Of a DNA stretch of 51,321 bases, positions 1-51,321 are shown in pieces. Positions within the stretch are counted from its first letter, which is position 1. Each line of letters opens with the position of its first letter. Origin of the DNA: Chryseobacterium gleum (GTDB lineage Bacteria > Bacteroidota > Bacteroidia > Flavobacteriales_D > Crocinitomicaceae); assembly GCA_945897755.1 (NCBI GenBank), contig CAMDGH010000008.1, forward strand, positions 1-51,321, in the 5' to 3' direction. The notes beneath the pieces are model-generated. The model had not been told where the DNA came from, searched no databases, and worked only from the letters and a program-made list of their open reading frames with translations. Position numbers and translations under genes: made by a program.

Positions 1-1314
1 GGGATTCCAAAATTATTAATCGATTTTTCTGCTTCTATCTTACAATTACTTTTTGGGTTGATCTTACTTTCTTTTTACCATTCATTTTTTATCATTTTTA
101 GTCTTTTCTTATTGTCTGCTCTAATAATTGCGCTTTATCTTACAGGTAAGAAAGCAGTAAATACAGCAATTTTAGAATCAAAATATAAATATAAAGTGGC
201 TTTTTGGTTGGAAGAGTTAGCACGTACCATGCAAACATTCAAATTAGTTGGTCAAAGTGATTTGCCACTCCACCGTACGAACGATTTTGTAGAAGGGTAT
301 TTAAAAAGTCGCGAAAGTCATTTCAAAATTTTGATGCGTCAATTTGTACAATTGACAAGTTTCAAGGTGATAATAGCTTTGTGTATGTTGGTCGTAGGAG
401 GTGTTTTGGTAGTTAATAATCAGATGAATATTGGTCAGTTTGTAGCATCTGAAATTATAATTTTATTAATTATAAACTCCGTAGAAAAAATAATTAGTGG
501 TTTGGAAGTCCTCTACGATGTGCTTGCTGCGGTTGATAAAATTGGTCATGTAATGGATATGCCAATTGAGGAGGTGGCTAAATTGAATACGCATAAATTA
601 CCTGCAGGACCCTTGGCGGTAGAAATTTCAAAAATGGATTATGCCTACACCCGTAATTCTAAATTTGGATTTTCTGATTTCTCACTTAAAATAGATGCAG
701 GGCAACATACTGCATTAATTGGTTCGGATGGTTCTGGAAAGTCAACACTTTTAAATTTATTAGGGATGGCTTATCCATTAGATGGAGGAAGTATTAGTTT
801 TAATAATATTCCGTCGTCCAATATCGATATGGAGCATTTAAGAACCATTATAAGTGATTATGTGGTGGATCAAGAATTGTTTTCAGGTACCATAGAAGAA
901 AATATCGTCATGGGTAGAAGTGGTATTGCGCTGCAAGATGTTCTTTGGGCTTGCGAAAAAACAGATTTATTAAAGGAAATTAAATCTCTACCAGACGGAT
1001 TTTCAACGATTATTCTTCCAGATCGACGCGGATTTTCTAAAAGCGTAAGCGAAAAAATCATATTAGCGCGTTGCATTGTAAATAAACCCGGATTGTTATT
1101 GATCGATGATCATCAAAAATTTAGTGCAAATTTTTCGCAATCGGAAAACGCAATGCAGGAACTCTTCTTTTCCGAAGATGCTACTTGGACAATTGTTGCT
1201 GCGACAAATAATAAAAATTGGTTACCAAATTTTAAACAAATTATTTTACTTGAAAAAGGAAATATTTTATTTCAAGGTAATTATGAAGGATATAAACAAT
1301 TTATAAATAAATAG
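1..1314 (+). CDS. ABC half-transporter (permease + ATPase), 5' end outside window
   Basis: The reading frame is open to base 1, so the gene starts upstream; 437 residues are visible. The N-terminal part has about four hydrophobic segments of an ABC exporter permease; the C-terminal part is a nucleotide-binding domain. Walker A (GSDGSGKST, bases 721-747) is intact. The other ATPase motifs have decayed. The LSGGQ signature is FSKSV (from 1033), the Walker B glutamate is Asp (LLLIDD, 1093-1110), the D-loop is absent, and the H-loop histidine is Asn. It lies 4 bases before an HlyD-type adaptor gene that overlaps a TolC gene, so this is the inner-membrane part of a type-I-like export or efflux machine. 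Inference: it is probably the non-catalytic half of a heterodimer whose active partner is encoded just upstream. The substrate is unknown. Confidence 0.88.
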   Translation, partial: GIPKLLIDFSASILQLLFGLILLSFYHSFFIIFSLFLLSALIIALYLTGKKAVNTAILESKYKYKVAFWLEELARTMQTFKLVGQSDLPLHRTNDFVEGYLKSRESHFKILMRQFVQLTSFKVIIALCMLVVGGVLVVNNQMNIGQFVASEIIILLIINSVEKIISGLEVLYDVLAAVDKIGHVMDMPIEEVAKLNTHKLPAGPLAVEISKMDYAYTRNSKFGFSDFSLKIDAGQHTALIGSDGSGKSTLLNLLGMAYPLDGGSISFNNIPSSNIDMEHLRTIISDYVVDQELFSGTIEENIVMGRSGIALQDVLWACEKTDLLKEIKSLPDGFSTIILPDRRGFSKSVSEKIILARCIVNKPGLLLIDDHQKFSANFSQSENAMQELFFSEDATWTIVAATNNKNWLPNFKQIILLEKGNILFQGNYEGYKQFINK

Positions 1315-1318
1315 AAAA

Positions 1319-2677
1319 ATGCTCAATCTATCCGAAAATAATATTCATGAACGGTTTCATTACGACAAGTTTTCTGCATTTACAAAAGTCTATTTTGTAA
1401 AATGGGAAAATTGGTTTAGAAAGGTTTTATTTCTGTTTTTTATAATTGTGGTAATTTTTATGTTTACACCATGGACACAAAACATCAACTCTAAAGGTTA
1501 TTTAACAACCTTGTATCCCGATCAACGTCCACAAACTGTGCATACAATCATTGCTGGTCGTTTGGAAAAATGGTATGTAAAAGAAGGTGATTTTGTGCAC
1601 AAAGGGGACACTTTGGTGTATATCAGCGAGGTCAAAAGCGATTATTTTGATCCTTCTTTGGTTGATCGTACTTCGGATCAAGTTGCTTTTAAAAAGAATA
1701 AAATAGATTCGTATACAAATAAAGTGGATGCATTAACTCGTCAGAAGGATGCCTTTGCTTCTATCTTGAAGTTGAAATTACAGCAAACTAAAAATAAATA
1801 CCGTCAATCCAAATTAAAAGTCAAATCCGATAGTATCGACTTTGTGACAATGGCTGCACAGCTAAAAATTGCAGAACGTCAATTTCAACGAACCGAAGAT
1901 TTGTTTCAAAAAGGCTTGAAAGCAATGAAAGACGTAGAAATAGCGAATGTGAAATTGCAAGAAACTATGGGTAAAACGATTGCCATTGAAAACAAGTTGT
2001 TTATTTCCAAAAATGAAATGATGAATGCGAAAATTGAAATCGCAAATATTGAAAATGAATACCTGGAAAAAGTTTCTAAAGTAGAGTCTGAAATGTCATC
2101 TGCATTTTCGGACCAGCAAGAAGCTTCGGCAGTGAAAAGTAAGTTGGAAAATCAATTGTCCAATTACATCATTCGTAAGGGTTTTTATTACATTACTGCA
2201 CCGAACACTGGGTATGTTACTAAATTAATTCGTTCAGGTATCGGTGAAATTTTAAAGGAAGGCGAAGAAATTTTGACGGTAATGCCTGAAAAATATGATT
2301 TATCTGTAGAATTTTATGTGGAACCAATGAATTATCCATTAATCAAAAAAGGAGAGCATGTTCGACTTCAGTTCGATGGTTGGCCTGCAGTAGTTTTTGG
2401 TGGATGGCCAAATGCTTCTTTCGGAACATTTGGTGGTAAAATATTAGCCATCGACAATTTCAGTAGCTCCAATGGTATGTATCGCGTTTTGGCAATTCCA
2501 GAACCGGGAGATAAACCTTGGCCGAAAGGATTACGCGTTGGAGGAGGGGTTAAAACATTTATTTTACTCAACAATGTACCTGTTTGGTATGAAATCTGGA
2601 GAAATTTAAATGGATTCCCTCCAGAATTTTACACAGGAAATCCAGCAAATAAAACACTTAACAAAGACAAGAAATGA
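1319..2677 (+). CDS. HlyD-family periplasmic adaptor (membrane fusion protein)
   Basis: A 452-residue inner-membrane-anchored adaptor that links an ABC exporter to a TolC channel. It has a cytoplasmic N-terminus, one membrane segment at about residues 34-52, and a first lipoyl half-motif at about 75-102 (GRLEKWYVKEGDFVHKGD). A long coiled coil rich in Lys, Glu and Gln spans about 115-285. The second lipoyl half (ITAPNTGYVTKL) at about 287-322 is followed by a beta-barrel domain. The ATG is 4 bases after the ABC gene stop. The gene end overlaps the TolC start by 4 bases (ATGA), so the three genes are translationally coupled. Class is clear; substrate is not visible. Confidence 0.93.
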   Translation: MLNLSENNIHERFHYDKFSAFTKVYFVKWENWFRKVLFLFFIIVVIFMFTPWTQNINSKGYLTTLYPDQRPQTVHTIIAGRLEKWYVKEGDFVHKGDTLVYISEVKSDYFDPSLVDRTSDQVAFKKNKIDSYTNKVDALTRQKDAFASILKLKLQQTKNKYRQSKLKVKSDSIDFVTMAAQLKIAERQFQRTEDLFQKGLKAMKDVEIANVKLQETMGKTIAIENKLFISKNEMMNAKIEIANIENEYLEKVSKVESEMSSAFSDQQEASAVKSKLENQLSNYIIRKGFYYITAPNTGYVTKLIRSGIGEILKEGEEILTVMPEKYDLSVEFYVEPMNYPLIKKGEHVRLQFDGWPAVVFGGWPNASFGTFGGKILAIDNFSSSNGMYRVLAIPEPGDKPWPKGLRVGGGVKTFILLNNVPVWYEIWRNLNGFPPEFYTGNPANKTLNKDKK

Positions 2678-4047
2678 AACGACTGATTTTTTTCTTTTGT
2701 GTATTTTTCAGTAGTACTTGGACTTTATATGCGCAGTCTGAAGTGTTTGATTTTGAGATTTTCAAATTGACTGTTTCCAAATTCCATCCATTGATTCAAA
2801 AAGCGAATAATTTAGCTTTGGCAGGTTCAGCCGAACTTCTTAAAGCACAAGGAGGATTTGATCCAACGGTCTCCATGAATGTCAATCAAAAAACAGTTAA
2901 AGGTAAAGATTATTATTTCACTTCTAATACCACTTTGAAAGTACCACTTTGGTTTGGCACTAACCTAAAAGCAGGGTATGAAGATAATCGAGGAGTATAT
3001 GTTGGTGATGATGTAAAAACACCTAGTAGCGGTTTGTGGTATGCAGGTGTGGAAATTCCATTGCTACAAGGTTTATTATACAATGAACGTCAATTTCAGT
3101 TGCAGCAAGCGCAAAATTTACAACAGATGAGTGTTGCTGAACGACAATTAGCAGTAAATGATTTATTGTTAGACGCCTTCTCAAGCTATTGGACCTGGAC
3201 AGAAGCGTACAAAAAATTAATGATCGCCAAAGAAGGGTTTGTATTAGCAGAAGCAAGGTATAAAGCGGCAAAAGAACAAGTTGCTGTTGGCGAAAATCCT
3301 CCGATAGATACGGTGGAAGCCTTGATTTTATTAGAAAATAGAACGGTAGAAAATAAAACTGCGCAAACACAATTTCAGAATGCGACATTGTTATTGCAGA
3401 CATTTTTATGGGGAGAAGACAATCAAATAGTTAGTATTCCATCGAATGTGATACCCCAATTAGCAAATACCAATCTAGAAGTTGGAATTTTAAATCCAAA
3501 TGAAATTGACTCTTTACCAAGCATACAACTAGTAGCATACAAAGTAGATCAAATGGCATTAGATGTTAAATGGAAAAAAGAACAATTAAAGCCTTCTATA
3601 AATGCCAATTATAATTTGTTAAATCAGCCGAGTGGGAATTTGGAACTCAGTCAATTTTCGATGCAGAATTATAAGTTTGGGGTGACTGCTTATGTTCCTT
3701 TATTCCTTCGGAAAGAGCGAGGTGGTGTAAAGTTGGCAAAATTAAAAATGGAGAATGCTGGATTAGATTTACTTGCGAAAAAACGAGAATACGATCAGAA
3801 AATCAAAAATTTAGCAAATGAAATTGAACTTCAAATTGCAAATATGGTTACTCAAAAAAGAATCGTAGAGCATACTCGAACACTTCGGACAGCCGAGTTA
3901 GATAAATTTCAATCCGGTGAAAGTTCGCTATTTATGATCAATTCGAGAGAGCAAACCTATTTGTCGAGCGAAAATAAATTGGTTGAATTAGAAATAAAAT
4001 TAGAAGTCAGTAAGCTGAAAATGAAATGGTTATTGAATAAATTGTAG
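2674..4047 (+). CDS. TolC-family outer-membrane efflux protein
   Basis: A 457-residue outer-membrane channel subunit. The signal peptide covers about residues 1-20 (ends LYAQ). The mature protein has the TolC pattern: long amphipathic helices rich in Gln, Ala and Glu, with barrel strands between them (for example LWYAGVEIPLL and KFGVTAYVPLFL). The two-fold repeat of the family is recognisable. The start codon overlaps the end of the HlyD gene, making it the last gene of the export operon. It ends 11 bases from the convergent RNase R gene, with no obvious hairpin terminator in between. Confidence 0.92.
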   Translation: MKRLIFFFCVFFSSTWTLYAQSEVFDFEIFKLTVSKFHPLIQKANNLALAGSAELLKAQGGFDPTVSMNVNQKTVKGKDYYFTSNTTLKVPLWFGTNLKAGYEDNRGVYVGDDVKTPSSGLWYAGVEIPLLQGLLYNERQFQLQQAQNLQQMSVAERQLAVNDLLLDAFSSYWTWTEAYKKLMIAKEGFVLAEARYKAAKEQVAVGENPPIDTVEALILLENRTVENKTAQTQFQNATLLLQTFLWGEDNQIVSIPSNVIPQLANTNLEVGILNPNEIDSLPSIQLVAYKVDQMALDVKWKKEQLKPSINANYNLLNQPSGNLELSQFSMQNYKFGVTAYVPLFLRKERGGVKLAKLKMENAGLDLLAKKREYDQKIKNLANEIELQIANMVTQKRIVEHTRTLRTAELDKFQSGESSLFMINSREQTYLSSENKLVELEIKLEVSKLKMKWLLNKL

Positions 4048-4058
4048 TTTTTGATGTA

Positions 4059-6203
4059 TTAAACTAAATTTAACGTGATCTGACGTTTTCGTAAATCAAC
4101 ATCAGTTACTGTTACCTGAACTGAGTCTCCAAAATTATATTGTTTTTTAGTCCGCGTTCCCATTATACAGTAGTTGTCTTGGTCAAAGTAAAAGCGATCT
4201 CCAGGTATATCTTGAAGGGTAATCATTCCTTCGCAATGATTCTCTTTTAGTCTTACGAATAGTCCATAGTCGGAAATTCCAGATACTGTTCCTTCAAATG
4301 TTTCACCGATATGATCCTGCAAAAATAATGTCTGGAAATACTTTGTAGACTCCCGTTCAGCTTCTACCGCTTTACGTTCCATTCGAGAAATGTGTTTACA
4401 GGTTGCGGAAAGTTCGTTCGTATAAAGGTGTTTTTGTTGGGTGAGTTCTTCTAGTAAGATACGATGAACTACTAAATCTGCATACCTTCTAATTGGCGAT
4501 GTGAAATGTGTATAATGTTTAAATGCGAGACCAAAATGTCCGATGTTAGTTGTTTCATAGCTTGCTTTTGCCATTGAACGAATCGCCATGGTTTGAACAA
4601 AAGAATATTCATTTTCAGAGGCAATTTCTAAAAATAATTTATTGATTGATTTTGCAACATCTTCTATTCGATTATAAGAAATTTGATGTCCGAATTTTTC
4701 AATGAATAACTTAAAAGTTTCAATTTTTGCTATATCTGGTTTATCATGACAGCGGTATACAAATGGAATTACATCTTTCTTTTTACCTCTATTATCGATA
4801 AACAAGGCCACATGCTTATTAGCTAATAACATAAACTCCTCAATTAATTTATGTGCATCTTTTGATGTTTTTGTATATACATCTATTGGATTTCCTTCTT
4901 CATTTAATTGAAAACGTACTTCTTCAGATTCTATGTTTAAAGCGCCATTTTTTAAGCGGTCTTTCCGCATTATTTTTGCCAATTTATCTAAGATAAGCAC
5001 TTCTTGTTTAAAATCTCCGTCATTACCTTCAATGATTTCTTGGGCTTGTTCATACGAAAATCGTCTGTCAGAGTGTATCACAGTTTTTCCAAACCATTCT
5101 CCAACAACATCTCCTTGATCCGTCATTTCGAATACTGCAGCAAAACAAAATTTATCTTCGTTTGGCCTTAGAGAACATGCTATATTCGATAATTGTTCTG
5201 GAAGCATTGGAATAACTCGGTCAACTAAATAAACAGAGTTCCCTCTTTTAGCGGCTTCTTTGTCTAAGGCAGAATCTTTTTTTACATAATAACTTACATC
5301 AGCAATATGAACACCAACTTCGAAATTACCATTCTCTAAACGAAGAAAAGAAAGTGCATCATCGAAATCTTTTGCATCAATAGGGTCAATCGTAAAAGTG
5401 GTAATATTTCTAAAATCCCTTCTTGTTTTTATTTCATCTTGATTTAATTCAATGCTAACCCGTTCAGCTTCTTCAATTACTTCTTGAGGAAATTTGAATT
5501 CAATACCTTGTCCGCATAAAATTCCTATCATTTCTGTGTCGTTGGTAGATTTTTTCCCAAGCACTTCTGTTACTTCTCCGTAAGGAAATTCCGATGATTT
5601 AGGCCATACCGTAATCTTAGCAATCACTTTATCTTGGTCTTTAGCTCCGTTTAATTTCTCCTTTGGTAAAAAGAGTTGAATTCCGTTCTTCACATTATCA
5701 GGAAGTAATAAAGCAAAGGTATCACGCATCGAAATAGTGCCAACAAATTGAGTTCTTTCACGATTAATTACATTCAAGACCATACCTTCGCGTCTTCCTT
5801 TCCCCAGTTTCGTTAGAGCTACCTTCACAAAATCTCCATTCATAGCTTGATTAAGGTTGTGATTAGCTATAAATACATCTGTTTCTTTTTTCCCAGTCAA
5901 CAAAAACCCACTGCCTTTGGCAGTAATCTGAATTTCACCTTCTAGAAGTGTTTCCGATTCATCTCTAATAAATACCCCACTTGAGTTTTCTTTTAGGTAA
6001 CCTACTTTTGTTAGGTCTTTCATCGAAGTATACACTTGCTTGCGCAATTCATTTTCTTTTACGTTCAAAGCAGCACATATGTCTTTATGTGAGTAGGAAT
6101 GAATTGCATGTGAATCAAAAAACTTTCGAATAGAATGAGTTAGACTATTATTTGAATTTCCTGATTTTTCTTTCGAAAATGGTCTTTTTTTATTTCTTGA
6201 CAT
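4059..6203 (-). CDS. rnr: Ribonuclease R
   Basis: A 714-residue processive 3'-to-5' exoribonuclease that degrades structured RNA. In order: a basic N-terminus, a winged-helix domain (about 22-82), two cold-shock/OB domains (about 85-225), the RNB catalytic domain (about 255-590) and a C-terminal S1 domain (about 633-714). The metal-binding acidic cluster of RNB is present as D273, D279, D281 and D282 in TIDPIDAKDFDDA. The conserved HFTSPIRRYADLVVHR block is also intact. Length fits RNase R rather than the shorter RNase II. The Lys-rich tail usually found after S1 is missing; the protein ends at S1. Divergent from ferritin across a 366-base gap. Confidence 0.95.
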   Translation of the reverse strand: MSRNKKRPFSKEKSGNSNNSLTHSIRKFFDSHAIHSYSHKDICAALNVKENELRKQVYTSMKDLTKVGYLKENSSGVFIRDESETLLEGEIQITAKGSGFLLTGKKETDVFIANHNLNQAMNGDFVKVALTKLGKGRREGMVLNVINRERTQFVGTISMRDTFALLLPDNVKNGIQLFLPKEKLNGAKDQDKVIAKITVWPKSSEFPYGEVTEVLGKKSTNDTEMIGILCGQGIEFKFPQEVIEEAERVSIELNQDEIKTRRDFRNITTFTIDPIDAKDFDDALSFLRLENGNFEVGVHIADVSYYVKKDSALDKEAAKRGNSVYLVDRVIPMLPEQLSNIACSLRPNEDKFCFAAVFEMTDQGDVVGEWFGKTVIHSDRRFSYEQAQEIIEGNDGDFKQEVLILDKLAKIMRKDRLKNGALNIESEEVRFQLNEEGNPIDVYTKTSKDAHKLIEEFMLLANKHVALFIDNRGKKKDVIPFVYRCHDKPDIAKIETFKLFIEKFGHQISYNRIEDVAKSINKLFLEIASENEYSFVQTMAIRSMAKASYETTNIGHFGLAFKHYTHFTSPIRRYADLVVHRILLEELTQQKHLYTNELSATCKHISRMERKAVEAERESTKYFQTLFLQDHIGETFEGTVSGISDYGLFVRLKENHCEGMITLQDIPGDRFYFDQDNYCIMGTRTKKQYNFGDSVQVTVTDVDLRKRQITLNLV

Positions 6204-6569
6204 ATGCCTTTTATAATAGTGCTAATTTACGATAATTATTGTCTTTATGCTTACCCTATTTATTATAACGGATTGTATACTTCCGTTTCACATCTTCTTT
6301 CCATGAATTATTATTTTACATGATGAAAGGCGCTTATAAAAGTTAAAACGATTGACAATTAAAATTGGATATCCCTTTTTAATGATTCGTAGTCATAATC
6401 GATTTAAATTCATTACTTAAATCTTACTTTGGTATTTTGACAAAGGACACTAAAAATCAGTTCATTTTAATCTGAAACTTTAACAAAGTATCGGTTTCTA
6501 TATATTCTATTGTAAAAAAATAGCACTAAATCAAATCACTTATTTTACCTTTACATTAAATTTTTTATT
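6204..6569. other. Intergenic region between rnr and ferritin genes
   Basis: 366 bases with no convincing gene; it must hold the divergent promoters of rnr and ferritin. Visible: TAAATTAG on the minus strand at 6222-6229, one mismatch from the Bacteroidota -7 box and 19 bases from the rnr ATG; TACCTTTA at 6546-6553 on the plus strand, 24 bases before the ferritin ATG, also one mismatch from TAnnTTTG; and an inverted repeat AACGGA-9 nt-TCCGTT at 6267-6287 that could be an operator or a hairpin. No matching -33 TTTG was found at proper spacing for either box, so both promoters are tentative. Confidence 0.4.
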
Positions 6570-7097
6570 ATGAACACTCGCGTAGAAGCTGCATTAAATG
6601 ACCAAGTAATCAAAGAAAGTTATTCATCTCAATTTTATTTAGCAATGGCCTCATGGTCAGAAACTAAAGGGCTTAATGGGACTGCTAATTTTTTATATAC
6701 ACATTCCGACGAAGAACGGTTTCATATGTTAAAATTGATAAAGTTTATCAATGAACGAGGGGGGAAAGCAATCATACCTTCTGTTGAGTGTCCTCCAGTT
6801 GATTTTAATACAATAACAAATGTATTTGAAAATTTACTTAAACATGAATTAATGGTCACTGAAAGCATTAATAATTTAGTTGACATTTGTTTACAAGAAA
6901 AAGATTATACCACGCATAATTTTGTTCAATGGTATGTTTCAGAACAATTAGAAGAAGAGGCTTTAGCAAGGGAGTTATTGGATAAGATCCGTTTAATTGG
7001 AGGTGATAGTGGAGGCATTTATATTTTTGATAGAGATTTAGAGCAATTTCAAGCAAAAACCAATGGTGGAAAAACACAAAATCAATCGGGTAATTAA
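6570..7097 (+). CDS. ftnA: Non-haem bacterial ferritin
   Basis: A 175-residue four-helix-bundle iron-storage protein with ferroxidase activity, expected to form a 24-mer shell in the cytoplasm. The ferroxidase ligands are in place: E16 on the first helix, E49 and H52 (EERFH), E93 (KHELM), and the E125-Q126/E128-E129 cluster (SEQLEEE). Met and Tyr positions of the family N-terminus (SSQFYLAMASW) are present. There is no haem-binding Met typical of bacterioferritin. It is a single gene with a short leader. The tail after about residue 160 is polar and probably disordered. Confidence 0.95.
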   Translation: MNTRVEAALNDQVIKESYSSQFYLAMASWSETKGLNGTANFLYTHSDEERFHMLKLIKFINERGGKAIIPSVECPPVDFNTITNVFENLLKHELMVTESINNLVDICLQEKDYTTHNFVQWYVSEQLEEEALARELLDKIRLIGGDSGGIYIFDRDLEQFQAKTNGGKTQNQSGN

Positions 7098-7202
7098 TAA
7101 TAAATAAGATTGAATTGGTCTTCATTTTTTTAATTAAAATGATGGTGTATGATGACTTCCCTTATTTACGATTAAAATAGAAATCAAAAAAGAGTAATCT
7201 TA

Positions 7203-7847
7203 TCATTCTGTAAATCGATACATTTTATGGTGTAGAATACGCAATTGTATGCCAACTTCGGTTCTGTAAAAAGAATGCTTATCTCCTGATTCTTCGATTG
7301 AGTAAAAAGGAGTTAATCCTTTACGAAGGTATATGTCCCAAATAAAGTGTTTTCTTCTCGGATTTTTGGATCCATTGTATACATCCATTCCAATTAATAA
7401 TGCGAATTCTCCTTTTGCGAGATTTGATTTATCCGAAATAGAGATTGGAATTTTGTAATTGAATTCAGGAGCGAATATTATTCCTACAGATTTAAAAAAG
7501 CAGGAAAACGCATTAGATCCTTTACTATAAAAAAGTCTTTTTTGGATTAATATAGAGGTATTAAGCATGATATTTTGAGAAGACAATACGGGTGCATTTC
7601 TATCAACATTTTCTTGCTTAATTTGAGAAAAAGTTGCGCCAATATTAGGATATATTCCTCGAAATATTTTTTTAGATTTTGCAAGTGAAATACCGACAGA
7701 ACTCCATTGGTTTTCATTTTGTTTAATTATCCCAATGGGAATACCTAGATGAGTTCCAAATGTAGAACCGGTATTTTCATAAAATTGAACGAAAGCTACA
7801 TTGTTAATGAAGGAGCTAATGATGAATAGAATAAGAGAAGTTTTCAT
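7203..7847 (-). CDS. Hypothetical secreted, beta-rich protein
   Basis: A 214-residue protein with an N-terminal signal peptide (about 1-20, hydrophobic LILFIISSFINNVAF). The remainder is rich in alternating hydrophobic/polar stretches such as GIYPNIGATFSQI, LNTSILIQKRLFY and TEVGIQLRIL. This pattern fits outer-membrane or surface beta strands. No catalytic or binding motif was recognised and I assign no function. Flanked by the convergent ferritin gene (105 bases) and divergent from the helicase gene. Base composition resembles the neighbours. Could be a small lineage-specific outer-membrane barrel. Confidence 0.7.
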   Translation of the reverse strand: MKTSLILFIISSFINNVAFVQFYENTGSTFGTHLGIPIGIIKQNENQWSSVGISLAKSKKIFRGIYPNIGATFSQIKQENVDRNAPVLSSQNIMLNTSILIQKRLFYSKGSNAFSCFFKSVGIIFAPEFNYKIPISISDKSNLAKGEFALLIGMDVYNGSKNPRRKHFIWDIYLRKGLTPFYSIEESGDKHSFYRTEVGIQLRILHHKMYRFTE

Positions 7848-7933
7848 AAGACATTGTTTTTTTAATCAACGTATGATATGAGTATAATCGTATATTATTA
7901 ATAAAAATTTATAGGAAATCGGTCAAGAAAGAG

Positions 7934-7941
7934 TAAATTTG
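7934..7941 (+). promoter_or_regulatory. Candidate -7 box for the DEAD-box helicase gene
   Basis: TAAATTTG is an exact match to the Bacteroidota -7 consensus TAnnTTTG, 77 bases before the helicase ATG. It would give a leader of roughly 70 bases, as often seen for RNA helicase genes under cold control. No -33 TTTG was found at the right distance. Confidence 0.35.
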
Positions 7942-8018
7942 CGATAGAAAAACAACACTGCTTTTTAAGCGCCCTAATAGCTAGCTTAAATCTAGATTTA
8001 CACCTACAAAAATAAAAC

Positions 8019-9341
8019 ATGAAATTTTCTGATTTTAAAATTACCAAACCTTTATCAAATGCATTGAAAGACCTAGGGTTTGATACACCTACAACCATTC
8101 AAGAAAAAGCATTTTCAGTAATTATGTCAGGAAGGGATGTTGTAGGTTTAGCACAAACAGGAACGGGTAAAACATTTGCTTTTTTATTACCCATTTTAAA
8201 TATATTCAAATATTCAAATCAAGTTGAACCTAGGGTAATCATTCTTGTGCCAACCAGAGAATTAGTTGAACAAATAGTCGATGAAGCTGAAAAGATTTCT
8301 AAATACATGAATGTTCGTATCGTTGGAGTATATGGAGGCACAAACATTAATACGCAAAAAGAACTTTTATTTCAGGGCCTAGATATTTTAGTTGCTACGC
8401 CTGGAAGGTTATACGATTTAGCATTAAATGGATCATTAAAATTGAAGGGGATTCAGAAAATTGTTATTGATGAAATGGATGAAATGTTAAACCTTGGCTT
8501 TAGAGTTCAGTTAAACAACATCTTAGAGCTACTTCCAGAAAGAAGACAAAATCTTTTGTTTTCAGCAACAATGACGGATGATATAGAGGTTTTATTAAAT
8601 ACTTATTTTAATAATCCTCAAAAAATCGAAGCTGCTGCTCATGGTACACCCCTTGAGAACATTCTCCAAAATGCGTATTATGTTCCCAATTTTAATTCAA
8701 AAGTAAATCTCATCAACTTTTTATTATCAGACCGTAAATTGTTAACTAAAATTCTTGTTTTCACAAAAAGTAAGCGTATAGCTGATTTATTATTTGAACG
8801 TATATGTGAAAATTTTGAAGGAGAGATTGGAATCATTCACTCAAATAAATCTCAAAATTTCCGGTTTAACGCGTTGCACGATTTTGAATCTGGAAAAAAC
8901 AGAATATTAATTGCTACAGATTTAGTTTCTAGGGGCTTAGATATATCAGATGTGTCTCACGTAATCAATTTTGATATGCCTGATGATACATTAAACTACA
9001 TTCACCGAATTGGTAGGACTGGTCGAGCGGATAAGCCCGGAACAGCAACTTCTTTCATATCTCCAAATGATCTTTCTTTCCAAAATGAAGTAGAGCTTCT
9101 TATGAAACTCGAAATTCCGAGACTCGAAATCCCAGTTGAAGTATTGCTTTCTGAGGAATTGATAGAAATGGAGAAACCTGAATTACCGGGTAAAAATTAC
9201 CTAGCCAATGTTAAAATAAAAGGTCATGGAGCATTCCATGCAAAAAAGAAAAAGAATACTAAAGTTAATCTTGGCGGGTCTTATAAAAGAGAAATTAAGC
9301 TAAAGTATAAAAAACCCAAAACAAGAGGGTCTAAAAAATAA
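8019..9341 (+). CDS. DEAD-box ATP-dependent RNA helicase
   Basis: A 440-residue RNA helicase, likely acting in ribosome assembly or mRNA decay. The Q motif (TPTTIQEKA, 23-31), motif I (AQTGTGKT, 45-52), Ia (PTREL, 78-82), Ib (TPGR, 127-130), motif II, motif III (SAT), and IV-VI up to HRIGRTGR are all present. Motif II reads DEMD (151-154), not DEAD; the Asp-Glu pair needed for Mg-ATP is kept. The last 40 residues are very Lys/Arg-rich (HAKKKKNTK, YKKPKTRGSKK), a typical RNA-binding tail. Resembles the RhlE/CsdA group, but I do not assign an orthologue. Not in an operon with neighbours. Confidence 0.94.
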   Translation: MKFSDFKITKPLSNALKDLGFDTPTTIQEKAFSVIMSGRDVVGLAQTGTGKTFAFLLPILNIFKYSNQVEPRVIILVPTRELVEQIVDEAEKISKYMNVRIVGVYGGTNINTQKELLFQGLDILVATPGRLYDLALNGSLKLKGIQKIVIDEMDEMLNLGFRVQLNNILELLPERRQNLLFSATMTDDIEVLLNTYFNNPQKIEAAAHGTPLENILQNAYYVPNFNSKVNLINFLLSDRKLLTKILVFTKSKRIADLLFERICENFEGEIGIIHSNKSQNFRFNALHDFESGKNRILIATDLVSRGLDISDVSHVINFDMPDDTLNYIHRIGRTGRADKPGTATSFISPNDLSFQNEVELLMKLEIPRLEIPVEVLLSEELIEMEKPELPGKNYLANVKIKGHGAFHAKKKKNTKVNLGGSYKREIKLKYKKPKTRGSKK

Positions 9342-9440
9342 TTTTTTTTTAACACTTTACTGTAACTATTTTTTAAATATTTCGTTTAGTTCAATTAAGT
9401 CTCTTTAAATTCGATTGACTTTAACTTTTAAGAAAATTAA

Positions 9441-10841
9441 ATGGTTTTTTCTAGCTTAACATTTTTATATTTCTTTTTGCCACTGAATTTGTTATTATAC
9501 TACATTTCAGGTAATCTTCTATATAGAAATATCTTACTGACTTTATTTTCGTTTGTTTTTTATGCTTGGGGTGAGCCTTTTTGGATTTTACTCTTGCTAT
9601 TTACTGCCATATTTGATTATGGAAATGGAATTTGGATAGAAAAATTAAAAAACAGAAACAATAGTAAATACATTGTTTTATTTTCAATTATTATAAATTT
9701 AGGTTTATTAATAGCATTTAAGTACAGTGGGTTTTTGTATGATAATATATCTTATTTTATTTCACTTCCTTTTGATAGGCCAGAAAATACCTTGCCTATT
9801 GGTATTTCATTTTATACATTTCAAACCATATCGTATGTAATAGACGTTCATAGAGGAGAAGTAAAAGCGCAACGAAATCCGATTAATTTTTTATTGTTTG
9901 TTAGCTTATATCATCAGCTAGTGGCTGGTCCAATTGTCCGTTACAAAACGATAGCTTCAGAGATTGATGGACGTAGTTTTTGTTGGTCTGATTTTAGCAA
10001 TGGTATTTCTCGTTTCTCTTTGGGATTATTTAAAAAAGTCATCATCGCAAATAACGCTGCAATATTTGTCGATCGCTATTTGATAGATCAACTCCATATC
10101 ATTACTGGACAAGAGGCTTGGTTTGGGATTGTTATGTTTTCCGTTCAAATTTATTTTGATTTTTCAGGTTATTCTGACATGGCTATTGGCCTTGGTAAAA
10201 TGTTTGGTTTTCATTACGATGAGAATTTTAAGAATCCATATGCTGCAAACTCAATAACTGATTTTTGGAGGCGTTGGCATATTTCTTTAGGAAGTTTTTT
10301 CAGAGACTATGTTTATATCCCTTTAGGAGGTAATCGTAAGAATGTATATCTTAATCTTATTATTGTATGGGGATTGACCGGTTTCTGGCATGGTGCAAGT
10401 TGGAATTACATGCTTTGGGGTCTTTATTTTTGTTTGTTATTGATTATTGAAAAAATATTTTTGCTCAAATTATACGATCGCATGCCACGTTTTGTGAGAC
10501 ATTTTACCACATTGTTTTTTATCATTTGGGGTTGGGCACTTTTTTATTTTGAGGACTTAAGCAAATTAGCCCTATTTACTAGTAAATTATTTTACTTTAG
10601 TGAACCGGAATCATTAACATTTCATTCAGATTTAATTCAAAATTTATTTTGGTTTATAATTGTTATTATTATGTGTATACCTTGGAATGAAATCACATTT
10701 ATTTCTAGAAAATATGACTCTATATCGCAAAAAAGTGTAGTTGTTGGACTCCAAATTATCATACAACTTATTGTATTGATCGTTTGTTCATCTTATTTGT
10801 TAGGGAATAGTTATAATCCTTTTCTTTATTTTAGATTTTAA
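9441..10841 (+). CDS. MBOAT O-acyltransferase, AlgI-like
   Basis: A 466-residue polytopic membrane protein of the MBOAT family that moves acyl (usually acetyl) groups across the membrane onto an exported polymer. About ten hydrophobic segments are visible. Family signatures are intact: RRWHISLGSFFRDYVYIPLG with H280, and GFWHGASWNYMLWG with the catalytic histidine H317. It is followed, with a one-base overlap of stop and start (TAATG), by a DHHW/AlgJ-like gene, the usual partner in alginate- or cellulose-type O-acetylation. No polymer synthase is in the window, so the acceptor is unknown. Confidence 0.93.
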   Translation: MVFSSLTFLYFFLPLNLLLYYISGNLLYRNILLTLFSFVFYAWGEPFWILLLLFTAIFDYGNGIWIEKLKNRNNSKYIVLFSIIINLGLLIAFKYSGFLYDNISYFISLPFDRPENTLPIGISFYTFQTISYVIDVHRGEVKAQRNPINFLLFVSLYHQLVAGPIVRYKTIASEIDGRSFCWSDFSNGISRFSLGLFKKVIIANNAAIFVDRYLIDQLHIITGQEAWFGIVMFSVQIYFDFSGYSDMAIGLGKMFGFHYDENFKNPYAANSITDFWRRWHISLGSFFRDYVYIPLGGNRKNVYLNLIIVWGLTGFWHGASWNYMLWGLYFCLLLIIEKIFLLKLYDRMPRFVRHFTTLFFIIWGWALFYFEDLSKLALFTSKLFYFSEPESLTFHSDLIQNLFWFIIVIIMCIPWNEITFISRKYDSISQKSVVVGLQIIIQLIVLIVCSSYLLGNSYNPFLYFRF

Positions 10842-12232
10842 TGATGCATAGTAAAAAACATATCGTTCATTTTTCACTGTTTGTGGTATACTTATTAGCT
10901 ACTATGTTATGTTTTATTTCTTCTAAAAAAGAATTGATATCTGATATTGAAAAACGTCCATTAGCTAAATTACCATCTATTTCAGTCTCGTCTATTTTTG
11001 ATGGTTCCTTAGCCAAAAACTATGAAGCTTATGTGGATGATCATTTTCCCATGAGAGAAGAATTAATTAACTTAGCATATGAAATTGACTCTTACAAAGG
11101 TATTCACGATCATAAAAATGCTAAAATTATTATTCCTTTCAAAAAAAGAGATGTAAAAAAAAATAGGACCAAAAAACAAATTAAAAATGATGAAGCAGCA
11201 AATGTGTTAGATGAAAAATATTTAGTCAATGCTGAATCAACAATGTCTAAGGGTTTGTTGGTTATTGGAGGAAGTTGTTATCAAATTTTTGGAGGGGAAA
11301 AAAGGTCAGCAGCTTTCTATGCTAAAATGCTTGATAAATACAGAGAAATATTACCTTCAAAGGTTAGATTGTTTAATTGCGTTGTACCTACAGCAGGTTC
11401 ATTTACTCACACTATTGATTATGATTATCTAAGAAAAAATGAGTATACTAATATTAAACAAATATACAATTTTACAACCAGTTCAATAATAAACATTAAT
11501 GCAGCAGAGGAAATTTTAAAACATCACAACGAGTATATTTATTTTAACACCGATCATCATTGGACTGGTTTGGGTGCTTATTATGCTTACGTTGCATTCT
11601 GTGCGAAAGCAGAAATACTTCCAATTCAATTAAAACAAATGAAGCGAAAAGTGAAACATCATTTTTTAGGCTCATTATATGCCTTAACTAGAGATCCTAT
11701 CGTTAAAAATAATCCAGATTCGGTTGTGTATTTTGTACCTCCCGTAAAAACAGAATTCATTGAGTATGCCGGAATTAATCAAGGATCTAAAATAAAAGGT
11801 GAACTCTTAGCTCGATATGCAACTGGTGTAAATAGTTACGGAGTTTTTCTTGGAGGAGATCATGCAATGGTTCATATAAAAACAAGTCTTAAAAATGGAA
11901 AACGGATTTTAGTAGTAAAAAATTCATTTGGAAACCCTTTCGCTACCTATCTTGTAAATAATTACGAGGAAGTGATCGTTATAGATTATAGATATTTTAG
12001 AAGAGGTTTATTGTCTGTTGTAAATGAATTCAAAATTAATGATGTACTTTTTTTACACAATGTTTTTTCAGCAAATACTGATTCACACACCAAACGTCAA
12101 ACCTTAATTTCTGATCCTATTCAAAGTGAAAAAACCAGTGAAAAAACCAGTGTAAAAATTAAATCTGATCCTGCTAAACATGACAGTTTATTTCAAATAA
12201 ATCCTATTGTTTCGCCCATTGATTCTCTTTAA
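10841..12232 (+). CDS. DHHW-family (AlgJ/AlgX-like) O-acetylation partner protein
   Basis: A 463-residue protein with an N-terminal membrane anchor (about 9-27) and an SGNH-hydrolase-like exoplasmic domain. The DHHW motif is D238-H239-H240-W241 (NTDHHWTGLGAYYAY), and a later block LVVKNSFGNPFATYL provides the conserved Ser region. The family pairs with MBOAT proteins and carries out or assists the periplasmic transfer of acetyl groups to sugar polymers. A Lys-rich, probably disordered insert lies at about 98-115. The C-terminus is a Ser/Lys/Asp-rich tail with a short direct repeat (AGTGAAAAAACC, 12125-12136 and 12137-12148). Translationally coupled to the AlgI-like gene. Confidence 0.85.
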   Translation: MMHSKKHIVHFSLFVVYLLATMLCFISSKKELISDIEKRPLAKLPSISVSSIFDGSLAKNYEAYVDDHFPMREELINLAYEIDSYKGIHDHKNAKIIIPFKKRDVKKNRTKKQIKNDEAANVLDEKYLVNAESTMSKGLLVIGGSCYQIFGGEKRSAAFYAKMLDKYREILPSKVRLFNCVVPTAGSFTHTIDYDYLRKNEYTNIKQIYNFTTSSIININAAEEILKHHNEYIYFNTDHHWTGLGAYYAYVAFCAKAEILPIQLKQMKRKVKHHFLGSLYALTRDPIVKNNPDSVVYFVPPVKTEFIEYAGINQGSKIKGELLARYATGVNSYGVFLGGDHAMVHIKTSLKNGKRILVVKNSFGNPFATYLVNNYEEVIVIDYRYFRRGLLSVVNEFKINDVLFLHNVFSANTDSHTKRQTLISDPIQSEKTSEKTSVKIKSDPAKHDSLFQINPIVSPIDSL

Positions 12233-12271
12233 TTTTATTAAAAAGTCATTAGAATTATTATCTAAAAATAG

Positions 12272-12281
12272 TATCTAATTT
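12272..12281 (+). promoter_or_regulatory. Candidate promoter-like motif before the cyclase gene
   Basis: TATCTAATTT starts 16 bases before the ATG. Closely similar words sit just upstream of other starts in this window: TACCTAATTT at 26296 (TPR gene), TGCCTAATTT at 43334 (dprA), TACCTAAATA at 35001 (pdxJ) and TACCTTTA at 6546 (ferritin). They may be variants of the -7 box TAnnTTTG with very short leaders. No -33 element is evident. Confidence 0.25.
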
Positions 12282-12287
12282 AATAAA

Positions 12288-15200
12288 ATGAATAAAAAAC
12301 CAGTTATATTGCTATTTTGCATGATTACACTTTTAGTGTCAAGTCAAAATAACTATCACTTTAATAATTATACTATAAACAATGGATTATCACAAAGTGT
12401 GGTTAATTCTTTAGTTCAAGATAATTCTGGCTCAATATGGATAGGGACTCAAGATGGCTTAAATCGTTTTGATGGACAATCATTCGAAATTTTCACATCT
12501 GACAATACTAAAGGCATACAAAGTATAGATTTTCTGTGCTCTATGAAATCTAAAAATGGAGATCTTTGGTTTGGAACATCTAATGGTTTAACTAAATATG
12601 ATCCTATTTTAGAACGATTTATCACATTTAATTATTCTTCACAATTTGCATTACAGGTCAGAACAATTGTTGAAGATAATGCTGGAAATGTTTGGATTGG
12701 AACAATTTCAAATGGCATCTATATTCTTAAAAAGAATGCAAAAAAAATCATAAAAGCATCAATAAATATTCCCTCTGAACGAATTTACAAGATTTCTTTT
12801 ATTTCATCAACAGAGCTTATTATTAGTACAGAAGATAAAGGAGTTTTTATTCATCATTTTCCAGAAAAAAACACGTATTCTATTGGTCTTAATGGTAAAA
12901 AAGGACGTTTTATTCGCTTAAATACAATTCAAAAATTTAATGGTAATGATTGGATTATTGGTTCAAGTCAAGGACTCTATTTGATGAATAAACTCACAAA
13001 AAATATTAAACCTTTTCTTACCAAATTAGATCGTAATTTTGGATATTTAGATATTAGCGATATAAGTATTATAAATGTTAATAAGTTCTTATTAACAACT
13101 AAATCAAATGGTTTATTTACAATTTTCATTTCATCTAGTGGAATTAATATTCATCATTCTACCCAAGATATTTTTCAGAAACAAGCCCTTTTGTATGATG
13201 CTTTAAATACAATGATTAGAGATGAAAACGGAACTTTTTGGATAGGTTCTCAACGTGGTTTGAGTAGTTTTGACCCTTTAAATCAAGGCTTTCTTGGTGT
13301 AGGACCAACAGGTGATCTTACAAAGGGTATTCCTACTCCAAGTGTCTGGAGTTTTTCAGAAGATAAGTCAGGAAGATATTTGTTTATCGGTTTAGAAAGC
13401 GCTGTCTCTAGAATAGATAAGAAAACCGGCATGTTTATTCCATTTTTCAAACCGAAAGAATTAGATAATAGTTCATTAACTTCTAATATTTTAACGAGTT
13501 ACGTGATTAGTCCGTCTGATATTCTTGTTGGTGCATCGGATGGTTTATTTTTATTAAATATTTCATCAAAAAATGATTATACGTTCAAAAAAATTAAGTT
13601 CAAAAATTTAAATAATCCTTCAAATTACAGTCGTGTATACGATATAGAACATTGGAAAGACTCTCGTTATTTTATTTCTACTAAAGGGGGAGTTCTTTTA
13701 TTTGATAAGCAGACTAGTAAAGTAACTGTTTTTGAGCACGATGATAGTAATCCATCAATGTCTCTTGGTAAAGGTGTGTGTAGGATGATTTACAAAGATT
13801 TGTCTGGTAAAATTTGGTTTAGTTCAAGTAGTGGAGGATTGTATCAATTTTCCGATAAAAAGGAGTTGAAAATTATTCCGTATGAGTTTAATTATCAAAT
13901 AGCTAAGCTTTCAAAGGAAAATATATCCAACATGGTACAAACGGATGATGAAACTTTTTGGCTAGCTACATTGGGATCGGGTATGATTAAATGGAATTCT
14001 AAAATAGGGAAAGGCTCATTAATTAACAAGAAAACAGGCTTACCCAATAATGTAGTTTATGGGATTTTGCAAGAAAGAGATAATTTATGGCTTAGTACAA
14101 ATAAAGGCTTGGCTAAATACGCTATCTCATCGAAAAAAATAACAAATTTTACAGAAAAAGATGGATTAATGTCTAATGAATTTAATCAAGGGGCTTTTTT
14201 AAAGTCCAAAAATGGTCAATTGTATTTTGGGGGTATTTATGGATATAATTATTTTGATCCCCAAAAATTATCAATTAAAGAAGGGGCCATTAATGTTCGA
14301 CTTACGAAAATAAGGTTTGATAAAAATTGGTTAAAACCAGACCCTTCTTCATTGTTGCCGATTTCGATTTCTTTGACAAAACACATACTATTACCATATA
14401 AAAAAAGAAGTATTACCTTAAAATTTATGGCCACAGAGATGAGTAATCCAAGTCTCATCTCATACAAATATATTCTTGAAGGATCTGAAGATGGAGAAGT
14501 ATTTATTGGATCAACAAATCAAATTCACTTAAATTCCATTCAGCCAGGGGAATATGTTTTGAAAATCTATGCTCGAATAGGGGATGGAAAATGGGGTAAT
14601 ACTCCCTGTAAATTAACTATAATTGTGAAAGCTCCTTATTGGAAAACAATTTGGTTCTGGATTGTTGTGTCAATATTTATTGCAGGTTTGGCCTTATTTT
14701 ATTTTAAAAATAAAATTAAAATCGAACGTAAACAACAGCTTCGGTTAGAACAAAAAATAACTGAACGAACAAAAGAAATTCGTGAACAAAACATCAAAAT
14801 AGAAAAACAGAAGCGCACAATTGAAGAAAAGAAAAATCACTTAGAAGAACAAAAATTTTTACTGGAGATAGAAAAAGAAAAAACAGAAAATGTGTTAAAA
14901 AATATTTTACCTGTATCTATTTATGAAGAAATAAAAGAAACCGGAAAGGCAAGCGCGAGAGCTTATAGTCGGGTATCTGTATTGTTTACTGATTTTGTAG
15001 GTTTTACAAAAATAGCAGAAACGATGAAACCCTCTGAATTAGTTCGCAATTTAGATGTTTATTTTAGAAAATTTGATGAAATAATTGTTCGAAATAATCT
15101 TGAAAAAATTAAAACAATTGGTGATGCCTATATGTGTGCTGGGGGTGTTCCAAAAAGAAATAAAACGAATCCAATTGATGCTTGTTTAGCGGCTCTAGAA

Positions 15201-16187
15201 ATCCAATTCGTAACGAAAGAAATGAGTGAATCAGCAGAACAAGCTGGAAAAGCGATCTGGAAGTTGCGCTTAGGTATTAATACGGGAGAAGTTACTGCAG
15301 GTGTAATAGGAACAGAAAAACTTGCATATGATATTTGGGGATCAACAGTGAATCAAGCACAGCGTATGGAAATGCTTGGAGAATCTGGTAAAGTAACAAT
15401 TTCTGGCCATACTTTTAAATTTATTGAACCTTATTTTGATTGTACATTTAGAGGTAAAGTAAAAACTAAAAGCCAGGGTTTAATTGACATGTATACTGTG
15501 GATGGTATTAAAGTCGAACTTTCAATTGATGGTTTAGGGGTCTATCCGAATGAGCGTTTTCATGAAATTTTAAATCTTCATACTTATAGTAGTATCAATT
15601 ATTACCTCGCGGAACACCATATTATGAAATTATTGGAAGAAAAGTTATCTCCAAAATTGCATTACCATAGTTTAATTCACACGAAGGATGTCTGTAAATC
15701 CATTGAACGGATTGCTTTGTTGGAGGGAATCACTGATGAAGGACTTTTTTTACTTAAATCTGCAGCTACCTATCACGATGCAGGATTTATTGAAGCTTAT
15801 GATAACAATGAGCATATAGGAGCTAAAATGGCAGAAAATAGTTTACCCGAATTTGGATATAAAAAAGAACATATTGATCAAATTAAAGATTTAATTTTTG
15901 TTACTGCAATTCCTCATAATCCAACAAATAAACTAGAGGAAATTATCTGTGATGCAGATTTAGACTACTTAGGAAGGGATGATTTTCACGAAATTGCGGA
16001 TAAACTTCGGTTAGAATTAAAAGAATACGGTAAAATTGATAGTGATCGTCAATGGGATGAAATACAAGTTGCTTTTTTAACTAATCATAGGTATTTTACT
16101 AAAACAGCAATCGATTCCAGAAAATTCAAGAAAGAACAAAATTTAGAGGATATTAAACAACGTTTAATTAAAAATCAATATGATTAA
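12288..16187 (+). CDS. Propeller sensor - adenylyl cyclase - HD phosphohydrolase fusion
   Basis: 1299 residues. A signal sequence (about 1-19) is followed by a periplasmic Reg_prop propeller to about residue 690, with blades ending in motifs such as IWIGTQDGLNRFD, LWFGTSNGLTKYD, FWIGSQRGLSSFD and LWLSTNKGLAKY. Next come a Y_Y_Y domain (about 700-780), one membrane helix (about 788-806), a coiled coil (to about 880), a class III cyclase domain (about 895-1075), and an HD domain (about 1110-1260). Cyclase residues are complete: metal D902 and D946, adenine-selecting K942 and D1015, and transition-state N1022 and R1026, so ATP is the expected substrate. HD ligands visible: H1131, H1163-D1164, D1222 and D1224. 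The protein is built like the sensory half of hybrid two-component regulators, but with a cAMP output instead of a kinase. It lies 55 bases after the DHHW gene, possibly in the same transcript. Confidence 0.9.
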   Translation: MNKKPVILLFCMITLLVSSQNNYHFNNYTINNGLSQSVVNSLVQDNSGSIWIGTQDGLNRFDGQSFEIFTSDNTKGIQSIDFLCSMKSKNGDLWFGTSNGLTKYDPILERFITFNYSSQFALQVRTIVEDNAGNVWIGTISNGIYILKKNAKKIIKASINIPSERIYKISFISSTELIISTEDKGVFIHHFPEKNTYSIGLNGKKGRFIRLNTIQKFNGNDWIIGSSQGLYLMNKLTKNIKPFLTKLDRNFGYLDISDISIINVNKFLLTTKSNGLFTIFISSSGINIHHSTQDIFQKQALLYDALNTMIRDENGTFWIGSQRGLSSFDPLNQGFLGVGPTGDLTKGIPTPSVWSFSEDKSGRYLFIGLESAVSRIDKKTGMFIPFFKPKELDNSSLTSNILTSYVISPSDILVGASDGLFLLNISSKNDYTFKKIKFKNLNNPSNYSRVYDIEHWKDSRYFISTKGGVLLFDKQTSKVTVFEHDDSNPSMSLGKGVCRMIYKDLSGKIWFSSSSGGLYQFSDKKELKIIPYEFNYQIAKLSKENISNMVQTDDETFWLATLGSGMIKWNSKIGKGSLINKKTGLPNNVVYGILQERDNLWLSTNKGLAKYAISSKKITNFTEKDGLMSNEFNQGAFLKSKNGQLYFGGIYGYNYFDPQKLSIKEGAINVRLTKIRFDKNWLKPDPSSLLPISISLTKHILLPYKKRSITLKFMATEMSNPSLISYKYILEGSEDGEVFIGSTNQIHLNSIQPGEYVLKIYARIGDGKWGNTPCKLTIIVKAPYWKTIWFWIVVSIFIAGLALFYFKNKIKIERKQQLRLEQKITERTKEIREQNIKIEKQKRTIEEKKNHLEEQKFLLEIEKEKTENVLKNILPVSIYEEIKETGKASARAYSRVSVLFTDFVGFTKIAETMKPSELVRNLDVYFRKFDEIIVRNNLEKIKTIGDAYMCAGGVPKRNKTNPIDACLAALEIQFVTKEMSESAEQAGKAIWKLRLGINTGEVTAGVIGTEKLAYDIWGSTVNQAQRMEMLGESGKVTISGHTFKFIEPYFDCTFRGKVKTKSQGLIDMYTVDGIKVELSIDGLGVYPNERFHEILNLHTYSSINYYLAEHHIMKLLEEKLSPKLHYHSLIHTKDVCKSIERIALLEGITDEGLFLLKSAATYHDAGFIEAYDNNEHIGAKMAENSLPEFGYKKEHIDQIKDLIFVTAIPHNPTNKLEEIICDADLDYLGRDDFHEIADKLRLELKEYGKIDSDRQWDEIQVAFLTNHRYFTKTAIDSRKFKKEQNLEDIKQRLIKNQYD

Positions 16188-16231
16188 TTTATAAAAATCA
16201 ATCCTTTAGAGGTGTTTTTTATTTACCCAAA

Positions 16232-16257
16232 AATAGCACTTAATATTAAGTGCTATT
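16232..16257. terminator. 26-bp perfect palindrome after the cyclase gene
   Basis: A perfect 26-bp palindrome centred on TTAATATTAA, with outer arms AATAGCACTT and AAGTGCTATT, starts 45 bases after the cyclase stop. In RNA from either strand it would fold into one hairpin, so it may be the 3' end or bidirectional terminator for the convergent cyclase and stress-protein genes. There is no strong T-run on the plus side. Its last bases overlap the target duplication of the adjacent MITE-like element. Confidence 0.5.
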
Positions 16258-16259
16258 AT

Positions 16260-16380
16260 AAGACCGTTGCAAAAGTTATAAATGGAGGCGGATTAAAAAT
16301 TTAATATGAAGTTTACTTTTGTAAATGAGGATCTTAAATTTTTGATTCAACGATGGGTTAGGGGTTTTGCAAAGGGTCTT
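16260..16380. mobile_element. 121-bp MITE-like element, copy 1
   Basis: The element has imperfect terminal inverted repeats: left AAGACCGTTGCAAAA, right end reading AAGACCCTTTGCAAAA on the minus strand. It is flanked by a 5-bp direct repeat ATTAT at 16255-16259 and 16381-16385, as expected for a target-site duplication. It is about 90 % identical to the complete copy at 47579-47699. It is too short to encode a transposase, so it would depend on one elsewhere in the genome. It lies between two convergent genes, as does the other cluster. Confidence 0.75.
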
Positions 16381-16426
16381 ATTATGCCAATAAAATGTAG
16401 GCCTAATTTTTTAAATACTTAAGTTC

Positions 16427-16456
16427 AAAAAAAAATGTGACTATTTTATAGCCACA
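16427..16456 (-). terminator. Rho-independent terminator of the universal stress protein gene
   Basis: On the minus strand a 9-bp stem with one mismatch (TGTGGCTAT...ATAGTCACA, 3-nt loop, 16436-16456) is followed directly by nine T residues (plus-strand A-run 16427-16435). It begins 30 bases after the stress-protein stop codon. Confidence 0.75.
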
Positions 16457-16486
16457 AATCTTATATATGTTCAAAATTTTTGTTGA

Positions 16487-17296
16487 TTAATTGAACAAAC
16501 TTGAAATTGTTTTTGTTGGATTTAAAATTAGAATAGGAATATTCGCATCGTTTGTAATTAAATATTCTTCAGGTTTGGTTGATAAACCCGGAATTATGCT
16601 ATTTCCTATTAAATTCATAATCGCAATCAAGTCTGCGTTTACAGTTTGAGCATATTTCAAAACTTCTTTTTCGAAAGAAGTTGACTTTAAAGTAGTAACA
16701 TCAAAATTAATATTTCTTTCTTCAAAGAATTTTCTCGCAAACTTTATATTAACAAGGATTTTTCTTTTAAAATAGTCGTCTTTTTCGTCTGGAAGTACGA
16801 TATGAACATGAGATTTGAAATAGGTTGCAATATTAGCAACGTATCCTAATTTTTGTTTTGTTTCTACATTTAAATCTAGGGGCACTACAATTGAATCGTA
16901 GCCGTTTAGACCGATTTTCTTGTCCTGTACTACTACAAATGGAACTAGAGAGCCTGTGATTACCTTCATTGCATTGCTTCCAGCAATTTTTTGCCAACCT
17001 GATATGCCGTGTGTACCCATAAATATCAACTCAGCGTGGTGTTCTGACGCAAATTCTCCGATTTCTTCAAAAATGCTACCCACTCTAACAGATGAAACAA
17101 CTTCTACAGTGGTAGTAATCGAACTTAAAACAGCAGTTAATTTTTGTTCAGCAGCTTCTATTTCCTTCGTTTTGCTTACTAGGTGTAAAACATAAACGCG
17201 CGCGTCAACTAATTGTGCAGCTGTTAAAGCATGATCAAGTGCATTATCAGCAACAGGTGTAAAATCATAAGGAACAATAAAAACTTTGTGAATCAT
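16487..17296 (-). CDS. Universal stress protein (tandem UspA domains)
   Basis: A 269-residue cytoplasmic protein with two UspA-type domains in tandem (about 1-125 and 132-262). Domain 1 begins with the family strand HKVFIVPYDFTP and carries the ATP-binding loop pattern GTHGISGWQK...GSNAMKVI (G-x2-G, then G-S), so it probably binds ATP. Domain 2 (DSIVVPLDLNVETKQKL) lacks an intact G-x2-G-x9-G-S/T loop and looks non-binding. This one-good, one-bad layout is common for tandem Usp proteins. It has its own promoter-like box and terminator, so it is likely a single-gene unit. The exact role is not visible. Confidence 0.9.
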   Translation of the reverse strand: MIHKVFIVPYDFTPVADNALDHALTAAQLVDARVYVLHLVSKTKEIEAAEQKLTAVLSSITTTVEVVSSVRVGSIFEEIGEFASEHHAELIFMGTHGISGWQKIAGSNAMKVITGSLVPFVVVQDKKIGLNGYDSIVVPLDLNVETKQKLGYVANIATYFKSHVHIVLPDEKDDYFKRKILVNIKFARKFFEERNINFDVTTLKSTSFEKEVLKYAQTVNADLIAIMNLIGNSIIPGLSTKPEEYLITNDANIPILILNPTKTISSLFN

Positions 17297-17321
17297 AATC
17301 GTAAATTTAAATTTAGCAATG

Positions 17322-17348
17322 CAAATTTACGGATTCCTCTTATTCAAA
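17322..17348 (-). promoter_or_regulatory. Candidate promoter of the universal stress protein gene
   Basis: On the minus strand TAAATTTG (17322-17329) matches the -7 box TAnnTTTG exactly, 25 bases before the ATG. TTTG at 17345-17348 is a possible -33 element, but the 15-base gap is a little shorter than the usual 17-23. Confidence 0.45.
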
Positions 17349-17407
17349 TACTATTAATATGTTAAAAAAAGACATTATATTTTGTTTTAGTTTTGATGCC
17401 CGATTTT

Positions 17408-19144
17408 TTAACCTACGCTTAATGAAATTTGAATATCTTTTATGATTAATTGAATGGTTGTTTTATCATTCCATGTATTGGTATCTATCGTATAAGCAAT
17501 ATCAATTCTTTTTCCAGAATTTACAAGATGGTATAAATCAGCTATTCTAAATCCAATTGCATTAAAAATACATAGACAATCATCTTGTTTTATTCTGAGT
17601 TTGATGTGTTCCTCTTTTATAAGTGATGCTTCACACACATGAACGTTTCTACTTACAAAAATGGGTTTCATATTTCCAGGTCCATAGGGTTCCATCTGAT
17701 CAATTAAGCGCTTTAATTTCGGGATCGTATTAAATGGCTCATTGTGTTCAAATAGGTCAGCAAATGAAATTTCAGCATCGACTTGGATAATTTCATGCTC
17801 CATATCAGTTCTTAATAAGTTTGACACAACCGAATCAAATCTTTTTTTTAATAATGGAACATTTTCTAAAGGTAAGGTCATTCCTGCGGCAAATGTATGA
17901 CCACCAAATTGATCTAATAAATCTTCACATTGGCATAAGGCATGATGAATATCAAAGCCCTTAACGCTTCTTGCTGATCCCGTTGCTTTACCGTTTGATT
18001 CGGTAAGTACAATAGTAGGTCTGTAATGCGTTTCGATGAGTCTTGAAGCTACAATACCTACCACACCTTTGTGCCATTTATTTTGAAAAACTAAAGTTGA
18101 CTTGTATTCTCCAAATAATGGATCATCTGAGATAAGCTGTAATGCTTCTTTTGTGATCTGTGCGTCGAGCTCTTTTCTTTCTTGATTATCTAGGTCAATA
18201 CTTGTTGCAATTTCTATTAAAAGGGCTTCTTCTGATGAAATCATTAAATCAACTGCTTTTTTTCCAGAATGAATTCTTCCTGCTGCATTAATTCTTGGAG
18301 CAATGATAAATACAACATCCGTTAAGAGAAGGGGTAGCTTTTTGCCAGCTATTTTAAGTAATTCAACAATTCCTTTTCGAGGATCCTGATTTAATAAGCG
18401 TAATCCATGATAACACAAAATCCGATTTTCACCTGAAAGGGAAACAATGTCTGCACCAATACTTATTGCAACTAAATCTAATTGCTGAAATAATACCGTT
18501 GTATCCTTTTTCGTGAATGTTAAATATGCTTGAAGTAACTTAAATCCTACGCCACATCCAGACAATCCTTTAAATGGATAATTACAATCTACTTGTAATG
18601 GGTCTAATACGATGCAATTTGGAAGCTCGTTACCTGGTTGATGATGATCACAAATGATAAAATCAATCCCGAGTTTTGATGCATAATCTACTTTTTCAAC
18701 AGATCTAATACCACAATCTAATGATATTATCAATGTGACTCCATGTTCAAGAGCGGTATCTATCCCTAGCTTACTCACACCATATCCCTCAATATAACGG
18801 TCTGGTATATAACACTCTAGTTGATCATAAAATTCTGATAGTACATTCCAACATACTGCAACTGCTGTTGTTCCATCAACATCATAGTCGCCAAAAATCA
18901 TAATTCGCTCTCTTTTTAAAATGGCTTCTTCAATCCGATTAACAGCTCGGTGCATGTCTTTCATTAAAAAAGGATCATGTAGAAGTGAAATGTCTGGTCT
19001 AAAAAAAGCTTTTGCTTCTTCAAAATTTGTTAAGTTCCGTTGAACTAATAATTGAGCAATTATAGGCGGAATAGATAATGATTTTTGAAGGGAATCTATC
19101 TTTAATTTTTCCGGTTTTTCAATTAAACTCCAAGATTTAGGCAT
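17408..19144 (-). CDS. recJ: Single-stranded-DNA-specific 5'-3' exonuclease RecJ
   Basis: A 578-residue DHH-family nuclease acting in recombinational and mismatch repair. DHH-domain motifs in order: GDYDVDGTTAVAV (motif I), LDCGIRS, the DHHQPG signature (motif III), and IGADIVSLSGENR (motif IV). The DHHA1 domain has QFGGHTFAAGM at about residue 405. A C-terminal OB-fold (about 450-575) completes the bacterial RecJ layout; length is normal. It lies 57 bases downstream of the histidine kinase gene on the same strand, and they may share a transcript with hutI. No hairpin terminator was seen after it. Confidence 0.94.
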   Translation of the reverse strand: MPKSWSLIEKPEKLKIDSLQKSLSIPPIIAQLLVQRNLTNFEEAKAFFRPDISLLHDPFLMKDMHRAVNRIEEAILKRERIMIFGDYDVDGTTAVAVCWNVLSEFYDQLECYIPDRYIEGYGVSKLGIDTALEHGVTLIISLDCGIRSVEKVDYASKLGIDFIICDHHQPGNELPNCIVLDPLQVDCNYPFKGLSGCGVGFKLLQAYLTFTKKDTTVLFQQLDLVAISIGADIVSLSGENRILCYHGLRLLNQDPRKGIVELLKIAGKKLPLLLTDVVFIIAPRINAAGRIHSGKKAVDLMISSEEALLIEIATSIDLDNQERKELDAQITKEALQLISDDPLFGEYKSTLVFQNKWHKGVVGIVASRLIETHYRPTIVLTESNGKATGSARSVKGFDIHHALCQCEDLLDQFGGHTFAAGMTLPLENVPLLKKRFDSVVSNLLRTDMEHEIIQVDAEISFADLFEHNEPFNTIPKLKRLIDQMEPYGPGNMKPIFVSRNVHVCEASLIKEEHIKLRIKQDDCLCIFNAIGFRIADLYHLVNSGKRIDIAYTIDTNTWNDKTTIQLIIKDIQISLSVG

Positions 19145-19201
19145 CTTTTTTTAGATTTTATTCATTTAAATTACAACAAAAGATCAGCGATTACTAATTA
19201 T

Positions 19202-22200
19202 TTAATCATTTTTCGGAAATTCAATTGTAAATAAAGTCCCTTTATCGACCTGTGATTCAACTAAAATAGTACCCTTGTATTGTTGAATAATTTGTTTAGA
19301 CATTGCTAAACCTAAGCCTGTTCCTGATGACTTAGTTGTAAAATAAGGCTCAAAAATCTTTTCTTTTAATTCTTGACTAAACCCTACCCCATTATCTTTT
19401 ATATGTATCAGGTAACTCAAATTTGTTTCTTCGATTAAAATGTCTATTTTTCCTTTGCGTTCAGCTGGAATCGATTGAAGTGCATTTGTTATTAAATTCG
19501 TGAAAACACGTAAGAGTAAATCTTTATCTCCTCGAACAAAGGCAGATTTAATAGAAGGATTTAAAGATAAAACAATACTTGCTTTTTCTTCATCTAAAAA
19601 TAAGGTTATTGTACTTTCGATGATCATAATTAAATCGATTAATTGTTCTGTTGCCTTTGGTAATTTTGCGAAATGAGAAAACTCATTAGCAATTTTTGCT
19701 AGCAAATCAATTTGCGCTATAATGGAACGGGTTATTTTTTGAAGTTTTTCTATCGAAATTGGTTTTTCAGGATCATAGACCCTTTCCAGCTGTTGAAGAT
19801 TTAGCTTCATTGGAGTCAATGGGTTTTTTATTTCATGCGCAACTTGTTTAGCCATTTCTCTCCAAGCACTTTCTCGTTCACTTTGTGCAAGCTGGCTTGT
19901 TTTAAGTGCTAATTCATTCAATTTAGTATTATAGTCATCCACAAGAGCACCAATTTCATCTTTTGCAGAATAAGCGATGGGTTTATTATAAATTCCTAGC
20001 TGAACCCTGGAAACACTTTCTTTTAACATACGTAACGGTTTCGTAACCCATGAAGAAATGAATAGTGCAAATAGAACAGATATTGCTAATAATAAAATAG
20101 ATACATTCATTAATGTTTCTAAAAACTGTTTTAATTGTAATTCAATCCCTTGTTGTTGACCAAAATGCTGTAAATTAATGTATGCTAATAATTCCCCATC
20201 ATTGTTATAAAAAGGAAGGTAAGCGGATAAAAAAGTCAAAGAACCAATTGTTTCTTCGTGAATAAATTCACTTTTCCTAAATTGATTTAGTTCAATTAAA
20301 GCTGTAGGGTTCAATTGCTCACTTATGATACCAATATTAAATAGTTTTGGGCGAGAGGACGCCAATAAAAATCCTTGTTGGTCGTATAAGTTAATATCTG
20401 TTTGAAAGATGGAGGCTAAATCCTGTAATGTGACTTCAAGTAAATTGCCGTTTTTAGAAAGAGTTAGCTCTATTTCTGATCCATATTTTTGTTTTATATC
20501 TCTTTCAAGAGAATGAATTTTATCTATCATTAACTCATGTGTGTATTCTTTGTATTGATTTGTAACAAAAAAACCGGCACCCAATCCAAAAACGATAAGA
20601 GTAACAAAAACCAATCCAAGCAAGACCATTTGAATCCGAATTGCAAAAGAGAGTTCTTTAAATCGAATAAATCTTTCTCGATTTTTTATTGTAATAGGGA
20701 CTAACAGGAATAATCCAAAAAAACTAAATAAATACGAGCAGGATGTAAACCAATGAAGTGTGCTGGTATTCGGAATTGATAAAACAATTAAGTCATTGTA
20801 GTTTTTTCGATGCACATAATGACTATAACCATTTTGATTGTAAAAGCCATCGGAGTAGATCTTCTTACCAAGTATTCCAAAATCTTCAAGTGGATAGGAA
20901 TATTTTCCATTATGACTTACCAACTTTCCAGTATAATACTTAGCCATTGAATATTTTTCTAATGGTTCGATTACATGAGCTTCTCCTGAAACTAATAAGC
21001 GTGGAAATCCTATTTTTTCAGGTATTTTTTTAGATTTTAAAGCACAATAAAGAGATCCAATGGTGTCTTTTGATTGATTAATTATCTCTTGCCGGATAAT
21101 ATAACTGTATTGACTTGTGTAGTCTTTGATGTAAAACATCCGATTGTCAAGTGTTGAAGGCAGACTATGACGATGTATAATTAATTCAAGATTTGATAAA
21201 TTGTTAGATTGAATGTCTGTATAATTAATTAATGAGGTGTTTTCATTGTTGAACAAATAAAACTCAATTTCATAGCGTTCCCAAAATCCATTAAAAAATT
21301 GTTTTTCCATGTTTTCTTTAAACTCTGAAATGCCAAAAACATGATTTTTTTGAATTAAACGTGCAATGTAGTCATCGTTTTGTATGAATTTTGAGAGAGT
21401 TTGGTAGGTTTTCTCTGTTTCTAAATCTTGTTCCGAAGCTAGTTTTTTTGCAATTACTTCTCGCTCTCTTTGTTCTTTTTTGGTGTGAAATATTTCTAGG
21501 TTTAACGCGATTAAAAATGAAAAAAGAAATAGAAATAAAATTCCTTTTCCATTACTGATATTCGATCTATCTTGGATCGAAAACCAAACAATAATAAAAG
21601 TTATGAATGATAATAGTAGAATTAATAAAAATTGTTGATTACCGAAAGTCATGTCAAGTACCATTCCTATAATCGAAATAATCGCCCAAAACCAAAGAAT
21701 TTGTTTTTTTGAAGTGCCAGTATAAAAGAGTGATTGAATAATCGTTTTTAGGAAGTAATAATAACTATAAAATAAAATCCCCATTGCGAGAAAGCTCATG
21801 AAAGAGTAAAAGTTAAGCTCAAATAAGTTGTCAATTTTTAAGGGAATCGTTGAATTTTGTATAAGGACTCTAAAAACTTCACCTAAGAAAAAGGAGAAAA
21901 ACAAAATCACTATTAAAAAACCGAAGTATATTATTTTATCGTATCTGAATGATTTTAGTTGAATGATTCGATGAATAATAGTAAATACTACCCATACTAA
22001 AGTAAAGGTATTTATTATAAATTCCCCGAAATTTGGCGCCCAAAATGCTCCTGTGTAAAGTTCATTTTGAAAAGAAGTTATCCCCGAAATAAAAACAAAC
22101 CAATGCCATTGAACACTTGAAATACGTGTTAAAATAACGCCAATTATGAGTAACCAAAACCAACGTGTAGAGAGTGTATGACTAAGGCGATAAAAATACA

Positions 22201-22843
22201 GAAAAAGAAAGCTAAGAAAAATGCAAAATAAGCTTAAAAGAATGTCGCTATGTATTGATGGAATCGATACTGTTGGGTAAATATACCAAGCAAATAAAAA
22301 CTTTTTGTGGCTAGAATAAATCGGAAATGCATTATCTTTTTCTAAAATAACTGAAGCTTTGCATGGCAGCTTTAAATCGGGATTATAGCTATTTTGCAAG
22401 GTGTTATTTTCATAGGGGTATTCTTTTTTTATTAAAAAACTTCCTACTATTACCGTGTTTTTTAAACGGATAGTTTTAGCATAGTACCACCCATTTTGTA
22501 AATGTATGATTCCCTCTGATGGAAAATGAAGGTCTGAAAACCGAGAAACGGGTAATTGATTTGTATTCCAAAACAACAATGAATCATTCCGGAAAATGTG
22601 AAGGTAAAAATTACTCTCATCTAATTCTGCACGATTATGAATGGAGATATTTTCAAACTTTAAGGTTTTCTTTTTATGGTTTAAAAAATCATCTAGTTTA
22701 GATGTTTTCTCTCTAAATTTTTCTTGATATGTCTTTATTTCTGATGTGAAATCGGTTCTAAAGATGTAATTATTGTATCCTAAGAAAATTAAAAACGATA
22801 AAATTACACCTAATCCATACCTATATTTTACTATAAAATGCAT
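19202..22843 (-). CDS. Large multi-pass membrane sensor histidine kinase
   Basis: 1213 residues. A membrane segment near the N-terminus (about 9-26) and an exported region (to about 190) precede a block of about eight membrane helices (190-455). A second exported region follows (about 460-725), then two more helices, a periplasmic sensor segment (about 770-895), a last helix, and a HAMP linker (about 910-965). The kinase core has H-box VAHEIKNPLTPM with phospho-acceptor H1003, N-box NALQSIP, G1 DNGVGFS and G2 GTGLGLAMSK. The H-box resembles NtrY-type kinases. No response regulator is adjacent, so it is an orphan kinase here. Starts 9 bases after the hutI stop, suggesting co-transcription. The stimulus is unknown. 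Confidence 0.9.
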   Translation of the reverse strand: MHFIVKYRYGLGVILSFLIFLGYNNYIFRTDFTSEIKTYQEKFREKTSKLDDFLNHKKKTLKFENISIHNRAELDESNFYLHIFRNDSLLFWNTNQLPVSRFSDLHFPSEGIIHLQNGWYYAKTIRLKNTVIVGSFLIKKEYPYENNTLQNSYNPDLKLPCKASVILEKDNAFPIYSSHKKFLFAWYIYPTVSIPSIHSDILLSLFCIFLSFLFLYFYRLSHTLSTRWFWLLIIGVILTRISSVQWHWFVFISGITSFQNELYTGAFWAPNFGEFIINTFTLVWVVFTIIHRIIQLKSFRYDKIIYFGFLIVILFFSFFLGEVFRVLIQNSTIPLKIDNLFELNFYSFMSFLAMGILFYSYYYFLKTIIQSLFYTGTSKKQILWFWAIISIIGMVLDMTFGNQQFLLILLLSFITFIIVWFSIQDRSNISNGKGILFLFLFSFLIALNLEIFHTKKEQREREVIAKKLASEQDLETEKTYQTLSKFIQNDDYIARLIQKNHVFGISEFKENMEKQFFNGFWERYEIEFYLFNNENTSLINYTDIQSNNLSNLELIIHRHSLPSTLDNRMFYIKDYTSQYSYIIRQEIINQSKDTIGSLYCALKSKKIPEKIGFPRLLVSGEAHVIEPLEKYSMAKYYTGKLVSHNGKYSYPLEDFGILGKKIYSDGFYNQNGYSHYVHRKNYNDLIVLSIPNTSTLHWFTSCSYLFSFFGLFLLVPITIKNRERFIRFKELSFAIRIQMVLLGLVFVTLIVFGLGAGFFVTNQYKEYTHELMIDKIHSLERDIKQKYGSEIELTLSKNGNLLEVTLQDLASIFQTDINLYDQQGFLLASSRPKLFNIGIISEQLNPTALIELNQFRKSEFIHEETIGSLTFLSAYLPFYNNDGELLAYINLQHFGQQQGIELQLKQFLETLMNVSILLLAISVLFALFISSWVTKPLRMLKESVSRVQLGIYNKPIAYSAKDEIGALVDDYNTKLNELALKTSQLAQSERESAWREMAKQVAHEIKNPLTPMKLNLQQLERVYDPEKPISIEKLQKITRSIIAQIDLLAKIANEFSHFAKLPKATEQLIDLIMIIESTITLFLDEEKASIVLSLNPSIKSAFVRGDKDLLLRVFTNLITNALQSIPAERKGKIDILIEETNLSYLIHIKDNGVGFSQELKEKIFEPYFTTKSSGTGLGLAMSKQIIQQYKGTILVESQVDKGTLFTIEFPKND

Positions 22844-22852
22844 AATAATACG

Positions 22853-24085
22853 TTAAATAATAATGCGATCTATGTGCTGTTCACCAAATGCATATGGAAT
22901 ATACGATAAAGATGTTATTTCTTTTGTGATGATAACACTCCCTTTTTTCCCAAGGGAAATGGAACCATGTGTTTTGGATATTCCCATTGCATATGCCGCG
23001 TTTATGGTTAATGCATTAATTACTTCATTGGGGGTCATTTTCATTTTTATACAAGCTAATGAAAAAACAACACCTAAATTTCCGGTAGGTGTTGTGCCAG
23101 GATTGAAGTCACTTGCTAACGCTACTGGAACATCATTTTCCATAAGCTTTCTTGCATTTGCATATGGTATGGAAATAAAGTGTGAACAACTAGGGAGTAG
23201 CGTCGGCATGCAATTACTATCTTTTAAAGCAAGGATATCTTCCATCGATAATTCTTCTAAATGGTCTACTGATAAAGCTCCTAGTTCAACTGCTTTTGTA
23301 ATTCCGCCCATTACTGAAAATTGATTGACATGTACTTTTGGAATTAAGCCATGCGCAATACCAATTTTCAATATTTCTTCCATTTCATCGATAGAAAAAT
23401 AATTTCGTTCGCAAAATACATCGATGTAATCGGCTAATTTTTCAGCAGCTATTTTTGGAATCATTTGCTGTGTAATTAAATCAATATACCCACGATGATC
23501 TTCCTTGAATTCACTAGGGTACGCGTGAGCACCCAAAAAAGTAGCTTTTATAGTGAGGGGTAAATTTTCTTTTAAACGCTTAATTACCCTCAACATCTTT
23601 AGTTCTGAATCTAATGTCAGCCCATATCCAGATTTTATTTCTATCGCGCCTGTGCCTGTTGCTATTACGCTTAAGATACGTTTGTGTGCTTGTGTGTATA
23701 ATTCATCTTCTGACATCTCAGCCAATCGTTTAGCAGAATTTAAAATCCCTCCTCCTTTTAAAGCGATTTCTTCATAAGTAAAACCTTTAATACGATCAAT
23801 AAATTCTTCTTCTCTGCTTTTTGCAAATACAATATGAGTGTGAGGGTCGCAAAAGGCAGGAAGTACAAATTTACCTTCTGCATCAATTACCTCGAGATTT
23901 CTCCAATCGGTAATACCGCCCCAATCATCCATAGAACCATAATCGACAATGATACCATCTTCAATTGCCAAGTAAGCATTTTTTAGTATTGGTAAATTAT
24001 CCATAGAGCGTCCCTTAATCATAGGAAGAAGGTCTTCACCATATTGCACTAAGCCTTTGATGTTTTTAATGATTATATTACTCAT
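22853..24085 (-). CDS. hutI: Imidazolonepropionase
   Basis: Third enzyme of histidine degradation: hydrolyses 4-imidazolone-5-propanoate to N-formimidoyl-glutamate. An amidohydrolase-fold enzyme. Metal ligands are visible in FCDPHTHIVFAKSR (HxH), in HVNQFSVMGG and DHLEEL, and in the late ASDFNPGTTP aspartate. I start at the ATG at 24083-24085 (MSNIIIKNIKG, 410 residues, the normal length). A longer frame from a TTG at 24118 adds a Lys-rich, non-conserved leader and is unlikely. No other hut gene is nearby. It is the first gene of a probable unit with the membrane histidine kinase. Confidence 0.93.
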   Translation of the reverse strand: MSNIIIKNIKGLVQYGEDLLPMIKGRSMDNLPILKNAYLAIEDGIIVDYGSMDDWGGITDWRNLEVIDAEGKFVLPAFCDPHTHIVFAKSREEEFIDRIKGFTYEEIALKGGGILNSAKRLAEMSEDELYTQAHKRILSVIATGTGAIEIKSGYGLTLDSELKMLRVIKRLKENLPLTIKATFLGAHAYPSEFKEDHRGYIDLITQQMIPKIAAEKLADYIDVFCERNYFSIDEMEEILKIGIAHGLIPKVHVNQFSVMGGITKAVELGALSVDHLEELSMEDILALKDSNCMPTLLPSCSHFISIPYANARKLMENDVPVALASDFNPGTTPTGNLGVVFSLACIKMKMTPNEVINALTINAAYAMGISKTHGSISLGKKGSVIITKEITSLSYIPYAFGEQHIDRIII

Positions 24086-24197
24086 AGATGTTTTTTTTGC
24101 CTTTTTGCCTTTTGACAACGTAGTAGTTTTGTCTTTTATGTTTTCAATTAAAATTGATTATACCTGACGAATTTAAGGTAAAAAGGTGAAATATTAC

Positions 24198-24205
24198 CAA
24201 ATTTA
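24198..24205 (-). promoter_or_regulatory. Candidate -7 box for hutI
   Basis: TAAATTTG on the minus strand is an exact TAnnTTTG match in the divergent hutI/carbonic anhydrase spacer, about 112 bases before the hutI ATG. No -33 TTTG was found at correct distance. Confidence 0.3.
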
Positions 24206-24253
24206 CATTTCCCCATACTTTTCTTGCTTATTTTTACTTAAAAAATTTAATTT

Positions 24254-24781
24254 ATGGCCTTAATAAAAACATGTAGGGGTTTTTCTCCTCAATTTGGTGA
24301 AAATAATTATTTTAGTGAAAACGCAACGATTGTCGGTGATGTTATCATGGGAGATAATTGCTCTGTTTGGTTTAACGCTGTAGTTAGGGGTGACGTCAAT
24401 TCAATTCGGATGGGAAATAATGTCAATGTGCAAGACGGAGCGGTAATTCATTGTACTTATGAAAAAACTAAAACAATTCTTGGAAATAATGTTTCTATAG
24501 GACATAATGCCTTAGTGCATGGATGTTCGGTTGAGGATAATGTGTTAATTGGAATGGGTGCTATTGTGATGGATAATTGCTATATAGAATCAAATTGCAT
24601 TATTGCTGCAGGTGCTGTTTTATTAGAGGGAACCAGAGTGCCTTCTTGGACTATTTATGCTGGTGTACCGGCTAAAAAAGTGAAAACCCTTTCACCTGAG
24701 TTATTTAAGGGTGAAGTGGAAAGAATAGCAACAAATTATATAAAATATGCTTCTTGGTTCAAAGAAGATGAAAAAGAATAA
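24254..24781 (+). CDS. Gamma-class carbonic anhydrase-like hexapeptide-repeat protein
   Basis: A 175-residue left-handed beta-helix protein (hexapeptide repeats such as IVGDVIMGDNCSVWFN and ILGNNVSIGHNALVHGC). The three zinc histidines of the gamma-carbonic anhydrase family are in place as H66 (AVIHCT), H84 and H89 (GHNALVHG), with the R45/D47 and Q60/D61 positions of the trimer interface. Proteins of this YrdA/PaaY type may or may not have carbonic anhydrase activity, so the reaction is inferred. Stands alone, divergent from hutI. Confidence 0.9.
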   Translation: MALIKTCRGFSPQFGENNYFSENATIVGDVIMGDNCSVWFNAVVRGDVNSIRMGNNVNVQDGAVIHCTYEKTKTILGNNVSIGHNALVHGCSVEDNVLIGMGAIVMDNCYIESNCIIAAGAVLLEGTRVPSWTIYAGVPAKKVKTLSPELFKGEVERIATNYIKYASWFKEDEKE

Positions 24782-24912
24782 TGCCAGGAACTCATTTTTT
24801 CAAATACGTATATTGTCATCCGATTTATCTAATTGATAAAACTGTTTTTATTAATAGTGGGTCTAATATTGAAAAAGATTGAAAATAGCTCGGGACAATT
24901 TATGAAGTTAGT

Positions 24913-24945
24913 ATGTCTATATAGAAAACGTATCTATAAAGACAT
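24913..24945. promoter_or_regulatory. 13-bp dyad immediately before the first mini-HTH gene
   Basis: Inverted repeat ATGTCTATATAGA - 7 nt - TCTATAAAGACAT with 12 of 13 positions paired, ending three bases before the ATG at 24949. The two-fold symmetry and position fit an autoregulatory operator for the winged-helix protein it precedes, or an mRNA hairpin that hides the start codon. No copy was noticed before the second paralogue at 25230. Confidence 0.5.
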
Positions 24946-24948
24946 CAA

Positions 24949-25173
24949 ATGGATTTTAGAAAATTGACCTTGTGTATTGATTTTATTAAAGACGAGGAAA
25001 CAGGTAATGCGAATGAGTTTGCATTAAAAATGGGTTTTAAGAATAGGGAATTATACAATTATTTGCTCACCCTTAAATCCGTTTTTAATGCCCCAATCGT
25101 ATTTTGCAAGAAAAGAAATTCATATGTTTTTTTAGAGCAGGGACATTTGCAATTAATTTGGAAACCGCAATAA
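24949..25173 (+). CDS. Small winged-helix/HTH-like protein, paralogue 1
   Basis: 74 residues, a single compact domain with a helix-turn-helix pattern: an N-terminal helix (LTLCIDFIKDEETG), a helix-turn-helix (NANEFALKMGFKNRELYNYLLTLK) and a C-terminal beta-hairpin wing (APIVFCKKRNSYVF). It is clearly related to the next gene: TG, E, LYNYL/MYNYL, AP, K-NSY and a final W line up. I infer DNA binding; there is no effector or oligomerisation domain. A strong dyad lies just before the start. No function is known to me. Confidence 0.65.
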   Translation: MDFRKLTLCIDFIKDEETGNANEFALKMGFKNRELYNYLLTLKSVFNAPIVFCKKRNSYVFLEQGHLQLIWKPQ

Positions 25174-25229
25174 TAAAATAGCTCTCTGAATTCCATTAAT
25201 TAATTAAATTTGACATTCATTTCATAACT

Positions 25230-25466
25230 ATGGATATTAAAATTTTAAAATATATTATTGAGTTAATTAAAGAAGAAAAAACAGGTTCTCCAAAAGAACT
25301 TAGTCAGGCAGTAAAGCTTTCAGAACGGATGATGTATAATTATTTAAAACTGATACGAGAAGAATTAATGGCTCCCGTAAAATTTGATCGATCTAAAAAT
25401 TCGTATTGTTTTTGTCAACCAGGCTTAATAAATTGGGAATGGCAAAAAAACGAACTTAAAACTTAG
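25230..25466 (+). CDS. Small winged-helix/HTH-like protein, paralogue 2
   Basis: 78 residues, a tandem paralogue of the preceding gene, 56 bases downstream. Same order: helix LKYIIELIKEEKTG, HTH SPKELSQAVKLSERMMYNYLKLI, and wing APVKFDRSKNSYCF ending in WEW. The HTH resembles that of small DeoR/WYL-type N-terminal domains, without the rest of such proteins. The last 11 bases overlap the 3' end of the convergent ftsE-like gene. Probable DNA-binding protein, function unknown. This copy keeps the more canonical recognition helix. Confidence 0.65.
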   Translation: MDIKILKYIIELIKEEKTGSPKELSQAVKLSERMMYNYLKLIREELMAPVKFDRSKNSYCFCQPGLINWEWQKNELKT

Positions 25467-26163
25467 AAGTAAATGGATCGAATTTAGAGAGGCTTTCTAC
25501 CTCTTTAATGCTATTCTGTTCTACACGAAACACACGCTGTGGAAATTTCTCAACCAAAGACATGTCATGTGTGGCCATTAATACTGCTGTTTTTTGTTCT
25601 TTTGAAATTTGAATTAAAACACGCATTATTTCTTCCGAAGTTTCAGGGTCTAAGTTTCCGGTAGGCTCATCAGCTAAAATTAATGCAGGCTTATTTAATA
25701 GGGCGCGCGCAATAGTGATTCTTTGTTGTTCCCCTCCCGACAATGCATAAGGCATTTCATTTAATTTCTTTTCTAAACCTACAATACTCAAAACTTCTTC
25801 AATCCGATTGTTTATTTCTACTTCATTTCTCCACTCTGTAGCACGTAAAACAAATCTTAAATTTTCTTTAACGGAACGATCTGTTAATAATTGAAAATCT
25901 TGAAATACAATTCCAATTTTACGTCGAAGCCAAGGAATGTCTTTCCGTTTTAGTTTTGATAAGTCATATCCGACGATGGTCGCTTCACCATGCGTGAGGG
26001 AAAGCTCTCCGTAAATTAATTTTAAGATAGTACTCTTTCCACTTCCTGTTTTTCCAATTAAATAAATAATTTCGTTTTCATTCAATGAAAAATCGAGGGC
26101 TTCGATAACCATCTTTTTATTTTGATAGATGGAACAATTTTTTATTGATATAATTTGACTCAC
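25456..26163 (-). CDS. ftsE: FtsE-like ABC ATPase
   Basis: A 235-residue ATPase with no membrane segment. Walker [11 protein letters not shown]-loop VFQDFQLL, signature ALSGGEQQR, Walker B LILADEP with D-loop TGNLDPE, and H-loop ATHDM are all intact. The Q-loop region and overall length match FtsE, which pairs with the membrane protein FtsX to control peptidoglycan hydrolases at division. LolD/MacB-type ATPases are the main alternative. No ftsX neighbour is present, which is common in Bacteroidota. The start is GTG (26161-26163); an in-frame stop lies two codons upstream, so no longer start exists. Confidence 0.82.
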
Positions 26164-26234
26164 TTTTTAAATGCTTTGGTGTAAAATTCATCTTTTTTTT
26201 TCGATGAACTAGACCCTTATTAGAATAATCTTAA

Positions 26235-26263
26235 CAAAATTACGTTTAAAACTTTTATACAAA
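26235..26263 (-). promoter_or_regulatory. Candidate promoter of the ftsE-like gene
   Basis: On the minus strand TTTG (26260-26263), a 17-base spacer and TAATTTTG (26235-26242) match the Bacteroidota -33/-7 pattern TTTG-N17-23-TAnnTTTG in full. It would give a leader of about 65 bases. Confidence 0.5.
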
Positions 26264-26318
26264 TGAATTCAAATAGCCTGTAACGCTTTTAATTTTACCT
26301 AATTTAAAACAGATTAAC

Positions 26319-29300
26319 ATGCTAAAATATTTGCTGCTTATTTCTACTTGTTTCCCTCTTGTCTTTTTATATTCTCAGATGAGTGCTAAGTACACAAATG
26401 AATACGTAATATATGACCGAGCTATAGAACTATTCGAAAAGGAACAATTTAGTGCCGCTCGAAATGAATTTAGAGCCTATTTAAATCTCTCTGGTCAAAA
26501 AAATGATCCAACATACATTAAAGCATCTTATTATGAAGCTATTTCTGGATTAGAATTACAACACAATGATGCTGTATCAATGGTGGAGAAGTTCATTCAG
26601 AATTACCCTGAAAATATATACAATAATTCTATATACAATAAGTTAGGCTTGTATTATTATGCTAAAAAAGATTGGAAAGAAGTGATAAAATGGTTTAAGA
26701 AAATTAAAACAATTCAACAAGACCAAAAAGATGAGTATTATTTTAAGTTAGGATATGCTTATTTTCAATTGAAAAAAATAACAGATGCCCGTAAAATGTT
26801 TTTTGAAGTCCGAAAAAGTACGAGTCAATATGGTGCGCCAGCCCTATACTATTATTCTCATATTGCGTATCAAGAAAAACAATATCAAACTGCTTTAGAC
26901 GGGTTTACAAAACTACTATCAGATAAGAAATTCAGTACGATGGTCCCATATTACATCTGTCAAATTTATTATTACCAACAGAAATATGACGAAGTAGCTG
27001 AATTTGCTAAAACATTAACCGACAGTACAAGTAAGGCTAATCAACGACAGGTTCAACAAATAATTGGAGATTCTTATTATAAAATTGGCAAATTTAAAGA
27101 GGCCGTTACTTTTTTAGAAAAGTCGTCAAAAAATCAAAAATTAACCCGAGAAGAAGAATTCCAACTCGCTTATTCTTTTTATAAAAGTGCTAATTACGAC
27201 AAGGCCATTAAATTATTTGACCGTATAAAATCACCTGTTGATAAAGAAGGACACACAGCCTTATATCATATTGGAGAATGTTACTTAAAAAAAGGGGATG
27301 AATTAGCAGCCCGAAAAGCATTTGAAATTGCATCTATTTATGATGTGCTCCCTCAAATTCAAGAAGATGCCTTATACAATTTTGCTGTATTGTCTTACAA
27401 ATTAGACATTAATCCGTATAATGAAGCATTAAGAGCGCTATCATTATACATTCAAAAATATCCAAATTCCCCTCGGAAAAATGATGCGGTTGAGTGTTTA
27501 ATCAATGTGTACATGCAAACAAATAATTATGAATCTGCATTGAAATCGTTGGATAAATTTGCTAAATTAGACATAAAACTAGGCACGGCTTATCAAATTA
27601 TTTCATTTAACCGGGGAGTTGAACTTTTTCTGAAAGGAAACTACTATAAAGCCGTAGATGCCTTTGAGTTGGTTGATAAACATCCTGTTAATCTCGAGTT
27701 TTCTGCTAAAGCTAAATACTGGGTCGCGGAGTCATACCTGTTGTCAAACAATTATTCCAAAGCAATTACAGCATACAAAAACTTCTTGGATTTCCATAAT
27801 GTGTATTTACCTGAATTGAGAGCTGACGCATATTATAATTTGGGCTATGCACACTTAAATAAATCAGCGTACCCTTCTGTAATAGAATCGTTTAAAATGT
27901 ATTTGCAAGAAGCAAAACTGATTGGGTCTAAAGAGAAAAAATTGGATGCAACCATGAGGCTTGCAGACACTTATTTTCTTACAAAATCGAATGATTTAGC
28001 TATTCGTTATTATCAAGAAGCAATTAAATTAAATGAGGGTTCACAAGATCAAGCTTTGTTTTTCATTGCTAAAACCTATGGCTATAAACAAGATTTTGAA
28101 AATAAAGCCCTTTCATTGGAGTCTATTTTAATAAATTATCCTGCGAGTAAGTATAAATTAAATACCCTCTTTGAATTAGGGTTAACTTACCGTTTATTGA
28201 AAAGCGATGATAAAGCTTTTCAAAAATTTGATAAAATCTGTTTAGATTACCCTGAATCATCACTCGTAAAAGACGCATTGATTGAAATGGCAGATATTTA
28301 CATGAAGAAAGAGGAGTTTACGCTTTCTGAAATTAACTACAAAAAAGTGCTGGAAAAATATAGCGCTGATCGTTTGGCATGTGCAAATGCAGTGAAGGGT
28401 TTGGTGAATTTATATAAGACACTTCTTCAGCCTGAAAGGGTAGAGGAGGTTATTAATCAGTACGATTGTGCTGAATTTTCAAAAGATGAGCAGGAAGAAA
28501 TTTATTATAATACCGCTTTAGATCCTTATCTGGATAGTGCTTTTGCTAAAGCTTTACCCATGTTTGAAAAATACTTAACTAAATTTCCAAAAGGAAAATA
28601 CCATATTGAATTAAAATCCTATTTGGCAAATACCTTAATTCAGCTGAAACAAGAGGATTCTGCTGTTAAAATTTACAGGCAAATTCTAGACGAACCAACT
28701 ACTGATTTTTCTGAATTAGCTGCAATTAGAGTTTCTCGTTATTTCTACAATTCAAAAAAATACGAAGAAGCTCTAATTTATTACACAAAATTAGAGAATA
28801 TTACTACGAAACCCGATGTAATAAAAAATACGACGCTGGGTTTAATGAGATGCCATTTTATTCTTGAGCATTGGAGTAACGCTGCAAGTTATGCAGCAAA
28901 GGTTTTAGCAGCTTCTCCACTTACTAGTAGTGTTCAATTGGAAGCTGAGTTTGCACATGGAATTTCTTCCTACCATACCTCAAAATATCCTGAATCAAAG
29001 CGATCATTGGCTTGGGTTATTTTAAATACGACCAAAGAATTTGCTGCAGAAGCTCGTTTTTCAATTGCCGATATTGCCTTTTTGGAAAAGGATTTGGCTA
29101 AAGCAAACGAAGAGATTCAAGGGCTAATGAAGATGAAGCCATCTTACGACTTCTGGATCGCAAAAGCAATCTTACTTCAATCTAAGATTCATGTTGAGAA
29201 ATTTGACTTAATTCAAGCAGAACAATCAATTAATACGGTGCTTGAAAATTATCCTAACCAAGATGACGGTATCATCAAAGAGGCAGTTCATGCTAAAGAG

Positions 29301-29477
29301 GAATTGTTAAAATTGAAAAACCCACCACTTGTTGAAAAAGTGATTGAAGTTCTTCCTGAGGAAATTGAAATAGATGAAAATCAAGAAAATGAGATCGAAG
29401 ATACGTTGATTGAAATTGAATCTAATAATGAACAAGAGGAAATTGAAGGTCAACAACAAGAAGAAATTAAAGAATAA
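26319..29477 (+). CDS. Large exported TPR-repeat protein
   Basis: 1052 residues with a signal peptide (about 1-19, ending LYSQ), then tetratricopeptide/Sel1-type helical repeats along almost the full length. Repeat cores include YYFKLGYAYFQLKKITDARKMF, ALYHIGECYLKKGDELAARKAF and DAYYNLGYAHLNKSAY (shortened here to their recognisable parts). The C-terminal 50 residues are extremely acidic and Gln-rich (EIEIDENQENEIED). Predicted location is periplasm or the inner face of the outer membrane. Followed at once by an outer-membrane barrel gene, so a scaffold role for envelope assembly is plausible but unproven. TACCTAATTT at 26296 may be part of its promoter. Confidence 0.85.
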   Translation: MLKYLLLISTCFPLVFLYSQMSAKYTNEYVIYDRAIELFEKEQFSAARNEFRAYLNLSGQKNDPTYIKASYYEAISGLELQHNDAVSMVEKFIQNYPENIYNNSIYNKLGLYYYAKKDWKEVIKWFKKIKTIQQDQKDEYYFKLGYAYFQLKKITDARKMFFEVRKSTSQYGAPALYYYSHIAYQEKQYQTALDGFTKLLSDKKFSTMVPYYICQIYYYQQKYDEVAEFAKTLTDSTSKANQRQVQQIIGDSYYKIGKFKEAVTFLEKSSKNQKLTREEEFQLAYSFYKSANYDKAIKLFDRIKSPVDKEGHTALYHIGECYLKKGDELAARKAFEIASIYDVLPQIQEDALYNFAVLSYKLDINPYNEALRALSLYIQKYPNSPRKNDAVECLINVYMQTNNYESALKSLDKFAKLDIKLGTAYQIISFNRGVELFLKGNYYKAVDAFELVDKHPVNLEFSAKAKYWVAESYLLSNNYSKAITAYKNFLDFHNVYLPELRADAYYNLGYAHLNKSAYPSVIESFKMYLQEAKLIGSKEKKLDATMRLADTYFLTKSNDLAIRYYQEAIKLNEGSQDQALFFIAKTYGYKQDFENKALSLESILINYPASKYKLNTLFELGLTYRLLKSDDKAFQKFDKICLDYPESSLVKDALIEMADIYMKKEEFTLSEINYKKVLEKYSADRLACANAVKGLVNLYKTLLQPERVEEVINQYDCAEFSKDEQEEIYYNTALDPYLDSAFAKALPMFEKYLTKFPKGKYHIELKSYLANTLIQLKQEDSAVKIYRQILDEPTTDFSELAAIRVSRYFYNSKKYEEALIYYTKLENITTKPDVIKNTTLGLMRCHFILEHWSNAASYAAKVLAASPLTSSVQLEAEFAHGISSYHTSKYPESKRSLAWVILNTTKEFAAEARFSIADIAFLEKDLAKANEEIQGLMKMKPSYDFWIAKAILLQSKIHVEKFDLIQAEQSINTVLENYPNQDDGIIKEAVHAKEELLKLKNPPLVEKVIEVLPEEIEIDENQENEIEDTLIEIESNNEQEEIEGQQQEEIKE

Positions 29478-29498
29478 TTGAACTTAATTAAAACCCCT

Positions 29499-31199
29499 AT
29501 GAATCGTATATTTATATTTATTTATTTCAGTTTTACACTCTCAATGGTCTTTTCTCAAAAAGAAGAGGATGTAGCTGAAATGGTTACTACTGCTAAAAGA
29601 GAGGTCGAACAAACTATTCGTATTACGAATACTCCTTCCATTATTGATACAACCATTGTATACAAAATCATTGAATATCCTTTACTAGACATAAAATATG
29701 CTACAAAAATCACGTTAGAACCGATTCAAGCTGCTAATATAAGATTGAACGATAGTAAGTTAGTGAAATTGTATCATGGTTATATTAAAGCGGGCTTGGG
29801 CTCATATATAATGCCTTTAGGTGAACTATATTACAATAATACGAGGTCACGCAAGTATAGCTATGGAATAAATTTAAAACACATAAGCGCTTTTGGTGAT
29901 TTGTCTCGAAAAGAAGTTCCTTCACTAAAGCTTCCTACTGAATTTATTAATTCTTCTTTTTCTGCATTTGGTGGGATTACACAACTCACTTATGCGCTTA
30001 AAGGAAATGCTTATTTCTCTAATTATGCTATTAATCGATATGGTTCTAATTCTAATGTTTCAATTATAAAAAGTGATTTAATTGAACAACGTTACAAAGA
30101 AGCTGGAGCTAGCGTTGAATTTTTATCAAGTAAAATGGACAGTTTAAAATTAAATTATCTTTTGAATCTTTCTGTATACAATCGGAACGACAATAAAGAT
30201 AATCTATTAAATTACTGGGGGAATGAAAACAATATTGCATCACATAATTCATTTTGGTATAGAAAAGGAAAAGAAATGTTTGCTTCAGATGTATCTGTTC
30301 AGTATAATTCGTTTAAATCGGATACGCTTTTATCGAATACAATTTTTACACTCAAACCTTCCATTACTACTTTCGCTAAAAGCAATCGTTTAAAAGCTCA
30401 GATTGGAATGGATATCAATGCTGTATTTGCTGAAAAAACAAGTTTTGCTATTTATCCAATCGCCGAATTAAAGTGTGCTTTTTTTGATAATTTATTTATT
30501 CCGTATCTAGGTCTTACTGGTGGTTTAAAGCAGCAAACATTTAAGTCGTTATCTACACAAAATCCCTTCATTCAATCTAATCCTGATTTAAGGAATGAAA
30601 GTACACCGTATAAACTTTTCCTAGGTATTAGAGGTATATTATCAAAACACATGGAGTTTAATTTTGTAACTCATTTTTCTGAAATTAGAAATAAGGCCTT
30701 ATTTATTAGTGATTCTTCTAAGGCATTTAAAAGTAGAAATCAATTCTTAGTAATTTATGATACACTGAAAGTATTTTCAGCAGAGGCCTCTTTATCTTAT
30801 CAATTAGTAGAAAAATTGAAGTTGGATGGTATCGTTCGGTTTTTTAATTACGAATTAAATAATAATGCGCGTGCTTGGAATTTGCCACAATATCAGATAA
30901 TTTTTAGAGGTAATTATGCAGTGAATGATAAATTAAAGTTGAATTTGGATTTCAACGGAGAAGGCGGAAGAAAATCACTTGTAGTTGATTCTACCGCAGG
31001 TGTTAAAAAAGAAGATAATCAATACGTAAAAGAGTTGGGTTTCATTTTAGACATAAATCTAGGGATTGAATATAAATACACCAAACGAATCTCTGCTTTT
31101 TTACAATTCAACAATATTGCTTCTCAACAGTATTACCGCTGGTCTGATTACCCTGTTTTAGGGCTTCAAGTAATGGGAGGAGTTACGTTTAAATTTTAA
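29499..31199 (+). CDS. Outer-membrane beta-barrel protein, TonB-receptor-like
   Basis: 566 residues from the ATG at 29499; a frame from a TTG at 29478 adds seven residues before a good signal peptide (MNRIFIFIYFSFTLSMVFS) and is rejected. After a short linker the protein is a series of amphipathic strands (for example YKLFLGIRGILSK, QIIFRGNYAVND) and ends with GGVTFKF, a C-terminal aromatic typical of barrel insertion. It lacks an N-terminal plug with TonB box, so it resembles the barrel part of TonB-dependent receptors only. 21 bases after the TPR gene; likely one operon. Ligand unknown. Confidence 0.75.
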   Translation: MNRIFIFIYFSFTLSMVFSQKEEDVAEMVTTAKREVEQTIRITNTPSIIDTTIVYKIIEYPLLDIKYATKITLEPIQAANIRLNDSKLVKLYHGYIKAGLGSYIMPLGELYYNNTRSRKYSYGINLKHISAFGDLSRKEVPSLKLPTEFINSSFSAFGGITQLTYALKGNAYFSNYAINRYGSNSNVSIIKSDLIEQRYKEAGASVEFLSSKMDSLKLNYLLNLSVYNRNDNKDNLLNYWGNENNIASHNSFWYRKGKEMFASDVSVQYNSFKSDTLLSNTIFTLKPSITTFAKSNRLKAQIGMDINAVFAEKTSFAIYPIAELKCAFFDNLFIPYLGLTGGLKQQTFKSLSTQNPFIQSNPDLRNESTPYKLFLGIRGILSKHMEFNFVTHFSEIRNKALFISDSSKAFKSRNQFLVIYDTLKVFSAEASLSYQLVEKLKLDGIVRFFNYELNNNARAWNLPQYQIIFRGNYAVNDKLKLNLDFNGEGGRKSLVVDSTAGVKKEDNQYVKELGFILDINLGIEYKYTKRISAFLQFNNIASQQYYRWSDYPVLGLQVMGGVTFKF

Positions 31200-31251
31200 A
31201 ATTTTTACAATTCGATACTAAGTCAATGCTAGGATTTCATATCCCTGTCAA

Positions 31252-32370
31252 TCATAGTTTGTGTGAAAAAGCAATTAATTTGTCGCAAAAATTCTCCCAC
31301 GAATTTTCATTTTTTTCTTTTTGAATTTCAAGGGATAAAGCTTCTTTCATTTCTTCTTCGAAATAGATTTTAATTGAGGCAGCAATATCCGTAGATGTAG
31401 GTGTTTCAACAATTAATCCGGTTTTTAAATGTTGAATGGTTTCCTTTAACCCTCCTACATTTGTTGCAATTATAGGAAGGTTATAGTGATGGGCGATTGA
31501 AGTTATACCTGATTGTGTCGCTGATTTGTAGGGCAATATACATACATCAGCAGCTGAAAAATAAACTGAAACTGAATCATCAGCAATGTATTTTGTGAAT
31601 AAATGAATCCTGTTTTTGGCTGTTGAATCATTTATTTTTTTCTCATACGTTTCAAAATTACCATATATTTCTCCAGCAATTAAAAGTTGATAGCTATCAT
31701 CAAGCATGTCCATTGCTTCAATTAACAAATCGAGCCCTTTATATGCTCTTATAAAACCGAAAAACAATAGCGTCTTTTTTTCACTTGCTATTCTAAGTTC
31801 TTTTTTTGCTTTTAATGGATCTATTTGTTCTGGGAAATGTGAGTATACAGGGTGATTTAAACGAAGATATACAGCATCTGGCTTTATGGATAACAAATCT
31901 TTTAGTACAGCGTCAGACATCACTATAAAGCCATCGTTATTATTTAAAAAGTAACGATTACAAAAACCATCAAAAAAACGTTTTTCATGCGGTTTTACGT
32001 TGTCTAAAATACTAATCCGTTTTGATTTTTTAAAAAGTGCTTTACAAACGTATCCCAACGAAGGTCCAAAAAATGTCATCCAGTATTTTGTGATGATAAT
32101 ATCGGGATTAAATTTCTTTATTTTTCGAGCTGTGTTGATGTAGCTAATTGGGTTTATTGAATCTAATACCTGTTCTGTTGGTATTTCATCTGCTTTGTCA
32201 TCTGATGTCACATATTGTGTTTCTCCTGGAAATAAAAGCGATGGATACTGACGTTTAAACGTATATGCTTTTACCGTATGGTTTTTTTCAAGTGACCTGT
32301 ACAGTAAGGCGTTAAACTGAGCTATACCGCCTCTAAATGGGAAAAAAGTAGATAAAAAAGCAATTTTCAT
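31252..32370 (-). CDS. Glycosyltransferase, GT4 type
   Basis: A 372-residue GT-B fold enzyme expected to transfer a sugar from a nucleotide donor in envelope glycan synthesis. N-terminal acceptor side begins MKIAFLSTFFPFRGGIAQFN. The donor side has LLFFGFIRAYKGLDLLIEAM and the nucleotide-sugar region PYKSATQSGITSIAHHYNLP followed by IATNVGGLKE. The usual E-x7-E pair is not evident in that region (SATQSGI), which is seen in some GT4 branches. The gene lies 8 bases after the GT9 gene on the same strand, so both act in one pathway. Confidence 0.88.
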   Translation of the reverse strand: MKIAFLSTFFPFRGGIAQFNALLYRSLEKNHTVKAYTFKRQYPSLLFPGETQYVTSDDKADEIPTEQVLDSINPISYINTARKIKKFNPDIIITKYWMTFFGPSLGYVCKALFKKSKRISILDNVKPHEKRFFDGFCNRYFLNNNDGFIVMSDAVLKDLLSIKPDAVYLRLNHPVYSHFPEQIDPLKAKKELRIASEKKTLLFFGFIRAYKGLDLLIEAMDMLDDSYQLLIAGEIYGNFETYEKKINDSTAKNRIHLFTKYIADDSVSVYFSAADVCILPYKSATQSGITSIAHHYNLPIIATNVGGLKETIQHLKTGLIVETPTSTDIAASIKIYFEEEMKEALSLEIQKEKNENSWENFCDKLIAFSHKL

Positions 32371-32378
32371 AATTATGA

Positions 32379-33467
32379 TTAAACTAATTCCTTAATTGCT
32401 TTCATAAAATCGGCGGGTTGTATGGAATGCATACACGACTCACCTTTAATACAGGTATTTCCATAAAAACAGACACAGGGTACGTGAGGCTCTACCAATT
32501 TTCCCCTGTCGTATAATTCAAATTCATGTTTATTAAATATGGTATTGCATAGGACCAACTTCTTTTTCAACGCAGTGGCGATGTGCATCATCATAGAAAC
32601 TTGCGTGACGATGATTTCACAACCATTACTTATTGCTATAAATTCTTCTAATGAATAATGACCTGGATAATAGGTTGATGTCATTGAAGACATACGCTGG
32701 TTTTTTTCGTGTTCTAGTTCACCCCCTAGAAATACGGGATAAAAACCATCTTTTTGTAATAAATCAGCTAACTCCATCCATGACCTATCTGACCATAAGC
32801 GTGTATTCCATCTTGGACCGCAACCAGTATTAAGTCCCACGATTAATTTCCCCTTTGCCTTATCAGATAGGGTTTCTTTCCATTTTTTTGCTAATGAATC
32901 GTTTAACGCTATTAAATAGTCCTCTTTCTGAAATTTAAAATGGCAAATTTCAAATATTTCTTCTAGGTATGATTTCGTGTTTTTGACGGAAAGTTCATCA
33001 AAAAAACCAGTCATTAATTTGTGTTCTGCAGCAGGAGTTGCTGGTGCTATGTGATTATTTTTCCATGTATACCCATACTTTGTATTCGCACATACATTTT
33101 CTAATAACATACATGCTTCCATGTCTTTGTCTAAATTTACCGCAATGTCGAATGTACTGTGTTGAATGGTGAAAACGGAAGTGAATTCCCATTTGCAAAT
33201 AACATCAATTTGATCAGAAGGTAAAATTGCAGGACTTAATGTAATCCAAGTAATATGAACTCCTGGGTATGATTTCCTAAACTTTTCAACTAATGGTGTA
33301 GTTCTTATTACATCACCCAATGCACCTAATTTAATTATTAAAATACGTGTTTTAATCGGTTCATAATAAGAACAAGATACGCACAAAGTGTTTTCTTTTT
33401 TGTTTGGCAAACAAGGGATATTCGTTCTGAAGTGCCTACAATCGTACTTTACTTCTGTTAAATTCAT
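32379..33467 (-). CDS. Glycosyltransferase family 9 (heptosyltransferase-like)
   Basis: 362 residues from the ATG at 33465-33467; a longer TTG start at 33497 is less likely. The GT9 signature ILIIKLGALGDVIRTTPLV follows an N-terminal four-cysteine module (C10, C19, C29, C32) that looks metal-binding. A second Cys-rich patch lies near the C-terminus (VPCVCFYGNTCIKGESC). GT9 enzymes add heptose or related sugars to LPS core; GLNTGCGPRWNTRLW and the late ISNGCEIIVTQVSMMMHIA match donor-site regions. Upstream of the GT4 gene, so probably an LPS-type glycan pair. Confidence 0.86.
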   Translation of the reverse strand: MNLTEVKYDCRHFRTNIPCLPNKKENTLCVSCSYYEPIKTRILIIKLGALGDVIRTTPLVEKFRKSYPGVHITWITLSPAILPSDQIDVICKWEFTSVFTIQHSTFDIAVNLDKDMEACMLLENVCANTKYGYTWKNNHIAPATPAAEHKLMTGFFDELSVKNTKSYLEEIFEICHFKFQKEDYLIALNDSLAKKWKETLSDKAKGKLIVGLNTGCGPRWNTRLWSDRSWMELADLLQKDGFYPVFLGGELEHEKNQRMSSMTSTYYPGHYSLEEFIAISNGCEIIVTQVSMMMHIATALKKKLVLCNTIFNKHEFELYDRGKLVEPHVPCVCFYGNTCIKGESCMHSIQPADFMKAIKELV

Positions 33468-33589
33468 GGTTGTTTTGATTTCATGATTCTTTTCCAAAGA
33501 TAAACGTTTTATTAAAAGTCTTAATTGTTTTTTATAAAGCTTTATTTGGGTTTATTCTTTGTTGTAATTATACTAAACTAAAGTAAAAT

Positions 33590-34900
33590 TTAAATCGTTT
33601 TTTCTCTATTTTCTTCAATAGTCTCAATTTTTTTAACCGAATTAATAATCAAACGTAGTGATTGATCATAAGAAAAATAGCTCCATACCCAATTAAAAAG
33701 CGTCTGAAGTTTATTTTTAGTCCCGACTAATGACATAAGATGAACAAACATCCAGATGCACCATGCAAAAAAACCGCTAAATTTCATCGTAGGAAATTCA
33801 ACTACGGCTAAATTTCTACCGATTGTTGCCATTGATCCTAAATCGCTATACGTAAATTCTTTCCATTCTTTTTTTGTTTTAGCACTTATATTTTTCCCTA
33901 ATAAACGCGCTTGTTGAATGGCCACTTGAGCTACTTGTGGATGGCCAGCTGGATAAGAAGTGCCTTCAGACATGGAAGCAATGTCACCAAGAGCAAATAC
34001 ATTCGTATATGATTCTACTTGATTGTAACGATTTACTTTTATTCTATTTGAGGGTAAAATTAATTCTGGTTCAATCCCTTTTATTGAATTTCCGATTACT
34101 CCTGCAGCCCAAATTACAGTTGATGTCTCTATTTGTTCCCCATTATTAAGTATTACCGAATTTCCATCGTAAGATGCAACTCGAGTTCCTGTTAAAACCT
34201 TAACATTTAGGTTTTTTAAATAAAGTGTTGCTTTCGAGGATGCATGGTCTTTCATGGCATTTAATACCCTGGGCGAACTTTCAATAAGGTAAATATCCAT
34301 TTCCTCAAAATTAATTTCAGGATAGTCTTTCGGTAAAATATACCTTCTCATGTCTGCTAAGGAACCAGCTACTTCAACGCCTGTTGGCCCTCCTCCTACG
34401 ATTACAATCGTTAAGTGTTTCTTTTTTATCTTTATATTACTTGTTTGGACTGCTTTTTCTAGTGTTGTAAAAAGTGTGTTTCGAATATTTAATGCTTCTC
34501 CAGTTGATTTTAGAGGAAGGCAATGTTGAGAAAGTTGTACATTTTCATAAAAATTTGTAGTCGTGCCAATTGCGATTACAAGTTTGTCGTAGGGTATGAT
34601 TCCGATATCGGTATATACCTCTTGATTAGCTGTATCTATACCTGCTACTTGCGTTACTCTTAAGTGAAAGTTTTTTCGATTTTGAAATAATTTACGGAAA
34701 GGAAATGAAATCGCACTAGGCTCTAATCCTGCAGTTGCAACTTGATAAAAAAGTGGCTGAAATTGATGAAAATTCTGTTTGTCTAATAAAATAACTTGAA
34801 ATTTTTTATCGGATATTTTTTTTGCAAATTCTATTCCTGCAAATCCTCCACCTATAACTACAATTCGCTCAAGTTCTGTTTTTGGAATATTAGCTACCAT
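33590..34900 (-). CDS. Type II NADH dehydrogenase (NDH-2)
   Basis: A 436-residue flavoprotein that passes electrons from NADH to quinone without pumping protons. FAD site VVIGGGFAGIEFAKK at the N-terminus, second dinucleotide site VIVGGGPTGVEVAGSLADM at about 166, and FAD-binding NVFALGDIASM at about 300. The C-terminal 90 residues include an amphipathic/hydrophobic stretch (FFAWCIWMFVHLMSLVG) that anchors such enzymes to the membrane. Divergent from pdxJ; 122 bases upstream of the GT9 gene with no terminator seen. Confidence 0.93.
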   Translation of the reverse strand: MVANIPKTELERIVVIGGGFAGIEFAKKISDKKFQVILLDKQNFHQFQPLFYQVATAGLEPSAISFPFRKLFQNRKNFHLRVTQVAGIDTANQEVYTDIGIIPYDKLVIAIGTTTNFYENVQLSQHCLPLKSTGEALNIRNTLFTTLEKAVQTSNIKIKKKHLTIVIVGGGPTGVEVAGSLADMRRYILPKDYPEINFEEMDIYLIESSPRVLNAMKDHASSKATLYLKNLNVKVLTGTRVASYDGNSVILNNGEQIETSTVIWAAGVIGNSIKGIEPELILPSNRIKVNRYNQVESYTNVFALGDIASMSEGTSYPAGHPQVAQVAIQQARLLGKNISAKTKKEWKEFTYSDLGSMATIGRNLAVVEFPTMKFSGFFAWCIWMFVHLMSLVGTKNKLQTLFNWVWSYFSYDQSLRLIINSVKKIETIEENREKTI

Positions 34901-35014
34901 ATTTAATTTTAAGCTAAAATTAATAAACCTAATTGACTTTTTATAAATTGCGCTATCTTTTCGTTAATTTTTATCTAATCAAGTTTTTGATTAATTTCGT
35001 TACCTAAATACAGT

Positions 35015-35740
35015 ATGATGCATACAGTTTTAAGTGTTAATATAAATAAAATAGCAACAATTCGAAATGCAAGAGGCGGAAGTATGCCAAATGTGGTTCA
35101 GGTTGCAATTGATTGTGTACGATTTGGCGCTCAGGGAATAACGGTTCACCCAAGGCCTGACGAACGTCATATTACTTTGAAGGATACCTTTGATCTAGCA
35201 GCTGTAATTTCTGACGATTTTAACATCGAAGGTTACCCTGATGATCGTTTTATAGAAATGATAAAGGCAATCAAGCCAAAGCAAGCAACTTTAGTGCCCG
35301 ATCCTCCAAACACACTTACTTCTGATGCAGGGTGGGATACAATAAGTGATTATAATAAACTTAAAGAAATAGTTAAAACTATCAAAAGCTTAGGCGTTAC
35401 TACTGTTTTATTTATTGACACTGAACTTCTTAAAATTGAGTATGCCGCTAAAATAGGAGCAGATAGGATCGAATTATATACTGGTCCTTACGCATCTCAA
35501 TTTGAAATAGACAAAGAAATGGCTATTGCTCCATACATTACCGCAGCTAATTTAGCTCATAAGTTAGGTATGGGTATCAATGCAGGCCATGATTTAAATC
35601 TTGAAAATTTAGCTTATTTCAAACAAAATATCCCTCATTTAGCAGAAGTTTCGATCGGTCATGCACTAATCTCCGATGCATTGTATTTTGGATTAGAGAA
35701 TACGATTCAGCGCTATTTATATCAGTTAAACCAACATTAA
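35015..35740 (+). CDS. pdxJ: Pyridoxine 5'-phosphate synthase
   Basis: 241 residues, normal length. Condenses 1-deoxyxylulose 5-phosphate with 3-amino-2-oxopropyl phosphate to form pyridoxine phosphate, in the DXP-dependent vitamin B6 pathway. TIM-barrel with family blocks VNINKIATIRNARGG, TVHPRPDERHI, RIELYTGPYA, GINAGHDLNLENL and EVSIGHALISDALYFGL, the last being the phosphate-binding region. Two ATGs in tandem (35015 and 35018) could start it. The PLP-dependent metB-like gene follows after 11 bases, linking cofactor supply to a cofactor user. Confidence 0.96.
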   Translation: MMHTVLSVNINKIATIRNARGGSMPNVVQVAIDCVRFGAQGITVHPRPDERHITLKDTFDLAAVISDDFNIEGYPDDRFIEMIKAIKPKQATLVPDPPNTLTSDAGWDTISDYNKLKEIVKTIKSLGVTTVLFIDTELLKIEYAAKIGADRIELYTGPYASQFEIDKEMAIAPYITAANLAHKLGMGINAGHDLNLENLAYFKQNIPHLAEVSIGHALISDALYFGLENTIQRYLYQLNQH

Positions 35741-35751
35741 ATAATAACCAC

Positions 35752-36891
35752 ATGAAATTTAACACAAAAGTAATTCACGCAGGAGTTCACCCAGACGAAG
35801 CTACTGGAGCAATTATGACTCCAATTTATCAAACATCAACCTATGTCCAAGATGGTGTTGGAAATCATAAAGGGTATGAGTATTCAAGAACGCTAAATCC
35901 GACGCGTCATGCGCTCGAAAAAAACATGGCTGCAATTGAAAACGGCAAATTTGGAGCTTGTTTTGGATCTGGATTAGCGGCAATAGATTGTATTATCAAA
36001 ATGCTTAATCCTGGTGATGAGGTTATTTCTACCAACGACTTATATGGGGGGAGCTACCGTTTGTTCAATACGATATTCGCTAAATATGGCATTGTATTTC
36101 ATTATGTAGATATGTCAGATACGCGGGAAATTGAACGATTTGTAAATCAAAATACTAAATTGATCTGGGTTGAAACACCAACCAATCCAATGATGAATAT
36201 TGTTGATATTGAAGCTGTTGCTTCTATTTCAAAAAAAGCAAATGCAATGCTTGCGGTTGATAATACTTTTGCTACTCCATATTTACAAAACCCGCTAGAT
36301 CTTGGTGCTGACATTGTCATGCATTCTGCTACAAAATACCTAGGTGGTCATTCTGATGTGGTAATGGGAGTTCTCGTTACTGCTAATCAAGAAATTGCCG
36401 ATGAAATGTATCGGATACAAAATTCTACAGGAGCTGTAACTGCACCAATGGACTCTTTTTTAGTTTTGAGGGGTATTAAAACGTTACACTTGCGTGTACA
36501 ACGTCATTGTGAAAATGGGGAAAAGATTGCTTATTTCTTAGCTTCTCATCCGAAAGTAGATAAGGTGTATTGGCCAGGATTTGAAACGCATCCAAATCAC
36601 CACATTGCTAAGAAACAAATGAGGGGGTTTGGCGGAATGATTTCTTTTACTTTGAAAGGAAATAGGATCGAAGATGCTCATGCATTTGTGAAAAAAGTTA
36701 CTGTGTTTGCTTTGGCTGAATCCCTGGGTGGTGTAGAGTCGTTAATAGGACATCCTGCTACGATGACTCATGCCTCAATCCCAAAAGAAGTAAGGGAAAA
36801 ATCTGGTGTAATTGATTCATTAATTAGATTAAGTGTTGGTGTAGAAGATGTTGAAGACCTGATAGTTGATTTAAGTCAAGCATTTAACTAA
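35752..36891 (+). CDS. metB: Trans-sulfuration PLP enzyme (cystathionine gamma-synthase/lyase)
   Basis: A 379-residue fold-type I PLP enzyme of the Cys/Met metabolism family. PLP lysine K195 lies in [11 protein letters not shown]; other family blocks are [51 protein letters not shown] and [18 protein letters not shown]. These cover gamma-synthase, gamma-lyase and O-acetylhomoserine enzymes, which cannot be told apart with certainty here; the gene symbol is a best guess. Probably co-transcribed with pdxJ. No terminator-like hairpin after it. Confidence 0.88.
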
Positions 36892-36956
36892 AACGATAAT
36901 TATAGTTATGTTTTGTTTTAAATAATTGGTGTTTAAATTTAGGTTTTAAAGGGTCT

Positions 36957-39515
36957 TTAATAAAACCATTTTCCTTTAAATGAATCGTAAAAGTTGATAC
37001 CGATTTTCAATTCATTCCGATATTTAAACTGGGATGAAGTTGCGCTTATGGTATAAATACCGATTTTAAATAGTTGTTTTTTAATTTTTATTCTTCGTTC
37101 TATTCCAAAAAAGATTTCCATTTGTATAAAGTTTGATTTAGGAATACTAAGAAATCCAGACCCAATACTTTCTTCTAGTTTTAATCGGTTTAGTAACCAT
37201 ATTTTATTCAAAAAGAAGCCGTTAAAATGATGTATGGCGTTCAGTTGTATAAAACGATTTGTAGTGCTTAATATGGTATCTATCAGCTGTAATGTATTTG
37301 TTGGATTTGAGAAAAATCCTTTATCGGATGATCTGAAATAGCGATTTTCAATTGGCCTAAGATCAGTTTTGCGAATAAAAGAACCGGAATTTAACCTGTA
37401 ATTTAAATCCCCCATTGTTTGTAGCTTAACATCCCCCGACATCCTGAATTCTACGTATTCAAAATCAGATTGCCCTCCTAATATTGGCATTCCAATTGAA
37501 TACTTAATTGCTATCAGAGGCCATTTACTTCCTAATACTATTTTCTTATTTTCTTGAATAAGGTATTTTTGATTGTGACTATATTCTAACTCTAAATTCC
37601 CAACCGAAATTGCGTATCCATCAAAGGGGAGTGGCTTAGCAAACATGCCAAATTGATTTACCCAACTTGGATATTTCATAGAGTCTATTGAAATTCTATT
37701 GGAAATCAACAAGCTTGTTTTTACATATAATCCATTTACAAGTTCTGTTCTATGGCTTAATTGAATTTTTTGATTTCTAACTCGATTTGATGGCCCCAGT
37801 GTTCCAATGACACTTTGGTAGCTATTAATAAAGTCGTAACTATCACCTATTAATAGCACTATTTTAGAAGCTTTGAGGGGGTTGTATAAGAAGCCAAGCC
37901 CGAGTTCTCCTTTTAAATCCTTGTTTAAAAATCCATAATCAATTGTTGGTTCAATATCGATCGATTTTCCATTTTTAAATCCTTTTGTATATACTACAGC
38001 TAAGCGATGTCTGTAACCCCCAACTCCAAATGGCACTAATTGATTTATCAGTGGGCTTAGCCATAAGGATCTTTTTTTGTATGTATTACGAAATCCAAAT
38101 CCACTTAATGTTGCATCCCATATGGAAACAGCATTGAATATACTATCTCTCTGAATCAGATAAGGCTCTGATTGATGGTGTTTTTTTATGCTGTCTTGCG
38201 CATGTATATACCGTATTATCGATGGAGGAATTGAGTTTGTTCTGAATTGATTCCAATATGATAAAGGCTGTTCTTTGGATAGTGTATCGTAAATCTGTTG
38301 TTCGTTCCAAAAATAATTTGGTTTTTCTGTCTCAGAAAACGTGTAATTTGAATATTTAACGATTGAGCTCCCTTTTTTCTCTTCTCCTGATGCTGTTATA
38401 ATCTTATATTGATATTCAGCATTTTCGGGCATAAACCTCCCGTGATAATTTTTGTAATTTAACGCAATATGCATCTCTGAAAAAAACAATAATTCACTTG
38501 AATTTATTTTTAAATCAGCCGATACGATCTCCCAATTTTTGTCATTTACATATAGAAATCCGCTAACTAATGCCTCTTGTTTAAATAATGGTTCTACTCT
38601 AATTTTATAGATAATACTGTCTGATTTTAGATTTATTACGTTTTCCAAATAAAAACGATAATAAAGAAATGCATTATACGCAATAGGAGATATAATTGGT
38701 TTTTGGCAAAAACCTTGATCTATTAAGTTGTTAAATAGGGGGAAATCACTATTCCGCAAACCTTTATTAAATACATAAGGGTTTATCGTAGTTGCAATTG
38801 CGGGTATAATTGATTCTGTACCACCAAAATTTGCGCTTGTTCCTGTGCCATTTTCCCTGTAATAAATTTTTCCTTGTTGGGAGTAGTCCAAATATCCATC
38901 ATAGATATCTTTATATTGACTACCTTCTTTAAAACTCGTAGATTTCCATTCTAATACACTTTCAATAAAGTAGTTATTCGGAAATGCATTGGTAATACTA
39001 TCTAGAAATTTAGTGAAAACAACAGTGTCATTTCGTAGTTCTGCTTTTCGTTTGTTGATTAGGCTTGTTATGGGGCTTTCTAGATAAGACATTGCATATA
39101 ATTCGCAGGAGTAATTCGCTTGTTGTTTTTCAAACAGCGCTCTTTTTTTTATTACTTCTTTGATTATTTCTTTGCCCCTTTCCCGATCTGATTTCCCTTC
39201 AATCTTTACCTCTTCTATTTCAGTGATAATTTCATTTAATCGAACTGTGTAATTGCTAGACAGATCATTAAGGTATATACTATCTGTAAATGTTTCATAC
39301 CCTTTTTTGCTAAAACGAATTTGAAATGGAAATTTTTGAATTGCAATCGAAAATTCACCTTCTTTATTTGTGGTTTTTTTAAGCTGTTCCTGATTTAATT
39401 GAATGGATACATTTTCTAATGGCCTTCCTTGTTCTGATGATACAAATCCATTAAACTGTTGTCCAAATATACATATGGGGCATATTAAATAAATCAGAAA
39501 AAATTTTTTGAGCAT
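36957..39515 (-). CDS. DUF5686 / carboxypeptidase-regulatory-like outer-membrane protein
   Basis: 852 residues: signal peptide (about 1-18), a CarboxypepD_reg-like beta-sandwich (about 19-95: FNGFVSSEQGRPLENVSIQL), then the DUF5686 region of beta strands to the C-terminus, likely an outer-membrane barrel (ends GINFYDSFKGKWFY). The family is widespread in Bacteroidota; its function is unknown. Last gene of a minus-strand group with the C1 peptidase and blaI, but a strong hairpin lies in the 47 bases between blaI and this start. Its ATG sits only 11 bases from the hairpin's T-run. Confidence 0.85.
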   Translation of the reverse strand: MLKKFFLIYLICPICIFGQQFNGFVSSEQGRPLENVSIQLNQEQLKKTTNKEGEFSIAIQKFPFQIRFSKKGYETFTDSIYLNDLSSNYTVRLNEIITEIEEVKIEGKSDRERGKEIIKEVIKKRALFEKQQANYSCELYAMSYLESPITSLINKRKAELRNDTVVFTKFLDSITNAFPNNYFIESVLEWKSTSFKEGSQYKDIYDGYLDYSQQGKIYYRENGTGTSANFGGTESIIPAIATTINPYVFNKGLRNSDFPLFNNLIDQGFCQKPIISPIAYNAFLYYRFYLENVINLKSDSIIYKIRVEPLFKQEALVSGFLYVNDKNWEIVSADLKINSSELLFFSEMHIALNYKNYHGRFMPENAEYQYKIITASGEEKKGSSIVKYSNYTFSETEKPNYFWNEQQIYDTLSKEQPLSYWNQFRTNSIPPSIIRYIHAQDSIKKHHQSEPYLIQRDSIFNAVSIWDATLSGFGFRNTYKKRSLWLSPLINQLVPFGVGGYRHRLAVVYTKGFKNGKSIDIEPTIDYGFLNKDLKGELGLGFLYNPLKASKIVLLIGDSYDFINSYQSVIGTLGPSNRVRNQKIQLSHRTELVNGLYVKTSLLISNRISIDSMKYPSWVNQFGMFAKPLPFDGYAISVGNLELEYSHNQKYLIQENKKIVLGSKWPLIAIKYSIGMPILGGQSDFEYVEFRMSGDVKLQTMGDLNYRLNSGSFIRKTDLRPIENRYFRSSDKGFFSNPTNTLQLIDTILSTTNRFIQLNAIHHFNGFFLNKIWLLNRLKLEESIGSGFLSIPKSNFIQMEIFFGIERRIKIKKQLFKIGIYTISATSSQFKYRNELKIGINFYDSFKGKWFY

Positions 39516-39526
39516 CGATTTTAAGT

Positions 39527-39558
39527 AAAAAAAGCCAAGTATAACTCACTTGGCTTTT
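39527..39558 (-). terminator. Hairpin with T-run between blaI and the DUF5686 gene
   Basis: Minus-strand stem of 11 bp (AAAAGCCAAGT - 7 nt - ACTTGGCTTTT) followed by a run of T residues, lying right after the blaI stop (39563) and before the DUF5686 ATG (39515). By structure it is a rho-independent terminator. By position it can also act as an attenuator for the DUF5686 gene, because no room remains for a promoter behind it. Confidence 0.75.
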
Positions 39559-39562
39559 AAAA

Positions 39563-39886
39563 TTAAAGTAATTCGTTTAAGGAACTATTGCTTGTATAAA
39601 AACTAACGACTTCCTTTCTTTCACCATCAAAGTAATGATGTAATAATTGATCAGCAATGAATGCGCGATAGTCTTGTTTTGACACTTTGGGCATATAGAT
39701 ATGACCTCTACCCACAGGTTTGTGTTTTATGAATTTTTTCTTTTCTAATATTCGAACTATCGTAGAGGTAGTATTGTATGCTGGCTTAGGGTTTTCATAA
39801 AGTGCAACTATGTCTTTTACTGCTGCTTTCTCTAGCTTCCATAAGCGTAGCATTACTTGTTCCTCTGCAGGCGTTAATCGTTCCAT
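39563..39886 (-). CDS. BlaI/MecI-family repressor, short
   Basis: A 107-residue winged-helix repressor. LTPAEEQVMLRLWKLEKAAVKDIV and the recognition helix region AYNTTSTIVRILEKKKFI are classic BlaI features, and GRGHIYMPKVSKQDYRAF is the wing and start of the dimerisation helix. It ends at VVSFYTSNSSLNELL, about 15 residues before the usual C-terminus of Bacteroidota homologues as I recall them, so the last dimerisation helix is missing. No M56/BlaR1 sensor protease gene is adjacent. Instead it is 8 bases downstream of a secreted C1 peptidase. Target operator unknown. Confidence 0.87.
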   Translation of the reverse strand: MERLTPAEEQVMLRLWKLEKAAVKDIVALYENPKPAYNTTSTIVRILEKKKFIKHKPVGRGHIYMPKVSKQDYRAFIADQLLHHYFDGERKEVVSFYTSNSSLNELL

Positions 39887-39894
39887 TTTTTTTC

Positions 39895-41118
39895 TTAAAG
39901 GCCTAATTTTTTACGAATGTCTTTTGGAAGACCATCTTTATGTAATAAGTAATTCATTGTTTTATACTTGAAATAGCTTTCAGAAACATAGAAAAACCCT
40001 TTTGGATAATTAATAGTACCCCATGAATTCTTAACTAAGAAATAGCGAGTTCCTAATTGGTCTGTATACATTCCTGTAATATGCATTCCATGATCGTCCG
40101 TTGTTAATTTTGTATCGTATCCTTCCTGACGAAGTTCTTCTGTTACTAATATTTCTTTTGTCGGATTTAAAAATGCATTTGATGTTTTTGTAGCTCCAGC
40201 ATCTGAAAAATTACGATTGTCTCTTCCTGCAATTTCAATTGTAGATTCATCCTCAGGAATAATTGCAATTCCATTTTTAAAACTAAAGCCCTTTTCAGAA
40301 ACATCAGCACCCCATGCAACAGAGTATCCATTTTTTAGCGCGTGTTCAACAATAGAATAAAGGTCGTTTAATGTAACGTTATAAGAATTATCCCATAACC
40401 AGTTATCAGGAATTGCTAATTGGCATGGCTTGTATAATGCTTCGTTTTTATAAGAGGTAATTGATACGTAATCGTCCATATTTAATTTTAGAGACTCAGC
40501 ATATGTTTTTGGGGTGTATTTTTTTCCGTCAACAGTGAATTCTTGAGGTTCGTTACCTAAGTATGCATCTAAAATACCAGACAAAGCTTTTTTCCACGTA
40601 CTTGTTATTCCTTTGCCATCTGTTTCTTTGACATGTTTTAAAACTCCTTCTACTGCACCATTCATTACTTCAAAAAACTCGTTATGATCGTGTTTTTCTT
40701 TTCCATAATTAATTCCTGTGTAAGCGCTTTCGGGTACGATACCATATTTTTTAATTACAAAAGGAATATCGTGAAATGCTCCCCCTTGAGAAAAATTAAT
40801 TTTACCATCCATTCGGATATATTTATCTGCTTTTCCTTCGTATGCTTTTCTAACAATGAACATTTCAGATAAAGGAAGTGGGTTTTTATTACCCATTCGG
40901 ATTAATTCAGATTCAAAAAAAGATAATCCTGAAAAACTCCAACATGTGCCTGATGACCCTTGACTTTGAACAGGAGTTGCATCCAGATGAACTACTTTTG
41001 TAAATCGGTAATTACTGTTTTCAGTATTTTTAATTACTTCTATTTCTTTTGAATCAATTTGTGTGTTTCCAATAACGGAACAAAATAGAAGTCCTACAGG
41101 TAATAAAATTTTTTTCAT
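39895..41118 (-). CDS. Secreted papain-like (C1) peptidase, bleomycin-hydrolase type
   Basis: 407 residues with a signal peptide (about 1-19). Catalytic Cys59 lies in QGSSGTCWSFSGLSFFESEL, His343 in DDHGMHITGM, and the Asn in YFLVKNSWG. The oxyanion Gln precedes Cys by six residues. The large insert between them and the family blocks fit the C1B bleomycin hydrolase/PepC branch, but exported here rather than cytosolic. Directly upstream of and nearly touching blaI, so the two are co-expressed. Substrate unknown; aminopeptidase action on exported peptides is likely. Confidence 0.9.
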   Translation of the reverse strand: MKKILLPVGLLFCSVIGNTQIDSKEIEVIKNTENSNYRFTKVVHLDATPVQSQGSSGTCWSFSGLSFFESELIRMGNKNPLPLSEMFIVRKAYEGKADKYIRMDGKINFSQGGAFHDIPFVIKKYGIVPESAYTGINYGKEKHDHNEFFEVMNGAVEGVLKHVKETDGKGITSTWKKALSGILDAYLGNEPQEFTVDGKKYTPKTYAESLKLNMDDYVSITSYKNEALYKPCQLAIPDNWLWDNSYNVTLNDLYSIVEHALKNGYSVAWGADVSEKGFSFKNGIAIIPEDESTIEIAGRDNRNFSDAGATKTSNAFLNPTKEILVTEELRQEGYDTKLTTDDHGMHITGMYTDQLGTRYFLVKNSWGTINYPKGFFYVSESYFKYKTMNYLLHKDGLPKDIRKKLGL

Positions 41119-41265
41119 TCGTTTAATTTTGTAAAATTAAGTTTAGCGTATCTTCTCAGTGAAGAATTTAGTTGTAAATATAGAAAAAAAAGTTTGTTTG
41201 AACTAAAACTATATTTGATTGATTTTTCAAGCTTAGGTCAGGCTATGATAACTTATAACACAGGG

Positions 41266-42420
41266 CTAGTTAATCAAAATCCAACTTTTAATATTTAGAG
41301 AATCCAATGTTTCTTTTGCGGATGTAATTTCTTTAGTTGACTTCGCTTTGCATGCACTTACTCTATAAAGACCATTTATAGCATCAATGATATACGCATT
41401 TAGACCATTGATTTTCAAGTTACTTATCATTTTATTCGCGTTTTCTACGTTTGTAAAACAACCAACTACCAAATGCGTTGCTGACAACTTAGGATTAAAT
41501 GATTGTTTCTGTTTTTGAATCCGAACTGCTGTAGGAGTAAGGGTTTTCTTTTCTTCAGCAGTTAAATCAGAAGTTACATTTTTAACACGAACAGGTATGA
41601 ACGTTTCTGAATCCAATGTTAATGAAACAAAATTAACATCAGTTGGAAGTGTTTTAATGGTTTCTTTAAAGCTTATTTTTGGCGGAAGTGGTTTAAATGA
41701 AATGCTTGTAAAATCTGATGTGTAGCTTGGTTTGATTTCTTTTTCAAATGGATTAAAATCGCGAAATGCAATTATTCCAGATTGCAAGGCATTTGTTTTC
41801 ATCGGAATCCAATACGTGTAAAAACAGAGTGGAATCAATGCTGCTGCTGCAACATATTTCAGTAAGCTATTCGTTTTATTAGGGTTTTCATCCCCTTCAT
41901 TTTTGTCGTTTTCAATCTCGTTAATTGGTAAAATTGGGTATGTGTTTTCTGTCTCTGGAACAAAAATAGGTATGATTGGATCAGACTTAATTAATTGGAA
42001 GTCTGTTTCACAAACAAAATGAACTTTACCAAGGCCGAGTGAATTTAACAGTAAATTACTAAATCGATCTTGTTCGAATCCGATGTTTTTTTCGTCATCA
42101 ATGTATAAAAATCCAACCCGTTCAATTGTTATACGTTCTCCCAATTCGAGTAATTTCCTCCAATTATTTACTTGTAAATTTATTGATTCTGCTGCTTCAG
42201 TATAACATAAAGTGGTTACATGTGCATAAGCAGCTATTAAAAGTCCATCGTTATTGATAAGCTGCTTATTGAAAAGCAATGATTTACGTGGAGGTATAAT
42301 TACACCTCTTGATGAATCAAATAAAGCACTTTGTTCACCGGTTACAAATCCTCCAAACATAGGAATTACAACGCAATTATGACGCACTAATAAATCTCCG
42401 AGTAAGTCCTCTATCAACAT
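41266..42420 (-). CDS. HU-CCDC81 and SPOR domain protein
   Basis: 384 residues: N-terminal HU-CCDC81-type domains (about 1-135, begins IEDLLGDLLVRHNCVVIPMFGGF), a linker, one membrane helix (about 188-205), a Ser/Thr/Lys-rich periplasmic linker, and a C-terminal SPOR domain (about 314-384, starting THLVVGCFTNVENANKMI). SPOR domains bind glycan strands stripped of peptides at the division septum; HU-CCDC81 domains are linked to nucleoid/cell-envelope proteins. A protein bridging DNA or cytoplasm and septal peptidoglycan is the reasonable reading. It lies 62 bases after kdsB but has its own promoter-like sequence. Confidence 0.88.
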   Translation of the reverse strand: MLIEDLLGDLLVRHNCVVIPMFGGFVTGEQSALFDSSRGVIIPPRKSLLFNKQLINNDGLLIAAYAHVTTLCYTEAAESINLQVNNWRKLLELGERITIERVGFLYIDDEKNIGFEQDRFSNLLLNSLGLGKVHFVCETDFQLIKSDPIIPIFVPETENTYPILPINEIENDKNEGDENPNKTNSLLKYVAAAALIPLCFYTYWIPMKTNALQSGIIAFRDFNPFEKEIKPSYTSDFTSISFKPLPPKISFKETIKTLPTDVNFVSLTLDSETFIPVRVKNVTSDLTAEEKKTLTPTAVRIQKQKQSFNPKLSATHLVVGCFTNVENANKMISNLKINGLNAYIIDAINGLYRVSACKAKSTKEITSAKETLDSLNIKSWILIN

Positions 42421-42425
42421 AGCAA

Positions 42426-42458
42426 CAAATTTACACTATTTTGCATAATCTTACAAAA
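42426..42458 (-). promoter_or_regulatory. Candidate promoter placing the HU/SPOR transcript start at its ATG
   Basis: On the minus strand TTTTG (42454-42458), a 20-base spacer and TAAATTTG (42426-42433) match the Bacteroidota promoter in both boxes. The -7 box ends only 5 bases before the ATG (42420), so transcription would begin at or next to the start codon, giving a leaderless mRNA. Confidence 0.5.
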
Positions 42459-42482
42459 CTTAATCCTTTACGCAAAAAACGT

Positions 42483-43232
42483 TTATATGTTTCGTTTTTG
42501 ATTAAGTGAGCTTATGACTGCTGCCACATCTTCAGGGCTATCTATATTTGGTGTTTCGATATCTGTTTCAATAACTTGAATGTCATAACCGTGGTAAAGC
42601 CATCTCAATTGTTCGAGTGATTCTATTTTTTCTAGTGCTGTTGGTGTTAAGTTTATCAATTTTTTTAAAACTGACGCTCTGTAAGCATAAAGACCGATGT
42701 GTCTTAGGTACGGGTAATTTTCCAATGGGCTTCCTGAGCAATGTGTATTATTGGGGATTGGACTTCTGGAAAAATAAAGTGCTTTTTGTTTAGAATTTAC
42801 AACAATTTTAATTCGATTTGGATTTACGATATCTTCTTTAGTAAGTTGTTTTATGCCTAATGTTGCTATTTCTATGGATTGATTTTCAAACGCGGATGCA
42901 AGTTGATCTATTTGTCTATAATCGACGAGTGGTTCGTCTCCTTGAATATTGATAATGATATCCATCTCCGGATAAAGGGCAGCGACTTCACCACAACGAT
43001 CAGTTCCTGATACGTGAAGTTTACTTGTCATTACAACATTTCCACCAAATCGTTTCACTTCTGAATAAATTCGCTCATCATCGGTTGCAACAACAATTTC
43101 TGTTATTTTTTCAGATTTTTTCACTCCCTCGTAAACGCGTTCAATCATTGTTTTACCATTTAGATTAATGAGCGGTTTTCCTGGAAAACGAGTTGAATCG
43201 TATCGGGCTGGAATTATCCCAAGCAGTTTCAT
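42483..43232 (-). CDS. kdsB: CMP-KDO synthetase (3-deoxy-manno-octulosonate cytidylyltransferase)
   Basis: A 249-residue enzyme that activates KDO with CTP for LPS inner-core synthesis. N-terminal signature LGIIPARYDSTRFPGKPL, then VVATDDERI, MTSKLHVSGTDRCGE and INIQGDEPL, all diagnostic of KdsB; length is normal. It shows that the organism makes KDO-containing LPS. Same strand as the HU/SPOR gene downstream, divergent from dprA. Confidence 0.96.
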   Translation of the reverse strand: MKLLGIIPARYDSTRFPGKPLINLNGKTMIERVYEGVKKSEKITEIVVATDDERIYSEVKRFGGNVVMTSKLHVSGTDRCGEVAALYPEMDIIINIQGDEPLVDYRQIDQLASAFENQSIEIATLGIKQLTKEDIVNPNRIKIVVNSKQKALYFSRSPIPNNTHCSGSPLENYPYLRHIGLYAYRASVLKKLINLTPTALEKIESLEQLRWLYHGYDIQVIETDIETPNIDSPEDVAAVISSLNQKRNI

Positions 43233-43360
43233 AAGTAGTGATTAAGTTGGTTATCTTGTAAAAATAATCATTTTAACTCACATTAATTTAAGAAATTAAT
43301 AGTTCAAAAGCAAGCTTAAAAAACTACTTATTTTGCCTAATTTCATTAAAAAAAAGATCA

Positions 43361-44452
43361 ATGAATTTACAACAACGCATTGCTTTATCAATTTTAGGTC
43401 TCGGTGGAAAAAAGAAAATCCGAAAAATCCTTAATGCTGTAGGAAATATAGATGATTTTTTTAGTCTAAAAAAACACCATTTAAGCTCAATTGAAGGCAT
43501 TGGTGAAAGGTTCTTAATTCAATTTGATCGAGATAAAGCACTCAAAGAAGCAGAAAAACACCTTCCATTTATTTTAAAAAATAACATTAGTCTTATCAGC
43601 GAATCCGATGCGACTTATCCTTCACGTTTAAAACAGTGTGCCGATGCTCCATTAATATTATTCTCTAAAGGGCAGTTAGATTGTAATGTTTCTAAAACTG
43701 TGTCTATTGTTGGGACAAGAAATGCGAGTGATTATGGAAAAAAAAGATGTGCTGAATTGGTAGAAAATTTGGCCTCAAAAAACATTTTGGTTGTAAGTGG
43801 TCTGGCTTATGGAATAGACATTTTTACACATCAACTTTGTGTTAAGTTAAATATTCAAAATATTGGTGTACTTGGCCACGGGTTGGATCTTTTATATCCT
43901 TCTGCTCACTGGCAAACTGCAACACAAATGTGCTCTAATGGAGGTTTAATAAGTGAATTTCTTCCTGGAACTAAACCTGATCGAGAAAATTTCCCGATGC
44001 GAAATAGAATTGTTGCCGGAATGACCGATGCCACAATTGTAATTGAAAGTGGGGCTAAAGGAGGTTCTTTAATTACTGCTGAATTAGCGAATGATTATGC
44101 CCGCGAAGTATTTGCTTTTCCAGGAAATGTTGACGAACCCTTTTCAGTTGGATGTAATCAACTTATACAACAACAAAAAGCGCACTTAATTACATGTGCA
44201 AATGATTTTATGACTTTTATGGATTGGGATGAACCTAAAGTTAAACAACAACAAATGGCCCTATTCCCTGAGCTAAATGAGTCCGAAAAAAAGGTTTATG
44301 ATTATCTAATGCTTCATCGAAGTGCTCATGTAGATGTGCTAGCACTTAATTTAGATATCCCTGTTTATGAGATGAGTGTATTGATGTTGCAAATGGAATT
44401 GAAGGGTATTATTCAACAACTGCCTGGAGATCAAATTAAAATTTTCAGATAA
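43361..44452 (+). CDS. dprA: DNA-processing protein DprA
   Basis: 363 residues. Loads RecA onto incoming single-stranded DNA during transformation. An N-terminal helix-hairpin-helix region (about 1-60) precedes the Rossmann-like domain with VSIVGTRNASDYGKK, VVSGLAYGID, GHGLDLLYP, FPMRNRIVAGMTDATIVIESGAKGG (shown in two recognised blocks) and FAFPGNVDEP. A C-terminal winged helix (about 300-363) closes the usual layout. Together with recJ this supports natural transformation ability, but no other competence gene is in the window. Confidence 0.94.
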   Translation: MNLQQRIALSILGLGGKKKIRKILNAVGNIDDFFSLKKHHLSSIEGIGERFLIQFDRDKALKEAEKHLPFILKNNISLISESDATYPSRLKQCADAPLILFSKGQLDCNVSKTVSIVGTRNASDYGKKRCAELVENLASKNILVVSGLAYGIDIFTHQLCVKLNIQNIGVLGHGLDLLYPSAHWQTATQMCSNGGLISEFLPGTKPDRENFPMRNRIVAGMTDATIVIESGAKGGSLITAELANDYAREVFAFPGNVDEPFSVGCNQLIQQQKAHLITCANDFMTFMDWDEPKVKQQQMALFPELNESEKKVYDYLMLHRSAHVDVLALNLDIPVYEMSVLMLQMELKGIIQQLPGDQIKIFR

Positions 44453-44470
44453 TTTTGTTAAATTTATCCA

Positions 44471-45586
44471 ATGAAAATACAATTTTTACCTTTGTTTTAC
44501 CTTGTATTTTGTGTTATTGATTATTCAATGACTCAAATAACGAACACTGCTACGATTGACACTTCGGGAGGAGTTAAAATTGAAAATATAACCATCGGTG
44601 GATATGCGGATGTTTACTATGGCTATAATTTTAATCAATCACCGGATCATGTTATTCCTTATATGTCCTGCTCAAACAGGCAAAATGAATTTAATGTTAA
44701 TCTAGTATACGTAGATTTAAGGTACTCTCACGAGTTGTTGCGCGCAAGAATAGTGCCTGCATTTGGCACTTTGATTAATGCTAATTATGCATCCGAACAA
44801 GGCACAATAAAAAGTATATTAGAAGCATCTGCAGGCATAAAAATCGCTAAAACTAAAAATTATTGGCTGGAGTTAGGAATTTTTGGATCTCCTTTTACAA
44901 GTGAAAGTTTTATATCTAAAGATCACTATATGTACACGAGGAGCTTAGCTGCAGAAAACGTTCCCTATTATTTAGCAGGTATAAAATCAAGTTTTAAAAT
45001 CAACCCGAAATTAACTATCAATGGATTTATTGTTAACGGGTGGCAACAAATTCAGGATCAAAACAATGGTAAATCAATAGTAACTCAAGTGGAATATCAA
45101 GCTTCTAATAAACAGTTGTTAAATTGGAATACGTATGTTGGTGACGAGCGATCTTCTGAGCACCCAGATTATAGAATGCGTATTTTTAGTGATTTTTATT
45201 GGTTTTATAATCCAATTCCTTCCCTTCAATTTATTACATCGATTTATGGTGGCTTACAACACAAAAAAACAGTAATGAATACTTCACGCGATTATTGGTG
45301 CCAATTTAATATAACATCAAAATATAATCTCTCCCCTAAAAGTTCAATCTCAGCACGACTAGAATATTTTTCAGACCCTAAAAGCACTATTCTTTTTCAT
45401 AATGATGGAATTAAACCAACAGCACTTTATGGCAGTGGATTATGCTTTAATTATTCACTCAACAAACATGCTGTTGTTCGATTAGATGCGCGCTATCTTA
45501 GTTCGCCTGGAATTATGGACATTCGTTTGGGAAATTTCGTGACAAATTCGTTTCAATTGATGTCGAATATGACCATTTGGTTTTAA
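44471..45586 (+). CDS. Outer-membrane porin, BBP2/OmpL-like
   Basis: 371 residues with a signal peptide (about 1-22). The mature protein is one beta barrel: IGGYADVYYGYNFNQ, EFNVNLVYVDLRYSHE, ARIVPAFGTLINANYA, and so on to the C-terminal SFQLMSNMTIWF with final Phe. The opening strand and the 'YAD-YY-YNFN' start match the putative beta-barrel porin-2 family. Substrate not known. 18 bases after dprA and upstream of the chloride channel; same strand. Confidence 0.82.
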   Translation: MKIQFLPLFYLVFCVIDYSMTQITNTATIDTSGGVKIENITIGGYADVYYGYNFNQSPDHVIPYMSCSNRQNEFNVNLVYVDLRYSHELLRARIVPAFGTLINANYASEQGTIKSILEASAGIKIAKTKNYWLELGIFGSPFTSESFISKDHYMYTRSLAAENVPYYLAGIKSSFKINPKLTINGFIVNGWQQIQDQNNGKSIVTQVEYQASNKQLLNWNTYVGDERSSEHPDYRMRIFSDFYWFYNPIPSLQFITSIYGGLQHKKTVMNTSRDYWCQFNITSKYNLSPKSSISARLEYFSDPKSTILFHNDGIKPTALYGSGLCFNYSLNKHAVVRLDARYLSSPGIMDIRLGNFVTNSFQLMSNMTIWF

Positions 45587-45686
45587 TAATAATGTGCGTT
45601 CTCATCTAAAAATGGTGTTTTATTATTTCGTGTAATTTCACTTTTTTAGTTAACTTAGGAATAAATTAAATCACCAAAACAAGCAT

Positions 45687-47486
45687 ATGCTTATTTTTGA
45701 TACTGTAAATAGATTTATTTTTTCTCCTGTAAAATCGAGTATAGATTGGTGTAAAGATCGTTTTACGCATAAACAATTTATGTTTTTAGCGAGTGTGCTG
45801 GTAGGATTATCTGCTGGGATGGCTGCCGTAGTATTAAAATCTTTTCTGCATACTATTTTTGTTTTTATTAGTGAAAATAATGTGCTTCGGACCTATGTTT
45901 TTTATGCTATTTTACCTACTACAGGTATTTTAATTACGATTCTTTTATTGAAGTACGTAGTTCGTAAAAAAATGTTTAAAGGCCTTAGTGGTTTACTAGA
46001 AGTGATTCACAAAAAATCAGCTATTGTTCCTCGCCTCCAAATGTATTCTCAAATTATAACAAGTTCTATTACTGTAGGTTTTGGAGGTTCTGCAGGAGTG
46101 GAGGCACCGATTGTAATCACCGGAGCTGCTTATGGATCAAACTTTGCTCGTACCTATCGATTAGGCCAGAAAGACAGAACATTATTACTTGCATGTGGAG
46201 TCGCTGCGGGAATAGGGGGTGCTTTTAATGCTCCAATTGCAGGCGTTTTGTTTGCCTTAGAGGTATTGACCTTAGATGTAGCTATTACAGCGTTCATTCC
46301 ATTGATTATGGCATCTGCATCTGGTGCTCTGATTTCAAAAATATTATTGGGAGATGACATTTTACTTTCATTCTCTATTCAAAAAACCATCGATTATTCA
46401 ACCGTATTTTTCTATATTTTACTTGGTGTTTTTGCAGGAATAGTATCTGTTTATCATGTGCGTGTTTTTCATTTTGTTGAAAAGAAAATGAATTCACTCA
46501 AGGTAAATGTGATTAACAAGGCGCTTATTGGGGGTTTATTATTGGCATGTTTGATTTTTTTATTTCCATCGCTTTATGGTGAAGGCTATCAAGGGATTAA
46601 ATGGATTTCCTCGGGTAATGAAATTAACATATTAAAAAACAGCATTTTAAGACCGTATTTTAATCACGAATGGATGTTGTTGATTTTTATTCTCTTATTA
46701 ATTTTATTAAAACCTTTTGCAACCGGTTTAACACTTGGTAGTGGAGGAAATGGGGGTAATTTTGCCCCCTCTCTTTTTATGGGTGCTTATTTAGGATTTT
46801 TTATTTCCAGAATATGCAATCTGACCTTCTCAACTGAATTGCCTGAGAGTAATTTTACCCTGGTTGGGATGGCTGGTATCTTGAGTGGAATATACCATGC
46901 TCCGCTCACTGCTATTTTCTTGATCGCTGAAATTACGGGTGGTTATGGATTAATGATTCCTTTGATGATTGTAGCTTCAGTAAGTTTTGCAATTTCTAAG
47001 TTTTTTGAGCCATACTCAATGGATAATAAAAAATTTGCTGAAAATGGAGATGCTGTTAGTAAAAATAAAGACGAACTAGTACTATCAAGTTTGCAAGTTT
47101 CAGAATTAGTAGATACTGAATACCAAGCCGTTCATCCGAATCAATCCTTAGGCGATTTTATTGATGTAGTTAAATTATCTACAAAAAATATTTTCCCTGT
47201 AATTAATGGTCAAAATCACTTTATGGGGGTCATTTTACTTGATAATATAAAAGAAGTGATGTTTAATGAACGGTTATATTCCAAGATTAGGGTTCATGAA
47301 TTAATGACAATTCCGAAAGAATTTGCAACCAACGGCCAAAGTTTAGAAGCTATTTTAATGTTTATGGATACACATGATTATTGGTTTTTACCTGTGGTTA
47401 ATAATAACGAATTTAGTGGGTTTATTTCCAAAAATAAAATTTTATCTAATTATAGGATGAAACTAAAAAATACCATCATTGAATAG
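45687..47486 (+). CDS. ClC-family chloride channel/transporter with CBS pair
   Basis: 599 residues: about ten ClC helices, then two CBS domains (about 455-595). The gating-glutamate motif reads GVEAP with E139, and the last conserved ClC loop reads GSGGNGGNFAPSLF. The internal proton-glutamate position is Val193 (FALEV, aligned to E203 of the E. coli exchanger), as in channel-type ClCs. The N-terminal GSGIP loop is changed. CBS domains suggest control by adenine nucleotides. Ends in a direct repeat that flanks the MITE cluster. No operon partner other than the porin upstream. Confidence 0.92.
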   Translation: MLIFDTVNRFIFSPVKSSIDWCKDRFTHKQFMFLASVLVGLSAGMAAVVLKSFLHTIFVFISENNVLRTYVFYAILPTTGILITILLLKYVVRKKMFKGLSGLLEVIHKKSAIVPRLQMYSQIITSSITVGFGGSAGVEAPIVITGAAYGSNFARTYRLGQKDRTLLLACGVAAGIGGAFNAPIAGVLFALEVLTLDVAITAFIPLIMASASGALISKILLGDDILLSFSIQKTIDYSTVFFYILLGVFAGIVSVYHVRVFHFVEKKMNSLKVNVINKALIGGLLLACLIFLFPSLYGEGYQGIKWISSGNEINILKNSILRPYFNHEWMLLIFILLLILLKPFATGLTLGSGGNGGNFAPSLFMGAYLGFFISRICNLTFSTELPESNFTLVGMAGILSGIYHAPLTAIFLIAEITGGYGLMIPLMIVASVSFAISKFFEPYSMDNKKFAENGDAVSKNKDELVLSSLQVSELVDTEYQAVHPNQSLGDFIDVVKLSTKNIFPVINGQNHFMGVILLDNIKEVMFNERLYSKIRVHELMTIPKEFATNGQSLEAILMFMDTHDYWFLPVVNNNEFSGFISKNKILSNYRMKLKNTIIE

Positions 47487-47496
47487 ATGAGATTAT
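47484..47496. repeat. Left 13-bp direct repeat of the MITE cluster
   Basis: TAGATGAGATTAT, repeated exactly at 47751-47763, brackets the nested element cluster. The left copy includes the last bases of the ClC stop codon, the right copy the murF-alr stop. Either a long target duplication or remnants of the original shared 3' region. Eight extra bases (GGCAAAAG) separate it from the left element end. Confidence 0.6.
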
Positions 47497-47504
47497 GGCA
47501 AAAG

Positions 47505-47578
47505 AAGATCGTTGCAAAAGGTATAAATGGAGGCGGATTAAAAATGTAATACAGGAGTTTACTGTTGTATATGAGTAT
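47505..47578. mobile_element. MITE-like element copy 2, left part
   Basis: 74 bases matching positions 1-74 of the complete copy, with three differences. It begins with the terminal repeat AAGATCGTTGCAAAAGG and is broken off at AGTAT, where copy 3 is inserted. It joins with 47700-47751 into one interrupted element. Confidence 0.75.
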
Positions 47579-47699
47579 AAGATCGTTGCAAAAGGTATAA
47601 ATGGAGGCGGATTAAAAATGTAATACCGGAGTTTACTGTTGTAAATGAGGATTTTAAATTTTTGATTCAACGATGAGTTAGGAGTTTTGCAACGGTCTT
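47579..47699. mobile_element. MITE-like element copy 3, complete (121 bp)
   Basis: Terminal inverted repeats AAGATCGTTGCAAAA (left) and, on the minus strand, AAGACCGTTGCAAAA (right). 121 bp long, the same as the element at 16260-16380. It is inserted inside copy 2; the bases at the junctions, AGTAT (47574-47578) and AGGAT (47700-47704), look like a 5-bp target duplication with one later change. Carries no gene; a short open frame across it on the minus strand is not coding. Confidence 0.8.
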
Positions 47700-47751
47700 A
47701 GGATTTTAATTTTTTGAGTCAACGATGAGTTAGGAGTTTTGGAACGGTCTT
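47700..47751. mobile_element. MITE-like element copy 2, right part
   Basis: 52 bases matching the right end of the complete copy with three differences, ending GGAACGGTCTT. With the 74-base left part and after subtracting the 5-bp duplication, the sum is 121 bp, exactly one element. Confidence 0.75.
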
Positions 47752-47759
47752 AGATGAGA

Positions 47760-50075
47760 TTATTCTTCGAGGTAAATGCGATGCACGCGTGGAGCGATGT
47801 TTGTAAGCACTTCATAGGGTATGGTATTCATTTTTTTAGCAAGCACAGCAAGTGGCTGATAATCACCAATGATTTCCACAGAGTCGCCTTCTTTTACTGA
47901 AATACCTGTTACATCTACCATTGTCATATCCATACATACATTTCCAATAACGGGACACAATATTCCCTGTATTACAATTGAGCCAATTCCTTTACTCAAT
48001 GACCTTCGGAAACCATCCGCATAGCCAATTGCGATTATCGCAATGGTTGTTTCGCGTTGTGCAATAAAGTTTCTTCCATAACCAACGCTTTCTCCAACGT
48101 TGATTGATTTTAATTGAGATATCACACTCTTCCATGTAATTGCTGGTCTAAGTTGGTTAAAAACAGAAGCGTCTGAGCAATAACCGTAAATACCTATCCC
48201 CAAACGTACCATGTCAAAATGTGCTTCGGCATGATTTACTGTTCCCTCGCTATTTGTAAGGTGTTTTAGAAAGGGAAAGGAAACTGATTTTTGAATTTCT
48301 GAGCAAATTTCGTTGAAAATCTGAATTTGTGTTTTTGTAAATACCGCATCAATGTGATTGTCTGCATCTGCTAAATGACTATAAACACTTTGTACTTTTA
48401 ATTCTGGTTGTGATTGTATAAGTTGAGTAATCAATGGAACATCTTGTTTTTCAAAACCTAAGCGGCGCATTCCAGTATCAAATTTTAAATGAACGGGATA
48501 AGCTTCTTTATTAAAATTAATAAGTGTCTTTATAAATTGATCCATCATCCCAAAAGAATAGAGTGATGGCTCAAGACCATATTCGACAATGTCATCAAAA
48601 CCATCTTCTTCTGCATTCATTACTAAAATAGGAAGTGTAATCCCATTTTTTCTTAATTCAACACCCTCATCGGCATAAGCTACCCCTAAATAATGTATTC
48701 CTATTTGTTGTAAGTATTGTGCCATTTTAACTGCTCCAGACCCATATGAAGCGGCCTTGACCATGACCAAAATTTTACATGAATGATCCAGAAATGATTG
48801 GTAAATACCGATGTTATGTTTTACGGCTGATAGATTGATTTCTAATCTAGTTTTATGCTTTTTCAGTTGAAATAGTGTTGCTATTCGCTGTAATTGAGTT
48901 TGTCTCGTTCCTTTAATTAGGACGATTGAATTATTTATTTCAGTGAGAGGAACTGTTGAATCTTGAGTAACAAAAAAAACCGCGTCTAAACTAAATTTGT
49001 GTAAAATAAGTCTTAGTTCTGTTAATTGACTTTTTTCTAAGCCATCTGTAGCTAATATTGCAACACGTTTTTTACCATAAGCGATGCTTAACTGATATTC
49101 CAACGAATGGGTTAGGGCATCTAAGTCTAAATTGTAAGTGTCGTTTATGATCGTGTTTTGGTTTATTCCTTCTGTGGTTTCCATTCTTAAAGCAAGTCTT
49201 GGCAACGTTTCTATCCGTTCTTTTAGTGAAGACTTAGGGATAGAAAAATACGAGGCGATTGCAATTACCAAGCTTAAATTGTGAATACTTGCAGTATCTT
49301 GATAAGGTGAATACGCAATTAAATCTGGGTATGTGTCATGGTTGACAAGACGTGCATGTATCTTTTTTTGCTGGAAATCAGTCAAGTGAATTGACGAATG
49401 AGCCCATGTTTTAGTGCAACGGTAAAATAAGCGTATTTTTTCAGTTAAATGAGCTTCTTTACTTTCAAAATGGAATGTATGTGCCCTACCAAATGCGGTA
49501 AATAACCCTAAGGTAGGTTCTATCATATTTTCTAAAATCTCCATTTCACCGGGCTCTGAGATTCCAGCTTCAATAATCGCTAAGGTATGATTCGTATTGA
49601 TTTCCAATAGTGAAAGCGCTACTCCTAATTGTGAATTATAACTTTTAGGACTTCTAATGATTGAAAAATGAGAGCTCATTATGTGAGACAACCATTCTTT
49701 TACGGTTGTTTTTCCTACACTACCAGTAATTCCAATCACAGGAATATTAAATTTTTTTCGGTGATGATGCGCTAAAAGTTGAAGCGATTTTAACGGATTT
49801 GAAACAATTACATAAACTGCATTTCCATGAAAGGTACAAGTACTGTTTTCTCGAATAACAAATAATCGAATCCCTTTACCATAAGCTTCGTCTATAAATT
49901 GATCGCCATCTCTTAATGTTCCTTGTAGTGAAAAAAAAACAGTTGCAATTGGATGCACAATTTTGCGTGTATCGTAAGCAATTCGATCAATCAAAATGGT
50001 AGTATCAAAAGTTCCATGAACTCTTAAAGCCTCAATATGGCTTAAAAATATTGAGTATGGTAATTGTAATTTCAT
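47760..50075 (-). CDS. Bifunctional MurF ligase - alanine racemase
   Basis: 771 residues from the ATG at 50073-50075 (a TTG one codon upstream is ignored). N-terminal MurF (about 1-400) adds D-Ala-D-Ala to UDP-MurNAc-tripeptide; its P-loop is GITGSVGKTT (115-124). C-terminal alanine racemase (about 405-771) makes D-alanine: PLP lysine K440 (MVKAASYGSGAVK), and VGYGRNF with the catalytic Tyr. The fusion is known in Bacteroidota and joins D-Ala supply to its use in peptidoglycan. Convergent with the ClC gene across the MITE cluster. Confidence 0.94.
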   Translation of the reverse strand: MKLQLPYSIFLSHIEALRVHGTFDTTILIDRIAYDTRKIVHPIATVFFSLQGTLRDGDQFIDEAYGKGIRLFVIRENSTCTFHGNAVYVIVSNPLKSLQLLAHHHRKKFNIPVIGITGSVGKTTVKEWLSHIMSSHFSIIRSPKSYNSQLGVALSLLEINTNHTLAIIEAGISEPGEMEILENMIEPTLGLFTAFGRAHTFHFESKEAHLTEKIRLFYRCTKTWAHSSIHLTDFQQKKIHARLVNHDTYPDLIAYSPYQDTASIHNLSLVIAIASYFSIPKSSLKERIETLPRLALRMETTEGINQNTIINDTYNLDLDALTHSLEYQLSIAYGKKRVAILATDGLEKSQLTELRLILHKFSLDAVFFVTQDSTVPLTEINNSIVLIKGTRQTQLQRIATLFQLKKHKTRLEINLSAVKHNIGIYQSFLDHSCKILVMVKAASYGSGAVKMAQYLQQIGIHYLGVAYADEGVELRKNGITLPILVMNAEEDGFDDIVEYGLEPSLYSFGMMDQFIKTLINFNKEAYPVHLKFDTGMRRLGFEKQDVPLITQLIQSQPELKVQSVYSHLADADNHIDAVFTKTQIQIFNEICSEIQKSVSFPFLKHLTNSEGTVNHAEAHFDMVRLGIGIYGYCSDASVFNQLRPAITWKSVISQLKSINVGESVGYGRNFIAQRETTIAIIAIGYADGFRRSLSKGIGSIVIQGILCPVIGNVCMDMTMVDVTGISVKEGDSVEIIGDYQPLAVLAKKMNTIPYEVLTNIAPRVHRIYLEE

Positions 50076-50466
50076 CAATACACTAAATTATGGGTTTAAA
50101 TGTATGAAATAGCATGGAAATATAGAGTTAATCGACTTATTTATTTTCAACAATATGCCTAGATATTACATTAAAGCGTGGAAGGAAGATTTGGTAAGTC
50201 TTACCAAGGAACTGCTGTGAATTTTTACCAAATTGTTTAAAAAAAGTTGGAGTGTAAATCTAAATGCATTAAATTGCCTATTTTAATTGGGTTTTTGTAC
50301 TGTAGTTAGCGTACATTATTAAGCGTAAAAGCTTAATAGCTACTCTTTTATTTAATACTTAAGCTAGTTTTAACACCTGTTTATTGTTTTATACTTCTCA
50401 TTTTTTAGACGTATAATTGCTATTCATAGTGTGCATAATTGAATTTTTAACTACTAAAATAAATAA
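50076..50466. other. Intergenic region before the collagen-like gene
   Basis: 391 bases, divergent, no gene seen. It holds two clear inverted repeats: TTGGTAAG-T-CTTACCAA (50191-50207) and ATTAAGC-6 nt-GCTTAAT (50318-50337). The first looks like a small-operator palindrome. A further half-match, TTTACCAAA, follows at 50224. The promoter of the collagen-like gene must be here, but no good TAnnTTTG with -33 partner was found. The last 60 bases before the ATG are very A/T-rich. Confidence 0.45.
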
Positions 50467-51321
50467 ATGAAAAAAACACTACTAAACACATTAACCCTAG
50501 CTACCTTATTTTTTGCGAGCACTGCAAACGCACAAGTAGGTATTGGTGTACCAGCTGAAAACATCCATCCTTCTGCAGAATTAGAAGTAAAGTCTACGGA
50601 AAAAGGGTTCTTACTACCGCGTATGACTAAAGCACAACGTATTGCAATAGGCTCTCCTGCTACTGGTTTGATTGTCTACCAAACAGATGGTGATGAAACA
50701 AATCCAACAGGTTTGTACTATTTTGACGGTTTGCTTTGGAAAAATGGAATCGGAGCACAAGGTATTCAAGGACTTACAGGAACTCAAGGCCCAATAGGAC
50801 CTGCAGGCGCTAACGGAACAAATGGTGCACAAGGTTTACCAGGTGCTAAAGGCGATACAGGTGCACAAGGGATTCAAGGTAAAACAGGAGAAACCGGTCC
50901 TCAAGGGGATGCTGGAGTAACTGGTTCACAAGGTCTTCAAGGTGTAAAAGGCGATACAGGAGACCAAGGTATTCAAGGTGTAAAAGGAGAGAAAGGAGAT
51001 ACTGGTTCAACTGGACCTACTGGTTCTCAAGGTTCTCAAGGTGTAAAAGGCGATAAAGGTGATGTTGGAGCAACTGGCCCACAAGGGGAACCTGGTACTT
51101 CAACTGGTGCTACACCATTAACAATTATCAATTCATCCTCTAGTGCTACTCCTAGTTTATTGAGTTTTACCACTGCTACATCAGGTACTTCCGTTTCTTC
51201 GTTGCAAACAAATAATAATTTAACTTTTACAACAGCTTCAAATACCCTTTCTGTAGATAACATTAAAGCAACAACTTTAACTGGAAATTTAATCGGAAAT
51301 GCTTCAAGTGCTTCAAAAATA
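50467..51321 (+). CDS. Secreted collagen-like (Gly-X-Y) surface protein, 3' end outside window
   Basis: 285 codons are visible and no stop is reached. Signal peptide about 1-22 (LATLFFASTANAQ). Residues 23-90 form the short N-terminal domain common in Bacteroidota surface proteins (VGIGVPAENIHPSAELEVKS, then GFLLPRMTKAQR and GLIVYQTDGD). Residues 96-209 are 38 uninterrupted Gly-X-Y triplets (GAQ GIQ GLT ... GAT GPQ GEP), many with Lys/Asp/Glu pairs (GVKGDKGD), which suit a stable bacterial collagen triple helix without hydroxyproline. A Ser/Thr/Asn-rich region follows (SSSSATPSLLSFTTATS). Probably a trimeric stalk presenting a C-terminal head, as in tail-fibre-like proteins. Confidence 0.85.
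   Translation, partial: MKKTLLNTLTLATLFFASTANAQVGIGVPAENIHPSAELEVKSTEKGFLLPRMTKAQRIAIGSPATGLIVYQTDGDETNPTGLYYFDGLLWKNGIGAQGIQGLTGTQGPIGPAGANGTNGAQGLPGAKGDTGAQGIQGKTGETGPQGDAGVTGSQGLQGVKGDTGDQGIQGVKGEKGDTGSTGPTGSQGSQGVKGDKGDVGATGPQGEPGTSTGATPLTIINSSSSATPSLLSFTTATSGTSVSSLQTNNNLTFTTASNTLSVDNIKATTLTGNLIGNASSASKI

Follow-up and report, generated by a model that had tools for sequence, protein, structure and literature searches.

A sensor-linked class III cyclase with a C-terminal HD domain in Flavobacteriales, a possible one-protein cAMP switch

A contig of 51,321 nucleotides from a Crocinitomicaceae genome (the window) contains one gene in which a periplasmic sensor, a class III cyclase and an HD domain are joined on a single chain. 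The product is very probably a sensor-regulated adenylyl cyclase. There is about an even chance that the whole protein is a transmembrane cAMP switch, in which the HD domain would hydrolyse the cyclase's own product. Since both catalytic sets are intact and independent evidence links the HD family to class III cyclases in function, a protein that both makes and breaks its messenger is the best reading of the data.

Architecture, spread and surroundings of the gene

The gene is an ATG-started open reading frame with a product of 1299 aa. There is no competing frame on the minus strand over 12288-16187, which has stops throughout. Its features are as follows.

12288..16187, + strand: entire sensor-cyclase-HD gene, 1299 aa, conserved over its full length among relatives
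12288..12344, + strand: putative signal peptide, residues 1-19, preceding 12345; by eye
12345..14387, + strand: periplasmic Reg_prop beta-propeller, about residues 20-700; Reg_prop 78.4 bits, PDB 4a2l and 3v9f
14442..14630, + strand: Y_Y_Y domain, residues 719-781; PF07495, 36.5 bits, above the cut-off
14649..14708, + strand: single transmembrane (TM) helix, about residues 788-807; by eye, kept in propeller-less relatives
14715..14942, + strand: coiled coil or signalling-helix-like linker, about residues 810-885; by eye, present in the short forms too
14955..15503, + strand: class III cyclase catalytic domain, residues 890-1072; PF00211, E 3e-44
15600..16157, + strand: HD domain, about residues 1105-1290; from Pfam matches of relatives, predicted fold and conserved residues

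The original prediction had proposed this same chain of propeller, Y_Y_Y domain, one TM helix, coiled coil, cyclase and HD domain, and it is borne out by Pfam (for the HD domain, through relatives) and, for the helix and the coil, by eye; all eleven residues that it named are where it placed them. Reg_prop repeats and a Y_Y_Y domain lie ahead of one TM helix, which is the layout of Reg_prop/Y_Y_Y receptors. Among known structures, the sensor half comes closest to ectodomains of hybrid sensors of the Bacteroides type (4a2l, E 1e-64; 3v9f, 4e-56). No HisKA, HATPase or Response_reg domain was found by Pfam in the 1299-aa protein, which sets it apart from the hybrid two-component regulators themselves.

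The cyclase domain has a Guanylate_cyc match of 151 bits over residues 890-1072 and a complete catalytic set, as expected of a class III adenylyl cyclase. D902 and D946 are the metal ligands, K942 and D1015 the adenine pair, and N1022 and R1026 the transition-state pair. K942, D946, D1015 and N1022 are invariant in the 117 aligned fused proteins, D902 is present in 116 with one gap, and R1026 in 111. A Lys/Asp pair is an established indicator of ATP in class III cyclases, and thus ATP is the likely substrate; adenylyl specificity is what the K942/D1015 pair would predict. No other class III cyclase was found in the genome.

How common the combination of sensor, cyclase and HD domain might be had been posed as a check on the prediction. 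Within its lineage it is ordinary, with an HD homologue in 209/299 genomes and 56/65 genera of the order. Relatives include Crocinitomicaceae, Fluviicola, Brumimicrobium and Crocinitomix. The strong HD matches are mostly on frames of ~1300 aa, with a minority of ~525-570 aa. The short forms (~530 aa) retain the TM helix, coiled coil, cyclase and HD domain, and the propeller is missing. Propeller-less forms of ~520-545 aa (L042-L046, L088-L106) are scattered within one genus, which suggests repeated loss or gain of the sensor. The HD domain is as conserved as the cyclase (median identity 66% vs 65%), and the propeller drifts among relatives (25-54% identity). Contigs of metagenome-assembled genomes named Chitinophaga pinensis, Chryseobacterium gleum, Candidatus Planktophila or Kuenenia bear loci of the Crocinitomicaceae type, and these names look unreliable.

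The genes around the cyclase-HD gene bear on the nature of the ligand.

4059..6203, - strand: RNase R, PF00773; conserved divergent outer neighbour
6570..7097, + strand: ferritin, PF00210, 7e-40; adjoins the cyclase gene on its upstream side in relatives but not here
9441..12232, + strand: MBOAT O-acyltransferase and DHHW/AlgX-like pair; beside the cyclase gene in none of 99 other loci
16487..17296, - strand: universal stress protein, PF00582; conserved downstream neighbour

It had been suggested from the O-acyltransferase pair that the sensor responds to glycan fragments. This idea is without comparative support, since MBOAT, DHHW and the DEAD-box helicase are beside the cyclase-HD gene in 0/99 relatives' loci, some of which represent one genome taken from two collections; what is conserved is ferritin. 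In the window the helicase, the MBOAT and DHHW genes and one further open reading frame lie between ferritin and the cyclase gene, and the O-acyltransferase pair is a lineage-specific insertion at this point. In relatives ferritin is on the same strand as the cyclase-HD gene, usually <150 bp upstream, and among the 91 loci with enough upstream sequence it is <400 bp upstream in 45. RNase R lies beyond ferritin, and the universal stress protein is downstream of the cyclase-HD gene. An earlier guess from length and synteny that the upstream gene encodes a pyrophosphatase was dropped when Pfam identified ferritin and RNase R. The position of ferritin directly upstream in many relatives (loci L032-L131) raises a possible iron or oxidative-stress connection.

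The HD domain and its likeness to phosphodiesterases

Taken alone, the HD part of the protein gave no match worth naming against Pfam, NCBIfam and PDB sequences. Among 18 close relatives, 11 match PF01966, the best at 5e-11, and a profile search gave a weak match to the HD hydrolase structure 2pq7 (E 0.0017). The AlphaFold model has a mean pLDDT of 96.4 and is confidently an HD fold. H1127, H1131, H1163, D1164, E1175, D1222 and D1224 are invariant in the 117 fused proteins; the invariant H...HD...D ligands and the helical fold of the model are those of the HD superfamily. The predicted fold and metal residues are therefore real, but the domain is more distant from known HD domains than had been implied. 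An unrelated fold, which had been named among the outcomes that would overturn the prediction, is not what the PF01966 matches and the model reveal. On sequence grounds the domain is likely to be catalytically competent.

When the model was compared with known structures by Foldseek, HD hydrolases (2pq7, YpgQ) were level with cyclic-nucleotide phosphodiesterases (PDEs). With VIA-align, catalytic domains of mammalian PDEs took every one of the fifty top places (Z 17.5 to 16.3), headed by PDE10A (Z 17.5, rmsd 3.0, 201 aligned), with about 200 of 225 residues aligned across the top entries. The PDE matches are taken as suggestive only because the control, the HD domain of RNase Y, gave a poor model (pLDDT 58), which leaves the PDE-likeness of the fold uncalibrated.

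The likeness extends to part of the PDE sequence. The first PDE motif, H-x3-H-x2-D-V, is present, with H1127 and H1131 in 117/117 fused proteins, V1135 in 115/115 and D1134 in 112/115. The motif YH-x3-H-x2-DV compares with YHNNIHAADV in PDE4D and largely, although not fully, with YHNWKHAVTV in PDE10A. By eye, Q1260-x-x-F1263 resembles the PDE motif Q-x-G-F. The PDE signature HDxxH is absent, however, the sequence at 1163-1167 being HDAGF compared to HDVDH in PDE4D and HDLDH in PDE10A. In hhalign the HD domain and PDEs gave a probability of 5.6%, and the first motif alone was aligned with any confidence. Pfam found no PDEase_I (PF00233) in the 1299-aa protein, and the best score in a relative (E 0.0015, 18.7 bits) was below the cut-off of 24.8. 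The domain is thus not a class I PDE by membership, but it may work like one. There is no GYP motif in the domain, which places it outside the HD-GYP c-di-GMP PDEs.

Association of the HD family with cyclases, and alternative readings

Members of the HD family were found in 150 of 392 genomes of Bacteroidota. They stand alone (~200 aa) or are joined to YitT, to PycTM, the TM domain of Pycsar effectors, or to a TIR-like/TPR protein; one is the end of a kinase-AAA-GAF-cyclase chain of 1865 aa. In the TIR-like genes, L164 2887-5466 (+) and L166 3599-6241 (-), the product begins with a part that looks TIR-like by eye, continues with TPR and ends in an HD domain of the same family; the L166 gene and a cyclase gene lie tail to tail. 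The HD-PycTM proteins are found at L170, L173, L174 and L177, with PycTM scanned in L170, L173 and L177. In two genomes (G466, G610) of the genus that includes L173 and L174, no class III cyclase was found. A 2015 treatment of nucleotide-centred systems by Burroughs reportedly discusses HD and PycTM.

Class III cyclases were located in 62 HD-bearing genomes of the phylum. An unfused HD gene is within 5 kb of a class III cyclase at 13 of 61 loci, in 13 genomes of seven families, against an expectation of 0.46, which was derived from cyclase number and genome size and ignores kinship within families. In three of these the genes are in tandem on the same strand: cyclase-cyclase-HD with gaps of 8 and 39 bp (L182), cyclase-HD (L183), and a receiver-cyclase followed after about 10 bp by HD-YitT (L184). 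In a phylogenetic tree the Flavobacteriales fusions form one clade (100/99), which includes a contig-edge fragment (L116). A second, independent cyclase-HD fusion is present in genome G446 (L167/L145), and the PycTM forms are a separate deep clade. The protein of the second fusion (L167, 4163-9760, -) is the 1865-aa chain of protein kinase, AAA, GAF, class III cyclase and HD domains. The cyclase and the HD domain are functionally linked. That they have been joined repeatedly is the best argument for both acting on the same signal, and it favors hydrolysis of the cyclase's product by the HD domain, a proposal with roughly equal chances of being right or wrong.

The HD domain might instead be an active phosphohydrolase acting on another nucleotide (dNTP, ppGpp, or a linear NMP or NTP), with cross-talk to cAMP signalling. 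The equally good Foldseek matches to 2pq7 and YpgQ, solved with ADP, are consistent with this, as are the family's PycTM and YitT partners and its presence in genomes where no class III cyclases were found. The repeated operon and fusion linkage to class III cyclases speaks against it, as do the PDE-type H-x3-H pair and the whole-domain match to PDEs, and this alternative is considered unlikely.

A clade-specific substitution bears on a second alternative. Residue 1174, which in our reading of the alignment with 2pq7 matches a His of the HD pocket, is Asn in 116/117 fused proteins of the Flavobacteriales clade. The independent fusion has His here, as do those unfused relatives that were examined. 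The change suggests altered chemistry or specificity of the HD domain in the fused clade. It could also mean that the domain, as a pseudo-enzyme or a very slow enzyme, has taken on a regulatory role, in which it would bind cAMP or some other nucleotide as a sensor and adjust the cyclase in cis. The remaining pocket is strictly conserved, and Q1260 is invariant in the fused forms, as a regulatory role would allow; other forms without PycTM often have it too, and most PycTM forms have Asn instead. All canonical metal ligands are invariant, however, which is unusual for a dead enzyme, and a purely regulatory HD domain is judged improbable.

Bacteria are usually held to degrade cAMP through CpdA and CpdB. 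Among the four metallophosphatases of this genome none resembling CpdA was seen by eye. Nor was a protein with a cNMP-binding domain found in its 94% complete assembly; such a protein is present in 99 of 100 genomes of the family, and its absence here reflects either a gap in the assembly or a recent loss. Most of the CRP/FNR-like regulators of the family (L188-L196) have Cys pairs, and by eye they seem to have Lys or His in place of the canonical Arg of the CRP phosphate cassette; they are weak candidates for cAMP receptors. A different product of the cyclase, either cGMP or a pyrimidine cNMP, would take the pair out of cAMP signalling. This is very improbable: PycTM partners other HD-family members and a cNMP-binding protein was not found in this genome, but the adenine-selecting K942/D1015 pair is invariant and, among PDB sequences, the cyclase domain matches adenylyl cyclases best.

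Proposed mechanism and known systems

We infer HD catalysis, cAMP as the HD substrate, and the regulatory logic of the switch. A ligand would be received by the periplasmic propeller/Y_Y_Y sensor, which is of the hybrid-two-component type and probably dimeric, and the signal would pass through the one TM helix and the coiled coil to the cyclase. The homodimeric class III adenylyl cyclase would then convert ATP to cAMP, which the C-terminal HD domain, acting as a metal-dependent phosphodiesterase, would hydrolyze. Local turnover of cAMP could give a fast-reset or self-limiting signal. The self-limiting switch put forward in the original prediction gains from the intact cyclase and HD metal residues in ~117 fused proteins and from the HD-cyclase linkage; its glycan ligand does not.

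No published description of the sensor-cyclase-HD architecture was found in the open-access literature. The closest precedent is CAPE, the combined adenylyl cyclase with phosphodiesterase of Marchantia polymorpha (PMC5159850, PMC8115329), of which this protein looks like a bacterial counterpart. In both, a class III adenylyl cyclase shares its chain with a domain of the HD superfamily, a PDE in CAPE and a putative one here. The H-x3-H pair H199 and H203 is essential for hydrolysis in the plant enzyme (PMC5159850) and corresponds by motif to H1127/H1131. In contrast, CAPE is from a plant, its PDE, a genuine class I enzyme, occupies the N-terminal end, and it lacks the propeller sensor and the single-TM receptor layout. 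The bacterial protein is not itself a CAPE, its HD domain being outside class I and its domain order reversed, and homology of the fusions is not implied because the bacterial HD domain is only distantly similar.

Three bacterial groups share parts of the design. The Bacteroides hybrid two-component sensors (4a2l, 3v9f) have the same periplasmic propeller, Y_Y_Y domain, one TM helix and coiled coil, but their output is a histidine kinase, receiver and DNA-binding domain in place of the cyclase-HD pair. Bacterial receptor class III adenylyl cyclases (7yz9, 4p2f; 7TMR-DISM, e.g. L169) resemble it in the cyclase, the coiled-coil linker and the expected homodimer, and differ in having other sensors and no fused HD domain. 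The HD-PycTM proteins of Bacteroidota (PF01966 + PF18967; L170, L173, L177) have a homologous HD domain, but with a PycTM partner, a deep separate clade, His at 1174 and mostly Asn at 1260; class III cyclases were sometimes not found in their genomes.

The fullest reading, held tentatively and at somewhat less than an even chance, is of a widespread bacterial receptor that makes and destroys cAMP by means of a Bacteroidota family of HD phosphodiesterases, in parallel with CAPE, and in which the fused clade has been re-tuned by the His-to-Asn change. To our knowledge, cAMP phosphodiesterase activity is newly proposed for this HD family, and it shares the tentative standing of that reading. Its links to class III cyclases, through fusion, shared operons and neighborhood, make the family a direct candidate for the removal of cAMP in Bacteroidota. 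If this is true, an environmental sensor of the kinase type has been re-wired to a second messenger.
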